64,000 nt of DNA from Bacteroidota bacterium (GCA_026709065.1 JAPOTS010000047.1:1-64000), one strand, 5' to 3'; counted from the first letter of the stretch, positions 1-64,000 are shown. Notes: a model not told the origin generated them from the letters alone. A program made the numbers and translations.

Positions 1-33
1 ATTGATATTTACATTGTTCATTCGGGGAAGAAT

Positions 34-240
34 TTGGTATGTCCAGAGACGGGGGTGGCAGGAATGCTGTATGATCATCGAGAAGAGCGCACCTGGCGCC
101 ATCGCAATATTAGATCTTATAGTAGGACGGTTCTGCCTGATTTGCGTTACTTTAGCGCTCATTTATCAATCAACCATACAAGAACAGTCCTATCGCAAGT
201 TTGCAAGGCTCGTAGATTTTTGAGAAAAATTTCCAATTAA
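34..240 (+). pseudogene. ISL3-like transposase N-terminal fragment (relic)
   Basis: Translation CPETGVAGMLYDHREERTWRHRNIRSYSRTVL resembles the 'YDHREERTWRHLD' N-terminal zinc-binding region of ISL3 transposases. It is cut by the window edge and then a stop, with no downstream transposase body. Confidence 0.5.
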
Positions 241-243
241 TTT

Positions 244-267
244 ACTGATTTTCGAGGTAAAATCAGT
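244..267. repeat. Perfect 9-bp inverted repeat (hairpin)
   Basis: ACTGATTTT (244-252) / AAAATCAGT (259-267) with a 6-nt loop. Confidence 0.6.
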
Positions 268-273
268 GATTTT

Positions 274-295
274 AGCCCCAAATCGGGCTTTTTTT
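274..295 (+). terminator. Rho-independent terminator-like hairpin upstream of the IS element
   Basis: AGCCCCAAATCGGGCT followed by a T tract. Confidence 0.5.
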
Positions 296-328
296 GGTGT
301 TTTGAAATTTTTTCTCAAAAACCCCTAA

Positions 329-2286
329 TGTAGTGGACTTTTTTTCAACTTTTTTGGGCTCACGCGTATAACTCCTTTCATTTACCCACTTTTTTCATGT
401 TTATTCGCGCTAAATCCCGAACCCTCAAATCAGGCAAAAAAGCCACCTGTTTCTCCTTAGCGATTACCTACCGAGTTGACGGTCTTTCAAAGCAACGAAC
501 TCTCCTAAATCTTGGGAAGCATTTCAGTATTCCCCAACAGCAATGGAGACCGCTCATGCAAATGATTCAAAATGACTTACGGGGGGATCCATGTCTTCCG
601 ATGGAAGATCCAGTGTTAGAGCGTACAGGTAAGGAATTGATTGAAAAACTCAAGGCACAGAGGTTTGATATTCATGATCCGCGAGATGATCGAGATGTAA
701 TCATTACCCATGAAATTGAGCACACCGACTCGCGAACTGTCGGAGGAGAACGTGTGGCCTTGAAAGCGCTTAGCTTACTGGGGTTTGAAAAGATCCTCAA
801 ACCCTTGGGGTTCAGCCAAGACCAGATTCACTGGGCAATGGGTTTAGTCGTGGGTCGCATGCTCAGTCCTGGCAGTGAATTGCAAACCCATCAATGGATG
901 ATGGAACGCTCAAGTATTTTAGACTTACTCAATGCCACGGACCCGAGTCTACGATCGCTTTACAATGTTGGAGACCATCTCTTTGATCATCATGAGACCA
1001 TTATGAATGAACTTTTTGGCAAGACCAAGGAGTTGTTAGGCTTTGGAGACACCGTGATTTTTTATGACCTGACCAATACATTCTATATGGGGAGTGAGCA
1101 TGGACCATTGCTCAAACATGGACGCAGTAAAGAAAAGCGACATGATTGCTTATTGGTGACGTTAGCGTTGGTTTTAGACGGATCTGGGTTTCCTCTCAAG
1201 GCGAAGATATATCCGGGTAATGCCAGTGAGCCTCACACACTCAAACAAGCGATTGATCAACTGGATCAAAAGGATCTAACGGTGATTATGGATGCTGGGA
1301 TTGCGACAGAGGAAAACCTGAATTACCTAAGAAATAAGGGGCTTCACTGGCTTTGTGTTGAGCGGAGTAAAACGCCGACAGTGCCAAAGCAAACGCCTCA
1401 CAAAACGTTTCAAACGACAACGAAAACAAAGATACGGGCATGGACGCTTGGGGTGAAAGATCAAGAGCAGCGCGTGTATTTGCATAGTGAAACCAAACCG
1501 TATAAGAATGATCAGATCCTTGATAAAAAGCGCACGGATTTTGAGAAAGCGATCACGTATCTCAATGAGGGACTTTCAGTGAAAGGTCGACCGAAGAAGC
1601 TTCAGGTCATAGAAAATAAAGTGGGGAGGCTGACCGAGAAATACAGTAAGGTTGCCTTCCAGTATGAGGTCAAGGTGATTGAGAAAAAAGAGAGTCCGAA
1701 TGCGAAACGGATCCAGATACGTAAGCTGTCGGCTTACGATGAATGTACTGACACTTCGGGGGGCTATGTATTACGCACGAGTCATACCGACTGGGATTGT
1801 GAGACCATTGCACGCACCTATTGGCGATTAGGAGAGATTGAACAAACCTTTCGCTCAATGAAATCGGAGTTGGGGTTACGTCCGATCTATCACCGGGATC
1901 CGTCACGGGTTGAGGCGCATCTGTTTTTGTCAATCCTTGCGTTTCATATGGCGCATCTGATTCGCAGTAAACTGCGCATTCATGGAATCCATGAGAGCTG
2001 GGGTACGCTCAAAGTCAGTCTCAATCATCAGATACGGATTACGACCGTGCTCCCACAAAACAAGACCCACTGCATTCTTCTCAAACAAGATGCAAATCTG
2101 AAACCATTCCAGCGAAAAGTGTTCAAAGCAATGGGAATAAAATTGGGCAAAAATGCAAAAAAAGTGAAAGCAGAACGCCCCCAAGAAGAACTACCAGAAA
2201 TGGAGTAAAAAGTCATATAAAATAGCCCCTTCGTTCAATATTTCTCAACTTAGGAAACAGCAAAACTGCGGAAAAAGTCCACTACA
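329..2286 (+). mobile_element. Complete insertion sequence, IS1634-like (IS4 superfamily)
   Basis: Terminal inverted repeats: TGTAGTGGACTTTTT starting at 329, and GAAAAAGTCCACTACA ending at 2286 (reverse complement TGTAGTGGACTTTTTC). They flank one intact 603-aa transposase ORF. No clear target-site duplication seen. Confidence 0.8.
397..2208 (+). CDS. IS1634-like DDE transposase
   Basis: 603-aa ORF with IS4-superfamily features (VIFYDLTNTFY; TVIMDAGIATEENL; C-terminal YWRLGEIEQTFRSMKSELGLRPIYHRDPSRVEAHLFLSILAF). Confidence 0.85.
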   Translation: MFIRAKSRTLKSGKKATCFSLAITYRVDGLSKQRTLLNLGKHFSIPQQQWRPLMQMIQNDLRGDPCLPMEDPVLERTGKELIEKLKAQRFDIHDPRDDRDVIITHEIEHTDSRTVGGERVALKALSLLGFEKILKPLGFSQDQIHWAMGLVVGRMLSPGSELQTHQWMMERSSILDLLNATDPSLRSLYNVGDHLFDHHETIMNELFGKTKELLGFGDTVIFYDLTNTFYMGSEHGPLLKHGRSKEKRHDCLLVTLALVLDGSGFPLKAKIYPGNASEPHTLKQAIDQLDQKDLTVIMDAGIATEENLNYLRNKGLHWLCVERSKTPTVPKQTPHKTFQTTTKTKIRAWTLGVKDQEQRVYLHSETKPYKNDQILDKKRTDFEKAITYLNEGLSVKGRPKKLQVIENKVGRLTEKYSKVAFQYEVKVIEKKESPNAKRIQIRKLSAYDECTDTSGGYVLRTSHTDWDCETIARTYWRLGEIEQTFRSMKSELGLRPIYHRDPSRVEAHLFLSILAFHMAHLIRSKLRIHGIHESWGTLKVSLNHQIRITTVLPQNKTHCILLKQDANLKPFQRKVFKAMGIKLGKNAKKVKAERPQEELPEME

Positions 2287-2915
2287 ATTTGCAAACTTGC
2301 GTTATCATTTATGAACATCATAGTTTATTCTATCGTCTACTAGTCTCATGCTCACTTACTCATTATAGATCATTTCAGAATGGTTTTATCACTATTTGTG
2401 TGGAATTGATTAGTTTTGATTTTACCAACACATTTCCTTGTATGATAGATTCCTAGAATCTTTATTGCTGAAACTGCTATAAATAAGGACCTTGAAGATC
2501 TATTACAATAAGGAAATAGATGTGAGGTAATATCCAGTGAATAATTATACACGTAGTGTGCAAGCATTATGTGATCCACAGTCCAACGCGAAAGCGGAGA
2601 AAATGACGGAAAGATCTTAGAAATCAAAACTATCGGGGGAACATACAATAAATTTTAAAATTTCAGAGTTGCTATTCTCTTCTTTGGAGGCAGTCTGTGA
2701 ATCTACCCAAATGATTCGTGTTAGAACCAAAATTTGGAACATAAGTTGGTGAAAAATGTTCAGTAAGTTATTTACTGTTGGATTCTCACTGATTAATCTG
2801 TTTTTGATGGATGGATGTGTTTGAGTTGAACCGAGGAGTTGAAGTATTTCCTATAAGTCAATGGGATCATTAGGTATGGCAGTACAGACGATACTCATTA
2901 AATATTAGTGTAATT

Positions 2916-3551
2916 ATGATTAGTGTAATAGATTACGATAAGCCATTGTTTGAGTGGAATGATTTAGACGATCCATCCTTTCATTGTGTCCATCGCTCTT
3001 CGGACACCAATGGTAACAGCAGTTATATGAGGAAAAATTTAGATCAGTATAACCCTGATACAGAGTCTGTCAATGGAGCTTCACACACCATTATACTCCC
3101 AGTAAGAGTTTCTGATAATATACTTTCAAGCCAAAATAGTTTTTTCATGCAACTTCAAAATGCCATTGATGAGCAGGAGATAGTTGAAATTATTGATAAG
3201 ATGGAATTTACAAAAATTGCTGACCGCTTAAGGTATCTTCAAGAAGTTACAATTGATGATCACCCAGATGACCCTGCTATGCACTTTGACTCACTGAAGG
3301 AAATGGCTTTGTTTTTCTCACTCTACGGAAAGGTTTTACCTTACCCCCAGATAGGAATATGTTCTGACGGAACATTACAAATTGAATGGCATGCCACACC
3401 TGCCTCAGCTGTAATTAATTTCATGCTTGATGGAAGTGTAGAATTCGCAGGAATTTTGGAAAATCGAGATCCTCCACTTAGAGTTCAGGGTTCAGGCAGT
3501 AAAGAGATCGCCATGCAAGTGATTCGGCCAATACTCAGAGCAATTCCTTGA
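2916..3551 (+). CDS. Hypothetical protein, first gene of a two-gene cassette
   Basis: 211-aa ORF whose stop codon directly abuts the ATG of the next ORF. No family recognised with confidence. Confidence 0.65.
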   Translation: MISVIDYDKPLFEWNDLDDPSFHCVHRSSDTNGNSSYMRKNLDQYNPDTESVNGASHTIILPVRVSDNILSSQNSFFMQLQNAIDEQEIVEIIDKMEFTKIADRLRYLQEVTIDDHPDDPAMHFDSLKEMALFFSLYGKVLPYPQIGICSDGTLQIEWHATPASAVINFMLDGSVEFAGILENRDPPLRVQGSGSKEIAMQVIRPILRAIP

Positions 3552-3989
3552 ATGTCTAACTTGAAAATTGAAGACGAGCATCATGTTTGTCGCTACTGTA
3601 AGCCATCATCTATGGGGGAAGATGGGCTACCTTTAACAAGTGCATTTACATTAAGGACTAATGAGGAATACCTTTCTGTAAACTGGCTTGAATACTATAA
3701 AAATTTAGGTATATCTCAAGCAATTGATCGTGTACGTAAAGTGGTTCAAAGAAAAATGAACATAAAATTCCAGGGTAGATTTGTGACAATGCAAGTTGGA
3801 ATGTTGAAACAGATTGTTTCAACTAAGAATAAAGTTCCTTGCGATGTAATTCATTTACCTACAATGAACGATGAGTCTCATTCAGGTGTAATTGGATACA
3901 ATAATCACAATAGACTTGGTCAATCGGATATTGTTAGACTAATCCAAAGGAAAGATGTGTATCTTGGTAAAATTTCTGAGGATCTTTGA
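3552..3989 (+). CDS. Hypothetical protein, second gene of a two-gene cassette
   Basis: 145-aa ORF immediately following 3551. It has the distinctive N-terminus EDEHHVCRYCKPSSMGEDGLPLTSAFTLRTNEEYLSVNWLEYY. Confidence 0.65.
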   Translation: MSNLKIEDEHHVCRYCKPSSMGEDGLPLTSAFTLRTNEEYLSVNWLEYYKNLGISQAIDRVRKVVQRKMNIKFQGRFVTMQVGMLKQIVSTKNKVPCDVIHLPTMNDESHSGVIGYNNHNRLGQSDIVRLIQRKDVYLGKISEDL

Positions 3990-4166
3990 GATGTATGTTC
4001 TACACCATCTATCAAAAACTATTCTCTCAAGTGATCATTTGAGTTTACCTAGCCAAACCTTCTGCGATTTGATTTAGCATTTCGTCAGAGTATTTGAACG
4101 CAATGATTTTAGTTGCTCATAAGCTTCCAAAAAAATTTCATTGAAAAGTGCTAAAAGCTTACTGAT

Positions 4167-6215
4167 ATGAGTGATAACCAAGTTAGGCAGAAATTACTCA
4201 GTGTTGCAGAGATTATTGCAAATGCACAGACCCACCCTGCCACATTGCAGCCCCCTCTTCATAAGGATATTGAACCACTGGTTCAGAGGGGGCTAGTTAA
4301 GATAGAATTTGATAAAATATCGTTTTCCTCAGATGAGCTACTTGCCACTTGGATACCTCAATATTGCGCAATCCAGATATCTAATGAGTGGAGCGATCTT
4401 AATGTGACTGCCAGAAAATTTCTTCGGGCTTATGATCTGTTCCGTAAATTAGGATTGACAGAAAAATCAATTGCGGTGCTGTTCTTATCAATTGAGAAAG
4501 ATTGTTCTAAAAATATATTGATTCGTTTAGAAGAAGCCGCACTTCTAATGATAAAGGATCCACAATCCGAATTACCTTTAAGTTCAATCTACCTAAAATT
4601 CTGTAGTGTAATACCTCAATTAGATTATACTTCCATAGATCTTGTAAATCATTTAGGACCAGTTTTGGAAGCAAAAGAGGACTACCTGTTCCCGAGAGAA
4701 CTTTATGAATCAATTGAGCGATGGGCTAGCCAGTCTCAAGAAAAAGCAGAGTCATTGTTGTCCACCTGTTTAGAGCAACCACAAAACAGAACGGTTGAAT
4801 TAGCCACCTATGCTCTCATTTCTCTATCTAAATTTGACCATGAATCAGCCCACAGAAAAGCTATAGAGTTGACAAAAAAAGAACGTCTGTCTCTGCAACG
4901 AGTTGGTACTATGGCTTTATCTAGATTTAGTTACGATATCCAAGTGCATGAGAAAAAAATTAGCGATACCATTAATCGCTTTGAAGAGCTTTGTCATAAT
5001 AATGACGAGATTCTTTTGTCCACACTTTGTAGAGCCTATGTATTTCTCTTGTATAATTTACCGGAGAGTAAGCATCTCGTAAGAGTTCAAGAGAGACTTT
5101 TTTACTTGGCATCACTCAAAAAAATAAAGATCCAACACGTTCTATCAAAAGTACTATTTCATCACTCAAACAAGTTTGGTGATTCTGATTGGTTTTGGAA
5201 TGTTACAGATCATCTCGCAGACATACCCGCTGATCATAAATTTATTCTTGATGAGCTAGATTGGGCTATGTATAGCCTCGCCAAAACTTATCCCGAACGG
5301 GTCCTGAGATTTATTGAAAATGTTGTTCTTAGTGAATCATATGGAGATATTAATCAAATTAATTCACTTCCCAATCTCTATAAACATACATTAACTCAAC
5401 TCATTGATAAGCATTTATCAGTTCTTGAATCGAAAATGACGCGATGGTTCGCATCAAAATCCTCAAGATTACATTTTGCGGCAGCCGACTTAGTGAAGTA
5501 CTTCATGACGGAAAATTCCATTCAATGTGATAATAAAATTCTATTTGATTCTTCGGAGTTAAACCAGCTTGATGAGGGAGATATAGAACGCTTAATCTTT
5601 GCTATTATTGGCTATGTAGAAGATTACAATGCACTAACATCCCTATTGATTTCGGTACTTTCACGAAAAGAAGTGAGTAATCATATTTGCGAGATGATAG
5701 TTAGCATTCTTGAGCATGTAATCCTATATAATAAGCCCAGTTTAGGAAGAAAGTATCTGAGGGATTTAATTGAAAATTCTGACATCTCGGGATCTACTCG
5801 ACAGTCTATTACTGATGCAATTGGTCGATCTGATAGTTATTATAATTTCTTAGGAGGAAGACCTAACCTAAAGGAGTTCATTCCACCACCTAATCGGGCT
5901 CATCGCTTCTATGTAGAACGCCAAAAAATGATTAATCGTTTGCATCAGGAAAACATGTTCAATGACTCGAGACTACTTAGTTTAATTCCTACGATTCCAG
6001 TGAAATACGGGAGAGCATCATTTTCCTCAGACGACACTGGCAAATCCTCAAAGGTATCTTTTAACACTATTCGTTCTGAGTATGAGATCCCTAGAGAACT
6101 TATCATAAATCCTCTGAGGCATCAAATAAAACGAATAAATTGGCGATTTATGGCTGTGAATGGAAATCCACTCAACTCGTCAAGTTCAGCTAACGAAAAT
6201 AGCGAAAAAAATTAG
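4167..6215 (+). CDS. Large hypothetical protein, probably alpha-helical (HEAT/TPR-like) repeats
   Basis: 682-aa ORF of successive Leu-rich helical segments (e.g. RTVELATYALISLSKFDHESAHRKAIELTKKERLSLQRVGTMALSRF). It is followed after 23 nt by the next ORF. Confidence 0.7.
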   Translation: MSDNQVRQKLLSVAEIIANAQTHPATLQPPLHKDIEPLVQRGLVKIEFDKISFSSDELLATWIPQYCAIQISNEWSDLNVTARKFLRAYDLFRKLGLTEKSIAVLFLSIEKDCSKNILIRLEEAALLMIKDPQSELPLSSIYLKFCSVIPQLDYTSIDLVNHLGPVLEAKEDYLFPRELYESIERWASQSQEKAESLLSTCLEQPQNRTVELATYALISLSKFDHESAHRKAIELTKKERLSLQRVGTMALSRFSYDIQVHEKKISDTINRFEELCHNNDEILLSTLCRAYVFLLYNLPESKHLVRVQERLFYLASLKKIKIQHVLSKVLFHHSNKFGDSDWFWNVTDHLADIPADHKFILDELDWAMYSLAKTYPERVLRFIENVVLSESYGDINQINSLPNLYKHTLTQLIDKHLSVLESKMTRWFASKSSRLHFAAADLVKYFMTENSIQCDNKILFDSSELNQLDEGDIERLIFAIIGYVEDYNALTSLLISVLSRKEVSNHICEMIVSILEHVILYNKPSLGRKYLRDLIENSDISGSTRQSITDAIGRSDSYYNFLGGRPNLKEFIPPPNRAHRFYVERQKMINRLHQENMFNDSRLLSLIPTIPVKYGRASFSSDDTGKSSKVSFNTIRSEYEIPRELIINPLRHQIKRINWRFMAVNGNPLNSSSSANENSEKN

Positions 6216-6238
6216 TAACCAAAAGGACACTGCAAATC

Positions 6239-7942
6239 ATGAAGCTAGTACTTAGAGATTACTTGGCTTCAGTAAGCGAGTCAGGTGAGCTGGATGTACT
6301 TGTTGCTGACCTACTTCTTAACATGAAAATAGAACCCCTTAGTCAACCACAGAGAGGGGTAAGACAAGATGGTGTTGATATTGCAGCAGTAGGTGAAGAT
6401 CCAACTGATAATATAAGAAAATTATTTTTGATCACAATCAAGGCTGGAGACATCACTCGAAGTAATTGGAATGGTAACAATCCTACTGATATTCGGCCAT
6501 CGCTTGATGAAATAAAAGATGTTTACCTCAGTAGCCGAGTACATGTTTCTCACCAAGAACTACCAAAGAAAATCATTCTATGCTGTGGGGGAATATTGAA
6601 ACAGAATGTAGACCCTAACTGGAAAGGATATGTCAATACAAGTCGTATTTCTGGACATGTAGAGTATACCCTTTGGACGGGTGAGACCTTAGCACTTCTT
6701 ATTGAGGAGTATTTCATGGATGAGTACTTGTTTCCGATTAAACATAAGAGCTTGATGCGAAAATCTCTTGCTCTGCTTGACCAGAATGAGGATGAACCAG
6801 TCTTTTTCTATGGATTAATTGATCAAATTTTATTTGAGAGTAACTTACCAAGGTTTCCATCTCCGCAATCATATAGAAAGCATCATAAGGTACTACGACT
6901 TTTGCATCTATGTTTAGATGTGTTATTCAGATGGGCTCAGGATGTAGAAAATATTCGCCCAGCATTACTTTCGGCTGAGCGGACGTTACTTAAAACATGG
7001 GATTTTTTGCGTTATCATAATCTCTTGGAAGATACTAGATCCCAGAGGTTTTTCATTCAACTGTACGAAAAGTATATTGAGATTTCATTAATCTATGCTG
7101 AACGAATTAGCCCAGCATGTTTAATTGAAGACGGACTTGCTTATCTTTCCAATGATGCAGAATCTATAGAGTACCCACTCCGAGTATATGAAGTAATTGG
7201 GTTTCTAAGTGTTTTAGGAATCAGTCAGTTTTACAATACTCCAGAAACAGTTAAGGATGATAGTGGCTCTAATAATCCTAAGGCTGTTGATCTTCTATTG
7301 GAGTTACTCAAGAACAATTCAGTTTCCAATTTGCCGAGATATGATGGTCATGGAATAGAAATCGCATCTGCCCTACTACTTCTCAAACAGACCAATCATG
7401 AAGATGATGCCTTGAAATGGCTAAGAGAACTATATCTCAGTATCACCACTGCTTATCAAATAGGAAATTATTTTCCTGTTTCATCGAATGACTACGAAGA
7501 TCTCATTGATATGGAGTTTGGGCAGAATCAACCCTATACACATCTCATGAATATCTCAACAATTTTACCAATGATTGCAGAATGGTATACTATAATTGGT
7601 AATAAGCAGGAATACATTAAATTTAGAAAAACAGTCAATCATTGTTGCAAAGAAATTAATCTTCAAATGTGGTATCCAGACACTAACACAGAATCAATGA
7701 TTTACAGTGGATTTGCCGCATATCAAACAGGAAATATGTGTATATCCATTTCTCTCCCAGAGGATTTAGAAATATTAAGAAAGACTATTCAAAGAACTTT
7801 TAAAGAACATTTATCAGTTTCTCAACTCTCTTGTACCACACATCAATTTCCTGTACTCAGCCTGATTGCCAGTCGTCATTACCGCACACCATTAATTCCA
7901 TATACTTGGCAACGGCTACTCTTTAAGGACTCTGATCATTGA
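6239..7942 (+). CDS. Hypothetical protein with a predicted restriction-endonuclease-like (PD-(D/E)XK-type) N-terminus
   Basis: 567-aa ORF. Segment RQDGVDIAAVGEDPTDNIRKLFLITIKAGDI fits a D...(x)IK nuclease core, followed by an IKDVYL / KKIILCCGGIL fold-like alternation. Purine-rich AAAAGGA lies upstream of the ATG. Confidence 0.65.
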   Translation: MKLVLRDYLASVSESGELDVLVADLLLNMKIEPLSQPQRGVRQDGVDIAAVGEDPTDNIRKLFLITIKAGDITRSNWNGNNPTDIRPSLDEIKDVYLSSRVHVSHQELPKKIILCCGGILKQNVDPNWKGYVNTSRISGHVEYTLWTGETLALLIEEYFMDEYLFPIKHKSLMRKSLALLDQNEDEPVFFYGLIDQILFESNLPRFPSPQSYRKHHKVLRLLHLCLDVLFRWAQDVENIRPALLSAERTLLKTWDFLRYHNLLEDTRSQRFFIQLYEKYIEISLIYAERISPACLIEDGLAYLSNDAESIEYPLRVYEVIGFLSVLGISQFYNTPETVKDDSGSNNPKAVDLLLELLKNNSVSNLPRYDGHGIEIASALLLLKQTNHEDDALKWLRELYLSITTAYQIGNYFPVSSNDYEDLIDMEFGQNQPYTHLMNISTILPMIAEWYTIIGNKQEYIKFRKTVNHCCKEINLQMWYPDTNTESMIYSGFAAYQTGNMCISISLPEDLEILRKTIQRTFKEHLSVSQLSCTTHQFPVLSLIASRHYRTPLIPYTWQRLLFKDSDH

Positions 7943-8018
7943 ACATGTATGGACTAATCATCCACAGAAAACGCAGTAGAACCAGAATTAATAATTGTCT
8001 ATAGTTATTTATTCTGTC

Positions 8019-8460
8019 CTAAAAATAGGTTTCAATATATGCCCATTTTGACAATTCTGACTTGAAATCTGGGTATTCTCGGATCCATATGTTTCCATCA
8101 TCATCAATAACCATTGCATCATACGCAGGTGTAGTGATAGACAACAATTTCGACTTCTGAATATCGGTACGCGTGGTTATTTCAAACCTTGTTGAAACAA
8201 TCCTCACTTCCTGTCCTGAAGCTCAATGACCGCAAGTGGGGGATCTCTTGAGGGGCTTTGCCATTTGCGGCAGTATTTGCCACAAAATTCCCTGAATCCC
8301 TATCAAAAACCATAACTGCTCAATCAGCATAAGGGTCGCCTATGTAAACAAATCGTTGCCAATGATATATCAGTGAGCATTTATAGAGCTATAGAAATGA
8401 ACAATTCTCCCTGCACATTATGAACAAGAAGCGTGTCCACATGAATTGGCAGAAAGATAT
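8019..8460 (-). pseudogene. Relic of a 6-bladed beta-propeller protein (tandem duplicate of 8506-9639)
   Basis: 62-aa ORF fragment SKLLSITTPAYDAMVIDDDGNIWIREYPDFKSELSKW aligns by eye with SKLLPVTKPAYDALVVDDHGHIWIRKFPEPKSEYAKW of the adjacent gene. More propeller-like sequence (VDTLLVHNVQGELFISIAL) occurs in another frame near 8390-8440. Confidence 0.6.
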
Positions 8461-8505
8461 GATATGACGATAGTAACAACTCCAAGGACTTGCTACTATC
8501 GTTTG

Positions 8506-9639
8506 TCACTCCGCAACCTCGTATACGGCGATGTAGGGACCATACTCCTCGGAATTGATACTCGCATATGCACGACCTGCTTTTATCACTTTAAGGAGCA
8601 GGTTAGCTGGGAGTTCCATCTCGCCAAGAAGCGTACTTTCGGAGTCAAGGATCAACCATTTGGCATATTCTGATTTCGGTTCAGGGAATTTCCTGATCCA
8701 GATGTGTCCATGATCATCAACCACCAGTGCGTCATACGCAGGTTTTGTCACAGGAAGTAATTTAGATCTTCGTATGGATCTTTGATTTCTTCTTGAAAGG
8801 ATTTTCTTTACTTCAGCATCTATCTCTTTTTGGGTAACGGGGCTAGCTTCATGTGCGATCTTTACGGTTCCTATTTTGTCACCCTTTTCGGAAGTAATTG
8901 AAATGTCAATCACGTCATTCCAACCAGCATATAATAACCCGTCTTTATAGGCAAAATAAGGACTTCTGCCAAAAGGTAATGGCATCACGGCGATAGACGA
9001 TCTAGATGTCCTAACGACTGTTTCAGCAGCAGGTAGTTTTGCTAAGAATGTTTGAGTGATCCCTTGTCTGTCCGCTAGGTTTACAAATGAAAATCTTGAT
9101 TCATCAGGATCATATCCACCAGATGAACTATTTGGCGGACGGTAGAATGTATGATATCTGAACACATAACCAGTAGTGGTCACTCCTAACAAATTTAAAG
9201 GACTTGACGGATTTAATCCGCTTGAAGGAACAGTAATACTGTAGGCGTATCGTAATGTAGTTGAATCAAAAACCAGTAACCGTAGCAATTCCACATCAAA
9301 GACATAAACAGAATCTCCCGGACCAGCGAGGATGCTACTACTGTTTTTAAACTCACCAGGGCCTTTTCCTTGTGCACCGACGTAGCCAGCAAAATGCCCC
9401 TCATCTGAAAAGTACATCACAGGAGACTCCCCGTGCCCACCAACGAATAAATAATTGTTACTGTTCACTGCTATTTGGGCATACTCGTGGTGTGCAAATA
9501 AGATGGAGTCTCCCCGAGCTTCATCCCCAATACGATAAATCTCAGAAAACTCATATGAAGACGAATTAATCTGAGCACTTGCTATTCTACACAAGAATAT
9601 AATAGAGAAAGCAATTGTTACCAGAAAACAATTTCGCAT
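8506..9639 (-). CDS. Secreted 6-bladed beta-propeller protein
   Basis: 395-aa ORF in the track (to 9693). The likely start is the internal ATG at 9639 (MRNCFLVTIAFSIIFLCRIASAQ signal peptide). Propeller motifs include GAQGKGPGEF and YDALVVDDHGHIWIR. Confidence 0.7.
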   Translation of the reverse strand: MRNCFLVTIAFSIIFLCRIASAQINSSSYEFSEIYRIGDEARGDSILFAHHEYAQIAVNSNNYLFVGGHGESPVMYFSDEGHFAGYVGAQGKGPGEFKNSSSILAGPGDSVYVFDVELLRLLVFDSTTLRYAYSITVPSSGLNPSSPLNLLGVTTTGYVFRYHTFYRPPNSSSGGYDPDESRFSFVNLADRQGITQTFLAKLPAAETVVRTSRSSIAVMPLPFGRSPYFAYKDGLLYAGWNDVIDISITSEKGDKIGTVKIAHEASPVTQKEIDAEVKKILSRRNQRSIRRSKLLPVTKPAYDALVVDDHGHIWIRKFPEPKSEYAKWLILDSESTLLGEMELPANLLLKVIKAGRAYASINSEEYGPYIAVYEVAE

Positions 9640-9747
9640 GTTAAACAGGAATGGAAGTCCACACATGAATTGCATAACCCTCCGAGAACTCATGGGAAGG
9701 ATACTGTAAACTATGAGTATTTTGAAGCATCAAAAGAATGCTAAGCT

Positions 9748-9972
9748 TTATGACATTTCACAATCAGAAAACAACTTCTTAAACCATGAATAGGATTTTG
9801 CTGAACATGTGCCATCTGTACTGACTTTTCGGGCATCTCCACAGAATTAGCCGCATAGAGCAACACAATCTCCATGTGCAGAGACACTTGACGAGGTAGC
9901 GGGGGTGGTAGAGAGGGCCATCAGTCCCATTACGATGACCAAGAAGCTAAAAAGTTAATCACTAATGCGTTC
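9748..9972 (-). pseudogene. Decayed small secreted Cys-containing peptide gene
   Basis: The minus strand reads (M)NALVIN / frameshift / SFLVIVMGLMALSTTPATSSSVSAHGDCVALCG-stop-FCGDARKVSTDGTCSAKSYSWFKKLFSDCEMS-stop. A signal-peptide-like start is followed by a Cys-rich C-terminus, with a frame break and an in-frame TAA. Confidence 0.4.
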
Positions 9973-10089
9973 ATTTTTGAAAATTTTTTGGTGGAAAAAT
10001 ACTTCAGGGAGTAAATATCTGGTGGAAAAATCTCCCTTCAACCCAATCTAATAATTTGTAGAATAAATACCAAATTTCTGAAATAACTA

Positions 10090-10633
10090 TTATTCATTGG
10101 CAGATGGTATCTGACTACTCTGGCTCTGAAGTGCCTTTTGTACAATTTTATCCAAATCATTTGTATTAAGGACTCCTTGAAAAAGCATTCCGTCAATAAT
10201 TAAAGTAGGTATGGCGGTGATCTCCAGAGATTCTCCCAAACGCATGTCACTATATATCTTTTCAGAAGGAATACTCTGCCCTATACATTCACGAAACCCT
10301 GTTAAGTTAGGGATTCCAACATTTCGTGCAAAAACCTACCAAGTCAGTGCTGGTTGCCTGACCCTGATGTTCAAATAATTTCCTGTGATACACTTCAAAT
10401 TTGCCCTGTTCATTAGCACTTTCAGAAGCAACCGCAGATGGATAGGCCGCAGAGTGATATGGAAGAGGAAAATGTCTATAGGTAATTGCCACATCGTTTG
10501 GGTATCTCCTATGTATCTCATTCAAGGTAGGCTGAATGCGTTGACAGAAAGGGCACTCATAATCAAAGAATTCTACAATCTTTATTTTCCCATTCTCTGG
10601 CCAGATTCTTCTGATTCTGGAATTGTAATGCAA
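10090..10633 (-). pseudogene. DsbA/thioredoxin-like protein, frameshifted
   Basis: VEFFDYECPFCQRIQPTLNEIHRRYPNDVAITYRHFPLPYH... breaks at a homopolymer (A run 10330-10334). Removing one base restores VGFARNVGIPNLTGFRECIGQSIPSEKIYSDMRLGESLEITAIPTLIIDGMLFQGVLNTNDLDKIVQKALQSQSSQIPSANE-stop. Confidence 0.7.
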
Positions 10634-10944
10634 TTGATATCGTGAGGCTGATCAAATCTCATCTATTTGAGCCAATTTCGAATTAATGGATGGATTTTTG
10701 ATACTTGATTTAATTCTTGTGTTCCAATTAGATGCTCAAAGGAATGAAGGGATTCGCTTAAAAAGAAATTTTCACATACTCCTCCTAATCTCCAAAAATC
10801 GTGAATTTGTGGATAGCACCGCCCGCAAGCCTTGGAGGATCATGCAGATTGATCCATAATGAGACTTGGGAATTAACAAAAAAGCTTTTTGACGGTGAGT
10901 AAATGTCATGTCACCTGATCAGATTAGGCTTTCCCTGTATCAAG

Positions 10945-11502
10945 TTAGGGGTGATATAGCTCGCCAAAATTGGCTGAAATTCGTTGAGCAAGACGTGATT
11001 TAAGATCTTCGGGTGTGCTCCAGAAGATACATGGATACTGTTGGATATCAAAATGAATCATCCCAGTGAATTCAGCCAGCAGGTAAAAATGACGGGTATG
11101 CTTAGCCCATGAGCAAAACCAGCTTCATAGCAAACACTCCCTGGTGTGCACCTTTTATTGTGCCATCTTTTTCTTTTTTGACTTCTCCTTCAGTTAAGTC
11201 CACAACTACAAATTTCGATCTACGAATTTCGGCCATGATCTGATCGTCAATTTTGTCAAATGTTCTGTCTGATCAATATGTTTTGCCGAATAACCACATT
11301 CCTCAACTCCAGATTTAATCCCCTTGTAGTATGCATCATCAAGCGATGAATCAAACCACATTGCTACGAATGCTTGCGTTGAATCTATGATTCGGTTTCC
11401 CAAGTTAGCTAGATGAGTATGGCCTTTTATTGTGAGCCTGCAGCGCACAGTTACGCTTGCCTGTTCAGATGGAGGTTCTATCAAACCTGACTTTCCAGAC
11501 AA
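10945..11502 (-). pseudogene. Multiply frameshifted gene with a nucleoside 2-deoxyribosyltransferase/TIR-like domain
   Basis: Pieces in different minus frames: STQAFVAMWFDSSLDDAYYKGIKSGVEECGYSAKHIDQTEHLTK | KIDDQIMAEIRRSKFVVVDLTEGEVKKEKDGTIKGAHQGVF | YEAGFAHGLSIPVIFTC | MIHFDIQQYPCIFWSTPEDLKSRLAQRISANFGELYHP-stop. Confidence 0.6.
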
Positions 11503-12099
11503 ATTAGCAGGTAGTCTACCTCTTTCAGTTCCGTTGAAACAACCCCAGATTGAGGATTTTGATCAGATTCCAAACCTTCACAAAACTGTAAAAAATCTTC
11601 AATCATTTTTTTGAAGACTACGCTTATATGGAGACAAATCTTATGCTTCCCCTGGTAAGGATGGCCCGAATAACCAACAGGAAAATGATTATGAATAAGA
11701 CTAGCCAGCAACAAAAGAACATTTTGAAAGCCGGAAAACATTTTGAAATGTCATTTGCAAATGTCGCGAATGTTATGGAAACAGGTTGAAAAAAATGGGG
11801 GTCAAAATACCACACTCCGGTCCGTATTCCTGCACATATGAAAGGGGAAGGCTCCCGTACCCTGACATCATCTAGATTATACAAGAATAGACGCACTAAG
11901 TATTGATGGGTAATCTCTTGAATAGTAATATAAGTTCAAAAAAATGTTACAGGCAACCAGATCATTTATTCCATCAGTTAGATGTATGGTTTTTTTTGAG
12001 TATCTTTGATGAAGCTTCTGAATTTACCTACTGTAAAATATGGACTGAATGTCATTGTTCATGAGAAAGAATCGTTTCAAAAATTGCCCTTAAGTATTC

Positions 12100-13011
12100 A
12101 TGATTAAAGATCGAGATTTAGTCAAGGTTTTTTCCACGGATACCCTCATTGTTCGAATTAGATGGTTTCTGAGCGTATTAGCAGAAACGAAATCCAAAGC
12201 AACTGTCGATACCTACAGGCGAGCTCTTGGAATCTTTACTCTGTGGATAGATGAGCAGGGCGGTACGATGGAACTATCTCAAAAGAACCTTGAAATGTTT
12301 CCTGTGTACCTTAGAACTCGACGAAAAGTCACAGTTCGTACAGTCTACACATATCTCACTGCATTACGTAAATTTTTCGCATTTCTTACCAAAGAAGGCA
12401 TGTTGGATAATAATCTTGCTAAAGACCTTCGGATTGATGAAAAACCAGCATCAAAGGGGCGTGAAATATTGACACCAGACGAAGTCAAACGACTCGTTGA
12501 AATCTCTTATGAGGAGAATCCAATTCAGATTAGAGATAAAGCAATTTTATTATGTATGCTTCTGGAAGGGCTTTCAGAATCTGATATCGAGAGAGCTAAT
12601 TTTGGGGACATTGAGAATACTATCACTGGAAAAGAATTACGTATCCAAACGAAAAGCGGCCCCATCGCTATCCCCTTAGATCAACGGACATTCAATGCAA
12701 TCAGTGACTATATAAAAGTGAGATCATGGCAATTAAAACCTAAAGATCCGCTTTTCGTGAGCCATAGTCCACATAAATCCAATGAACGAATGACGCGCAG
12801 AAACGTCAGATCTAGGATGCGATTTATTCTTGATCATGTAAAAATAACCCGGGTAGACGTATCTCCACAAAGCTTGTGCTATACCGCTTTATATCTTCTT
12901 ATCACTAATGGAACATCAAAAGAAGATATTCGGAGGCGCTTTCGTCCTTTCCAACTTTTTCATCGCATTATAGCACTCAAAGAAAAGGGGCTTATTGATG
13001 AGGACTACTAA
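12100..13011 (+). CDS. Tyrosine recombinase-fold protein, catalytic residues apparently lost
   Basis: 303-aa intact ORF. SAM-like N-terminal domain (TKSKATVDTYRRALGIFTLWI...VRTVYTYLTALRKFFAFLTKEG) plus catalytic-like domain. GLR reads GLS, and HxxRH reads QSLCY. Confidence 0.7.
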   Translation: MIKDRDLVKVFSTDTLIVRIRWFLSVLAETKSKATVDTYRRALGIFTLWIDEQGGTMELSQKNLEMFPVYLRTRRKVTVRTVYTYLTALRKFFAFLTKEGMLDNNLAKDLRIDEKPASKGREILTPDEVKRLVEISYEENPIQIRDKAILLCMLLEGLSESDIERANFGDIENTITGKELRIQTKSGPIAIPLDQRTFNAISDYIKVRSWQLKPKDPLFVSHSPHKSNERMTRRNVRSRMRFILDHVKITRVDVSPQSLCYTALYLLITNGTSKEDIRRRFRPFQLFHRIIALKEKGLIDEDY

Positions 13012-13964
13012 AGTTTTGTAGAGACTGTAAATTGATGCAGTCCACCAAACGACCATGAGCTGTACGAGTAATCCAGATGAAATCGTCTTAGTCTCAAACC
13101 AAATCCGATAGATATTCCTGCTAAATCAAGCCTTCGATCTGATTTAAGTTCTCTCTTACGGTGATTATAGCCCATTCTTACATGAAACACTGGGATTGCT
13201 TGAAACTCCAAGCTCAGGATTGCATGCTCAAAGCCCTGATCTAAGGAGGATATTTCTGGGGTATCTTGTAAGTTAACTAGCGTCAGGCCAATGAGAATGG
13301 GGATATGTTTAAGTCGCTTGGAAGTCGCTATCCTTACATCTAGCGGTAGAGTATCTCGCGTTTGCCCTATATGAGTCAGAGCCAGTCCTAAATTTGATAC
13401 GCCTACACTAGCGGTGAATCCTTGCTCTACGTTATAGTACACTGCACCTGCATCAAATGCAATAGCCAGAGCATTGAATTCAGCGATGGTTGTATAGGCA
13501 ATATGGATATTTGCACCGTAACGCAATCGTGGTTGTAATAAACGCGAAAGCCCAATCGAAAGAGCAAAATTACTGGAAGAGAATGAGCCATCAATTTCAC
13601 CAAGGTCATTAGCGCGATCAATCCTCCCCCATGAAAAAAATCTGATTCCGCCAGTAGCAGTACCAATCCGAGTCAAAGATTTGCTGTATGTAACAGTGCC
13701 AGATTGTAGGTCGCTGAAATGGTTTAACCAAGAAACAGACAAACTTCCATCGGTATTGTCTTGGGGTAATGCTGGATTGTAGTAGATAGTAGTGCTATGA
13801 GGTGAAGCCCCCATCATGATTGTCCCACCCAGAGCCGCTGCCTTTGCCGACGGCTCAAGCCGAAGAAAATCAAAGCTTGATAGCGACTGGCCCGAGGCAT
13901 TCACCGAAGAAAAGGAAACAATTAATAAGACGGGAAGCCAAATCCCCAAATAATTAGATTTCAT
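13008..13964 (-). CDS. porQ: PorQ/PorV-like outer membrane beta-barrel protein
   Basis: Signal peptide, then SSFDFLRLEPSAKAAALGGTIMMGASPHSTTIYYNPALPQDN, typical of PorQ-type proteins, and a beta-barrel-like C-terminus. Confidence 0.65.
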   Translation of the reverse strand: MKSNYLGIWLPVLLIVSFSSVNASGQSLSSFDFLRLEPSAKAAALGGTIMMGASPHSTTIYYNPALPQDNTDGSLSVSWLNHFSDLQSGTVTYSKSLTRIGTATGGIRFFSWGRIDRANDLGEIDGSFSSSNFALSIGLSRLLQPRLRYGANIHIAYTTIAEFNALAIAFDAGAVYYNVEQGFTASVGVSNLGLALTHIGQTRDTLPLDVRIATSKRLKHIPILIGLTLVNLQDTPEISSLDQGFEHAILSLEFQAIPVFHVRMGYNHRKRELKSDRRLDLAGISIGFGLRLRRFHLDYSYSSWSFGGLHQFTVSTKL

Positions 13965-14117
13965 AAATTGTCTAAAAAGAACCCTTCATCGCAGATTAAA
14001 TGGAACGAACTAATCCTAAACGCGTGTTAAACGCGCTTCGTTTCAGAGCGTATCAATAGAATATCTTATTTTCGTATAAAGATACTTCGCAGAGTGTTAT
14101 AGGTATCAGTTACAGAC

Positions 14118-17100
14118 TTGATCAAACTAATGTTGAATTTTATTAATCAATTCTTTGGCGACAAAAATCAGCGTGAAATCAACCGCACCTATGAGCCGAT
14201 TGTTGAACTGATTCACCAAGCTACTCCCCGAATTAAAGAGCTTACAGATGACCAATTACGTGGGTGTACTCAGGAATTTCGTGAGCAAATTAAAAATGCC
14301 CTTACAGAAATTGAGGAGCGTAAGCAAGAAATCTACGATACGCTGAAGCTTGGATTTGCCGATGATGAGAAAAAAGAATCCCTAACCTTAGAAGATCGAC
14401 AAGACTTTTTTGAAGAGTTAGATGAGTTGGAAGACGAATGGCTTGATGTGGCCGAGGAAACGCTTAACCAGATTCTTCCAGAGGCATTTGCGGTTGTAAA
14501 AGAAGTCTGTATTAGGATGACGGAAAAAGGATCCCTAAAAGTTCGCGCGACCGATCATGATCATGCCATTCGCAAGAAACGTAACTATCCAGACATCCAA
14601 GGATCATATGCTATTTGGACCAATGAATGGGAGGCAGGCGGAACGGCCATAAAATGGGAAATGATTCCCTATGATGTACAGTTGATCGGAGGAACAGTCC
14701 TCCATCTCGGTAATATCGCCGAAATGAAGACGGGTGAAGGGAAAACATTGGTTGCTGTGGCCCCTGTATACTTGAATGCACTCCTTGGCCGAGGAGTCCA
14801 TCTCATAACAGTGAATCCCTATTTAGCACGGCGAGATGCCGAGTGGATGGGGCCTATCTTTGAATTTTTAGGATTAACGGTTGATGTCATTGATGAATAT
14901 GATGCCCATTCTGAGGATCGACGCATGGCTTATCATGCAGATATCACCTACGGAACCAACAACGAATTTGGATTTGATTATCTACGTGATAATTCCTTTG
15001 TGGTTGAACCCAATCAATTAGTTCAACGAGGTCATCATTACGCAATCGTTGACGAGGTTGATTCGGTTCTTGTTGATGAAGCACGAACCCCGCTCATCAT
15101 CAGCGGCCCTGTCCCTCAGGCAGCAAAGAGTCGTTTTGATGAACTCAAGCCCTCGGTTGATCGCTTGGTCAATGCTCAAAAGCGATTAGTGGCAGGCTTT
15201 GTTGCTGAGGCGGATAAAAAATTAAAGGAGCGTGACCGTGCCTTAGAGCGTGGTGAGGAGAAAGAAGCAAAAGATCTGGAGACGGATGCAGGGTTAGCCC
15301 TACTACGTGCTTCAAGAGGATTTCCCCGAAATAAGCGTCTCATCAAACTTCTTCAAGAACCCGGCATTGAGCAACTGAAACGCAAAACTGAATACTTTTA
15401 TTTACAGGATAATGCGAAGCGCATGCCGATCGTAGATGATGAAATGTACTATGCGCTTGATGAAAAACAGCATGCCTTAGAACCCACTGATCAGGGGCGA
15501 GAATTCATTGCAAAAGCGGCAGGAGAGGATGTCAATTTGTTTATCCTTCCAGATATTGGTGAGGAAACTGCCCGCATGAAACGAGAATATGAAGGACATA
15601 AGCAAAAATTATATGACTCTATTCGTGATCGAGAAGATTTGTCTGACCAAAAGCGTGAGCACAAACTTCAGAATGATTTAAGAGTTTTGAAAAACACCCT
15701 TGATGAAGAGACTAGAAAGCTCTATGGAACCTATTCAGACCGTGCAGAGAGGCTCCATGCCATTGAGCAACTTCTAAAAGCGTATACTCTGTATGAGCGT
15801 GATACAGAGTATATCGTTCAAGATGGCAAAGTACAGATCGTTGATACTCATACGGGGAGGGTTCTATCAGGACGTCGCTATTCCGATGGGCTCCATCAGG
15901 CCATTGAGGCCAAAGAAGGCGTCAAAGTTCAGGCCGCAACTCAGACCTATGCTACGATTACACTTCAAAACTACTTCCGTATGTACAGCAAACTCGCTGG
16001 CATGACTGGAACAGCCGAGACGGAGGCAGAAGAGTTTCATAAGATCTATAAGATGGATGTCGTGGTTGTTCCAACCAATGAACCCATTGCCCGTGAAGAC
16101 TTGGAAGATTTGATCTATAGATCCAAACGAGATAAGTATGCTGCTGTCATTGATAAAATTGAGGACTATCATGACCGAGGACAGCCTGTTTTAGTTGGAA
16201 CGACATCTGTTGAAGTCTCTGAAACGCTTAGCCGCATGCTCAAGCGTGCTCGTATTCAGCACAATGTGCTGAATGCTAAGCGAGATAGGGCCATGCAAGA
16301 ATCTTTGATTGTCGCTGAGGCTGGCAAGCGAGGAGCAGTCACGATAGCGACCAATATGGCTGGGCGAGGAACAGATATCAAGCTCGGTTCAGGAATCATC
16401 GAATTAGGAGGATTAGCCATAATCGGCACTGAACGTCACGAAAGTCGCCGAATCGATCTTCAGCTCAGGGGGCGCTCTGGTCGACAAGGAGATCCAGGAG
16501 AAAGTCAATTTTATATATCTCTTGAAGATGATCTCATGCGACTCTTTGGCCCTGACCGTGTAGCCGCTGTCATGGATCGACTCAAACTTGAAGAAGGAGC
16601 CGTCATCAGCCATTCAATGGTAACCAAGAGTATTGAGCGGGCCCAAAAGAAAGTGGAACAGAATAACTTTGCAATTCGGAAACGACAACTTGAATATGAT
16701 GATGTCTTGAATGCCCAACGCGAAGTGATCTATGATCGCCGGATGCATGCGCTTAAAGGGGAGCGATTTCGTGGTGAGATTCTTGATATGCTCTATAAAT
16801 TGACCGCACGACTGGTTGAGCGCTATCATGGAGAAGGTGAAATGGATGAGTTACGTGATGAATTCCGCCGACTCTTATCCTTTGACTATGATATTGATCG
16901 GCAGAGGTTCTTTGATCTTGGTGATGACGGAGTCATTGAGGATGCCTTCCAAAAAGCATCCCAGTTCTATGAGCAAAAACGGTTAGCCTTAGCAGCGCCA
17001 TTTTTTGAGAGTATGAAGGGGATCGCTGAAAGTAATTCAAAGACCAAGCCTCAAAAAGCATTCGTGGACTTTTCGGATGGGCATCGCCGACTACGCACGG

Positions 17101-17603
17101 TCGTTAGAATTCAAGATGTTGTGGACTCCGAAGGACAGGAAATCAATGATAGACTTGAACGAACGGCAATGCTTTCATTTATTGATGAGTACTGGACCGA
17201 GCATTTACGCTCGTTGGATGAAGTCAAAGAAGGCATTGGGCTTCGGGCCTATGGTCAACGCGATCCTTTGGTGGAATATAAGATGGAGGCGTTCCGTCTA
17301 TTCTCCGATGTGATTGAGCAGATTGGCGAAAATGTTGTCACATTTGTATTTAGAGCAGGGCCTATGGTAGAAAAGCGAGGCAATCCGTCAGCGCAGAAAA
17401 GTACGATGGATCCAAAGCGTGCTCAAGAAAGTCAACGGTCAGCGCCTCCTTCATTTGGAATCGCGGGGTCCAACTCCAACGGAGCTGAGCGTGATCCGAG
17501 TGCCAAACGACAACCCGTTCTTGCGGGAGATCATATCGGTAGAAATTCACCATGCCCCTGCGGGAGCGGTAAGAAATATAAACATTGTTGCGGCCGGAAA
17601 TAA
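14118..17603 (+). CDS. secA: Preprotein translocase ATPase SecA
   Basis: 1161 aa. MKTGEGKTLVAVAPVYLNAL Walker A, DEVDSVLVDEARTPLIISGP, TNMAGRGTDIKLG, and C-terminal SEC-C motif CPCGSGKKYKHCCG. The start may be the ATG at 14130. Confidence 0.97.
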   Translation: MIKLMLNFINQFFGDKNQREINRTYEPIVELIHQATPRIKELTDDQLRGCTQEFREQIKNALTEIEERKQEIYDTLKLGFADDEKKESLTLEDRQDFFEELDELEDEWLDVAEETLNQILPEAFAVVKEVCIRMTEKGSLKVRATDHDHAIRKKRNYPDIQGSYAIWTNEWEAGGTAIKWEMIPYDVQLIGGTVLHLGNIAEMKTGEGKTLVAVAPVYLNALLGRGVHLITVNPYLARRDAEWMGPIFEFLGLTVDVIDEYDAHSEDRRMAYHADITYGTNNEFGFDYLRDNSFVVEPNQLVQRGHHYAIVDEVDSVLVDEARTPLIISGPVPQAAKSRFDELKPSVDRLVNAQKRLVAGFVAEADKKLKERDRALERGEEKEAKDLETDAGLALLRASRGFPRNKRLIKLLQEPGIEQLKRKTEYFYLQDNAKRMPIVDDEMYYALDEKQHALEPTDQGREFIAKAAGEDVNLFILPDIGEETARMKREYEGHKQKLYDSIRDREDLSDQKREHKLQNDLRVLKNTLDEETRKLYGTYSDRAERLHAIEQLLKAYTLYERDTEYIVQDGKVQIVDTHTGRVLSGRRYSDGLHQAIEAKEGVKVQAATQTYATITLQNYFRMYSKLAGMTGTAETEAEEFHKIYKMDVVVVPTNEPIAREDLEDLIYRSKRDKYAAVIDKIEDYHDRGQPVLVGTTSVEVSETLSRMLKRARIQHNVLNAKRDRAMQESLIVAEAGKRGAVTIATNMAGRGTDIKLGSGIIELGGLAIIGTERHESRRIDLQLRGRSGRQGDPGESQFYISLEDDLMRLFGPDRVAAVMDRLKLEEGAVISHSMVTKSIERAQKKVEQNNFAIRKRQLEYDDVLNAQREVIYDRRMHALKGERFRGEILDMLYKLTARLVERYHGEGEMDELRDEFRRLLSFDYDIDRQRFFDLGDDGVIEDAFQKASQFYEQKRLALAAPFFESMKGIAESNSKTKPQKAFVDFSDGHRRLRTVVRIQDVVDSEGQEINDRLERTAMLSFIDEYWTEHLRSLDEVKEGIGLRAYGQRDPLVEYKMEAFRLFSDVIEQIGENVVTFVFRAGPMVEKRGNPSAQKSTMDPKRAQESQRSAPPSFGIAGSNSNGAERDPSAKRQPVLAGDHIGRNSPCPCGSGKKYKHCCGRK

Positions 17604-17612
17604 CAAAATAAT

Positions 17613-19337
17613 GTGATGCTGCGTACCCTCTACATTCGGGACTACGCCATCATTGATGAGCTTGAGGTAGAATTTCAATCGGGCCTCAACATATTGACTG
17701 GCGAAACTGGCGCAGGTAAATCCATTATCGTTGGCGCATTGAAGCTCATTGCTGGTGAGCGTGCCTCAGCAGATTCAATCAGATCTGGTGGTGTAAAAGC
17801 GATCATTGAAGGAGTCTTTGATGATATCCCATTAAAAGATATCCTAAATCTTTTGGATGAACACGACTTACCCGAAGAGCCAGTTCTCATAATGCGTAGA
17901 GAAATAACGAAGACCCACAGCAGGGCATTCATCAATGATACGCCTGTAAAATTAACCCTCATGCGTCAGGTTGCATCAAAGTTAATTGACTTGCATGGAC
18001 AGCATGAGCACCAATCTCTGTTGCGTGTTAATACTCATCTTGATTTGATTGATGGATTTGGACACTTGGCAGATCAGCGCTCATCCTATCGATCAACCTA
18101 TCAAGAAGTCGTGTCATTGACCCGCGAATTGGAAGAGCTTTCTATGCGCCAAAATCATCTTGATGCGACCCAAGAGCGATTAGGTTTTGAGATCTCTGAG
18201 ATTGATACAATCAATCCTCAGGAAGGGGAAGAAGACCAACTTCAAAATGAGCTGAGTAGGCTGGAAAATGCAGAACAACTCTACAATATAACGGCCTCTC
18301 TGCATTCAATGCTTTATGCTCAGGAAAACTCAACCACAGAACAGCTTGCCCTCGCATTAAGTCAGTTACAGGATCTAGCTTATATTGATCCAGCACTGAA
18401 AGAATCAAGTGAAGAAATAAATCAGGCCTATATATCGGTAAAAGAAATTTCGCAGTCACTGCAGGAGTACAGCTCAAACATAGAATTCAATCCATCTCGT
18501 TTAGAGAAAATTCGAGAACGACTCGGAGACTTTGATATTCTCAAGCGAAAATACGGTGGTAGCCTCAATGCAGTTCTTGACTATCGCAAAGAAATTGGTA
18601 AAGAATACGCTCGTTTAGCTGATAATGATATGGCACGTTCAACTCAGGAACAACACATTGAGCAGACTAAGCAACTGCTCTCTCAGAAAGCACACGATCT
18701 ATCAAATCAGCGCCACAGAGTAGCAACACAGATTGAATCTTCAATCACTTCGGAATTTGTCGATCTGGGAATGGCCGCAGGGAAGCTAAAAGTTCAAATT
18801 CAACAGCACCATGATTCATCTGGATGGATTACACCTGCAAATAAACAATCAAAGGATTTGATGCATTACAAGGCGTTTAGTCATGGAATGGATCAGGTAG
18901 AATTTCTCATCACAACCAATATGGGAGAGGAATTACGCCCTTTAGCACGGGTGGCATCTGGGGGAGAAATCAGCCGAATCATGCTCGCAATCAAGCGTGT
19001 TCTTGCCCAGAGCGGTGGGCTTCCAATCATGGTATTTGATGAGATAGATGTTGGAATTAGTGGGTCAATTGCTCAAAAAGTAGGTAATTCAATGGCAGAT
19101 TTAGCCAGACATCATCAGATCATTACGATCACCCATCTACCCCAAATTGCTGCGTTAGCCCATGCCCACTATGTTGTAGAAAAACGCGTGACTGATGGGC
19201 GAACAAAGACAATGATTCGACGACTTTCTCACGATGAATCTGTTGAACATGTCGCAAAACTCATTGCTGGTGGAGAAATCACAGAAACCATGCGTGAAAG
19301 TGCACGCGAACTCATGCAATCACAGGAGAAACCATAA
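17613..19337 (+). CDS. recN: DNA repair protein RecN
   Basis: [42 protein letters not shown] and [19 protein letters not shown] / [18 protein letters not shown]. Confidence 0.95.
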
Positions 19338-19341
19338 TCAG

Positions 19342-20934
19342 ATGCGAATCACACAAAACGACATTTCGCATTTAGTCAGCACATACCACAGGACTCCCAA
19401 TGGAGAAGTGACGTTTGGGACATCTGGTCACAGGGGAACTTCACTCAACGGAACCTTCAATGAAGCGCATATCTTAGCCATCAGTCAGGCGATTTGTGAA
19501 CTTCGAGAATCTTCTGGTCCGATATTTATTGGAAAAGATACCCACGCCCTCTCACAGCCTGCCTACGAAACCGCTCTGGAAGTGTTTGCCGCCAATCATT
19601 TGAATGTGATTGTGGGGAAGGGCTATGCTCCTACACCAGCAGTATCGCATGCCGTCATACAATGGAATCATCGCCATAAGAATCATCTTGCCGATGCAAT
19701 CATCTTAACACCATCACATAACCCTCCAGAGGATGGAGGCTTCAAGTATAACCCGCCGCATGGAGGACCAGCATCAAGTCAATTGACTCAGCAAATTCAG
19801 AAGCGAGCACGCCAGCTCATGAATCATGGATTAGTTGATGTAAAACGAATGCCATTCAATCAGGCGATTAAGTCTGATTCAACCATTGCGAAAGATCTGA
19901 TGATGCCCTATGTTGAGGATCTTGCATCAGTCATTGATATGGAGGTCATTCGTGATTCTGGAGTCACTATTGGCGTTGATCCAATGGGGGGCGCAGCGAT
20001 TGATTATTGGGAGCCGATTGCTCAATACTATAATGTGTCCATTAATGTAGTGAATAAAGTCGTTGATCCAACCTTTAGATTTATGCCTTTTGATCATGAT
20101 GGAAAGATTCGAATGGATTGTTCTTCACCAGATGCTATGCGTCATCTGATTGACCTACGAGATAAATATGATATCTCATTTGGAAATGATCCTGATGCAG
20201 ATCGCCATGGAATTGTGACCCGCAGTCAAGGGTTATTGAATCCGAATCACTATCTCGCAGTGGCTGGAAAGTATTTATTTGAAAATAGATCTCAGTGGTT
20301 ACCGACGGCATGTTTTGCCAAGACGCTTGTATCAAGTTCTATGATTGATTTTGTGGCAGATGATTTGGGCCGAACATTGTATGAAGTGCCGGTTGGGTTT
20401 AAGTGGTTTGTGGAGGGGTTGTTTGATGGAACCTGCGGATTTGCTGGAGAAGAGAGTGCGGGGGCATCCTTTCTTCGTAGAGATGGTCATGTGTGGACAA
20501 CCGATAAGGATGGAATCATTCTTGGACTATTAGCAGCGGAGATTCTTGCTAAAACAGACAGAGACCCAGGTGAGCATTACCAATCGCTGACCGAACGATT
20601 TGGTTCACCTGTCTATAAAAGGATTGATACGCCTGCTAATTCGACGCAAAAAAATAAGTTAGCACATTTATCACCGGATCATGTGCGTGCCTCAACATTG
20701 GCCAGTGAGCCAATTGAGGCCAAGTTGACACAGGCTCATGGAAACCATGAACCGATTGGGGGTTTAAAGGTGACAACTAAAAATGGATGGTTTGCTGCTC
20801 GGCCATCTGGAACTGAGGATTTATACAAAATCTATGCAGAGAGCTTTTTAGGAGATGCTCATTTGAATCAGATTATCAACGAAGCGAGGTCAATTGTCAA
20901 AGAGGCGCTAAGTACTGGTGAACATCATGGATGA
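19342..20934 (+). CDS. pgm: Alpha-D-glucose phosphoglucomutase
   Basis: [54 protein letters not shown], and [16 protein letters not shown]. Start set at the internal ATG ([11 protein letters not shown]), not the track start 19234. Confidence 0.92.
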
Positions 20935-22306
20935 CCCATTACGTTTTGGTACAGATGGTTGGAGGGCCGTCATTGGTCAAGATTTTACATTCAACAATCT
21001 GAGCAGATTAGCCCGTGCTACAGCACAATGGTTGAAAAAATCTGGTATTGTGCAGCCTAAAATTGTGGTTGGACATGATACTCGGTTTATGGGCCGTCAA
21101 TTTTCTGAGCATGTCTCACATGAGTTAGCCATGGAGGGAGTGGATGTCATATTGGCGGCCGGCCCAACTCCAACCCCAGCAATCAGTTGGGCAGCAAGTC
21201 AAGACGGGGTTCACGCTGGAGTCATGATTACGGCAAGCCATAACCCTCCTGAGTATAGTGGATACAAGATAAAATCCCATTTAGGTGCTCCTGCAACTCC
21301 GACCATGATCAATGAAGTGGAGAGCTTTATCCAACCATTTCATCATCGTACTGAGAAGTCTCATAAGATTCAAGAGGCCAACATTCGAACCGATTATGTA
21401 AATCATTTAAGGAATCTTGTGGATCTTCCCCCCTTGGATCTAACACTGATCCATGACTCAATGTATGGGGCAGGGCAGGGGATCATGAATGAGCTACTGG
21501 GTAATGAGGTGGTTATTGAGATTCATGGCGAGTTGAATCCGGGTTTTGCAGGGGTGCCTCCTGAGCCTATAGAGCGTAATCTCAGCGAGCTCATGCGCCA
21601 AGTTGTCCAACAAAAAGCCTCAATAGGAATTGCTCACGATGGAGATGCCGACCGCATTGGGGTTGTGGATGAGCATGGTCAAATTGTGACATCACATATG
21701 CTGATGGCATTGTTAGCTGCCCATTTGCATAAGTATCAAAACAAAAGGGGGGCTATTGTTCGCACATTTGCCACCTCTGCTATTTTAGAAAAGATCGGGC
21801 TCGCATGGGGCTTACCTGTTGAGACATATCCTATTGGATTTAAGTATGTCGCTCCAAGGTTTGTAGAGACGGGTGTCCTTGTAGGTGGGGAGGAGTCTGG
21901 GGGAATTGCCGTGGCAGGGCATATTCCAGAGCGGGATGGCATTTATGTTGCTTTAATGGTATTGAAGATGCTCATTGAGCGACAACAACCTATCAGCGTG
22001 TTGGTACAGGAGTTGTTTGATGAATTTGGCCCACATGCTTACTATCGTTCAGACATACATACTGAGAAGCAAAAGGAAATTATCAAAGACCTTCACAACC
22101 GTGGCGGATTGCATACCATTGATCAGCGTCAGGTTCAATCAATGGATACTCTTGACGGATTCAAGCACATCATGCAAGACGCTTGGTTACTCATACGCCC
22201 CTCTGGAACTGAGCCCGTGCTTCGCATTTATGCCGAGGCTCCTACACGTTCTGAGGCAGAGGCACTCGTACACGATACTAAAATTCAGTTCGGACTTCCT
22301 GTCTGA
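20927..22306 (+). CDS. Phosphoglucomutase/phosphomannomutase family protein
   Basis: [46 protein letters not shown] and [15 protein letters not shown]. Overlaps the end of pgm by 8 nt. Confidence 0.9.
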
Positions 22307-22557
22307 ACAATCTTATTAGGTTCTCAGGCGAGTCAATTCGTGAGGTATTCTGCGAGTACGACTCGGACTGACAGTTTTTCTTGCAGTGTCAAATCAAGAT
22401 CTGAGTATCTCACATCGCTATGAAGCCTTGATCTATCGGATAGAGCAGAATCTAAAATATCAATAGGAAGAGATCCATTCTTGAACGGCACCTTTTTGGT
22501 CACCAAATCTCCCACAAATCAGACAAATATTGAAATAAAGAAAAATTTTTCGCAATA

Positions 22558-22962
22558 ATGAAACCTTTTGACAAAAAGTACGTCAAAAGGTTTATGACAA
22601 TGCGAGATCTTACAAAATTGACTGGATACACCGCCCGTCAGGTGCGTTATCTGATTGCTGAGGGTTTTGTCCCCCCACCAACGGGAGGGAGGGCAAATGC
22701 TGAATATGGAGAAACCCATATATCAGCGATTAAGCGGTATCAGGATCTGAGGGCAGCAGGCTTTTCACCCGCATCCATCCGGGTATTATACGAAACTCAC
22801 AGTGGTGTACCAATAGAGATCGTTCAAGGAGTTTCACTCATTATTAACCCTAATCTGATTCCTGATCATGTTTCCGTAGACGAATTACAGAAGCATATCA
22901 GATCAGCTGTCACTCACATTTTTTCTCAACAAAACCAATCTCATTCCGATGACAAATCATAA
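22558..22962 (+). CDS. MerR-family HTH regulator
   Basis: MRDLTKLTGYTARQVRYLIAEGFVPPPTGGRANAEYGETHISAIKRYQDLRAAGFS. The true start may be 22594, because codons 2-12 lie in a perfect palindrome. Confidence 0.8.
   Translation: MKPFDKKYVKRFMTMRDLTKLTGYTARQVRYLIAEGFVPPPTGGRANAEYGETHISAIKRYQDLRAAGFSPASIRVLYETHSGVPIEIVQGVSLIINPNLIPDHVSVDELQKHIRSAVTHIFSQQNQSHSDDKS
22561..22593. promoter_or_regulatory. Perfect 12-bp inverted repeat, candidate autoregulatory operator
   Basis: AAACCTTTTGAC (22561-22572) - 9 nt - GTCAAAAGGTTT (22582-22593), overlapping the predicted start of the MerR gene. Confidence 0.55.
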
Positions 22963-25078
22963 TCTTTCTAGCATTGATACACTTGATGATCTGATGCAAC
23001 TTCCAGCTTTTCCTGAACGGCGACATCAGGGTGATCCATTTGTGAATCTTTTGAATCGACACGGTAATGAAAACGTTGCTCCTATGGTAAAACTTGATTT
23101 TCAGGTGACTATTCGTGGAGGCCTTGTATTTGTGAAATCAATCAGAACATATATCAACAGGACCGATGGTCCTATTGAAGCGATCATGAGTATTCCAGTG
23201 AGTGTCCAAGCTACGTTTTTCGGATTAAGTGCTGAGATTGATGGTGTTCAATACAATGCCAAAGCCAAACCAAAGGATAAGGCGCTTGATATTTATGAAG
23301 GGGCGATTGATGAAGGAAAGGTTACTGTTCTTCATCAAGAGTTAATGCGAGGAATTCATTCTCTTTCAGTTGGAAATCTTGGGGCACATAAAACTGTGAT
23401 TGTGACGACCCGTTCGGTGGAGTTACTTCGCATCTATGATGGTCATGGTCAAATAAAAATCCCCCTTACAGTCGGCGATGTATACGGGCTATCTGCCTTG
23501 GAAGATGTGGACTCTCTGACCTCTGGAGGATCGATTCCTGAAGCGACGATTCAAATTGAATATGATGCATCAAACATTACGTTATTGGGTGGTAGTCTTG
23601 AGCATCAAGAAGGTAATTTCTATGCTGCAAGTGTTCCAGGTAACGCGCCGATTGAATTGAAAGTATCTGAGGTAGCGGTCTCTGAATTAATAGGTGTCAC
23701 CCCGGATGGCCGTCAAGTGATCGTTGAAATCTCTCCCCATGAAAAACAATGTGAAGCATTGAATGCCGCAATTCTTGTAGACAGGTCTGGCTCCATGGCA
23801 TGCAGAATCATGTTTGATAGTGACAATCAAGAAAACCAACACCAAGCTGCAGTAAGAGGCCTGTATGAGCTTTCCCCGCTTCTGATGGATAACGATCAAT
23901 TGGCATTATGGGAGTTTGATACCGAATGTGATCGAGTGGGTGAAATAAATCCAAAGAAATCAAATAGCTTCAGACAGTTAGTCTCTAATCTTAGTAAACC
24001 TCGTGGTGGAACATCAATTGGGAGTGCGATACAAAAAGTCTTTGCGGTTGAAGAGGGCAAAGATGTCCTTGTGATTACTGACGGGCAAAGTTATCAGTTA
24101 GATGTTGAACAATTGGTTAGGGCGGGGCAGCGGGTATTTGTTGTGTTGGTTGGAGAGGGAAGTCTTGAAGCGTTGATCGGTCATTTGGCCGTATTGAGTG
24201 GTGGAGATATACATTTCAGTTTTGGTTCAGATGTGGGACAGGCCATTCAGGCATGTATCCAAGGAATGCGGCAAGAAAATATTGAGAATCAGGAATTTGA
24301 GGTCAATGGCTCAGGTAACCCAGAACGCGTGGTCATAGCACGTAATAATGCGACTATTGAAGCTACTTGGTCAGACAGTACCGAGACGCTTGATGCCCAA
24401 GGTGAATTCTCTGAGGCTATTGCGGCTTTCGCTGCAAGTTTAGTCTTTGCGGGTGTAACAGAGGAAACAGCCATCAAGATCGCCGTTGATGCGGGTCTAG
24501 TTACTCATCTCACTAGTTTAATCTTGGTTGCCGAGGATGGCCCAATTCAGGAGGAGTTACCAAAGACCATTAAGCAGTCTGTACCAGATTCACGAACTAT
24601 GGGATTAGCAGACTCTGGGAACGTAGTTTATTCTAGTACAGGCCAATATTCTGTTCAACCTGAAGCGAGATCTTATGCGCCACCGAGAGACGCAATTTTT
24701 TCTTCACCCGATATACTCGCGCACAGACGTTATAATGCATTATCATATGATTTGCATGATTCTATTGATTGGTATGCTTTAAAACAATTGGCACAGCGAA
24801 TTGATTGGAATTCGGGGGGATCCAAGTTAGTCCATGGTGATTTTGATGAGACCTCATCTGAGATCATGAATGAGATTTTGATGTTTGCCTACGAGTTAGA
24901 AGAAGTGGCTATGCAACTTGGAATGCATTCACATATTTTGGTGATAGCTATGGCTGCCTTCTCTGTTCGCGAATCGTCGAAATGGGCTGCAAGAGTATAT
25001 CGTAAAATTATGCGTGATCACGATAGGGTTGAATTTGATAAATTTGCTCAGCAGATCTCTTTTTCGGACAGACACTAG
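22949..25078 (+). CDS. VIT domain plus von Willebrand factor A domain protein
   Basis: N-terminal VIT-like region (RTYINRTDGPIEAIMSIPVSVQATFFGLSAEIDGVQYNAKAKPKDKALDIYEGAI) and MIDAS-like AAILVDRSGSM. Overlaps the MerR gene by 14 nt. Confidence 0.8.
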   Translation: MTNHNLSSIDTLDDLMQLPAFPERRHQGDPFVNLLNRHGNENVAPMVKLDFQVTIRGGLVFVKSIRTYINRTDGPIEAIMSIPVSVQATFFGLSAEIDGVQYNAKAKPKDKALDIYEGAIDEGKVTVLHQELMRGIHSLSVGNLGAHKTVIVTTRSVELLRIYDGHGQIKIPLTVGDVYGLSALEDVDSLTSGGSIPEATIQIEYDASNITLLGGSLEHQEGNFYAASVPGNAPIELKVSEVAVSELIGVTPDGRQVIVEISPHEKQCEALNAAILVDRSGSMACRIMFDSDNQENQHQAAVRGLYELSPLLMDNDQLALWEFDTECDRVGEINPKKSNSFRQLVSNLSKPRGGTSIGSAIQKVFAVEEGKDVLVITDGQSYQLDVEQLVRAGQRVFVVLVGEGSLEALIGHLAVLSGGDIHFSFGSDVGQAIQACIQGMRQENIENQEFEVNGSGNPERVVIARNNATIEATWSDSTETLDAQGEFSEAIAAFAASLVFAGVTEETAIKIAVDAGLVTHLTSLILVAEDGPIQEELPKTIKQSVPDSRTMGLADSGNVVYSSTGQYSVQPEARSYAPPRDAIFSSPDILAHRRYNALSYDLHDSIDWYALKQLAQRIDWNSGGSKLVHGDFDETSSEIMNEILMFAYELEEVAMQLGMHSHILVIAMAAFSVRESSKWAARVYRKIMRDHDRVEFDKFAQQISFSDRH

Positions 25079-25205
25079 ATAAATTTATTTTTCGCCCTCC
25101 CTTAGCCATTCTCTCATGGATGATTTGGCAAGGGGCTCGCCCAGCAATGTGCTAAGTCAAACTGACACTAGTTAGATCGATGTATCAACAGACAGCACTC
25201 ACATT

Positions 25206-25481
25206 TTAAATGACGGCTCGCTCTCCGCAGTTGTACTTTACCCAGTGCTCATGGCGTTTAAGTTCGGTATCTTTTAATCGTTGGATATGTAAATCTCGCC
25301 AGTTGCCAGTATTTCTGGGGCGACATTTCCAACACCAAGCCTGGACCGCCTCATCAGGTATTTGTATCCAACTTGGGCATTCTTTAACACAACACTTTAC
25401 CCATAATTCATATATAGGACTCTCTACAGGTCCAGTACAAATTGTGCCATTCGGTAAGCGATAATGAATCTGATCTCCCAT
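25206..25481 (-). CDS. Small hypothetical protein with paired cysteines
   Basis: 91-aa ORF with CCVKEC...CWKC and a further C near the end. A + strand ORF overlaps it, so this is tentative. Confidence 0.4.
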   Translation of the reverse strand: MGDQIHYRLPNGTICTGPVESPIYELWVKCCVKECPSWIQIPDEAVQAWCWKCRPRNTGNWRDLHIQRLKDTELKRHEHWVKYNCGERAVI

Positions 25482-25837
25482 AGCAATGGAACCTCTTCAG
25501 GTGCCTATGTCACAGCATTTCTGATTACGATTCTGCAACGATTTTTAGATTTATGTCAATTCAATCAAGTATACTTTGAGTAATGGTTACTATATTTGTT
25601 AGAGGACAAAGCATTTTCAAGCGGTTTATTTGACCACGCAATGGAATCATTTGAGAGAAAGGGGGAGGATTGCTGATTTGGACTGATGCATAATTAAATT
25701 ATGTCTGATGGTCTCGGTTGATTGAGTTTGATAAGTGCGAAAAATATCCGCGGAAATGACGGTATTTTCTTCAAAGGCATTACAAGTATATAATTCCCTA
25801 AATTTTTTAGTTTCGTGAGGCGTTGAGTAAACGAAAA

Positions 25838-28468
25838 ATGAAGAACATTAAGCAGTTCATCCCATCAGTGATATTTATAATGATGGTTGTAGGATTGGTG
25901 GGGATGATCCAATTTGAAACGAGGAACGATGATGAACCCCCAGATTTAGCCTTGCCTGATGGATTTCAATCGGAAGTACTGCTAAGCCCCACGAAATTAG
26001 ATTCTAGTTCTTGGGTAGCGTTATCTCTTGATGAGGGTAACGGATTGTATGCTGCGGATCAGCATGGTGCACTTTATCATATTCAACCGCCCCCCATCGG
26101 CGAATCCTTAGATGATCTTAAAGTCACAGCTTTAGATTTAGAACTTGGACATGCACAAGGTTTATTGTGGGCCTTCAACAGTTTATATGTGGTAGTAAAT
26201 AGTGAAGAGGGAATGAGTGGACGCAGTAGCGGACTCTATCGCGTCACCGATACAGATCATGACTCTGTACTGGATCATGTATATCAACTAGTCAGCTTTG
26301 AGGGTTGGGGTGAACATGGCCCGCATGGGATAATTCTGGGGACTGATAGTTCGTCTCTGTATATGGTTGCAGGCAATCATACCGAATTACCAGAGATGTA
26401 TCATTCAAAAGTGCCTCAGACATGGGAAACAGATCAATTACTTCCAACTCTGTTGGATCCACGCGGGCATGCTGCCGATATCCAGCCACCGGGTGGTTGG
26501 GTCATTAAAACCGATTCATTAGCATCTCACATTGAACTCATTAGTGTTGGCTACCGTAATGCCTATGACCTTGCATTTAATGAAGACGGGGAGTTATTTA
26601 CATTTGACTCTGATATGGAATGGGATCTTGGGATGCCGTGGTATCGCCCTGTGCGTGTTGTTCATGTTACACAGGGAAGCGAATTTGGATGGCGTACTGG
26701 ATCTGGAAAATGGCCAGATTATTATCCAGACAATCTTCCATCCGTAGTTGAGATAGGTCAAGGAAGCCCTACTGGAGTACTTTCGGCTACACATGCTAAT
26801 TTTCCAATCAAATATCGGCGAGGACTATTGGTGTTTGACTGGAGTTTTGGGACGATTTACCATGTAGACCTGAAAGCACGAGGGAGTACCTACACTGGAA
26901 CGGTTGAAGAATTTCTAAGTGGTACTCCTCTGCCTGTAACAGACGGCATCATTGGGCGTGATGGTGCATTCTATTTTTTGACTGGAGGGCGTGAGTTGAA
27001 TTCTTTTCTATATAGAGTGTATTATGACGGCCACATGCCATCAGCAGACAAGATTCACAGTAGACAGACTCCACAGCGACAGTTACGACATACTTTAGAA
27101 GGGTTGCATAGTCCGCAGGCCAATCCTGATGCTATTAAGCTAGCGTGGGAACATTTGAATCATTCTGATCGATTTATTCAGTATGCTGCGAGAATTGCAA
27201 TTGAGCACCAGCCACTAAGTTCATGGCAATCCAGAGCACTTAATGAATCAGATCCCGTTCGGAGGACCCATTCCTTAATTGCCCTTTCTCGACATGTGGA
27301 TCACCTGCTGAGAGATGATGTTTTTGAATCTTTACTCTCCATCAACCTTACGGATCTCTCATCGGAGCAGGAGATAGATTTTCTGAGGGCTTTAGGGCTT
27401 GTCTGCATTCGACTTGGTTTCCCTGACGGAGGGTTACGAAACCGAGTCATTGAAAAGTTGCAGGGTAACTATCCATCTGGAGACGAACGACTCAATCGTG
27501 AATACGGTCGCCTTCTGGCTGCACTTCAAGCCCCTAAATTGGTAGAGCAAATGATGCGCCAATTATTATCGGTGAGTGGACAAAGGTCATCTCAGACTGA
27601 CTTAATTTCTGATGAAATTGCTCAGCGTAGTGAGCAGTATGGAGAGACGATCAATGTGATGCGAGGCAATCCTCCCAGCGAAGAAGAAATTGAATTAGTG
27701 ATGAATTTGCGAGTTCTGAAATCTGGATGGACACCTGATTTGAGAAAAGATTATTTCACTTGGTTCCATGAAGCGATGCGTCGTAGTGGGGGCGAAAGTT
27801 ATATTGGATTTCTTGAAGATATGCGGGCTGATGCAGCCGAGCATTTGACTGAGGAGGAGCGAGACTTACTTGCAGGCCTTGTTGATTCACATCCAGGTTC
27901 CTCACTAACTGATTTACCGCAGGCAGTTGGACCTTATAGATCATGGAATCTTCAGCAACTCCAGAAAATTATGGACGAAAAACTTGAATTCCCCCGAGAC
28001 TTTGAGCAGGGCCAAAAAATGTATGCTGCGGCTTTGTGCAGTGCATGTCATCGTATGGGATCAGTGGGCGGGGCTATCGGACCAGACCTAACGGCCATAG
28101 GGTCTAGGTTTTCTCGGAATGAAATCTTATCAGCAATTGACTCCCCGAGTGATGCAATCAGTGATCAGTATCAAGCAACAATACTGACTCTTGATGACGG
28201 ATCAACTCTAATCGGAAGGGTTCTCAGAGAAGAAGATGAGAAGATATTTTTGAATCAAAATCCGTATGATTTATCTCAGGAAATAGGGATTAACCTATCT
28301 GAGATTCAGTTGCGAGAAGTATCCCCTGTATCCACTATGCCTTCCCGATTACTCAATCAATTAAATGAAGAGGAGGTCACTGATCTTATGGCTTATTTGT
28401 TGAGTGGAGGTGATATCAAACACCAATGTTATTCAGGAATAAATGGTTGCGAGACAAAACAGCAGTAA
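25838..28468 (+). CDS. PVC-type membrane-bound dehydrogenase with C-terminal c-type cytochrome domain
   Basis: N-terminal TM segment, propeller-like body, then GQKMYAAALCSACHRMGSVGGAIGPDLTAIGSRFSRNEILSAIDSPSDAISDQY (CXXCH). The track start 25823 is TTG; ATG is at 25838. Confidence 0.85.
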   Translation: MKNIKQFIPSVIFIMMVVGLVGMIQFETRNDDEPPDLALPDGFQSEVLLSPTKLDSSSWVALSLDEGNGLYAADQHGALYHIQPPPIGESLDDLKVTALDLELGHAQGLLWAFNSLYVVVNSEEGMSGRSSGLYRVTDTDHDSVLDHVYQLVSFEGWGEHGPHGIILGTDSSSLYMVAGNHTELPEMYHSKVPQTWETDQLLPTLLDPRGHAADIQPPGGWVIKTDSLASHIELISVGYRNAYDLAFNEDGELFTFDSDMEWDLGMPWYRPVRVVHVTQGSEFGWRTGSGKWPDYYPDNLPSVVEIGQGSPTGVLSATHANFPIKYRRGLLVFDWSFGTIYHVDLKARGSTYTGTVEEFLSGTPLPVTDGIIGRDGAFYFLTGGRELNSFLYRVYYDGHMPSADKIHSRQTPQRQLRHTLEGLHSPQANPDAIKLAWEHLNHSDRFIQYAARIAIEHQPLSSWQSRALNESDPVRRTHSLIALSRHVDHLLRDDVFESLLSINLTDLSSEQEIDFLRALGLVCIRLGFPDGGLRNRVIEKLQGNYPSGDERLNREYGRLLAALQAPKLVEQMMRQLLSVSGQRSSQTDLISDEIAQRSEQYGETINVMRGNPPSEEEIELVMNLRVLKSGWTPDLRKDYFTWFHEAMRRSGGESYIGFLEDMRADAAEHLTEEERDLLAGLVDSHPGSSLTDLPQAVGPYRSWNLQQLQKIMDEKLEFPRDFEQGQKMYAAALCSACHRMGSVGGAIGPDLTAIGSRFSRNEILSAIDSPSDAISDQYQATILTLDDGSTLIGRVLREEDEKIFLNQNPYDLSQEIGINLSEIQLREVSPVSTMPSRLLNQLNEEEVTDLMAYLLSGGDIKHQCYSGINGCETKQQ

Positions 28469-28517
28469 TAAAGGCGACCTGAATGTGTCTATATTCATAC
28501 TGTAGGATATAATTCCC

Positions 28518-29405
28518 TTATTTTAGATGCTCGTCTAAAAATGCAATGGTACGAGTCCAAGCTAATTGAGCACCTTCGGGATCAAACCGCGGGGTTGTAT
28601 CATTGTGAAATCCATGCTGAAGTCCTTCATAAATGTAGGCTGTATAATCTTTATTATGCTTTTTCAAGGCTTCTTCATAGGCAGGCCACCCCGCGTTGAC
28701 CCATTGGTCATGCTCTGCAAAATGAAGTAACAAAGGGGCCGTGATTTGAGGGACGAGTTCTGCGTCGGGTTGACTACCATAAAATGGAACGGCAGCGCCC
28801 AAGTCATCCAGCCTTGTGGCCATCATGTTGGAAATCCATCCCCCAAAGCAGAAGCCAACTACCCCCACATGACCCGTGCATTGTTCGTGGGGTTTTAGAT
28901 ATTGAAATCCGGCGATGAAATCTTCAAGCATCTCTGAACGGTCCCGTTGTCTCTGTAATTGGCGCCCCTCATCATCGTTACCTGGATACCCACCAAAAGG
29001 AGTTAAAGCATCGGGTGCAAGACTGAGATATCCTGCTAAAGCTACTCGACGACAGACATCTTCGATGTGAGGATTCAATCCACGATTCTCATGAACAACC
29101 ACAACACCCGGCAAGGGGTCGGTTGCGTCATCTGGAAGACAAAGGAGTGCGCGCATTTCACTTGCGCCTTTTGGACTCTCATAGGTGATATATTCTTCTG
29201 ATATACGTGGATCTCCATGTTGAATCTGTTGGGCAGTGGAGTAATTAGGAGATAGAAAATCCAGCATCGCACTGGCTGTCATCGCCCCAACCGCATATCT
29301 TGAAGCTTTATCTAAAAATTGCCGACGAGAAATTCGGCTATGAACATAATTGTCATAAAGATCAAATACCTCAGCGGGGACATTTTCTTTAGTGAATGAC
29401 TTCAT
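28518..29405 (-). CDS. Dienelactone hydrolase family protein
   Basis: [15 protein letters not shown]-like leader, [42 protein letters not shown] nucleophile elbow, QHGFHND. Likely ATG at 29405. Confidence 0.88.
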
Positions 29406-29462
29406 ATTAAAAGCAACAATTAAATGGTTGAGTTGGTAGTAAGCATTATTCAAAATAATTCC

Positions 29463-30365
29463 ATGCGAATCACTCTACTACTTATTAGCTTCTTAGTTGC
29501 ATTTTCAAGTTCCGCTCAGGAACTTAGTCATAAACAAATCTTAGAAAATTTAAGGATCCGTATTCCTGAGTTAAAGGGGACTGAAATGACAATTGACGAA
29601 TTGATTTTGAGTCCTTATGGAAATCTAAAACAAGGAACATTGAATATTAATGGCCAGCAAACAATCAAATTTCTACTCTCTGAAGAGTTGAGTCATCTGA
29701 TTCTGTTGACAGGCGAGCCAATTGATGTGAGTCTGAGTGATGACGAAATTACACAAGAGCTTGAAGAACAAGATAAACAGCAACAACTCGTTGCTGAAGA
29801 ATCGCATCGGGCTTTAAGTCGATTTGCTGATGGCAAACCCTTTAAGGGACATCCTGATGCACCGATTACCATTTATGAATTCAGTGACTTTCAATGTTCA
29901 TTCTGCGCACGTGCTCGACCAGTGATTGATGAATTGTTGGTTAAATATCCTGAAACAATCCGATTTGTTTATTTGCATTTCCCATTAGATATTCACGACT
30001 GGGCAAAGAAAGCATCTGTTGCTGCTGATTGTGCTGCTCGGCAAGATGATTCCACATTTTGGTTGTTGCACGACAATTTCTTTGATTATCAGCGTGAGCT
30101 AACAAACGAGACGGTTTTAGGTAGGGCCGCATCATGGTTGGCCGAAACATCCGTTGATATTGATCAATGGGAAGCTTGTGCTACCGATCCAGCCACAGCT
30201 TCAAATCAGGGAGTTTCTATGGAGATTGACATTTCAGTTGCAACGGCCAAACGCTTTGGTTTATCAGGTACTCCTGCCTTCTTTGTCAATGGATTTCTTC
30301 TTAATGGTGCGCAACCTATTGAGGCTTTTGATGAAGTTATTCAACGAATTCAAAAAAATCTGTAA
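29463..30365 (+). CDS. Secreted DsbA-type thioredoxin domain protein
   Basis: Signal peptide [19 protein letters not shown], then [41 protein letters not shown] and [10 protein letters not shown]. Start set at the internal ATG. Confidence 0.88.
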
Positions 30366-30554
30366 TTTAATTGTATACACCGCCTGCTTCTGCAGTCTAG
30401 CACATCAGATTAAGTCACTCAATAAAATCTGAGATAAACTCTGTCAATGATTAATCAGTCATATACTTGATCTTACTCTAATTGTGTTTTAACTTTAATG
30501 AATCGCTACTCAAAAAATTAGGGAATTATTTGTTAACTACTCAACTTTAATCTC

Positions 30555-33377
30555 ATGCTTTCAAAATACTTTTCATCACTACTCGGCCTACTGTTGGCAT
30601 TATTTGTAGTCTATAATGCACAGGCGCAGCCAATTCTAGATAGCCCTATTCCCATTGACAGCTCTGTCACAATCGGGGAGTTGGACAATGGAATTACCTA
30701 TTATCTCAGGGAAAACCATGAACCAGAGTCTCGACTTGAACTTCGTTTGGTGGTCAATGCGGGCAGTTTGATGGAAGATGAAGATCAACTCGGGTTAGCA
30801 CATTTTGTGGAACATATGCTTTTTAATGGAACTGAACGGTTCCCTAAGCAGACGTTGATTGCGTTTTTGCAACGTATAGGCATGCAAATCGGTCCAGATA
30901 TTAACGCTTATACCAGCTTTGATGAAACGGTCTATCAACTTCAAGTGCCAACAGATAGCATTGAGGTTGTTCGCAAGGCGTTTCAGGTATTAGAAGACTG
31001 GGCTGCTTATGCAACGATCAGCGATGAAGAAATTGATAATGAGCGAGGAGTCGTGATTGAAGAATGGCGTACCGGCCGAGGTGCCTCTGGTAGGATGTTA
31101 GACCAAATGATTCCAACGCTTTTAGGGGATTCTCGTTATGCTGAACGTCTTCCGATCGGTGATACACTAGTCATAAAAAACAGTGACTATGAAACGGTTC
31201 GCCGATTTTATAAATCTTGGTATCGCCCTGATTTGATGGGCATAGTGGTTGTTGGATCAATGGATACAGAGACGATGGAGTCTCTGGTTGTTGAGCATTT
31301 TAATAGCTTACCTGTTCCTGAAAATGTTCCCCCACGTCTGAGCTATGAAGTTCCGGCGCTTGAGACAAGATATAAAGTTGTCACTGATCCAGAATATAAT
31401 TTCTTCCCTCAAATTTCACTGCTATTTAGACAGCCGACTATAGAACAAAATACGATCTCTGATCATCGTCAATCACTGGTTCGATCCTTAGCTACCCAAA
31501 TGCTATCTCGGAGATTTGCTGAAATATCCCAGGATGGTGCTCAAGCTCCTTTTCTACTGGCCAATGCAGGAGTTCAAAATTTAGTCCGCGATGTATCAAT
31601 GCTTAATATTTTCGCATATGCGAATGAGGATAGCCTTGTGTCAGCTCTTCGCACGCTCATTTTGGAATCCGAGCGGGTGAGGCAGCACAGCTTTACCGCT
31701 GGGGAATTCACGCGTGTTAAAGATTCATTTTTACGCTCTCTGGAGGAGGCTTACAATGAACGTGAGAATACGCCATCTGCAAGTCATGCAGCCATATTGG
31801 TTAATCACTATTTGGAAGCCATGCCAATTCCCGGAGCGGTCAATCTGTTTTACTTAGCTCAAGCGTTGCTTCCAACCATTACACTAGACGAGGTGAGTGC
31901 ATATCTCCCTCAGGCTCTCAGCAGTTTAGACAGAGCCGTCATTGTGGATATTCCAGAAAAAGAATCTCTGGATTGGGTCACCGAAGATCTATTGGCCAGT
32001 ACCTTTGAAGAGTATATTGGCACTGAGGTAGAACCCTATGTAGATACAGCGTTGGATGTTCCGTTATTTACAGAAACGTTGTCTTCTGCTGCGGTGATCA
32101 AGGTAGATTCAATTCCAGAAATTGGCGTAACCGAGATCACCTTAGAAAATGGAATTCGAGTCGTCATGAAGCCTACGGATTTTAGGGCAGATGAGGTGCA
32201 ATTTACCTCTTTCAGTGAGGGAGGAACCTCCTTGTATAGTGATGATGAATATCTTTCAGCCTCTTATGCTAGTAGAACTGTTAGCAATAGTGGTGTTGGG
32301 GAATTTAATGAGACTGCATTACAAAAGGAGATGGCTGGAAAGCGAGCTTTTGTGACTGCATCAATTAGTGGATTATACGAAGGATTTAGCGGAGAGGCAT
32401 CCCCAGAGGATCTTGAATTATTATTTCAGTTGATCCATTTGCGTGCAACTCAGGCGAGGTTGGATTCGTCATCATTCCTTTCTCAAATCAATATCAATCG
32501 TACATTTTTAATCAATCGGGCGAATTCTCCCGATGCTGCATTCTTTGATACCCTTGAAACTACTCTCTATATGGATCATCCACGATACCGAACGACCACC
32601 GTTGAAGAATTAGATGCTATTGATCAAGATCGCGTATTTCAAATTTATCAGGAGCGGTTTGAAGACATGGATGATTTTGTGTTTATCTTTGTTGGTGCCT
32701 TTGATGTAGACCATCTTACTTCCCTTTCTCAGACTTATTTAGGGACGCTTCCAACTACTGAGCGTGAAGAAACTTGGAAAGACATTGGAGTTCAGTCACC
32801 GGAAGGTTCTGTTGTTAAATCAGTGTATATGGGGCAAGAGCCTCAGAGTCGGGTCGCCATCGTATTTAATGGACCAACGCCCTACACACCTGAGGCAAGC
32901 TATCATATGGAGTCATTAGAAATGCTTTTTGATATTCTGCTGTTTGAGGAGCTACGTGAAGAACTTGGAGGGGTTTATGGTGCAGGTGTAAATGGATCAA
33001 TCACTCGCCGTCCTAATCAGGATTATTCATTTACAATAAGTTTTCGATGCGACCCCGAGCGGGCTGAAGAGTTGACGAATGCAGTTTTTGTATCAATCAA
33101 AGAAGTTCAGCAAAATGGGATAGATCCCGATTATGTAACACGCGTCCAAGAGCAACAGCGTCAGGCCCGAACGGTCAGCCTTGAAGAAAATGGATTTTGG
33201 CTCAGTACACTACGTTCAGCTTACTATTCGGACAGCATGGTTCAACCTGAGGATATTCTAAGTTATAATGAACTTGTAGATAGTCTAACTGCGAGTGATT
33301 TACAGGAGGCTACCAACATGTGGTTGACAGATCGGTATGTACGCGTTACATTGTTTCCCGAAGAGTCTTCTGAGTAG
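30555..33377 (+). CDS. M16 (insulinase/pitrilysin) family metallopeptidase
   Basis: LGLAHFVEHMLFNGTERFP (HxxEH) and two M16 repeats over 940 aa. Signal peptide present. Confidence 0.92.
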   Translation: MLSKYFSSLLGLLLALFVVYNAQAQPILDSPIPIDSSVTIGELDNGITYYLRENHEPESRLELRLVVNAGSLMEDEDQLGLAHFVEHMLFNGTERFPKQTLIAFLQRIGMQIGPDINAYTSFDETVYQLQVPTDSIEVVRKAFQVLEDWAAYATISDEEIDNERGVVIEEWRTGRGASGRMLDQMIPTLLGDSRYAERLPIGDTLVIKNSDYETVRRFYKSWYRPDLMGIVVVGSMDTETMESLVVEHFNSLPVPENVPPRLSYEVPALETRYKVVTDPEYNFFPQISLLFRQPTIEQNTISDHRQSLVRSLATQMLSRRFAEISQDGAQAPFLLANAGVQNLVRDVSMLNIFAYANEDSLVSALRTLILESERVRQHSFTAGEFTRVKDSFLRSLEEAYNERENTPSASHAAILVNHYLEAMPIPGAVNLFYLAQALLPTITLDEVSAYLPQALSSLDRAVIVDIPEKESLDWVTEDLLASTFEEYIGTEVEPYVDTALDVPLFTETLSSAAVIKVDSIPEIGVTEITLENGIRVVMKPTDFRADEVQFTSFSEGGTSLYSDDEYLSASYASRTVSNSGVGEFNETALQKEMAGKRAFVTASISGLYEGFSGEASPEDLELLFQLIHLRATQARLDSSSFLSQININRTFLINRANSPDAAFFDTLETTLYMDHPRYRTTTVEELDAIDQDRVFQIYQERFEDMDDFVFIFVGAFDVDHLTSLSQTYLGTLPTTEREETWKDIGVQSPEGSVVKSVYMGQEPQSRVAIVFNGPTPYTPEASYHMESLEMLFDILLFEELREELGGVYGAGVNGSITRRPNQDYSFTISFRCDPERAEELTNAVFVSIKEVQQNGIDPDYVTRVQEQQRQARTVSLEENGFWLSTLRSAYYSDSMVQPEDILSYNELVDSLTASDLQEATNMWLTDRYVRVTLFPEESSE

Positions 33378-33511
33378 CGACTATTTCTGGTTACCTCCTT
33401 TGTAGTTGAGAGCCTTTATCCGAATTCATGATAGAACCATCAAATTTTCTACGAATGGATCATACAGGAACAAATAACCTGTTGAAACCAAGATTAGCAT
33501 TTCATACACAT

Positions 33512-33544
33512 CGTGGTAGAACCAAAAAGGTTCTACCACGTTTT
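33512..33544 (+). terminator. Strong rho-independent terminator
   Basis: CGTGGTAGAACC-AAAAA-GGTTCTACCACG (perfect 12-bp stem, 33512-33540), followed by TTTT. Confidence 0.8.
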
Positions 33545-33799
33545 GTGTGGAAACGTAGTAGAACCTAATTATAGTATTGGAAAAAAATTCATGACTTCAT
33601 ATATAATAATGAATATCAATAAAACCTCCAAGAAAAATAGGGAGTGTAAGCCATATCAATAGAAGATTGAAGTGAACGTTAGCTTACGCGGAAATTTGTT
33701 AGTTGAACACAAATCTCACGCACAATTACGCACTAATTTGGGGGCTTCCGTTTTTTAAGTGGCATAACATATGTGGTTTATGCATGATTTAGAATGATC

Positions 33800-35035
33800 T
33801 CATTCTGAATCATTGAAGAGCTTCAGCTGTGCTTGATCAAAAAAAGATTCACTCTGAGGTTGGGGTATGGGTTGAGTCTTTTTCGACAGCGCTACTGGTT
33901 TTTTGACAGGATTGGGCTGGGTGTATTTTTTATAAGCTTTTCCAATCATATCTAGGATGGCCTGAGTATTATCACGAGATTTTCCGTCTGGAACCGTATT
34001 GAGGCGGCTATTCCATTTTTTGTATTCTGATCTGAGGTGTTTCCTAGTCGTTACAAGATCCCAATTACGGTCAAGCCCTAAGAATTCATACGATTCACTC
34101 TCAACGATTTTTGTGATATCAAGGTGCATGATCAGATAATCTCGGATATTTTCAAATACCGTAGGTTCAAGTGCTGAGTAATGTGCAATATCATTCAGGG
34201 CAATGAACTGATTGTTATCTGCAATTCCATTGCATGTGATTACTTCAAGACAAAGGTCCAAAGTATCACTCCATTCATGAGGTGATGCCATATACCTGAG
34301 ACTCTTAATGAGAGCAGTCATATTTAATTTTTTAGCCCGAGCCCGTTGTACAGCACGGCGCATCATGCCTTGGTATGCGGTTTTTCTCTTCTGGTCTGTC
34401 ATACCATCACATCTATTTTTAGCATTATCTCGCCAGTGATGAACTCGACTCTTAATAATCTTTCGTTCCAAGGCGGACAGCGATCCATCAGCCATGGCTA
34501 CGGCCATAGCCACCTTTAAAATGATGGATTGTGTGCGCCTTTTCTGCTTCTCAATATAAACATAGCCCCAGTCCAATATCATCGGATCAAGATCAATCTC
34601 ACCTGTCCATAAGACACCTTCAAAATTTTCCACAACCTGACCTTTTTCTATGACAGGATCATAAGCAATATCAACGAGCCTGACAATGGCTTTTATTTTC
34701 CTTTCACCTCCATAAGGAGGGACTAATACAGTTTGTGGGATGATGCCTATGGTTTTCCATTTAGTAATTTTCTTTTTCAACCCACCTATCGCATCAGTGG
34801 AGAGTCGTAATTCATAGACCATAGAATGATCTTCTTGAAATAATTCTTCCGTGGATAGAATCGGATGAACCTCATCATCATCACAATCGAACAGAGAGAT
34901 AGACAACTCAAGCTCTTTATTATATGCGGTCTGTGGTAAATCACCAATGATATCAATCAAAGTCGTTGGAAGATTTTCTAGGGTTATTTCAGAGGTGCGA
35001 AGCTTTAGGGGAGTTTTTTTCCTAGCTACTGGCAT
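33800..35035 (-). CDS. TerB-like protein with degenerate J-like C-terminus
   Basis: 411 aa. LKVAMAVAMADGSLSALERKIIKSRV resembles TerB. The C-terminal YEFLGLDRNWDLVTTRKHLRSEYKKWNSRLN...QAILDMIGKAYKKY resembles a J domain without HPD. Confidence 0.65.
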   Translation of the reverse strand: MPVARKKTPLKLRTSEITLENLPTTLIDIIGDLPQTAYNKELELSISLFDCDDDEVHPILSTEELFQEDHSMVYELRLSTDAIGGLKKKITKWKTIGIIPQTVLVPPYGGERKIKAIVRLVDIAYDPVIEKGQVVENFEGVLWTGEIDLDPMILDWGYVYIEKQKRRTQSIILKVAMAVAMADGSLSALERKIIKSRVHHWRDNAKNRCDGMTDQKRKTAYQGMMRRAVQRARAKKLNMTALIKSLRYMASPHEWSDTLDLCLEVITCNGIADNNQFIALNDIAHYSALEPTVFENIRDYLIMHLDITKIVESESYEFLGLDRNWDLVTTRKHLRSEYKKWNSRLNTVPDGKSRDNTQAILDMIGKAYKKYTQPNPVKKPVALSKKTQPIPQPQSESFFDQAQLKLFNDSE

Positions 35036-35257
35036 GAGTGCGTATAATCAGATGAATTTCAATAGAGTGATTTACAGAATAATACGAAAGTCCATGATTG
35101 ATAAACAATTTAAGCAGGTATAATCTTGTTACGATTCATGTAATTTGGAAAGAATTTAACCATAGATATCACCTGACCACCGGTCAATCAAGATAGGTAG
35201 CTTGACATTGCATGATTCTGAATCTCGTTGTGTGATGACGACCCATGATTTAAATAC

Positions 35258-36760
35258 TTAGTCATCGCGAGGTCCACCCTTCATGAGATCAACGGTGATT
35301 TCTTTCTTCTTTCCAGAATCAGTATCTTCAAAGTAACAATGCATTATTTGATTGATATCATATTTGTAGGTCACTTGAATTTCTTGTCCAGGTGGTCGGC
35401 CAGGGGGTAATTCAAGACTTCCTTCTGCGATGATTCGAACAAATTTTGGATCAAAAGTTTCTTCCTCGTGATCACATTCAGTGATTGTACAATTAATTTC
35501 AGTCTGATTGGGGGCAACCGTATGATACTTTTCGGTCATTGAGCAAGGAATTGGAGTTCCCTTTTCAATGATGATTGAATTGATCAACCGGCGTTCCCCC
35601 ATGCCAAAATTATCATCAATCGCTCTTGTCCCAAAATGTTTATTTGCTACATCTTGAACACTCATTTCAGCGGCTGAGGCCTGTTGCAACTTAGTGAGTA
35701 CATCTGTATCACTACGATGACCTGCATACAACGCAGCTCCAAGCGCTACCACCTCATCAACATTAGCAATACTCAACGGATCTTGACCGAATAAATGTTG
35801 GACAGTTTGCTGAATAATTGGCATTCTCGTACTTCCACCTGCTAAGATGACACCATCTAAACGATGGGGGTCAACATTTCCTCCCTCAAGAGCATTTTCA
35901 CAGCAGAGATACACTTGTGTCACAAAGTTAGAGATTTTTGCTTCAAATTCTTCCCTCGTCACTTCAATCACCTGTCCCTTCACAAAAACGCTCACTTTTT
36001 CTCTACGAGATAGAGAGTGTTTCAAATCTTGGATTCTGCGCAGATCAAACCCTTCATGATTCATATGCTCTTCTGAAACGATTTCCCCAGTGAGCCCTTC
36101 GTATTTTTCTTTCACAACCGTCTGCAATGCCTCATCAAAATCAACACCTCCAAGTCGTGCAATGCCATCACTCCAAATCACTTCTACGGATTTTCCATCA
36201 AACTCGGCTATGGTAATATCAAAAGTCCCTCCCCCCAAATCAAATACAGCATATATGCCCGCTTGACTGAGTTTACCAGAATAGGCATAATACATGGCAG
36301 CCGCAGTAGGTTCATTGATGATATTGGCAAGTTCCAAACCAGCAGATTCGGCTGCATTGATGGTCGCTTGTCTGGCCTCATTGCTAAAATTTGCAGGAAC
36401 GGTAATGACCACGGGGGCGAGAGGGCCAACTGCTTGTTCAGCATAAGATGCCAAATTTTTCAATACATGGCTACTTAGTTCTACAGGGTTCAAGGAATGG
36501 GGTCCAATTGGATACTGCTTTGATGTCCCCATTTCGCGTTTAAAGCGAGCCGCTGATGATTTATCTTCAATGCCATAATCAGCGGACCATTGCCCCCATG
36601 CATCAACACCAACGCGCCATTCATCATTAATCAGTGCAACACAGGAGGGGAGGAGATACTTTCCTTCGGGATCAGGAATCATCACTGGCCTCCCAAATTC
36701 ATCAAATTGCGCTACAGCTGAGTATGTTGTTCCTAAATCAATTCCGATGACTGAACTCAT
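35258..36760 (-). CDS. Hsp70/DnaK-family protein, short form
   Basis: MSSVIGIDLGTTYSAVAQF, VPANFSNEARQATINAAESAGLELANIINEPTAAAMYYAY, FDLGGGTFDITI and LAGGSTRMPIIQ. It ends at 500 aa after a beta-type substrate-domain-like region, with no long helical lid. Confidence 0.92.
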   Translation of the reverse strand: MSSVIGIDLGTTYSAVAQFDEFGRPVMIPDPEGKYLLPSCVALINDEWRVGVDAWGQWSADYGIEDKSSAARFKREMGTSKQYPIGPHSLNPVELSSHVLKNLASYAEQAVGPLAPVVITVPANFSNEARQATINAAESAGLELANIINEPTAAAMYYAYSGKLSQAGIYAVFDLGGGTFDITIAEFDGKSVEVIWSDGIARLGGVDFDEALQTVVKEKYEGLTGEIVSEEHMNHEGFDLRRIQDLKHSLSRREKVSVFVKGQVIEVTREEFEAKISNFVTQVYLCCENALEGGNVDPHRLDGVILAGGSTRMPIIQQTVQHLFGQDPLSIANVDEVVALGAALYAGHRSDTDVLTKLQQASAAEMSVQDVANKHFGTRAIDDNFGMGERRLINSIIIEKGTPIPCSMTEKYHTVAPNQTEINCTITECDHEEETFDPKFVRIIAEGSLELPPGRPPGQEIQVTYKYDINQIMHCYFEDTDSGKKKEITVDLMKGGPRDD

Positions 36761-36761
36761 A

Positions 36762-38018
36762 TCAATTATGTTTGTGATTGAATCTATAAATTGCCACTCT
36801 GGCAGGAATTAAGACTTCTTTTTTTTGACCACCTTTCATGTAATAACCATCCTCTAGCACTTCTGCGATCTTACAATCGTCCTCTTCAATATCCGTGTCC
36901 AAAATTTTAGGGTAGTCCGAAACTCCAAAGGCAGTGCGATAATCGCTTCCGATATCGGGGTTATATATATGGACATCACATTCAAGGAGAGCGTCCTCTA
37001 AGAGGGAATGTATGGATTCAAGTTGAGGCGGTGAATCATCTGTCTGTTGCAAAAAATATTGGACGGCTTGGTATATCCGAATGAAGCGGGACACAAATTT
37101 ACGATAAATTGCGTTATCGTACCCCTTTTTGAGGCGTTTAATTTCTTGATCTCGTTCATCTAATGCATCACGCAGACTTTTGATAGATGAGGCAAAGTCT
37201 TTAGTCGCTTCGTTTTGATTGAGGCCTTGCTGTGCTATATCAGTATTTGAATTTGCGATTTCAATTAAATAATTTATTCGTTGAGCAATAAAGACAAGTT
37301 GGTCTGCATCAAGATCATTATCATTGGATTTTGAAGCTCTGGATCGTTTATATTGATTAAAGGCATTGATGCTTACAAGACATCCTCCAATAACCGCCAA
37401 CACCGTCAGTATAACAACCAGCCAGATAGGCAGTGATACAAATTGATCTGAAAGATCGAAAGATCTGGGAAACGTTTGACTTTCATGTGGCGCACGTAAA
37501 TTGGTCATTGTTGAGAGTAGCGAAATCTTGTTTAGTCTGGATTGTACATGATCACTCTCTAATCCAGTGAAACGCTTTTCAGATACAGAGAAACCTTTCA
37601 AATCTTGATGTAAGGTATGAACATCTTCAATGGTACTGTGCAAAGTAATATGGTTTAACTGCAATGTATGTAGCTTTCGCAAGCGACTCAACTCTGGAGC
37701 CCAACTATGTTTATTTGTAAATAAAATTAATGAGTAAATCTGATCATCATTAACGGTGAGTCCGAACCATTGATCTACATCGGGTCCTTTCATTTTGAGA
37801 TTTAAATCCAATGTTTCAAGATTCATCTGATTAATGCCACCCTTGGGCTGATCGATTGTTTGATGAGCATACCATTTGAACTCTGGATATACGGCTGTTT
37901 TACCCTGAACTTGGGCATGAGGGCAGATAATTAAGCAGGCGAAAAAAACTGATCGTAACAACCGTAGGTTTCGGTGATATGTATTTTTCTCACTCACGAA
38001 TCTTCTACTTAATCTCAT
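36762..38018 (-). CDS. Membrane-anchored GrpE-like nucleotide exchange factor candidate
   Basis: 418 aa. Signal/TM segments (FVSLPIWLVVILTVLAVIGGCLVSINAF), a coiled coil (LRDALDERDQEIKRLKKGYD), and a C-terminus LLECDVHIYNPDIGSDYRTAFG...CKIAEVLEDGYYMKGGQKKEVLIPARVAIYRF that resembles the GrpE C-terminal domain. Abuts the Hsp70 ORF. Confidence 0.65.
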   Translation of the reverse strand: MRLSRRFVSEKNTYHRNLRLLRSVFFACLIICPHAQVQGKTAVYPEFKWYAHQTIDQPKGGINQMNLETLDLNLKMKGPDVDQWFGLTVNDDQIYSLILFTNKHSWAPELSRLRKLHTLQLNHITLHSTIEDVHTLHQDLKGFSVSEKRFTGLESDHVQSRLNKISLLSTMTNLRAPHESQTFPRSFDLSDQFVSLPIWLVVILTVLAVIGGCLVSINAFNQYKRSRASKSNDNDLDADQLVFIAQRINYLIEIANSNTDIAQQGLNQNEATKDFASSIKSLRDALDERDQEIKRLKKGYDNAIYRKFVSRFIRIYQAVQYFLQQTDDSPPQLESIHSLLEDALLECDVHIYNPDIGSDYRTAFGVSDYPKILDTDIEEDDCKIAEVLEDGYYMKGGQKKEVLIPARVAIYRFNHKHN

Positions 38019-38211
38019 CTAACGGTGCAATTAGGTAGGGGAGGAAGAAAAATTTAACATGAAATCTCCAGCACCAATACTCAAAACATTGTCATTGGTT
38101 ATTAGCCCTCCAAACGTGATCAGATGCAATAATCGGAGTTGTGAAATTGACTTTAGACTAAACGATTCAAGGATACCTATGAGATGTGATAACCAGAAAT
38201 GGAGCACCATT

Positions 38212-39003
38212 CTAAGACAGGGTGTGAATTGTGCTGTAAAGTTTCTTCATTATTTCAATCATATCTGGGGAGAGAAATTTCTTAACCTGAGTGATCAGAT
38301 CATCAACAATACCTCCATGCAAGGCTTCTGCAATTGATCCAGCAATTGCGGCTTGGGTGTCAGCATCCCCTCCCAAAGAAATCGCATTCAAAATTGCATC
38401 TTCAAAACTTTCTGATTCAAGTGCGCAGATGATCGCCTCGGAAACACTTCCCTGACAGGTGACATTAAAGGAATATTTAGGACGGATTTGGTCAACGGTT
38501 CTACTCAGACAGTAATAATAAGTATCCTCAATGATCTTTCGTATGTCCTCGGATTTCTCTCCGTTCAATGCAAGCCAAATCGCATGAGTAGTCGCTCGGG
38601 CACCCCGAACCCCTTCGGGGTGGTTGTGAGTGATATTAGTGACCAAGTCGCAGGCTTCCAAGGCTTTCTCAAGGGGTTCCTTTTGATTTAGGTATGCAGC
38701 AGGTGATACTCTCATTGCGGCTCCATTCCCATAGCTCCGATACGCTCCCATGTCTGGATTATGAATCCACTTCCTAAAATTACCACCATATCCTTTTCCA
38801 GGGTGACTCCTACACCATTGACGTAGCATTTCGGAGGCCGAGGGTAAATGATCAGAAAGAAGTATATCTGCGACTGCCGCAGTGCATACTGAATCGTCGG
38901 TATACTTGCAGTTTGCTTTGAATAAATTTATGTCTTTAGTTTTGATTGGCTTCCATTCGTAGATTGAACCAGCAACGTCTCCAATAATTGCCCCGTATGA
39001 CAT
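38212..39003 (-). CDS. ADP-ribosylglycohydrolase family protein
   Basis: GAIIGDVAGSIYE, KYTDDSVCTAAVADILL and ISLGGDADTQAAIAGSIAEALHG. Confidence 0.9.
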   Translation of the reverse strand: MSYGAIIGDVAGSIYEWKPIKTKDINLFKANCKYTDDSVCTAAVADILLSDHLPSASEMLRQWCRSHPGKGYGGNFRKWIHNPDMGAYRSYGNGAAMRVSPAAYLNQKEPLEKALEACDLVTNITHNHPEGVRGARATTHAIWLALNGEKSEDIRKIIEDTYYYCLSRTVDQIRPKYSFNVTCQGSVSEAIICALESESFEDAILNAISLGGDADTQAAIAGSIAEALHGGIVDDLITQVKKFLSPDMIEIMKKLYSTIHTLS

Positions 39004-39423
39004 GAGTGTCTCCTATACTGTTAATAAGGGGTTTAAGAAATACCAAACATGTACACCTGATCTGAGATTGTCTATTATCGGGAAATTAAGTTTTCCCGTC
39101 TTTTTTTCAAAGACTTAAACGTCGGTGATGAATAAATGTTGGGGCTTCTAAGTCAAACAAATGAAAGAAATCATGGGCAGTGTCTTAATGATCAGAGGAC
39201 ATTTTAGTCACACGAAGATCCGTGAGATTGCGTCACTATGAGTGAGAAATAAGGATCAGATGCGGTTAATTAGGTTTGAGATTAGTTCGTGAATTTTCAT
39301 TATACTCAAGATGTGAAATTTTTTATGTAGCGTTGAAATATCTTTTAACAACAATAAAATTCTTGGAGGGTTGTTTTTTTAATCAAAGAGTTGTAAATTA
39401 AATAATTCAACCATAGATGACTC

Positions 39424-40746
39424 ATGGACAAAATTACTGATCGTAGAACATTTATCAAGACCGCATCCGCTGGAATAGCTGGGGCAACGCTTCTCAGTGC
39501 CACGCGCGGCCTTGCCTCTCCAACCAACCACTTGAATGCCGCAATTATGGGTGTTCATGGGCGTGGAGGTGGACTCGCATCCGCATTTGCAAAATCTGAA
39601 GGGTGTGAGGTTACCCATATTTGTGATGTTGATGACCGTGCAATTGCACATACTATCAAAGATGTTGCAGAAATTACGGGCGGAAAGTCTCCTGTTGGGG
39701 TGATGGATTTTCGAGAGGTATTAGACAATCCTGATGTGGATATTCTTGTGATTGCTGCACCCGATCATTGGCATACTCCAGCTACAATTATGGCCTTACA
39801 GGCAGGTAAGCATGTTTATGTGGAAAAGCCAGCAAGCCATAACCCAAGGGAAGCGGAGTTGATTGTTGAGGCTCAGGAGAAATATAATCTGGTTGTTCAG
39901 ATGGGAAATCAACAGCGCTCTTCTGATGAATCTGCTCAGGTCATTGATGCCATCAATCAAGGAATGATTGGTCGGCCGTACTATGCACGCGCATGGTATG
40001 CCAATAACCGTGGATCAATTGGAACAGGACAGTCTGCCCAAGTCCCTGATTGGCTCAATTATGAATTATGGCAGGGGCCAGCTCCCAGGATGCCTTTCAT
40101 GGATAATCGGATTCATTATAATTGGCACTGGTTCTGGCATTGGGGCACAGGGGAGATCTGTAATAATGGAACACATGAGATTGATATTTGCCGTTGGGCA
40201 CTTGGAGTAGATTATCCTATCCGAGTCAAATCTGCCGGAGGGCGTTATCATTTTCAGGACGATTGGGAGTTTTATGATACACAAATTGCATCCTTTGATT
40301 TTGAGGGAGACAAGACCATTACATGGGATGGACGCAGTTGTAACTCACGACATGTAGAGGGCCGGGGGCGAGGAGCCTCTATTCACGGAGAATATGGGAC
40401 AGCCATTATTGATCGTAATGGTTATATCGTTTATGATCAAGATAATCAGGAGATTTGGAAACGAACGCGTACCTCTGGGGAGGCAACGATGGATATTCGC
40501 GGTGGTGGAGGCTTGACGGATCGGCATATAACAAATATGCTTCAAGCGATTCGCGATGGGGTTTCGCTTAATTCTCCGATTAGCGAGGGGCAAAAATCCA
40601 CATTACTATGTCACTTAGGTAATATTGCACAAAAAACAGGGCGCACTCTTGAATGCAACTCCGATAATGGGCATATTCTAAATAATGAAGATGCCATGAA
40701 CATGTGGGGACGAGAGTATGAGCCTGGATGGGAAATCACTCTATAA
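39424..40746 (+). CDS. Gfo/Idh/MocA family oxidoreductase (TAT leader)
   Basis: DRRTFIKTASAGIAGATLLSATRG leader; DILVIAAPDHWHTPATIMALQAGKHVYVEKPASHN. Confidence 0.92.
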   Translation: MDKITDRRTFIKTASAGIAGATLLSATRGLASPTNHLNAAIMGVHGRGGGLASAFAKSEGCEVTHICDVDDRAIAHTIKDVAEITGGKSPVGVMDFREVLDNPDVDILVIAAPDHWHTPATIMALQAGKHVYVEKPASHNPREAELIVEAQEKYNLVVQMGNQQRSSDESAQVIDAINQGMIGRPYYARAWYANNRGSIGTGQSAQVPDWLNYELWQGPAPRMPFMDNRIHYNWHWFWHWGTGEICNNGTHEIDICRWALGVDYPIRVKSAGGRYHFQDDWEFYDTQIASFDFEGDKTITWDGRSCNSRHVEGRGRGASIHGEYGTAIIDRNGYIVYDQDNQEIWKRTRTSGEATMDIRGGGGLTDRHITNMLQAIRDGVSLNSPISEGQKSTLLCHLGNIAQKTGRTLECNSDNGHILNNEDAMNMWGREYEPGWEITL

Positions 40747-40762
40747 CTAAATCATCTTTTAA

Positions 40763-42091
40763 ATGGATCGACGTAATTTTATTAAAGTTGGTGGAACCGC
40801 AGCAGCCGGAAGTGTATTTTCACGCCCAGATAGAATAATACAGCGAGAGCCCATGAGGATCGCACTTGTGGGAACGGGTGTACGTGGTCAAGGCATGTGG
40901 GGCCATGATTTAGTTGATGATTATTCAGATGAGGTTCAATTTGTTGGGCTTTGTGATATTAATCCAGGTAGAATGGAGTGGGTTAAAAATCATATCGGTG
41001 TTGATTGTCCAACCTATACGGATTTTGATAGGATGATGATTGAAACTAAACCAGAATTAGTGATCGTCACCACCGTTGACTCAACTCATCATCAGTATAT
41101 CATTCGGGCTATGGAACTCGGCAGTGATGTCGTCACTGAAAAGCCTATGACTACGGATGCCGATAAATGTCAAGCGATTTTAGATGCTCAGGCTATCAAT
41201 AGAAAAAATGTGACCGTCACAATGAATTATCGCTATTCTCCACACCGCCTAGCGATGAAGGAAATGCTGATGAATCATCGAATTGGCAAAGTCACTTCCG
41301 TTGATTTTCATTGGTATCTTGATATCTATCATGGTGCTGATTATTTTCGACGTTGGCATGGTAAAGAGCGATTTGGTGGTACATTATTTGTGCACAAATC
41401 AACTCATCATTTTGATCTGTTGAATTGGTGGTTAGAATCAGAACCAGAGGAAGTTTTCGCTTATGGGGATTTAGAATACTATGGACATAACAACGAATTT
41501 CGTCACACCAATTGTAGAGGTTGTCCTCACTCTGAAAAATGTGAGCATCACTGGGACATTACTCAAAGCGACATCTATATGAATCTATATGTTGCACATG
41601 AGCACCATGATGGTTATCTACGCGATGGCTGTGTTTGGAGTGAAGAAATTGATATCTATGATAAGATGGCGGCTCAGATTAAGTATGCAAATGGTGTTCA
41701 AGTCAGTTATTCGTGTACAACCTATTCTCCCTATGAGGGATATCGAATTGCGTTTAATGGAACCGAGGGTAGGCTTGAGGCTTGGGTGAAAGAACGCCAA
41801 CCTTGGGAGGATCCGCCTTACGATGAGATTCGAGTAACTGACAATTTTGGAGAGACAGAACTCATTCAGGTTTCGCATGGTGGAGGGGGACATGGAGGTG
41901 GTGATGTTAGATTGAAAGATCATATTTTTAGAGGACAGGATACTCCAGATCCTTACCGCCAGGTGGCAGGAACTCGGGACGGTGCTATGTCAATCCTGAT
42001 TGGTGTTGCTGCCAGAGAAAGCATCAAGACAGGTGATCCAGTCCGAATAGAATCTCTGACCTCTCTCAAACCCAGAGCGGTTCGTCCCTAA
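40763..42091 (+). CDS. Gfo/Idh/MocA family oxidoreductase
   Basis: MDRRNFIKVGGTAAAGSV leader; ELVIVTTVDSTHHQYIIRAMELGSDVVTEKPMTTD. Confidence 0.92.
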   Translation: MDRRNFIKVGGTAAAGSVFSRPDRIIQREPMRIALVGTGVRGQGMWGHDLVDDYSDEVQFVGLCDINPGRMEWVKNHIGVDCPTYTDFDRMMIETKPELVIVTTVDSTHHQYIIRAMELGSDVVTEKPMTTDADKCQAILDAQAINRKNVTVTMNYRYSPHRLAMKEMLMNHRIGKVTSVDFHWYLDIYHGADYFRRWHGKERFGGTLFVHKSTHHFDLLNWWLESEPEEVFAYGDLEYYGHNNEFRHTNCRGCPHSEKCEHHWDITQSDIYMNLYVAHEHHDGYLRDGCVWSEEIDIYDKMAAQIKYANGVQVSYSCTTYSPYEGYRIAFNGTEGRLEAWVKERQPWEDPPYDEIRVTDNFGETELIQVSHGGGGHGGGDVRLKDHIFRGQDTPDPYRQVAGTRDGAMSILIGVAARESIKTGDPVRIESLTSLKPRAVRP

Positions 42092-42107
42092 CTCAATGTA
42101 TTAGAAG

Positions 42108-42515
42108 ATGTTATTTAGCAATCGTTTTTTGCTTGTTGCGGTAATCGTTTTAGCTAGTGGTTGCGCATCCACCCAAGAAATGGCTGATGAGACTTCCAGT
42201 CCGTTTGTTGGATCATGGGAATATGTGATTGACTCTCCAGAGGGTCAATTTACAGGTTACTTGATGATCACCGAGGATGAGACAGGGCTCAAAGCTTTTG
42301 TATCTGAGGGTGATTCTGAAATTGAGGGTTCTATTGAGGTGGATTCCGTGGAATTTGATCAAGAGATGCAGTTGCTTTCGTTTTCGTTTGATAACCCCGA
42401 TTATGGAAGAATGAATGTTTCTCTGACCCTTGAAGAACAAGAAATGAATGGAATTTTGCATGTTGTCCAATTTTCATTAGATGTCCCAATGGTAGTGACA
42501 CGATCTGAGCAGTAA
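42108..42515 (+). CDS. Small predicted lipoprotein
   Basis: 135 aa with lipobox-like leader LLVAVIVLASGCAS. Confidence 0.65.
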   Translation: MLFSNRFLLVAVIVLASGCASTQEMADETSSPFVGSWEYVIDSPEGQFTGYLMITEDETGLKAFVSEGDSEIEGSIEVDSVEFDQEMQLLSFSFDNPDYGRMNVSLTLEEQEMNGILHVVQFSLDVPMVVTRSEQ

Positions 42516-42520
42516 GGCTC

Positions 42521-42799
42521 ATGTATCATTTATTGGGTAAACAAGTGCGAGTGCATTTATATTCAAAAGATGCGATTGCTGTGGGTGTCATTCAAGGTCG
42601 TGTTGCAGATGTGGCTAAAAGGGTAGAGGTTGCTCCAGGAATGAAAAAGGATCTTGCATTGGTAGTGGATATTGAGATTCCCGATAGCCAGTCAGAAACC
42701 TATACAAGCAGTAGTGGAACTGAGAATGAGGGATGGTTTGCGATCCAGGATCTTCAAGTCATTGATGATGAAACTTTACCGGGTTGGTTCAACAACTAA
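42521..42799 (+). CDS. Hypothetical protein
   Basis: 92-aa ORF 5 nt downstream of and co-directional with the lipoprotein gene. Confidence 0.55.
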   Translation: MYHLLGKQVRVHLYSKDAIAVGVIQGRVADVAKRVEVAPGMKKDLALVVDIEIPDSQSETYTSSSGTENEGWFAIQDLQVIDDETLPGWFNN

Positions 42800-42896
42800 C
42801 GGTATAGAACTTGTGGTCAAATCATCATGAGAGTCCAGATTTTCAGGGCGAAGTCCTAAGATGCTCTCATTTTGACCATTTCAGTGTAGCATACAA

Positions 42897-44651
42897 TTAA
42901 GTCCCCTCATTAGCATTTCTATATTCAATGAGCGCTGCTTGACCAAGGATGCTCAATATGGTGATTGAGACTTCAACGCCATACGAATCTACTAAATTAA
43001 GAGGCTTACCAAAACGAAAGTGCACAGGTTGATGCCTTCCCCCTTCAATCGCTACATTACTCGCATATAGATACATCCTATCTTGAGTATCAAGAATTGG
43101 GTTAATCTGACCATAGAGTCCCGGAATTCGTCCTATACCCTCTGGGAAGATCACGGCACCGCCATCGTTTACAGGAGTCAAGTCAATCACTAAGCCGCCT
43201 TGTCGTGGAATCCAATCTTGAATTAATTTACCACTATATCCCTTAGCTGCTACATATACTGTCATCGGAAGATGGGTTGAATGCAGGTCTAACTCCGTTT
43301 CACCAGATTCATCTGTGGTAGATCGCTTCCATGTATGATTTGGGAATAGAACCAAAATATCAACCCCTAAGATTGGCTCCATACCAGAATGAACTTTAAT
43401 TGAAGCCCCATTAGGTGTAAGCTCAAATCTTGCGGCAGGAATGGTCAAAAACAAATTGGTCTGATCAACGAGTTCATATTTTGGGTTAATTCCACAAGTT
43501 TCACGAGTTGATTTCATGATTAGGGATACACCATCACCTCGCTTTTCCATGAGAGCTCTTCGGTGCTGAGAACCTGGAATATCACCAACAGGGTATCGTG
43601 TGAAGATAGATGCTAGTGTCTCATTGCGAGTAGATTGCTTCAAATTCATGGATTCAATGGTCATCCCATTGGGAAGATGTCCTGGTGAATCAATCTCCAA
43701 ACGATCCTTAAACATTGATAACCGGATGCTACTGGAAAAAATGGAGTAATCACGATGAATGACCGCATTAACAATGGCTTCAAAAATGGCAATCATACTG
43801 TACTGCGGCAAATCTTCACGCGCTGGTGTTTTACGAGAAGCAACCCGCATATTACGAGCTACAAATCTACAACCATCAAAAATTTGTTGATACAGTGAAC
43901 CTTGAATTTCTTGGGCATCCAACTGACCTGAGGCACGATCTTTACCTCTGTAAAGAGTTGCTAATATCATTGCATGGGGAAACCAATCCTGGGGGGAGTT
44001 CGTGCACAGGAGAATCCCAGCCACAGTAGCTCTAAATGCACCCGCTTCATCTTCTGCAAGAAGCCCTTGATTCATAAGGGACTTGAGCGGATCTGTAGTA
44101 CCCTCAGAACTGAGTAGCGGCTCCCATAACCGCTCCGACAACGTTTCAAAACCAGTATCAGGAACTATAGTTTGATCAAACCAAAGGTATCGACTTTGTG
44201 TACGAATTTGAGCAAGACGTAATTTTTCATCCACGCTGAGTTGTCGCGTACTATTACCAACTCGAATAAATGCACGCCCGGAACGCTCATGAGCTGAAGT
44301 ACCTCTGGGAATCTCTACCAGCAAGAACACTTTTCCATCGAGCACTCTGTGATAAAAGCTAATTCGGATAGGTGGATCCACAGCATTGGTACACACATCT
44401 GTCAATATACCATCTAGATGTGCTACCTGTTTGTACGATAAGCCTTGAAGTAGACCATCATCGGTAACTCCACTGAGAAGAATGCCGCCATTGGAGTTAG
44501 CGAATGCGATGATCTCATCTGCGAGGTCGTCTCGTTTAGGACTCACGGGCCGATCCCCTTTACAACTAATTTGCTTGAACTCCCAGCGTTGATCCTCGCC
44601 TAATAATAAGCGCTGGCGTAGCTCATCATTAGTGATCTCATCATATAGCAT
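42897..44651 (-). CDS. AlbA_2 (Schlafen/RecG-like) ATP-binding protein with extended C-terminus
   Basis: RWEFKQISCKGDRP...DLADEIIAFANSNGGILLSGVTDDG...GRAFIRVGNSTRQLS, and HATPase-like IFEAIVNAVIHRDYSIFSSSIRLSMFKDRLEIDSPG. Likely ATG at 44651. Confidence 0.85.
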   Translation of the reverse strand: MLYDEITNDELRQRLLLGEDQRWEFKQISCKGDRPVSPKRDDLADEIIAFANSNGGILLSGVTDDGLLQGLSYKQVAHLDGILTDVCTNAVDPPIRISFYHRVLDGKVFLLVEIPRGTSAHERSGRAFIRVGNSTRQLSVDEKLRLAQIRTQSRYLWFDQTIVPDTGFETLSERLWEPLLSSEGTTDPLKSLMNQGLLAEDEAGAFRATVAGILLCTNSPQDWFPHAMILATLYRGKDRASGQLDAQEIQGSLYQQIFDGCRFVARNMRVASRKTPAREDLPQYSMIAIFEAIVNAVIHRDYSIFSSSIRLSMFKDRLEIDSPGHLPNGMTIESMNLKQSTRNETLASIFTRYPVGDIPGSQHRRALMEKRGDGVSLIMKSTRETCGINPKYELVDQTNLFLTIPAARFELTPNGASIKVHSGMEPILGVDILVLFPNHTWKRSTTDESGETELDLHSTHLPMTVYVAAKGYSGKLIQDWIPRQGGLVIDLTPVNDGGAVIFPEGIGRIPGLYGQINPILDTQDRMYLYASNVAIEGGRHQPVHFRFGKPLNLVDSYGVEVSITILSILGQAALIEYRNANEGT

Positions 44652-45269
44652 AATTGTATCTTCCAAGTTAATCCAACATAAATGGTTCAAACATCCAATT
44701 GTCACTAAATAAATCGGACTTGTTTAAACAAGCAACTATAGTTCAGGAAACCCTAAAATACAACAATCATAAAGTAAGCTACTCTATGAGTGAATAGCTA
44801 CCATTATTGGAAGATGATCAGAACCATACCTTTAATTCTTCACAGAAACCATGCTTGATAGCTATGGACAATGAATGATCAGACACAAATGATATCGCAA
44901 GTACACAAGGGTAGTAAATCAGCTATCAAAGATCATCTCACCTGTAAGAGTTGTGTATGCGCTTTCCAGTAGTCTACAAAATGGTTATTGACTCATTCTG
45001 AGTTTCTTTCCGTATAGGCGTATCCGCTTACAAAGGACATGAGAGTCCGTATCACCAAAAGTATGGTGAGAATTCCAAGTTCTTGAACGTATCGTATTAT
45101 GGTAAGCATACGTTTGAAACAACCCCAACAACCCTCCGCGATGTAATCCATATTGTTATTCCTACTTCAAAAATATGGCTGATTGAGCAAGGATATAATT
45201 CAACTTTCTGGCGTTTTGGTCAGACTGAATTACTTTAAAAGGTCAATCAATGATAACTGAATCGGAGAT

Positions 45270-46406
45270 TTATACTTTTTGTAACGCTTTCTCAAAATCT
45301 GCAATCAAGTCCTGCGCATCTTCAATTCCGACAGATACGCGAAGAAGATGATCACGAATCCCAGAAGCTTCCAATTCATCGGGAGTGAGTCCAGAATGAG
45401 AGCTAATGACTGGACGAGTGATCAGAGATTCAACCCCACCGAGACTGGGGGCAAAGACAGGAATTTGTAAGTTAGTGATCATGTTATTGGCTGCTTCTAT
45501 ACCACCTTTCAATTCAAAACTTAACATCCCTCCAAAGCCATGAAACAATCGGGTTGCACGTTCATGCTGAGGATGTGAAGACAATCCAGGGTAATTGGTG
45601 CAGAGGACTTTGGGGTGAGAGTAAAGAAATTCTGACAGAGATTGTGCAGTAGCATTGTGTTGGCGCATTCGAAGTGCAAGGGTTTGTAGTCCTCTGTGTA
45701 ATAAAAAACATGAATTTGGGTCAAGAGCCCCTCCAAGTTGAGCTAAATTTTTAGCCGCTTTTTGCACCAACTCTTCTTTTCCAATGACCACACCTGCTAC
45801 TACATCCGAGTGGCCATTGAGATACTTAGTAGCGCTATGAAGCGAATAATCAAATCCCGCATTTGCGGCCTGATAATTATATGGAGAAGCAAATGTATTA
45901 TCAATCAATGATATGAGATTATTTGATTGACTAAACTCAATGATTTGTTCAAGGTCACAAACCTGTACTAAGGGGTTAGTAATGGATTCAACATAAACAG
46001 CCCGTGTATTTCTTTTCAAAACAGCATTCCATGTCTCTGGTGCATCTGCGTCAAAGAATGAAACTGTGACATTGAGGTCAGCGAGGAGATTTAGAATAAA
46101 CTTTTGAGTCCCTCCATAGAGGCTTTTTTGGGCCAAGAAGTGGTCGCCCGGCTTGACAGTGGACAGAATTGCAGAGGTAATAGCAGCCATGCCGCTTCCA
46201 GTAACTAAAGCATCTTCTGCTCCTTCTAGAATGGCAAGTTTACGATTGAGTACTCTCTGATTGGGGGTATTGTTATAACGAATATATCGTAGAGGAGCGT
46301 CATCATGCTCAAACATTGCAGTTTGGAATATCGGCATTCGGATAGCACCGTCAATACGTGATTCCTCTCCTGCATGTATCAATTGTGTATCAATGGCGTG
46401 GCTCAT
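45270..46406 (-). CDS. Cys/Met metabolism PLP-dependent enzyme (cystathionine synthase/lyase type)
   Basis: TQLIHAGEESR, GSGMAAITSAIL, LIDNTFASPYNYQAANAGFDYSLHSATKYLNGHSDVVAGVV. Confidence 0.93.
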   Translation of the reverse strand: MSHAIDTQLIHAGEESRIDGAIRMPIFQTAMFEHDDAPLRYIRYNNTPNQRVLNRKLAILEGAEDALVTGSGMAAITSAILSTVKPGDHFLAQKSLYGGTQKFILNLLADLNVTVSFFDADAPETWNAVLKRNTRAVYVESITNPLVQVCDLEQIIEFSQSNNLISLIDNTFASPYNYQAANAGFDYSLHSATKYLNGHSDVVAGVVIGKEELVQKAAKNLAQLGGALDPNSCFLLHRGLQTLALRMRQHNATAQSLSEFLYSHPKVLCTNYPGLSSHPQHERATRLFHGFGGMLSFELKGGIEAANNMITNLQIPVFAPSLGGVESLITRPVISSHSGLTPDELEASGIRDHLLRVSVGIEDAQDLIADFEKALQKV

Positions 46407-46738
46407 ACATCAGAATTCGGTAGTTTGAATTTAGGTTAAGAAAATAGGCTACATTGAAAAACTGCAACATATGATTCACGATTGATCCAAGTATCAAATA
46501 AATTTTTAGGATTTAAGAATTTTCTAAATTGGCAAGGATGACAGAGTTGTATCTAAAGAAGTATCACATGTAAAAAAAGATATGATTCTATCGCAAGTTA
46601 AAGTTAGATTTAACTGAGAACTATGATCATTTGGTTAGTCATTATTAATCGTAATACATAGAATGATGATGGTTGCTGAGCAATTGATGAAAATGTCTTA
46701 TATTCAATGAGTGCCATCTACATCCAATTTCTGATCAA

Positions 46739-46834
46739 ATGAATCGGAAGCAACGAAAAAATATTATCACCGCAGTCTACATCATTTTAGGGGTTGTACT
46801 ACTGATGACGATCGTGATACAACTGACTGGGTAA
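46739..46834 (+). CDS. Possible 31-aa single-pass membrane peptide
   Basis: ATG...TAA reading MNRKQRKNIITAVYIILGVVLLMTIVIQLTG. Basic N-terminus plus one hydrophobic helix; below the ORF-track cutoff. Confidence 0.35.
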   Translation: MNRKQRKNIITAVYIILGVVLLMTIVIQLTG

Positions 46835-46855
46835 TCAGCAGATTAACCCAAGAGA

Positions 46856-47554
46856 TCACGCGTATTCAGCGAGAGCTTCATCCTCTTCTATATCATCTTC
46901 ATCCTCATACTTGTAAGGATAAATTCCTTGAAGCAGATCTTGTAACTTAGTCCGACCACGGTTGATACGGCTTTTAACGGTTCCCATTGGCAGACCAGTA
47001 ATGATCGCAATTTCCTCGTAACTTAGTTGCTGAATGTCACGCATGATCACAATCTCACGAAAATGTTCTGGTAAGGCGAGAAGCCCCATCTGTATGAAGT
47101 GATCTTGCATCGCACTTTCTGCATGCCGTATGGGAGAAAAGGTCTCATCGGGTAGGGGCATCTCAAATTCTTCACCGTCACGGTTATATGACTGGATTGA
47201 ATCCATACGACGCCTGCTACGCTTACGGTATTCCGTTTTGGCTAAGTTTCCGGCAATAGTATAAAGCCAGGTAGAGAACTTAGCAATCCTTTTGTAGGAG
47301 TGGCGATTTCGGTAAACACGGAGAAATGTTTCCTGAATCAGGTCTTCACAGGCTTTCTTATCACCAGTAAATCGGTAAAGAAAATTTACCAATGGACCTG
47401 TCCAGCGTTCCCAGAGAATATTATAGGCCTCTACAACACCTGCCTGGAAATGCTCCATGAGATCTTCATCACACATGTCTTGAAGTGCGTCAAAGCGGCT
47501 CAGGGCATGACGACTCCGAGCGTCTTTTCTAATAATACGGCTAATCTGTTTCAC
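46856..47554 (-). CDS. ECF-type RNA polymerase sigma factor
   Basis: CEDLIQETFLRVYRNRHSYKRIAKFSTWLYTIAGNLAKTEYRKRSRR and IAIITGLPMGTVKSRINRGRTKL. Confidence 0.92.
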   Translation of the reverse strand: MKQISRIIRKDARSRHALSRFDALQDMCDEDLMEHFQAGVVEAYNILWERWTGPLVNFLYRFTGDKKACEDLIQETFLRVYRNRHSYKRIAKFSTWLYTIAGNLAKTEYRKRSRRRMDSIQSYNRDGEEFEMPLPDETFSPIRHAESAMQDHFIQMGLLALPEHFREIVIMRDIQQLSYEEIAIITGLPMGTVKSRINRGRTKLQDLLQGIYPYKYEDEDDIEEDEALAEYA

Positions 47555-47803
47555 GAAAATATTATTTTATTTAAGGGGCATGAGTTCAAGCCAACGTAAC
47601 AATACGACTATTACTCACTGATGTTACACAAAATTACTGATTAGATCGTAACTAATTAGCAAGATTGAAAAATCTTAGCAAATTTTTAACAAATCAATCA
47701 TTGATTTCAAATAAAATTAAGGCAAATTTTAGAATCGATCACGAAGAGTCGCAAATTTAGCACTTTGCGACCGCTGGGCAAAACGAATAAGTGCTTTGAA
47801 TTA

Positions 47804-48154
47804 TTACTGATGTGGTGAAGAATATTGACTTGGGCACATGGCTCTAAGCCTTGACCAAGTGTAGATTCCGCTGTTATGTCCATCATCCCAATGAAGTCTC
47901 AATCCAACACTACCTGCAATTTCTGCTTTCACATTTTCCCATCTCATGAGGGCTGGTACGCGAAATATTTCTGGATCAGGAAGTTCGTGCATCTTTTCAT
48001 GACCTTGACAGCCAGCGCATGGGCAGGCACGCCTTAACCCGTCTAATGGGAAGACAGAACGATGTCCATCTCCCCAGAGAATGATTAGGTTCTGGGATTC
48101 TTTCTCAATGATGACTCGCTTGCATAACAGTGCATCGTGAAGCAAGGTCATCAT
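47804..48154 (-). CDS. DUF971-type protein
   Basis: LIILWGDGHRSVFPLDGLRRACPCAGCQG and GLRLHWDDGHNSGIYTWSRLRAMCP. Confidence 0.85.
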   Translation of the reverse strand: MMTLLHDALLCKRVIIEKESQNLIILWGDGHRSVFPLDGLRRACPCAGCQGHEKMHELPDPEIFRVPALMRWENVKAEIAGSVGLRLHWDDGHNSGIYTWSRLRAMCPSQYSSPHQ

Positions 48155-48157
48155 TGA

Positions 48158-48847
48158 TTAATTAGCACTGAGTTCGCTGATTGTTTTTTGAAGCTTATCA
48201 TCAAAAGGGTAAACATCCTTTAATAAATGTTTCATTTTACGACGGCCCCGATTGATACGACTTTTCACTGTTCCCATTGGAAGACCAGTGATTTCAGCAA
48301 TTTCATCATAAGCGAGTTCTTGAACATCTCTCAGAATAATGACTTCACGGAAGCTGTCAGGAAGAACATCAAGAGCTTTGAAAATAGAATTTTCCTGTAA
48401 AATAGATTCCGTGTGTTTGTCTGGTGCGAAGGATTCGTCGGGCAGAGGCATTTCATATTCTTCATTATCTCGGCTTGTTGATTGAATGGAATACATGTAA
48501 CGACGCTTCTGTTTACGATACTCGCTTCTAGCTAAATTACCAGCAATCGTGTAGAGCCATGTAGAGAATTTCGCAATCCGTTGATACGAATGTCGGTTAC
48601 GATGAACCCTCAAGAAAGTCTCTTGGAGAAGATCTTCACAGCGTTTCTTATCTGCTAAAAATCCAAATAGATAATGCATTAAACGCTCGCTATAACGGTC
48701 AACAAGGATATTGTATGCCTCGACAGTTCCTGCTTGGAAAAGCTCCATAAGATCCTCATCAAGCATTTTGTATAATGCATCATAGCGGCTGAGTGCTGAT
48801 ACTCGCTTCTCGCTACCACTGCGTATGATACGAGATGTCTTTGTCAA
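48158..48847 (-). CDS. ECF-type RNA polymerase sigma factor (paralog of 46856-47554)
   Basis: CEDLLQETFLRVHRNRHSYQRIAKFSTWLYTIAGNLARSEYRKQKRR and IAEITGLPMGTVKSRINRGRRKM. Confidence 0.92.
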   Translation of the reverse strand: MTKTSRIIRSGSEKRVSALSRYDALYKMLDEDLMELFQAGTVEAYNILVDRYSERLMHYLFGFLADKKRCEDLLQETFLRVHRNRHSYQRIAKFSTWLYTIAGNLARSEYRKQKRRYMYSIQSTSRDNEEYEMPLPDESFAPDKHTESILQENSIFKALDVLPDSFREVIILRDVQELAYDEIAEITGLPMGTVKSRINRGRRKMKHLLKDVYPFDDKLQKTISELSAN

Positions 48848-49228
48848 ATTAATTTCCGTTTAATAAATCACACGAATAACGGTGAGGATTCAGTAGATCA
48901 AATTCAATATAGTTAATTCTTGAACATCAAGGCGATCAAATTTAAGATCATCCGCTAAAAGATACCGATTTGTGAAACAAATTATGTAACATATGACTTT
49001 ATTTCAAGGCTATTAGATCATTTTTTATAAATAATATAGGATTTAATCAATTGCTTTCATTTTCGCACTGAGGATGATGTGATGTCTTAGAGCTTCACGG
49101 TGCCTAATTGACCTCTTTGATCATCAGTAGTGCATGTTCATACAGTTCAATGATTGAGTATAACAATAGATTAGTGACACACTATTTAAAGATAGAGTTT
49201 AGCAGAAACCAACGAATAACACGTTCAA

Positions 49229-49519
49229 ATGAAGAATGAAGTTACGAAATATCCGATTGATGGAATCCTAGATCTTCATACATTTCATCCAAGAGATGTA
49301 GCAGATGTGACAGAGGAGTATTTACGGGTATGTCAGATTGAGGGGATTTTGCGTGTACGAATCATACACGGTAAAGGAACGGGAACACTCCGAAGATTAG
49401 TTCAAGATGTTCTTGAACAATCACCGATCGTTGAAGTCTAGCACACCTCCACCGATCGAAGCAGTTGGGGTGCAACGATTGTAACGCTTAAGAATCGGAC
49501 TGACTCAATACGCGCCTAA
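49229..49519 (+). pseudogene. Smr-domain protein interrupted by an in-frame TAG
   Basis: GILDLHTFHPRDVADVTEEYL...RVRIIHGKGTGTLRRLVQDVLEQSPIVEV-TAG(49439-49441)-HTSTDRSSWGATIVTLKNRTDSIRA-TAA. The WGAT Smr terminus continues in frame. Confidence 0.75.
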
Positions 49520-50435
49520 GGGCCTCAAAGTTACTCCGAATGTGATCAGCAGATACATTGAGTAGCGCCTTTTCGGACTCGTTTAGATCTACGGCAATGA
49601 TTTCTTCAATTCCTGAGCGTCCAAGTCGGACAGGTAGTCCAATAAATAGATCTGACAGTCCATACTCACCAGAGGGACGAACAGCACAAGGAAGCACTCT
49701 ACCTGAGTCTTTGACGATGGCTTCAACCATCTCGGCAGCCGCAGCACCGGGGGCATACCAAGCTGAAGTACCCATCAACTGTACGATTTCTCCACCACCA
49801 CTTTTTGTTCGCTCAACAATGGCATCAATTCGTTTTTCAGAGAGGAGCTCGGTTAACGGAATCCCGCCAACGCTCGTATAGCGGGGCAGAGGAACCATTG
49901 TATCACCATGCCCACCCATCAATAAGGCTTCAATATCTTTGACGGAAGCTCCCAAATCTGCAGAAATGAAGGCCCTATACCGTGCTGTATCTAGCACACC
50001 TGCCATACCAAAGACACGGCTTGAGGGGAAGCCACTGGCTTCATGGGCCACATAAGACATCACATCAAGGGGGTTAGAGATTACGATAATGATGGCATCA
50101 GGACTATGAGCGACAAACGATTCGGTCACAGAGCGCACAATCTTAGCGTTAATTCCTAATAGGTCATCCCGGCTCATTCCAGGCCTCCGTGGTACACCAC
50201 TAGTAATCACACAAATATTTGAGTTAGCAGTTTCACTGTAATCATTGGTGACTCCACGAACGGTAGTATCAAATAAATGAATAGGAGCTGACTCAGCGAT
50301 ATCAAGAGCTTTTCCCTCAGATAACCCTTCTTTGATATCAATCAACACGACTTCATTGACCATGTCCTTGCGAGCCACACATTCAGCAACAGTGGCTCCG
50401 ACATTTCCAGCACCAATAACGGTAATTTTTAGCAT
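49488..50435 (-). CDS. mdh: Malate dehydrogenase
   Basis: MLKITVIGAGNVGATVAECVA, SGVPRRPGMSRDDLL, ISNPLDVMSYVA and MGGHGDTMVPLPRYTSVGGIPL. Confidence 0.93.
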   Translation of the reverse strand: MLKITVIGAGNVGATVAECVARKDMVNEVVLIDIKEGLSEGKALDIAESAPIHLFDTTVRGVTNDYSETANSNICVITSGVPRRPGMSRDDLLGINAKIVRSVTESFVAHSPDAIIIVISNPLDVMSYVAHEASGFPSSRVFGMAGVLDTARYRAFISADLGASVKDIEALLMGGHGDTMVPLPRYTSVGGIPLTELLSEKRIDAIVERTKSGGGEIVQLMGTSAWYAPGAAAAEMVEAIVKDSGRVLPCAVRPSGEYGLSDLFIGLPVRLGRSGIEEIIAVDLNESEKALLNVSADHIRSNFEALRRVLSQSDS

Positions 50436-50519
50436 CTAAAATATTGAAGTTAAGTAACAAAACGATCCAGCAATTGTATACGCGCAACTAAATAAAATTG
50501 CCTAATTAATAAAGTCATT

Positions 50520-52157
50520 ATGCTGATTAAGGATGCAAATCTTGTAATTGTTGATGTAGAAACGACAGGAATTGATCCAAACCATGAACGAATCATAGAA
50601 TTGGCAGCAGTTAAAATCCGTGGTGACAACGTTGAAGATACGTTTGAATCATTCGTTGATCCAGAACGGGCAATCCCCAGAGTAATTACAAGATTAACAG
50701 GAATTACATCGGCTGATGTTTTTGGCGCACCACGAGCCTATGAGATATTGCCTGATTTTGTTGATTTTTTGGGAAATGCGGTATTTGTAGCGCATAACTG
50801 TTCCTTTGACTGGAACTTTATTGAAACGGAGCTACTTCGTGCACAGCTCCCAAAGCTAAGAAATTCAACACTGTGCACCGTACGCGTAGCGAGACGTTTA
50901 CTTACTGGGCTACCATCTAGAAGCTTAGGAAGCCTGATAAAATTTTTTCACATTAAACCGAATCATCGTCATCGTGCCTTGAGTGATGTTCTGTCAACGC
51001 ATCAAGTATTGAATCACTTGATTGATAGATTGGAAAAACAGCATGGAATCACCGAATTAGATCAACTCTTACGATTTCAAAATTCTCGGTATGAGAAAAA
51101 GTCCATCAAGAAAAATCTCCCGAAGATTGAATATATTTTAACTCAGCTTCCAGATGCTTCAGGTGTATATAAAATGTTTAACAAAGATGGCCGCATCCTA
51201 TACATCGGGAAATCAAAGAGTCTCAAAGATCGGGTACGTAGCTACTTTACAGGGATTGAGAGCCATGCAAGGCATACGCGCGAAATGATTCGGCAAGTCC
51301 AAGACATCCAATGGACGGTGACGCAAACCGAATTAGAGGCATTATTGCTTGAATCCAGACTGATCAAGGAATTTGCACCCCATTTCAATAAGGCGGGGCG
51401 AACCTACAGGCACAGACCGTGTATTCGCTTAGGAATGATTGGGAATTCTTCATGGGTCACTGTTGTAGAGCATATTCACTCAGATGGGGGGAAGCATTTT
51501 GGGCCCATATCTAGCCGTAAGGAAGCTTCACGATTGGCACAGGCATTAGTACGTTTATTTGGAGATAAATCAGATACTTTTAGATCTTTTGAACGAGATG
51601 GTGTGGGCTTAACGTCCTCAAAGATCGGGGGGCGTTTGACTGATGAAGGACTCCGTAATGCCCAGGCATTATTAGAGGGAAGAGATACTCAATCATTGGC
51701 GACTCTGTTGAATGAAATTAACGAAGCCTCTAAAGACCAAGCGTATGAAATCGCCGCTCAAAAACGCAATTTTTTAAATTTATTGGAGTCCATTCAATCT
51801 CGCCCTGACTTTTTAAGGACCCCATTATTGGAACGTACTGGCTCGGTTGTTTACCAACGTAAGCCGTCAACTGAAATTCATTTCATGGTTTGTGGTGTCC
51901 CAGTCGTCCACCTCAAATGGACAGGGGATCACGACCTCTTGAAAACAGCTACATCGAAATTTTATGAAGATGCTGTGACATCAGTGGATCGTGTGACGGC
52001 TCACCACATGGATGCTATTAGTGTCATGGGAGCTTGGATGTATAAGCAAAAAAATCATATTTCCGTTATCCCATTTAGCGTAAATGAACAACCACAAAAT
52101 TTTGAAGGTAAATTGCTTGCGATCCTAGAAAATGAATCAATTATCAAAAAAAAGTGA
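50520..52157 (+). CDS. DnaQ-like exonuclease fused to UvrC/Cho-type GIY-YIG domain
   Basis: NLVIVDVETTGIDPNHERIIELAAVKI, and LPDASGVYKMFNKDGRILYIGKSKSLKDRVRSYF. Confidence 0.9.
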   Translation: MLIKDANLVIVDVETTGIDPNHERIIELAAVKIRGDNVEDTFESFVDPERAIPRVITRLTGITSADVFGAPRAYEILPDFVDFLGNAVFVAHNCSFDWNFIETELLRAQLPKLRNSTLCTVRVARRLLTGLPSRSLGSLIKFFHIKPNHRHRALSDVLSTHQVLNHLIDRLEKQHGITELDQLLRFQNSRYEKKSIKKNLPKIEYILTQLPDASGVYKMFNKDGRILYIGKSKSLKDRVRSYFTGIESHARHTREMIRQVQDIQWTVTQTELEALLLESRLIKEFAPHFNKAGRTYRHRPCIRLGMIGNSSWVTVVEHIHSDGGKHFGPISSRKEASRLAQALVRLFGDKSDTFRSFERDGVGLTSSKIGGRLTDEGLRNAQALLEGRDTQSLATLLNEINEASKDQAYEIAAQKRNFLNLLESIQSRPDFLRTPLLERTGSVVYQRKPSTEIHFMVCGVPVVHLKWTGDHDLLKTATSKFYEDAVTSVDRVTAHHMDAISVMGAWMYKQKNHISVIPFSVNEQPQNFEGKLLAILENESIIKKK

Positions 52158-52233
52158 GATATAAATTCCCATTATGATGCATAGCTACCAAAATATTCCT
52201 AAATTTGCAGAAATTAGATTGTAGGCCCATTTG

Positions 52234-52737
52234 ATGTTTCCTGAAGTCTTTTTTATTGTGTCTAGTGTTGTGGCTGTATTCGCAGCATTAGCGATGCTCA
52301 TTTCGCGTAGCCCAGTTCAGAGCGCCTTATGGCTGATTTTAGTAATGTTGTGTGTTGCAGGTTTGTATGTGACACTTAGTGCTGACTTTATCGCAGTTGT
52401 TCAAGTACTCGTTTATGCAGGCGCGATCATGGTGTTATTTTTGTTTGTCATTATGCTACTTAACTTAGGCGCAGTACCTCAGTTAGAAAAAATAGATTTC
52501 AAAAAAGGGTTAGGTTTTGTGCTGCTGACGGTCATCTTAGCACAGTTGGTCTATATTACATCAACAACGTCTACAGCACTGTCATCAAAAGTCATTGAAA
52601 ATCCTGAAACAGGATCGGCATTAAAGATTGCTGAAGAATTATTTACAAGATATCTACTTCCCTTTGAAATGATTGGAATCCTACTGTTGGTTGCAACAGT
52701 AGGGGCCGTTATTCTTGCTAAGCGTACATTTGAATAA
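52234..52737 (+). CDS. nuoJ: NADH-quinone oxidoreductase subunit J
   Basis: [51 protein letters not shown]. Confidence 0.93.
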
Positions 52738-52741
52738 ATTG

Positions 52742-53047
52742 ATGGGAATTCCACTTACCTGGTACTTAACACTCAGTGCAGTTCTATTTTCTATAGGAGT
52801 GATGGGGGTGTTGTTTAGAAGTAACCTGATCATCATTTTGATGTCTGTTGAATTGATGCTTAATGCGGTGAATATTACGCTGATTGCATTTGCCCAATTC
52901 ATGGGTGATGTATCAGGTCAAATTTTAGTGTTTTTTGTTATTTCGGTTGCTGCCGCCGAAGCAGCGATTGGCCTCGCGATCGTCATCGCCATTTTCCGTA
53001 ATAAACTTACTATTGATGTTAATAATATCAAGCTGTTTAGGCACTAA
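52742..53047 (+). CDS. nuoK: NADH-quinone oxidoreductase subunit K
   Basis: [34 protein letters not shown] and [17 protein letters not shown]. Confidence 0.93.
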
Positions 53048-53055
53048 GTCAATTT

Positions 53056-55050
53056 ATGTCAACTAAACTCGCTGTTCAGCTGATCATACTGTTGCCACTC
53101 ATCGGGGCAACAGTACTCGGATTGTTTCCTCTTTTTGCTCGGGGATTACGTCAACACAAGACGCTTTTAGGCACCGTAGGAACGCTCATCGTTGCTGTTC
53201 CTTTCGGTCTCACGTTTAGTTTATTTGCCCAGGGAGTTGACACCCCTGTGGTGACATCCATGTATACATGGATGGGGGTAGGAGATTTTTCGGTGAATAT
53301 AGCTTATCGGATTGATCAACTGTCGCTGATCATGACCTTGGTTGTCACAGGTGTTGGAGCATTGATCCATTTGTATGCAATTGGTTATATGGCTGAGGAT
53401 CGTTCCTTTTGGAAATTCTTTTCTTACCTCAATCTGTTTATCTTCATGATGCTCAACCTAGTATTGGCTGATAATTTATTGGTCGTGTTTCTAGGTTGGG
53501 AGGGGGTTGGACTCTGCTCCTATCTTCTAATAGGGTTTTGGTATGAACAGAAGAAAAACAGTGCTGCGGCAAGTAAAGCGTTCATTGTCAATAGGGTGGG
53601 GGACTTTGCATTTCTGATTGCAATGTTCATCTTGGTGAAAGAGCTTGGGAGTTTAGATTTTGCTACGGTTCTTTCAGGAGCCGAAATGATGTCGGATGTG
53701 ACGATAGCATGGGTCGTACTTCTGTTGTTTTTGGGAGCCACTGGAAAAAGTGCTCAGATTCCATTATTTGTCTGGCTTCCCGATGCCATGGCTGGTCCTA
53801 CACCAGTGTCTGCCCTCATCCATGCTGCCACCATGGTTACCAGTGGACTGTATTTATTAGCACGACTTTCCCCACTTGTTCTGATGGCTCCCGAAGTGAT
53901 GGTAGTGATTGCCATTGTAGGAGCGACCACCGCGATTGTTGCAGCGACAATCGCATTGACACAGACGGATATAAAACGTGTTCTTGCCTATTCAACCGTT
54001 TCTCAATTAGGGTATATGTTTATGGCAGCTGGTGTGGGTGCATTTTTCGTTGCAATTTTTCATGTCGTCACACATGCATTCTTCAAAGCATGCTTGTTTC
54101 TTGGCTCTGGCAGTGTCATACACGGAATGCATCATGTAGAACATGAAATTAAGGAAAAAGGGTATGAGGGATCGTTTGATGCTCAGGATATGAGTTTCAT
54201 GGGAGGATTGAAAAACTACATGCCTATCACGCGCTGGACCTATCTGTTATCTACACTTGCGATTGCGGGCATCCCGTTGACAGCAGGATTTTTCTCCAAG
54301 GATGAGATCCTCTTCAAAGCCTTTGAATATGGAGCTGACGGGAATCTTTACGCTTGGTTTGTTTGGGGCATCGGAATCCTGACCGCACTGTTGACTGCAT
54401 TTTATATGATGCGCTCCTATATGCTGACCTTTGAAGGCAGTTCTAGGTGGCCGATGAACGATCAGATTCATCCCCATGAATCTCCAGGTACCATGACGAT
54501 GCCTCTGGTAATTTTGGCTGGCTTATCAATGATAGGAGGGGCGATTGGATTTCCAAAGGTTGCAGAAAAAATCGGATTATCTAATTGGATTCACGACTAT
54601 TTGGTTGGGCATGGCGATCATTTAGGCCCTGTTGCTGAGCCAGACATTCATTCCCATGTCAGTGTAGCAGCCGAAATCGGATTAATTCTTCTTGGGGCCG
54701 CGATTGCAGTTATTGGGGTGCTATGGGCATGGCGCTTCTTTGCTAAATATGAACTCGGAGGAGATGAACTGATACGAAGCAGATTTGGTGCTTTATATCG
54801 CTGGTGGAATACGAGTTATTACTGGGATATGTTTTATGATCGTACAATTGTACGTCCTATCATTGGAGGGGCTCAGAAAGCGCTTGCTCCATTTGACAAG
54901 TATATCGTGGATGGAATCGTCAATACTCTTGGGCGCATCTCAATGGCATTAAGTTGGTTGTTTGGTCGTTTTCAGACTGGTGTAGTTCAGAATTATGCCC
55001 TTGCAATCGTCTTAGGAACTGTGATCTTGATTGCCCTGTTTTTATTTTAA
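53056..55050 (+). CDS. nuoL: NADH-quinone oxidoreductase subunit L
   Basis: LLVVFLGWEGVGLCSYLLIGFWYEQ, GPTPVSALIHAATMVTSGLYLLARLSPL, HAFFKACLFLGSGSVIHGMH. Confidence 0.96.
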   Translation: MSTKLAVQLIILLPLIGATVLGLFPLFARGLRQHKTLLGTVGTLIVAVPFGLTFSLFAQGVDTPVVTSMYTWMGVGDFSVNIAYRIDQLSLIMTLVVTGVGALIHLYAIGYMAEDRSFWKFFSYLNLFIFMMLNLVLADNLLVVFLGWEGVGLCSYLLIGFWYEQKKNSAAASKAFIVNRVGDFAFLIAMFILVKELGSLDFATVLSGAEMMSDVTIAWVVLLLFLGATGKSAQIPLFVWLPDAMAGPTPVSALIHAATMVTSGLYLLARLSPLVLMAPEVMVVIAIVGATTAIVAATIALTQTDIKRVLAYSTVSQLGYMFMAAGVGAFFVAIFHVVTHAFFKACLFLGSGSVIHGMHHVEHEIKEKGYEGSFDAQDMSFMGGLKNYMPITRWTYLLSTLAIAGIPLTAGFFSKDEILFKAFEYGADGNLYAWFVWGIGILTALLTAFYMMRSYMLTFEGSSRWPMNDQIHPHESPGTMTMPLVILAGLSMIGGAIGFPKVAEKIGLSNWIHDYLVGHGDHLGPVAEPDIHSHVSVAAEIGLILLGAAIAVIGVLWAWRFFAKYELGGDELIRSRFGALYRWWNTSYYWDMFYDRTIVRPIIGGAQKALAPFDKYIVDGIVNTLGRISMALSWLFGRFQTGVVQNYALAIVLGTVILIALFLF

Positions 55051-55068
55051 TTTTGTGAAGAACGTGCT

Positions 55069-56682
55069 ATGGAGCTCCCAAATCTGTTAACGGTGATCAT
55101 TTTTTTACCATTGGTAGGATCGCTTCTCTTGCTTTTTGCTCCCAGCGATCGCTCGGTGAAATGGTTTGCACTTATCGTGACGCTTGGCGCATTTGTGTTA
55201 TCGTTGCCTTTGTGGTTTGGTTTTGATGTGGTCAATGCGGCAGATCTGCAATTTCGGGGAATTGAATTCCCATTGATTTCTGAGACTCTTGATGTGCGGT
55301 ATTTAATCGGGATTGATGGGTTCAGTTTACTATTAGTGTTGTTAACGACATTTCTAGGGCCGATCATTGTTTTGTGCTCATGGAATTATATTACAAAGAG
55401 TACCAAAGCCTACTATATTCTGTTGTTGATACTCCAGACAGGAATGACCGGAGTATTTTGTGCCTTTGATATACTTTTATTTTATATCTTCTTTGAATTG
55501 ACACTTATCCCGATGTATTTCCTTATCGGGATTTGGGGAGGGGAGAGGCGTATTTACGCAGCCATCAAGTTTGTAATCTATACAATGGCTGGGTCACTAC
55601 TCATGTTAATTGCAATTATATATCTTGGATATGCTGCGGGCAATGCGGTCAATGATGGAATATTTACCACCAACTACTTCAAGCTCTTGGAGTTTGATGT
55701 GCCTTTTGGAATGCAAACTTGGCTGTTTATTTTGTTTGCGTTTGCATTTGCGATCAAGGTTCCTATTTTCCCTTTCCATACGTGGCTTCCAGATGCGCAT
55801 GTTCAGGCCCCAACAGGTGGGTCGGTTGTTCTGGCGGGAGTTCTTCTAAAAATGGGTACCTATGGTCTCGTTCGCTTTTGCCTCCCCTTTTTCCCGAGTG
55901 CCTCGGCATCTCATACCCTATTAATTGGCATTTTTGCAGTGATTGGAATCGTATATGGTGCGTTGGTATCTAGGGCACAAACTGATGCAAAAAAATTGGT
56001 TGCTTATTCAAGTGTCAGTCACTTAGGTTTTGTCGTTCTGGGAATTTTTGCGTTAACCTTGGAAAGCCTGCAGGGAGCGATGATTCAGATGATCAATCAT
56101 GGGATTTCCACGGGAGCGTTATTCTTAATTGTTGGAATGTTATACGAGCGGCGCCATACGCGTTTAATGTCTGATTATGGAGGAATTGCTAAATCAGTCC
56201 CCGTCTTAACATTTTTTATGGTACTAACTGTATTAGCAAGTGCAGGACTTCCAGGATTAAATGGGTTTGTTGGCGAGTTTTTGATCTTGGTTGGTGCGTT
56301 TAGTAGTGATGCTCCTGGGATGCAGACGCTCACGATTATTGCGACCACTGGAGTTATTTTAGCCGCAGTATATTTGTTATGGATGGTCAGTCGAATGTTT
56401 TTCGGCCCATTGACACACGAGGCCAATCGCACAATGCCTGATCTCAATTTTAGAGAGTTAGTCATTCTTGTTCCAATGGCCTTGTTGATGATTATACTCG
56501 GACTGATGCCTCAACCATTTTTGAAAGTAAGTGAGCCTTCGGCAAATCGGTTGCTCAATGTGATTGAGCAAAAACGCGCTTTTGCCGAAAGTGATGATCC
56601 CAATCTGCAGCGTAGGTTTGAAATGAATGATAGAAGAATTCCTACCGGGTCACCTGATCCTCCATCTGTTCTGAAACCGTAA
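55069..56682 (+). CDS. nuoM: NADH-quinone oxidoreductase subunit M
   Basis: FFELTLIPMYFLIGIWGGERRIYAAIKF, FHTWLPDAHVQAPTGGSVVLAGVLLKMGTYGLVRF. Confidence 0.96.
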   Translation: MELPNLLTVIIFLPLVGSLLLLFAPSDRSVKWFALIVTLGAFVLSLPLWFGFDVVNAADLQFRGIEFPLISETLDVRYLIGIDGFSLLLVLLTTFLGPIIVLCSWNYITKSTKAYYILLLILQTGMTGVFCAFDILLFYIFFELTLIPMYFLIGIWGGERRIYAAIKFVIYTMAGSLLMLIAIIYLGYAAGNAVNDGIFTTNYFKLLEFDVPFGMQTWLFILFAFAFAIKVPIFPFHTWLPDAHVQAPTGGSVVLAGVLLKMGTYGLVRFCLPFFPSASASHTLLIGIFAVIGIVYGALVSRAQTDAKKLVAYSSVSHLGFVVLGIFALTLESLQGAMIQMINHGISTGALFLIVGMLYERRHTRLMSDYGGIAKSVPVLTFFMVLTVLASAGLPGLNGFVGEFLILVGAFSSDAPGMQTLTIIATTGVILAAVYLLWMVSRMFFGPLTHEANRTMPDLNFRELVILVPMALLMIILGLMPQPFLKVSEPSANRLLNVIEQKRAFAESDDPNLQRRFEMNDRRIPTGSPDPPSVLKP

Positions 56683-56691
56683 AACCCAAGT

Positions 56692-58215
56692 ATGATGACT
56701 CCCCGTATAATTTTCCTACTCGCCTTCTTAGTTACTCTGAGTATTCGCTTAGATGTGTATGCTCAGGGAGCCGAAACCCCCTCTGATACAACTCAACAGT
56801 TAGAAGACCCTTCTGATGCCACGGTGGAAGAGTCACATGACTCCGATCAGGGCAATTATAATGAAGGTCATGGAGGCTATGAAAAAACTCTTCCGCCATT
56901 GTGGTTGGTTATACCATTTATCCTACTTCTGGTCATGATTGCCACGGGGCCGCTATTTTATCATGCCCACTGGCATCATCATTATCCAAAATATGCGGTG
57001 GTTTTAGGATTGTTTGTGACCCTCTACTATCTGATTGTTCTTCAGGATGGGATTTCAATGCTCCATGCTCTTCAGGAGTATCTCTCCTTTATTGCATTGG
57101 TTGCATCTCTGTTTATTGCAGCGAGCGGGATATTTTTGAAAGTGAATGCAAGAGGAACTCCCCTTGTTAATGTTTCAATTCTATCCTTAGGGGCGGTCAT
57201 TGCAAATCTGATCGCAACGACTGGCGCAGCCATGCTATTTATTCGCCCCTATATGCGTTTGAATAAAGGAAGATTAAAGGCTTATCATATTGTGTTCTTT
57301 ATTTTCATTGTTGCTAATGTGGGCGGTGCCATGACACCAATTGGAGACCCACCCCTCTTTCTAGGATTCCTTCGGGGTGTCCCATTTTTTTGGACTGCTG
57401 CAAATCTGTGGTATGTCTGGGCTCCAACGCTCCTTGTGTTATTGGTTATTTTTTATCTGATTGACTCTCGAAATAAAGCTCAGTCTACTACTGACATTTC
57501 TTCTGGCAAAACCATTGAGATTCAGGGTAATCGTAGTTTTATCTTTGTTGTGATCATTGTTATCTCTGTATTTATTGATCCTAATGTCATTAAGACATTA
57601 AAGGGCACTCCCTTGGACTTAGTCGGAACTTACCATCTCCCATTTGGCATTCGGGAAATCATCATGTTCTCCATGTGTTTCCTTGCATTCAAGTTTTGCG
57701 ATAAAGAGGCATTGAAAAAGAACGAGTTCACATTTGAGCCTATTCGGGAGGTTGGCTGGCTATTTTTGGGGATCTTTGCGTGTATGGTGCCTGCCTTAGC
57801 ATTGATCTCAAATTTTGCTTCTGAGAATGCGTCTGGGTTGAATGCAACAACCTTCTATTGGGGGACTGGTATTTTGTCTGGGTTCTTAGATAATGCTCCG
57901 ACCTATCTTAATTTCCTTGCAGCGGCGATGGGGAAATTCAATTTAGATATCAATGTAGCCTCACAGGTTACCGAGTTTGCCTTGGATAAAGAGAATACGT
58001 ATTTATATCTATCAGCAATTTCTGTTGCTGCGGTGTTCTTTGGGGCGATGACCTATATTGGCAATGCTCCCAATTTCATGGTGAAAGCCATTGCCGAATC
58101 CAACGGTGCGGATGTTCCATCGTTTATTGGTTATCTTGTCAAGTATGGATTAACCATTTTGTTACCAGTTTACGCGGTGGTCTGGCTCCTCCGTTATAGT
58201 GGCTGGGTATTTTAA
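56692..58215 (+). CDS. NhaD-like sodium:proton antiporter
   Basis: Many TM segments. IANLIATTGAAMLFIRPYMRLN, VANVGGAMTPIGDPPLFLGFLRGVPFFWT and SGFLDNAPTYLNFL match the NhaD type of the ion transporter superfamily. Confidence 0.85.
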   Translation: MMTPRIIFLLAFLVTLSIRLDVYAQGAETPSDTTQQLEDPSDATVEESHDSDQGNYNEGHGGYEKTLPPLWLVIPFILLLVMIATGPLFYHAHWHHHYPKYAVVLGLFVTLYYLIVLQDGISMLHALQEYLSFIALVASLFIAASGIFLKVNARGTPLVNVSILSLGAVIANLIATTGAAMLFIRPYMRLNKGRLKAYHIVFFIFIVANVGGAMTPIGDPPLFLGFLRGVPFFWTAANLWYVWAPTLLVLLVIFYLIDSRNKAQSTTDISSGKTIEIQGNRSFIFVVIIVISVFIDPNVIKTLKGTPLDLVGTYHLPFGIREIIMFSMCFLAFKFCDKEALKKNEFTFEPIREVGWLFLGIFACMVPALALISNFASENASGLNATTFYWGTGILSGFLDNAPTYLNFLAAAMGKFNLDINVASQVTEFALDKENTYLYLSAISVAAVFFGAMTYIGNAPNFMVKAIAESNGADVPSFIGYLVKYGLTILLPVYAVVWLLRYSGWVF

Positions 58216-58246
58216 CAACAACAATCATTTCAAAAATTTTGAATCA

Positions 58247-58537
58247 ATGAGTCAAGTACCACTCGATAGAGACGAACTTAACAACGCGATAGCTCTTCTC
58301 CGTAATTGGAAACATAAAAATGATCGTTTGATGAAGACCTTCAAGTTTGATGATTTTCGTGAGGCGATTGCATTTATCGTGCACATTTCATTTTATGCCG
58401 AAAGTATTGACCATCATCCAATTCTCATCAATGTTTATAATTCAGTCAGTGTTGAGCTCACCACTCATAGTGCAGGGAATAAGGTGACCTCGCTAGATGT
58501 TGTGCTGGCAAATGCCATCGATAAAGTCGCTTCTTAA
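58247..58537 (+). CDS. 4a-hydroxytetrahydrobiopterin dehydratase (pterin-4a-carbinolamine dehydratase)
   Basis: LMKTFKFDDFREAIAFIVHISFYAESIDHHPILINVYNSVSVELTTHSAGNKVTSLDVVLANAID. Start set at ATG MSQVPLDRD. Confidence 0.88.
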   Translation: MSQVPLDRDELNNAIALLRNWKHKNDRLMKTFKFDDFREAIAFIVHISFYAESIDHHPILINVYNSVSVELTTHSAGNKVTSLDVVLANAIDKVAS

Positions 58538-58551
58538 GGGTCAATCGTTTA

Positions 58552-60027
58552 ATGGAGATTTCAGGGGCGTTTGATTCAATTTGGTTGGACTTAACCGGGG
58601 GGGCATCCATTCTATGGCTGTCGTTGGTGGGAATCATCGTTTTAGTTTGGGATATTTTCCGTAACAATGCTCCTCCCATTCCATGGGTATCCGCGATTGC
58701 AGTGCTCATCGCTCTTGCATATGAGTTAACGAAGGTCATTGAACCCACTTCGACTGCGTTTTTCTCCCTCATCCAGACTGGAGGCGTGGCATCCTTTATT
58801 AGTGTGATCATTTTATTTAGTGCTCTTGGTTCGATTCTTTTATGTGCTCCTTATCTTAAGGGTATCGGCCGAAGCTATGGCGAGATCTACGCATTGATGT
58901 TATTCGCTACTAGTGGAATGATCCTCTTAGGAACGGCCAATAACATGGTAACCGTCTTTGTTGGTCTTGAGACGATGTCCATAGCACTGTATATCCTCAC
59001 GGGGGTCGTGCGCAGTGATGAGGGGGCCTTGGAAAGTGCGCTTAAGTATTTTTTATTGGGCGCATTTGCCACTGGATTTTTCCTCTATGGCATTGCCCTC
59101 ATCTATGGTGCGACTGAAACCATGTATTTTTCGGGGCTTGCGGCGGGTTACTCAGTCACTGATTTACGTCCTTTGTTCTGGGTTGGTGTTGCATTGTTCT
59201 TGGTCGGATTTATGTTTAAGGTTGGGGCAGTCCCGTTTCATATGTGGACTCCTGATGTCTATCAAGGAGCACCAACCCCATTAACTGGATTCATGGCGAC
59301 GGCCTCTAAAGCTGCCGCATTTGCTGCATTGATTCTTGTGCTGTATCATGGAATAGGTGCGTTGGAGCTCGGAGGTGCTGACTGGCAGCTAGCTATTGCA
59401 ATCATCGCACTTCTCACGGTTGTTATTGGCAATATACTTGCATTAACACAGGATAATGTGAAGCGGATGTTAGCGTATTCCTCTATTGCCCATGCGGGAT
59501 ATGTATTAATTGCGCTGGTTGCTGGAACGAACGAAGCATATGCAGGGGCCGTGTATTATCTATTGATATATGCATTGATGAATATCGGTGCCTTCGGTGC
59601 GATTTCATTATTAGAATGGGATGGTAAAGAAGGTCGGAGTCAAACGCTAGATTCCCTTTCAGGAATTGGATTCAAGAGGCCGTTGATTGGTATTACGATG
59701 GCAATATTCATGTTTAGTTTAACAGGATTTCCACCGCTTGGAGGTTTTTTTGGGAAGCTTGCGGTATTTGCACCAGCGGTCAATGCTGGGTTCACATGGC
59801 TCGCTCTTGTTGGGATTGCTGCAAGTGTTTTTTCAGGATACTATTATTTGAGAGTGTTGTATGTCTTTTGGATGAAACCAGCCTCTGAAGCTGATCCAAT
59901 TGTTCAATCCAGCTCCTTTCCAATTCCAAGGTCGTCATCAATTGTACTGGTGACATGTGCCATTTTATTATTAGGAATTGGATTAATTCCTGGGGTTAGG
60001 GATCTGACGCTATCATTTTTCATTTAG
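58552..60027 (+). CDS. nuoN: NADH-quinone oxidoreductase subunit N
   Basis: VFVGLETMSIALYILTGVVRSDEGALESALKYFLLGAFATGFFLYGIALIYGAT; VPFHMWTPDVYQGAPTPLTGFMATASKAAAFAAL. Confidence 0.95.
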   Translation: MEISGAFDSIWLDLTGGASILWLSLVGIIVLVWDIFRNNAPPIPWVSAIAVLIALAYELTKVIEPTSTAFFSLIQTGGVASFISVIILFSALGSILLCAPYLKGIGRSYGEIYALMLFATSGMILLGTANNMVTVFVGLETMSIALYILTGVVRSDEGALESALKYFLLGAFATGFFLYGIALIYGATETMYFSGLAAGYSVTDLRPLFWVGVALFLVGFMFKVGAVPFHMWTPDVYQGAPTPLTGFMATASKAAAFAALILVLYHGIGALELGGADWQLAIAIIALLTVVIGNILALTQDNVKRMLAYSSIAHAGYVLIALVAGTNEAYAGAVYYLLIYALMNIGAFGAISLLEWDGKEGRSQTLDSLSGIGFKRPLIGITMAIFMFSLTGFPPLGGFFGKLAVFAPAVNAGFTWLALVGIAASVFSGYYYLRVLYVFWMKPASEADPIVQSSSFPIPRSSSIVLVTCAILLLGIGLIPGVRDLTLSFFI

Positions 60028-60050
60028 AGCCTGATACCAAGTAGGAAGTA

Positions 60051-60587
60051 ATGCGGTCATTGATTCAGGAACTACTCCCTCACGCTCCGAAAATTGGTTT
60101 ATTTGTCGCTCCCGAGATCCCTTCAAAACGCTTAAAAGGTGCGACTCGGGACTATGCAAAAGAGATTCACCAAGAGGATATTATCGCGCTTTATGATGGA
60201 ACGTTTTTAGGTAATGGAAGAGATGGAGCGATCTTTTTAGATGACAGATTTGTATTCCAGAACTCAGACCTTGAACCATCTCAGACAGTTAATTATCGAG
60301 ATATTGTTTTTGTTGAGGCGTATCAATCCAGAATTCGAGGCTCACATATTGAGATAGAAGTCAATCGAGGGCGAGCAACATTTTCTGTAAGACTTGATCT
60401 CTCCAAGCATCCCAAGAGCATGCAGTACATTGAAAAATTGCTTCATCAAGTGATGTTAGCACCTGAGACCACTGAATCTATTCAAACAGATTGGGATGCG
60501 GTGTCTGATGCACTTGACAATCTTCGTTCTAAAGGCTTGCTTACCGAATCAGATTTTCAACGCCTATTAAACCTGCGTTCAAGATAG
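60051..60587 (+). CDS. Hypothetical protein, possible PH-like domain plus SHOCT-like C-terminus
   Basis: DIIALYDGTFLGNGRDGAIFLDDRFVFQNSDLEPSQTVNYRDIVFVEAY and DALDNLRSKGLLTESDFQRLLNLRSR. Confidence 0.6.
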   Translation: MRSLIQELLPHAPKIGLFVAPEIPSKRLKGATRDYAKEIHQEDIIALYDGTFLGNGRDGAIFLDDRFVFQNSDLEPSQTVNYRDIVFVEAYQSRIRGSHIEIEVNRGRATFSVRLDLSKHPKSMQYIEKLLHQVMLAPETTESIQTDWDAVSDALDNLRSKGLLTESDFQRLLNLRSR

Positions 60588-60659
60588 ATCAAATTCGTGT
60601 GCTATCTGAACACATTTCTTTGATTATCGTAACAACTCCAAACTAACAACTTCATTCTT

Positions 60660-61274
60660 ATGTCATTTGAACTTCCTTCACTACCCTACACTCACGCTGC
60701 ATTAGAACCTTATATTGATGCGAGAACTATGGAAATACACCATGGAAAGCATCACCAAGCGTATACAACAAATTTGAACAATGCTTTGAAAGATCACCCA
60801 TTGATCCAGAGCCAATCCATTGAGGACATTCTCAGAGGGTTTGACAATCTCCCAGCCGAAATTAAAGGTGCTGTGCGTAACAACGGCGGCGGATTTGCGA
60901 ATCACAATCTTTTCTGGACAGTGCTGAGCCCCACAGGTGGAGGAACCCCATCGGGTGCCCTTGCGTCTGCGATCAATGACACATTTGGTTCTTTTGATGA
61001 CTTCAAATCAAAATTTTCAACCGCGGCAGCAACGCAATTTGGAAGTGGCTGGTCTTGGTTCGTCGTTGATGGAAGTGGAGCATTAGATGTGTATTCAACA
61101 CCAAATCAGGATAGCCCATATATGCAGGGCCATGTTCCTATTTTAGGTCTGGATGTTTGGGAGCATGCCTACTATCTAAACTATCAGAATCGTCGGCCTG
61201 ATTATGTTTCTGCCTTTTGGAATGTCGTCAACTGGGCGCAGGTTGCTGAGAATTTTGCCGCTGCAACAAATTAA
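60660..61274 (+). CDS. Fe/Mn superoxide dismutase
   Basis: [69 protein letters not shown]. Confidence 0.96.
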
Positions 61275-61489
61275 TCACTTCGAGAAGTACGGCGAGGAGG
61301 TTAATGGCTCTGTGATTTAATCTTTTGGGGTGAACATGCTCATCGTCTTGAGGATCAAAGCGAATCATGCAGGATTCTGATTCAAGAGCAGATTTTCAGC
61401 GCACTGGGTTCAATCTGAGTCACCTTGGAGTTTGATCTTACGCCAATTATTTTTGGTGTTTCAATTTTATTGATCATTCACGATAATCA

Positions 61490-62239
61490 ATGAATATTGC
61501 TGTTTGTGTGAAGCAGACCGCGGATACTGAATCAATACCTAAGTTAAGTTCGGATCAATCTCATGTCAGTGATGAGGGTATTGTGTGGATCATTAATCCT
61601 CACGATGAATCTGCGATTGAAATTGCCATTCGGCTAAGAGATCAATGTAATGGCTCGGTCACATTGTTTTCCATCGGTCCGGAGCGAGTGGAATCTGCAC
61701 TGAGACAGGGTTTATCAATGGGAGCAGATGAAGCGGTTCATCTTCTAACTGATGCCATGCCCATAGACCAAAAAATCATTGCAGAACTACTTGCTCGTAG
61801 GCTAAAATCTCAAAATATTGACGTAATTATCACAGGCGAAGTAGCAATTGATGGAGGAGGTGCTCAGGTCCCACAGAGATTAGCAAAATTACTTCATTGG
61901 TCATGTGTCACTGCCGTAGAGGAGTTACACATTGAAGCTACATCTTTTACAGCACGACAACCTGTAGAACAAGGAGATAAAATCCATGAAGGTCAACTAC
62001 CAGCAGTGATTGGAATAAATCGTAGAATTATGGAGCCTCGCTATCCGTCTTTTAAAGGGATCATGAAGGCAAAGCGAAAGGAGATTGTCAAAGAGTCAGT
62101 GGAATTAGAGTCACCTTCATATTCCATTGAATCATTGAGGTTGTCAGCTCCGAGATCAGAGGGCAAGGTTGTCACCTATCAACAAGGGGTTGTTGATAAA
62201 ACGATCAAGTTTCTTCAAGAAAAGACCAGTGTAATTTGA
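61490..62239 (+). CDS. etfB: Electron transfer flavoprotein beta subunit
   Basis: MNIAVCVKQTADTES, INPHDESAIEIAIRLRD, GEVAIDGGGAQVPQRLAKLL. Confidence 0.93.
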   Translation: MNIAVCVKQTADTESIPKLSSDQSHVSDEGIVWIINPHDESAIEIAIRLRDQCNGSVTLFSIGPERVESALRQGLSMGADEAVHLLTDAMPIDQKIIAELLARRLKSQNIDVIITGEVAIDGGGAQVPQRLAKLLHWSCVTAVEELHIEATSFTARQPVEQGDKIHEGQLPAVIGINRRIMEPRYPSFKGIMKAKRKEIVKESVELESPSYSIESLRLSAPRSEGKVVTYQQGVVDKTIKFLQEKTSVI

Positions 62240-63198
62240 TGTTTGAAATAACCGTCGTTGGTGAATCACAGGGTTCTGAGTTAGTCTCATCAACCTTGGA
62301 AGCATGTCACGTAGCCTCAAAACTATCAAATGCATTGGGAGTCAATTGGCGTATTATCGTCGATGAAGATGCGGCAAATTCTGCGATTAATTATGGATCC
62401 GAAGTGATTTCATATTCGATTGGCGAAGAGCATAAACAGTCACCAGATGTTATTGCTTCCACTGTAACAGAGATTTTGGAACCAACCAAGGTGATTGTCA
62501 TGGCAGCGACCTCCACAGGTAAAGATCTCATGGGGCGTATCGCACAATTACTTTCTGCCCCACTTGCTCAGGATTGTATAGGATTTGAGATAGATTCAGG
62601 TGATGTTTTATTTAAGCGTGAATTGTATGGAGGCAAGGTTCTAGCGAATGTCAAATTATCAGGGAGTCCAATCTTAGCTAGTTTTCGTCCTCGCTCTTTT
62701 ACTCCAATTGATCGCTTGGATACCCCCGCTGTTGCTCAACTTCATAGTATTGATATATTGTTGTCAGAGCCAACGGTGATCTTGAAACCGAGATCACAGA
62801 AAGAGAATCTTGATGTCACAGAGGCATCAATCGTGGTCAGTGGTGGTAGAGGATTACAGGGGCCAGAAAATTGGACTATCCTTGAAGAGCTTACCGATGC
62901 ACTTGGGCCGACTGCTACGTTGGCCTGCTCACGTCCAGTCAGTGATGAGGGATGGCGGCCACATAATGAACATGTTGGTCAGACTGGACGCTCAATCTCA
63001 CCCGATCTATATATTGCTGTTGGAATTTCGGGGGCAACTCAACATATCGCTGGAATTTCTGGGTCAAAGTTTATTTTAGCGATAAATAAGGATCCAGATG
63101 CCCCCATTTTTCGGGTTGCGGACTATGGGATTGTTGGGGATTTATTTCAGATCGTACCTGAACTGACTTCAGCAATTCGAAATGCCCATACGATCTGA
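62236..63198 (+). CDS. etfA: Electron transfer flavoprotein alpha subunit
   Basis: VVSGGRGLQGPENWTILEELTDALGPTATLACSRPVSDEGW, VGQTGRSISPDLYIAVGISGATQHIAGISGSKFILAINKDPDAPIF. 4-nt overlap with etfB. Confidence 0.94.
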   Translation: MMFEITVVGESQGSELVSSTLEACHVASKLSNALGVNWRIIVDEDAANSAINYGSEVISYSIGEEHKQSPDVIASTVTEILEPTKVIVMAATSTGKDLMGRIAQLLSAPLAQDCIGFEIDSGDVLFKRELYGGKVLANVKLSGSPILASFRPRSFTPIDRLDTPAVAQLHSIDILLSEPTVILKPRSQKENLDVTEASIVVSGGRGLQGPENWTILEELTDALGPTATLACSRPVSDEGWRPHNEHVGQTGRSISPDLYIAVGISGATQHIAGISGSKFILAINKDPDAPIFRVADYGIVGDLFQIVPELTSAIRNAHTI

Positions 63199-63649
63199 TC
63201 ACATGTGATCTAAATATACTGATTAAATGTTAGTCCGAATTAGCTTAATCTCTAACTGCGATCAAACAGAACATTAGCTCCTCTTTATTTTCCTCATTAT
63301 TAATACATGAGTCACACATGCATCTGAGTAATTTATGAGTAGAACTTAACTTTCATGGCCAGTTACCAATGAGTCCAACCAGTTAATTGATGTTGAATTG
63401 TTCACCAAGATTTTTATAAAGCTATGGCATACAATAGTTTTTCACATTCTAGAATTGGGAGATATGGTTTCCCTTAGGCACTGAATACAACAAAAAATGA
63501 GGTAAGGTGTAGTACATCTTCATACACAAGATTTGTTTCAATATATCCTATCGTTATTGATATCCATTATGAGAATTACATGCGAACCAACTTGATCAGA
63601 AGCACCCATAACTTGTAGAATACCCGAAGATCAATCATTTCAATTAGTC

Positions 63650-64000
63650 ATGTTTTCAAGAAGAGAATTTATTCAAATTGCCAGTGGAGGACTTGTCGCA
63701 TTTCCCAGTTTTCTAAGGGAAACAGAGGTTGATGTGGCAATCATTGGCGGTGGGACTGGTGGATGCGCAGCTGCGTTATCCGCCCTTAGAATGAATAAAA
63801 CGGTCATCATGACCGAAGAGACCGATTGGATTGGAGGCCAGTTTACCCAACAGGGCGTGCCACCTGATGAACATCAATGGATTGAATCGCAAGGCGCGAC
63901 CCAAAGTTATTTAGAATTCCGTAACCAAATTCGGAATTACTATCGTTCATTGTATCCATTAAATCAACCAGATGAACCATTATTGAACCCTGGTACATGC
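63650..64000 (+). CDS. FAD-dependent oxidoreductase (partial, runs off the window)
   Basis: MFSRREFIQIASGGLVAFPSFLRETEVDVAIIGGGTGGCAAALSALRMNKTVIMTEETDWIGGQFTQQGVPPDEHQWIE. TAT-like leader plus GxGxxG FAD-binding motif. Confidence 0.8.
   Translation, partial: MFSRREFIQIASGGLVAFPSFLRETEVDVAIIGGGTGGCAAALSALRMNKTVIMTEETDWIGGQFTQQGVPPDEHQWIESQGATQSYLEFRNQIRNYYRSLYPLNQPDEPLLNPGTC

Follow-up and report, generated by a model that had tools for sequence, protein, structure and literature searches.

The analysed window, a stretch of 64,000 nucleotides from a Bacteroidota bacterium (GCA_026709065.1 JAPOTS010000047.1:1-64000), sits within contig C4 of a genome of 3.34 Mb in 139 contigs and carries a cassette of three minus-strand genes, read in the order A (418 aa), B (500 aa) and C (411 aa) (Table 1). 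The three open reading frames are found at the positions and in the order given by the original prediction, and the stop codon TGA of A is, as had been reported, separated from the start codon ATG of B by 1 nt; the B-to-C spacing is 222 bp. The same genome encodes an ordinary DnaK (C49), as well as GrpE and DnaJ (C63), and the cassette is therefore additional to the housekeeping set.

Table 1. Genes and features of the chaperone cassette (positions counted from the first letter of the window)
Feature	Position	Strand	Remarks
Gene A, membrane-anchored GrpE-like protein, 418 aa	36762..38018	(-)	shortened member of the LRR-TM-coiled coil-GrpE-like family
A ectodomain, residues 40-197	37428..37901	(-)	remnant; aligns with LRR block 2 of the relatives
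A transmembrane (TM) segment, residues 199-217	37368..37424	(-)	hydropathy; K/R-rich residues follow
A coiled coil plus GrpE-like region, residues 270-413	36780..37211	(-)	ends IAEVLExGY...EVLIPARVAIYRF
Gene B, lidless Hsp70, 500 aa	35258..36760	(-)	NBD plus SBDbeta only
B Asn146 codon	36323..36325	(-)	position of DnaK Arg167, by alignment
Gene C, DjlA-like TerB-J-like protein, 411 aa	33800..35035	(-)	has no TM segment itself
C TerB-like region, residues 160-310	34106..34558	(-)	
C J-like region, residues 314-372	33920..34096	(-)	HPD replaced by KWNSRLN at 33998-34018
C QLKLF, residues 403-407	33815..33829	(-)	matches QLxLF; closes a P/Q/K-rich linker

The relatives of A (590-716 aa) start at the N-terminus with a hydrophobic segment, which is followed by plant-type LRRs in two blocks, one TM helix with a K/R-rich flank on its inner side, a coiled coil and finally the GrpE-like end, and thus combine the signal peptide, LRR repeats and single TM helix of LRR receptor-like proteins. 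Pfam LRR matches were obtained for 6 of the 8 A members, the window copy not being among them, and the matches of the A profile in the PDB were LRR receptor-kinase ectodomains. This ectodomain had been overlooked in the original prediction, to which it may be added that the window A represents an LRR receptor in shortened form: it keeps the TM segment, the one strong segment by hydropathy, but no recognisable LRRs, and the alignment with its relatives indicates the loss of about half of the ectodomain, including the first LRR block. From the K/R-rich residues following the TM segment we infer a topology in which the C-terminus of A is cytoplasmic.

The description of A as a TM/coiled-coil protein ending in a GrpE-like domain was confirmed. 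One A ortholog exceeds the Pfam GrpE (PF01025) cut-off (26.9 vs 25.8 bits, positions 8-163 of 165 of the profile), GrpE is matched by 3 of the 8 A members, with a sub-threshold match in the window copy, and the ends share the colinear motif IAEVLExGY...EVLIPARVAIY. Taken together, the above-cut-off ortholog, the sub-threshold matches and the end motif point to a GrpE-like, divergent C-terminus. AlphaFold models of the cytoplasmic part of A (two sequences, pLDDT 50) follow a helix-helix-beta order at low confidence, which would agree with the long helix, helical bundle and beta wing of GrpE, and Foldseek searches of the PDB with the low-pLDDT models of this part and of the TerB-J part of C gave no meaningful match. 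Profile-profile comparison of the local A4, GrpE, J and TerB alignments by hhalign gave nothing significant, and a PDB profile search with A4 returned coiled coils only; scored by local GrpE and DnaJ HMMs against shuffles, the real sequences all ranked in the top 10%, and none of them beat the best shuffle.

The product of B matches Hsp70 (PF00012) with an E value of 1.8e-74 over positions 1-505 of 599 of the profile, and contains the NBD with DLGTT and phosphate motifs, plus SBDbeta. As had been read from the sequence, it is an Hsp70 that stops at 500 aa without a helical lid: aligned with the DnaK of the same genome, it ends directly past SBDbeta, lacks a segment of lobe IB and ten loop residues in lobe IIB, and has MSVQDV as its linker in place of VLLLDV. 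The segment deleted from lobe IIB corresponds to the GrpE signature of DnaK; the K55/R56 positions of the cleft salt bridges are also absent. In all nine B orthologs, N, Y or H stands at the position of Arg167, while the genome's own DnaK has R. Thus, the C-terminal helical lid, the VLLLDV linker, Arg167 and the lobe IIB GrpE signature, which characterize DnaK, are all lacking in B. The assignment of B to HscC/HscA was considered and rejected, as the HscA score reached 264.5 bits against the NCBIfam equivalog cut-off of 708.55 and the alpha domain is absent.

The view of A as a membrane-tethered exchange factor was sustained in part: its GrpE-like domain is membrane-anchored, but exchange on B is doubtful, because B lacks the GrpE-signature segment of lobe IIB. 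HscA and HscC are likewise without the GrpE signature and appear not to use GrpE (PMC8215388). With this signature missing from B, classical exchange would be less likely than tethering or a new interface.

The reading of C as a TerB-like protein ending in a J-like region without HPD proved correct. TerB was found in 9 of the 10 C members (best 1.1e-9), and the TerB-like region matches the TerB part of the Bacteroidota DjlA-like TerB-J proteins at 1.9e-8 to 4.1e-7. In other Bacteroidota, TerB-J proteins score against DnaJ profiles as well as against the TerB part of C, and their colinear alignment with C extends across the J region; the putative J fold of C is divergent. At the HPD site, KWN[SG]RLN is found, of which WN[SG]RLN is invariant in the ten aligned copies. 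The C members gave no match to Pfam DnaJ, and a PDB profile search with C yielded a weak TerB match (E 0.28); weak PDB profile matches to calcineurin B and NOS were taken as spurious. AlphaFold models of the TerB-J part (two sequences, pLDDT 63) show a helix-loop-helix in the J region at pLDDT of about 80-90. With respect to DjlA, C has the order of TerB followed by a J-like region, and neither TM segment nor HPD.

In the canonical pair, the HPD aspartate of DnaJ contacts Arg167 and Gln378 of DnaK (PMC8215388). The HPD of C and the Arg167 of B are jointly lost in every B/C pair examined, a pairing that the original prediction had overlooked. The paired loss is suggestive and not obligatory, since the Hsp70 of an HPD-less operon on a Rhodococcus plasmid retains Arg167.

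Another feature of C that had escaped attention is its tail. Five C proteins end in QL[DEK]LF, the preceding linkers sharing little sequence or length, and among 523 long frames QLxLF C-termini occur only in C proteins. QLxLF is the highest-affinity beta-clamp-binding consensus (PMC11139829), and the tail of these five proteins, a motif of this type in a flexible context, could bind the clamp. The DnaE of this genome has no QLxLF, and hence provides no local positive control for the motif.

The search of other genomes for the triplet, which had been proposed together with the prediction, revealed conserved co-occurrence beyond what chance would give, and this supports the claim that A, B and C form one system. 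A-type proteins were found in 7 and C-type proteins in 6 of the 115 genomes of the order, all of one family; a search of 251 genomes of the class with A returned the same 7 genomes, and in a sample of 397 genomes of the phylum no A was detected elsewhere and C gave weak TerB-region matches only. A search of genome contigs with C yielded one record, 'Rhodothermales bacterium'. The spacing of A and B ranges from -23 to +9 nt in the seven systems with both gene ends present, and C comes after B in every system whose contig continues. A second tandem C is found in the genomes G002 and G007, with the same pattern in G006 across two contig ends. A second copy in the window's genome (C27) comprises B and C, A being reduced to an upstream fragment interrupted by stops. 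No cassette match was obtained in the viral contigs searched, nor was any match to the window A or C found in plasmids, where full-length A gave LRR-only matches and B generic Hsp70s. Between the two close genomes G006 and G007, dN is 0.051 for A, 0.027 for C' and 0.004 for B, and within A 0.044 for the ectodomain and 0.020 for the TM segment plus cytoplasmic part; dN/dS is below 1 for all parts compared, which indicates purifying selection under which the Hsp70 core changes slowly and its partners faster.

The chromosomal site is variable, which had also been overlooked. The cassette of the window is flanked, as are those of G006, G007 and G008, by a DsbA-like or M16 peptidase gene on one side and an SDR/CBM9/Gfo-Idh block on the other. 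No cassette separates the M16 and SDR genes of G009, which stand about 110 bp from each other, and G002, G003, G004, G005 and G010 likewise have an unoccupied slot. The cassette of G002 is located elsewhere, adjoining RNase H and ObgE-type genes. The same block is adjoined by Olokun in G010 and by PDC-S20, a candidate defence gene, in G002; the second copy in the window's genome (C27) lies near type II restriction-modification genes, and that of G008 near an HmaA/DrmD-like (SNF2) helicase gene with an AAA ATPase. Olokun also occurs in the window itself, at 4167-7942, apart from the cassette. PADLOC assigned no defence family to the window A or C, and gave a weak PDC-M61B match for B and a weak SngA match for one C relative; no GAP1-N2 GTPase gene was recognised among the annotated immediate neighbours. 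The patchy presence and the variable insertion site suggest an accessory role, and the neighbours of the site are not functionally tied to the cassette, since they persist where it is absent. Judged by these associations in genomic location, the cassette probably serves defence or stress.

Parts of this composition have counterparts in known systems. DjlA of E. coli has TerB followed by a C-terminal J-type domain and exerts membrane-linked control over Hsp70, but C, unlike DjlA, has no TM segment and no HPD, carries an additional region at its N-terminus and shares its locus with a dedicated Hsp70, and the anchor of the cassette is on the GrpE-like protein. Through DnaK and GrpE, the membrane protein DjlA switches on the Rcs relay of envelope stress (PMC11709261). 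HscC with DjlB/DjlC resembles the cassette in the dedicated Hsp70, the shortened lobe IIB loop and the membrane-located partners, whereas HscC keeps its alpha domain, works with ordinary J-protein partners and has no GrpE-like partner. GrpE itself would share with A, by the predicted order of elements, a helical region followed by a C-terminal beta region, and one A member passes Pfam GrpE, but in A the domain is strongly divergent, is fused to a TM helix and LRR ectodomain, and has a partner without the GrpE signature. Accessory HSP70-GrpE-DnaJ conflict operons (GAP1-N2, PMC7159879; Rhodococcus and Nostoc plasmids) likewise contain an extra Hsp70, GrpE and a J-like protein in one operon, and in that of the Rhodococcus plasmid the Hsp70 is lidless and the J-like protein HPD-less (WTRKQN); however, GrpE is separate in these operons, no LRR or TerB was seen, and the partners are GTPase, TPR or FtsK proteins. 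The signal peptide, the LRR repeat type and the single TM helix of the A relatives are those of plant LRR receptor kinases, from which A differs in that its cytoplasmic part is GrpE-like and not a kinase. No named LRR-GrpE system was found in the open-access papers searched.

All these parts fit an envelope-anchored switch in which a receptor acts on a chaperone, a reading to which we give about even odds (a probability of roughly 0.5), and for which the gene content, conservation, architecture, residue changes, distribution and empty sites are observed, while we infer that the proteins form a complex, in which direction they signal, that they bind the clamp and what their biological output is, as follows. 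A would be a dimeric receptor: its LRR ectodomain, located beyond the inner membrane, would bind a ligand or surface partner, and its single helix and coiled coil would relay the state of the receptor to the cytoplasmic GrpE-like domain. The latter would keep the lidless B at the membrane and control its nucleotide or client state, although A may tether rather than exchange, because B, like HscA/HscC, has no GrpE signature, the K55/R56 positions being absent too. C would be the matching cochaperone or adaptor, in which a re-evolved J-like surface substitutes for the HPD-Arg167 contact; the QLxLF tail of five copies could tie the complex to the beta clamp, i.e., to replicating DNA. The cassette would be an accessory module that comes and goes at a variable site of the chromosome and most likely serves defence or envelope stress. 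The C27 copy, with B and C and only a relic of A, speaks against such a switch, as do the divergence of the GrpE and J folds, whose matches do not exceed the best shuffles, and, for the defence output, the presence of Olokun elsewhere in the window; in the window copy the ligand-binding step may be altered or lost, since the ectodomain is shortened.

The reading as an anti-phage or conflict system overlaps with the receptor-chaperone switch and names its output: infection would be sensed via the replisome (QLxLF on C) or the envelope (LRR), and the Hsp70 assembly would trigger the response. Olokun and PDC-S20, which adjoin this site in congeners, the restriction-modification or HmaA/DrmD-like genes adjoining other copies, and the Rhodococcus plasmid operon with its lidless Hsp70, HPD-less J-like protein and GrpE agree with it, as do the published GAP1-N2 conflict neighbourhoods including HSP70, GrpE and DnaJ (PMC7159879) and the need for DnaJ in phage sensing by bNACHT25 (PMC12169576). 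However, the cassette contains no effector enzyme, A and C have no convincing defence-family match, and the viral contigs and plasmids searched are free of the cassette, so that this reading is possible rather than probable.

A membrane-localised housekeeping or stress chaperone, in which B acts on envelope or membrane proteins by folding or remodelling them, A anchors B, with its LRR binding cell wall or surface partners, and C brings clients, has its model in HscC with the tail-anchored DjlB/DjlC, which are thought to be active at the plasma membrane (PMC8215388). B is HscC-like in lacking the GrpE signature and the cleft salt-bridge residues, and the site neighbours include a DsbA-like protein and an M16 peptidase; but these neighbours remain where the cassette is missing, its patchy presence and variable insertion point to an accessory role, and the QLxLF tail finds no place in such a function, which we regard as unlikely. 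Least expected is that the window copy is a decaying relic, a receptor minus half its ectodomain in a cassette that is non-functional here. The window A has neither the first LRR block nor any LRR match left, and relics exist elsewhere, namely the A fragment with stops at C27 and the C match of G006 split over contig ends; yet all three window frames are intact, the motifs of B and C are preserved, and the cytoplasmic part of A and B are 65% and 78% identical to those of G008, respectively.

Known outputs of receptors are kinases, cyclases, proteases and NTPases. A, B and C together would represent a receptor that may signal through a chaperone, as judged from their sequences. The more far-reaching proposal of a new class of bacterial transmembrane receptors, in which a fused GrpE-like domain controls a private lidless Hsp70 and a rewired J-like partner provides the link to the replication clamp, is at present doubtful. 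If true, the output through a cochaperone domain would add chaperone control to the modes of receptor signalling, and the cassette would offer a natural test of an Hsp70 operating without a lid and without the HPD-Arg167 chemistry, perhaps linked to the clamp, and would extend the growing connection between chaperones and bacterial immunity.

The gene of the TerB-J-like protein lacking HPD (C) was found duplicated in tandem on two stretches from related genomes of the order (L024, L022), where the C-terminal QLxLF motif, which matches the beta-clamp-binding consensus, is present on the second C and absent from the first; given this tail on the second copy alone, a division of labour between the duplicates is possible. 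In the related genome G006, the first C gene is matched in two pieces lying at the ends of two contigs (L027 1-1640 and L023 1-780), a split perhaps due to an insertion or to an assembly break.

The subtilase-like protein adjoining the chromosomal site of the cassette carries in G006 C-terminal LRRs of the same type as the LRR block of the A family (LRR-TM-GrpE-like), and this block may possibly have been derived from such a protein. A relic of A was found on the stretch with the second B-C pair (B, the lidless Hsp70) of the window's own genome, and methyltransferase-like frames lie between the two. The Rhodococcus plasmid operon encodes, in order, a small membrane protein, a lidless Hsp70 (510 aa), an HPD-less J-TPR protein and GrpE, followed by FtsK/SpoIIIE.

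Features of the cassette copies, their neighbours and the window
Feature	Stretch	Coordinates	Remark
A fragment with stop(s)	L007	393-524	upstream of second B-C pair
Rhodococcus plasmid operon	L149	4601-8207	
ADP-ribosylglycohydrolase	window	38212-39003	adjoins cassette; Pfam 2.9e-35
Subtilase-like protein	L023 (G006)	3264-6170	adjoins site
Subtilase-like protein	L135 (G003)	6322-9252	adjoins site
Tandem second C with QLxLF tail	L024	10012-11259	
Tandem second C with QLxLF tail	L022	9322-10686	
Olokun pair	window	4167-7942	OloA 4167-6215, OloB 6239-7942; PADLOC
Schlafen AlbA_2 and RecG-type HATPase_c_4 protein	window	42897-44705	

Beside the other cassette copies inspected, the ADP-ribosylglycohydrolase was not found. 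Elsewhere in the window, the Olokun pair was recognized with E-values of 1.5e-61 (OloA) and 1.6e-146 (OloB); Argonaute-associated PADLOC profiles weakly match the Schlafen AlbA_2/HATPase_c_4 protein, and the C-terminal part of a large ORF (14118-17603) weakly matches PDC-S12.
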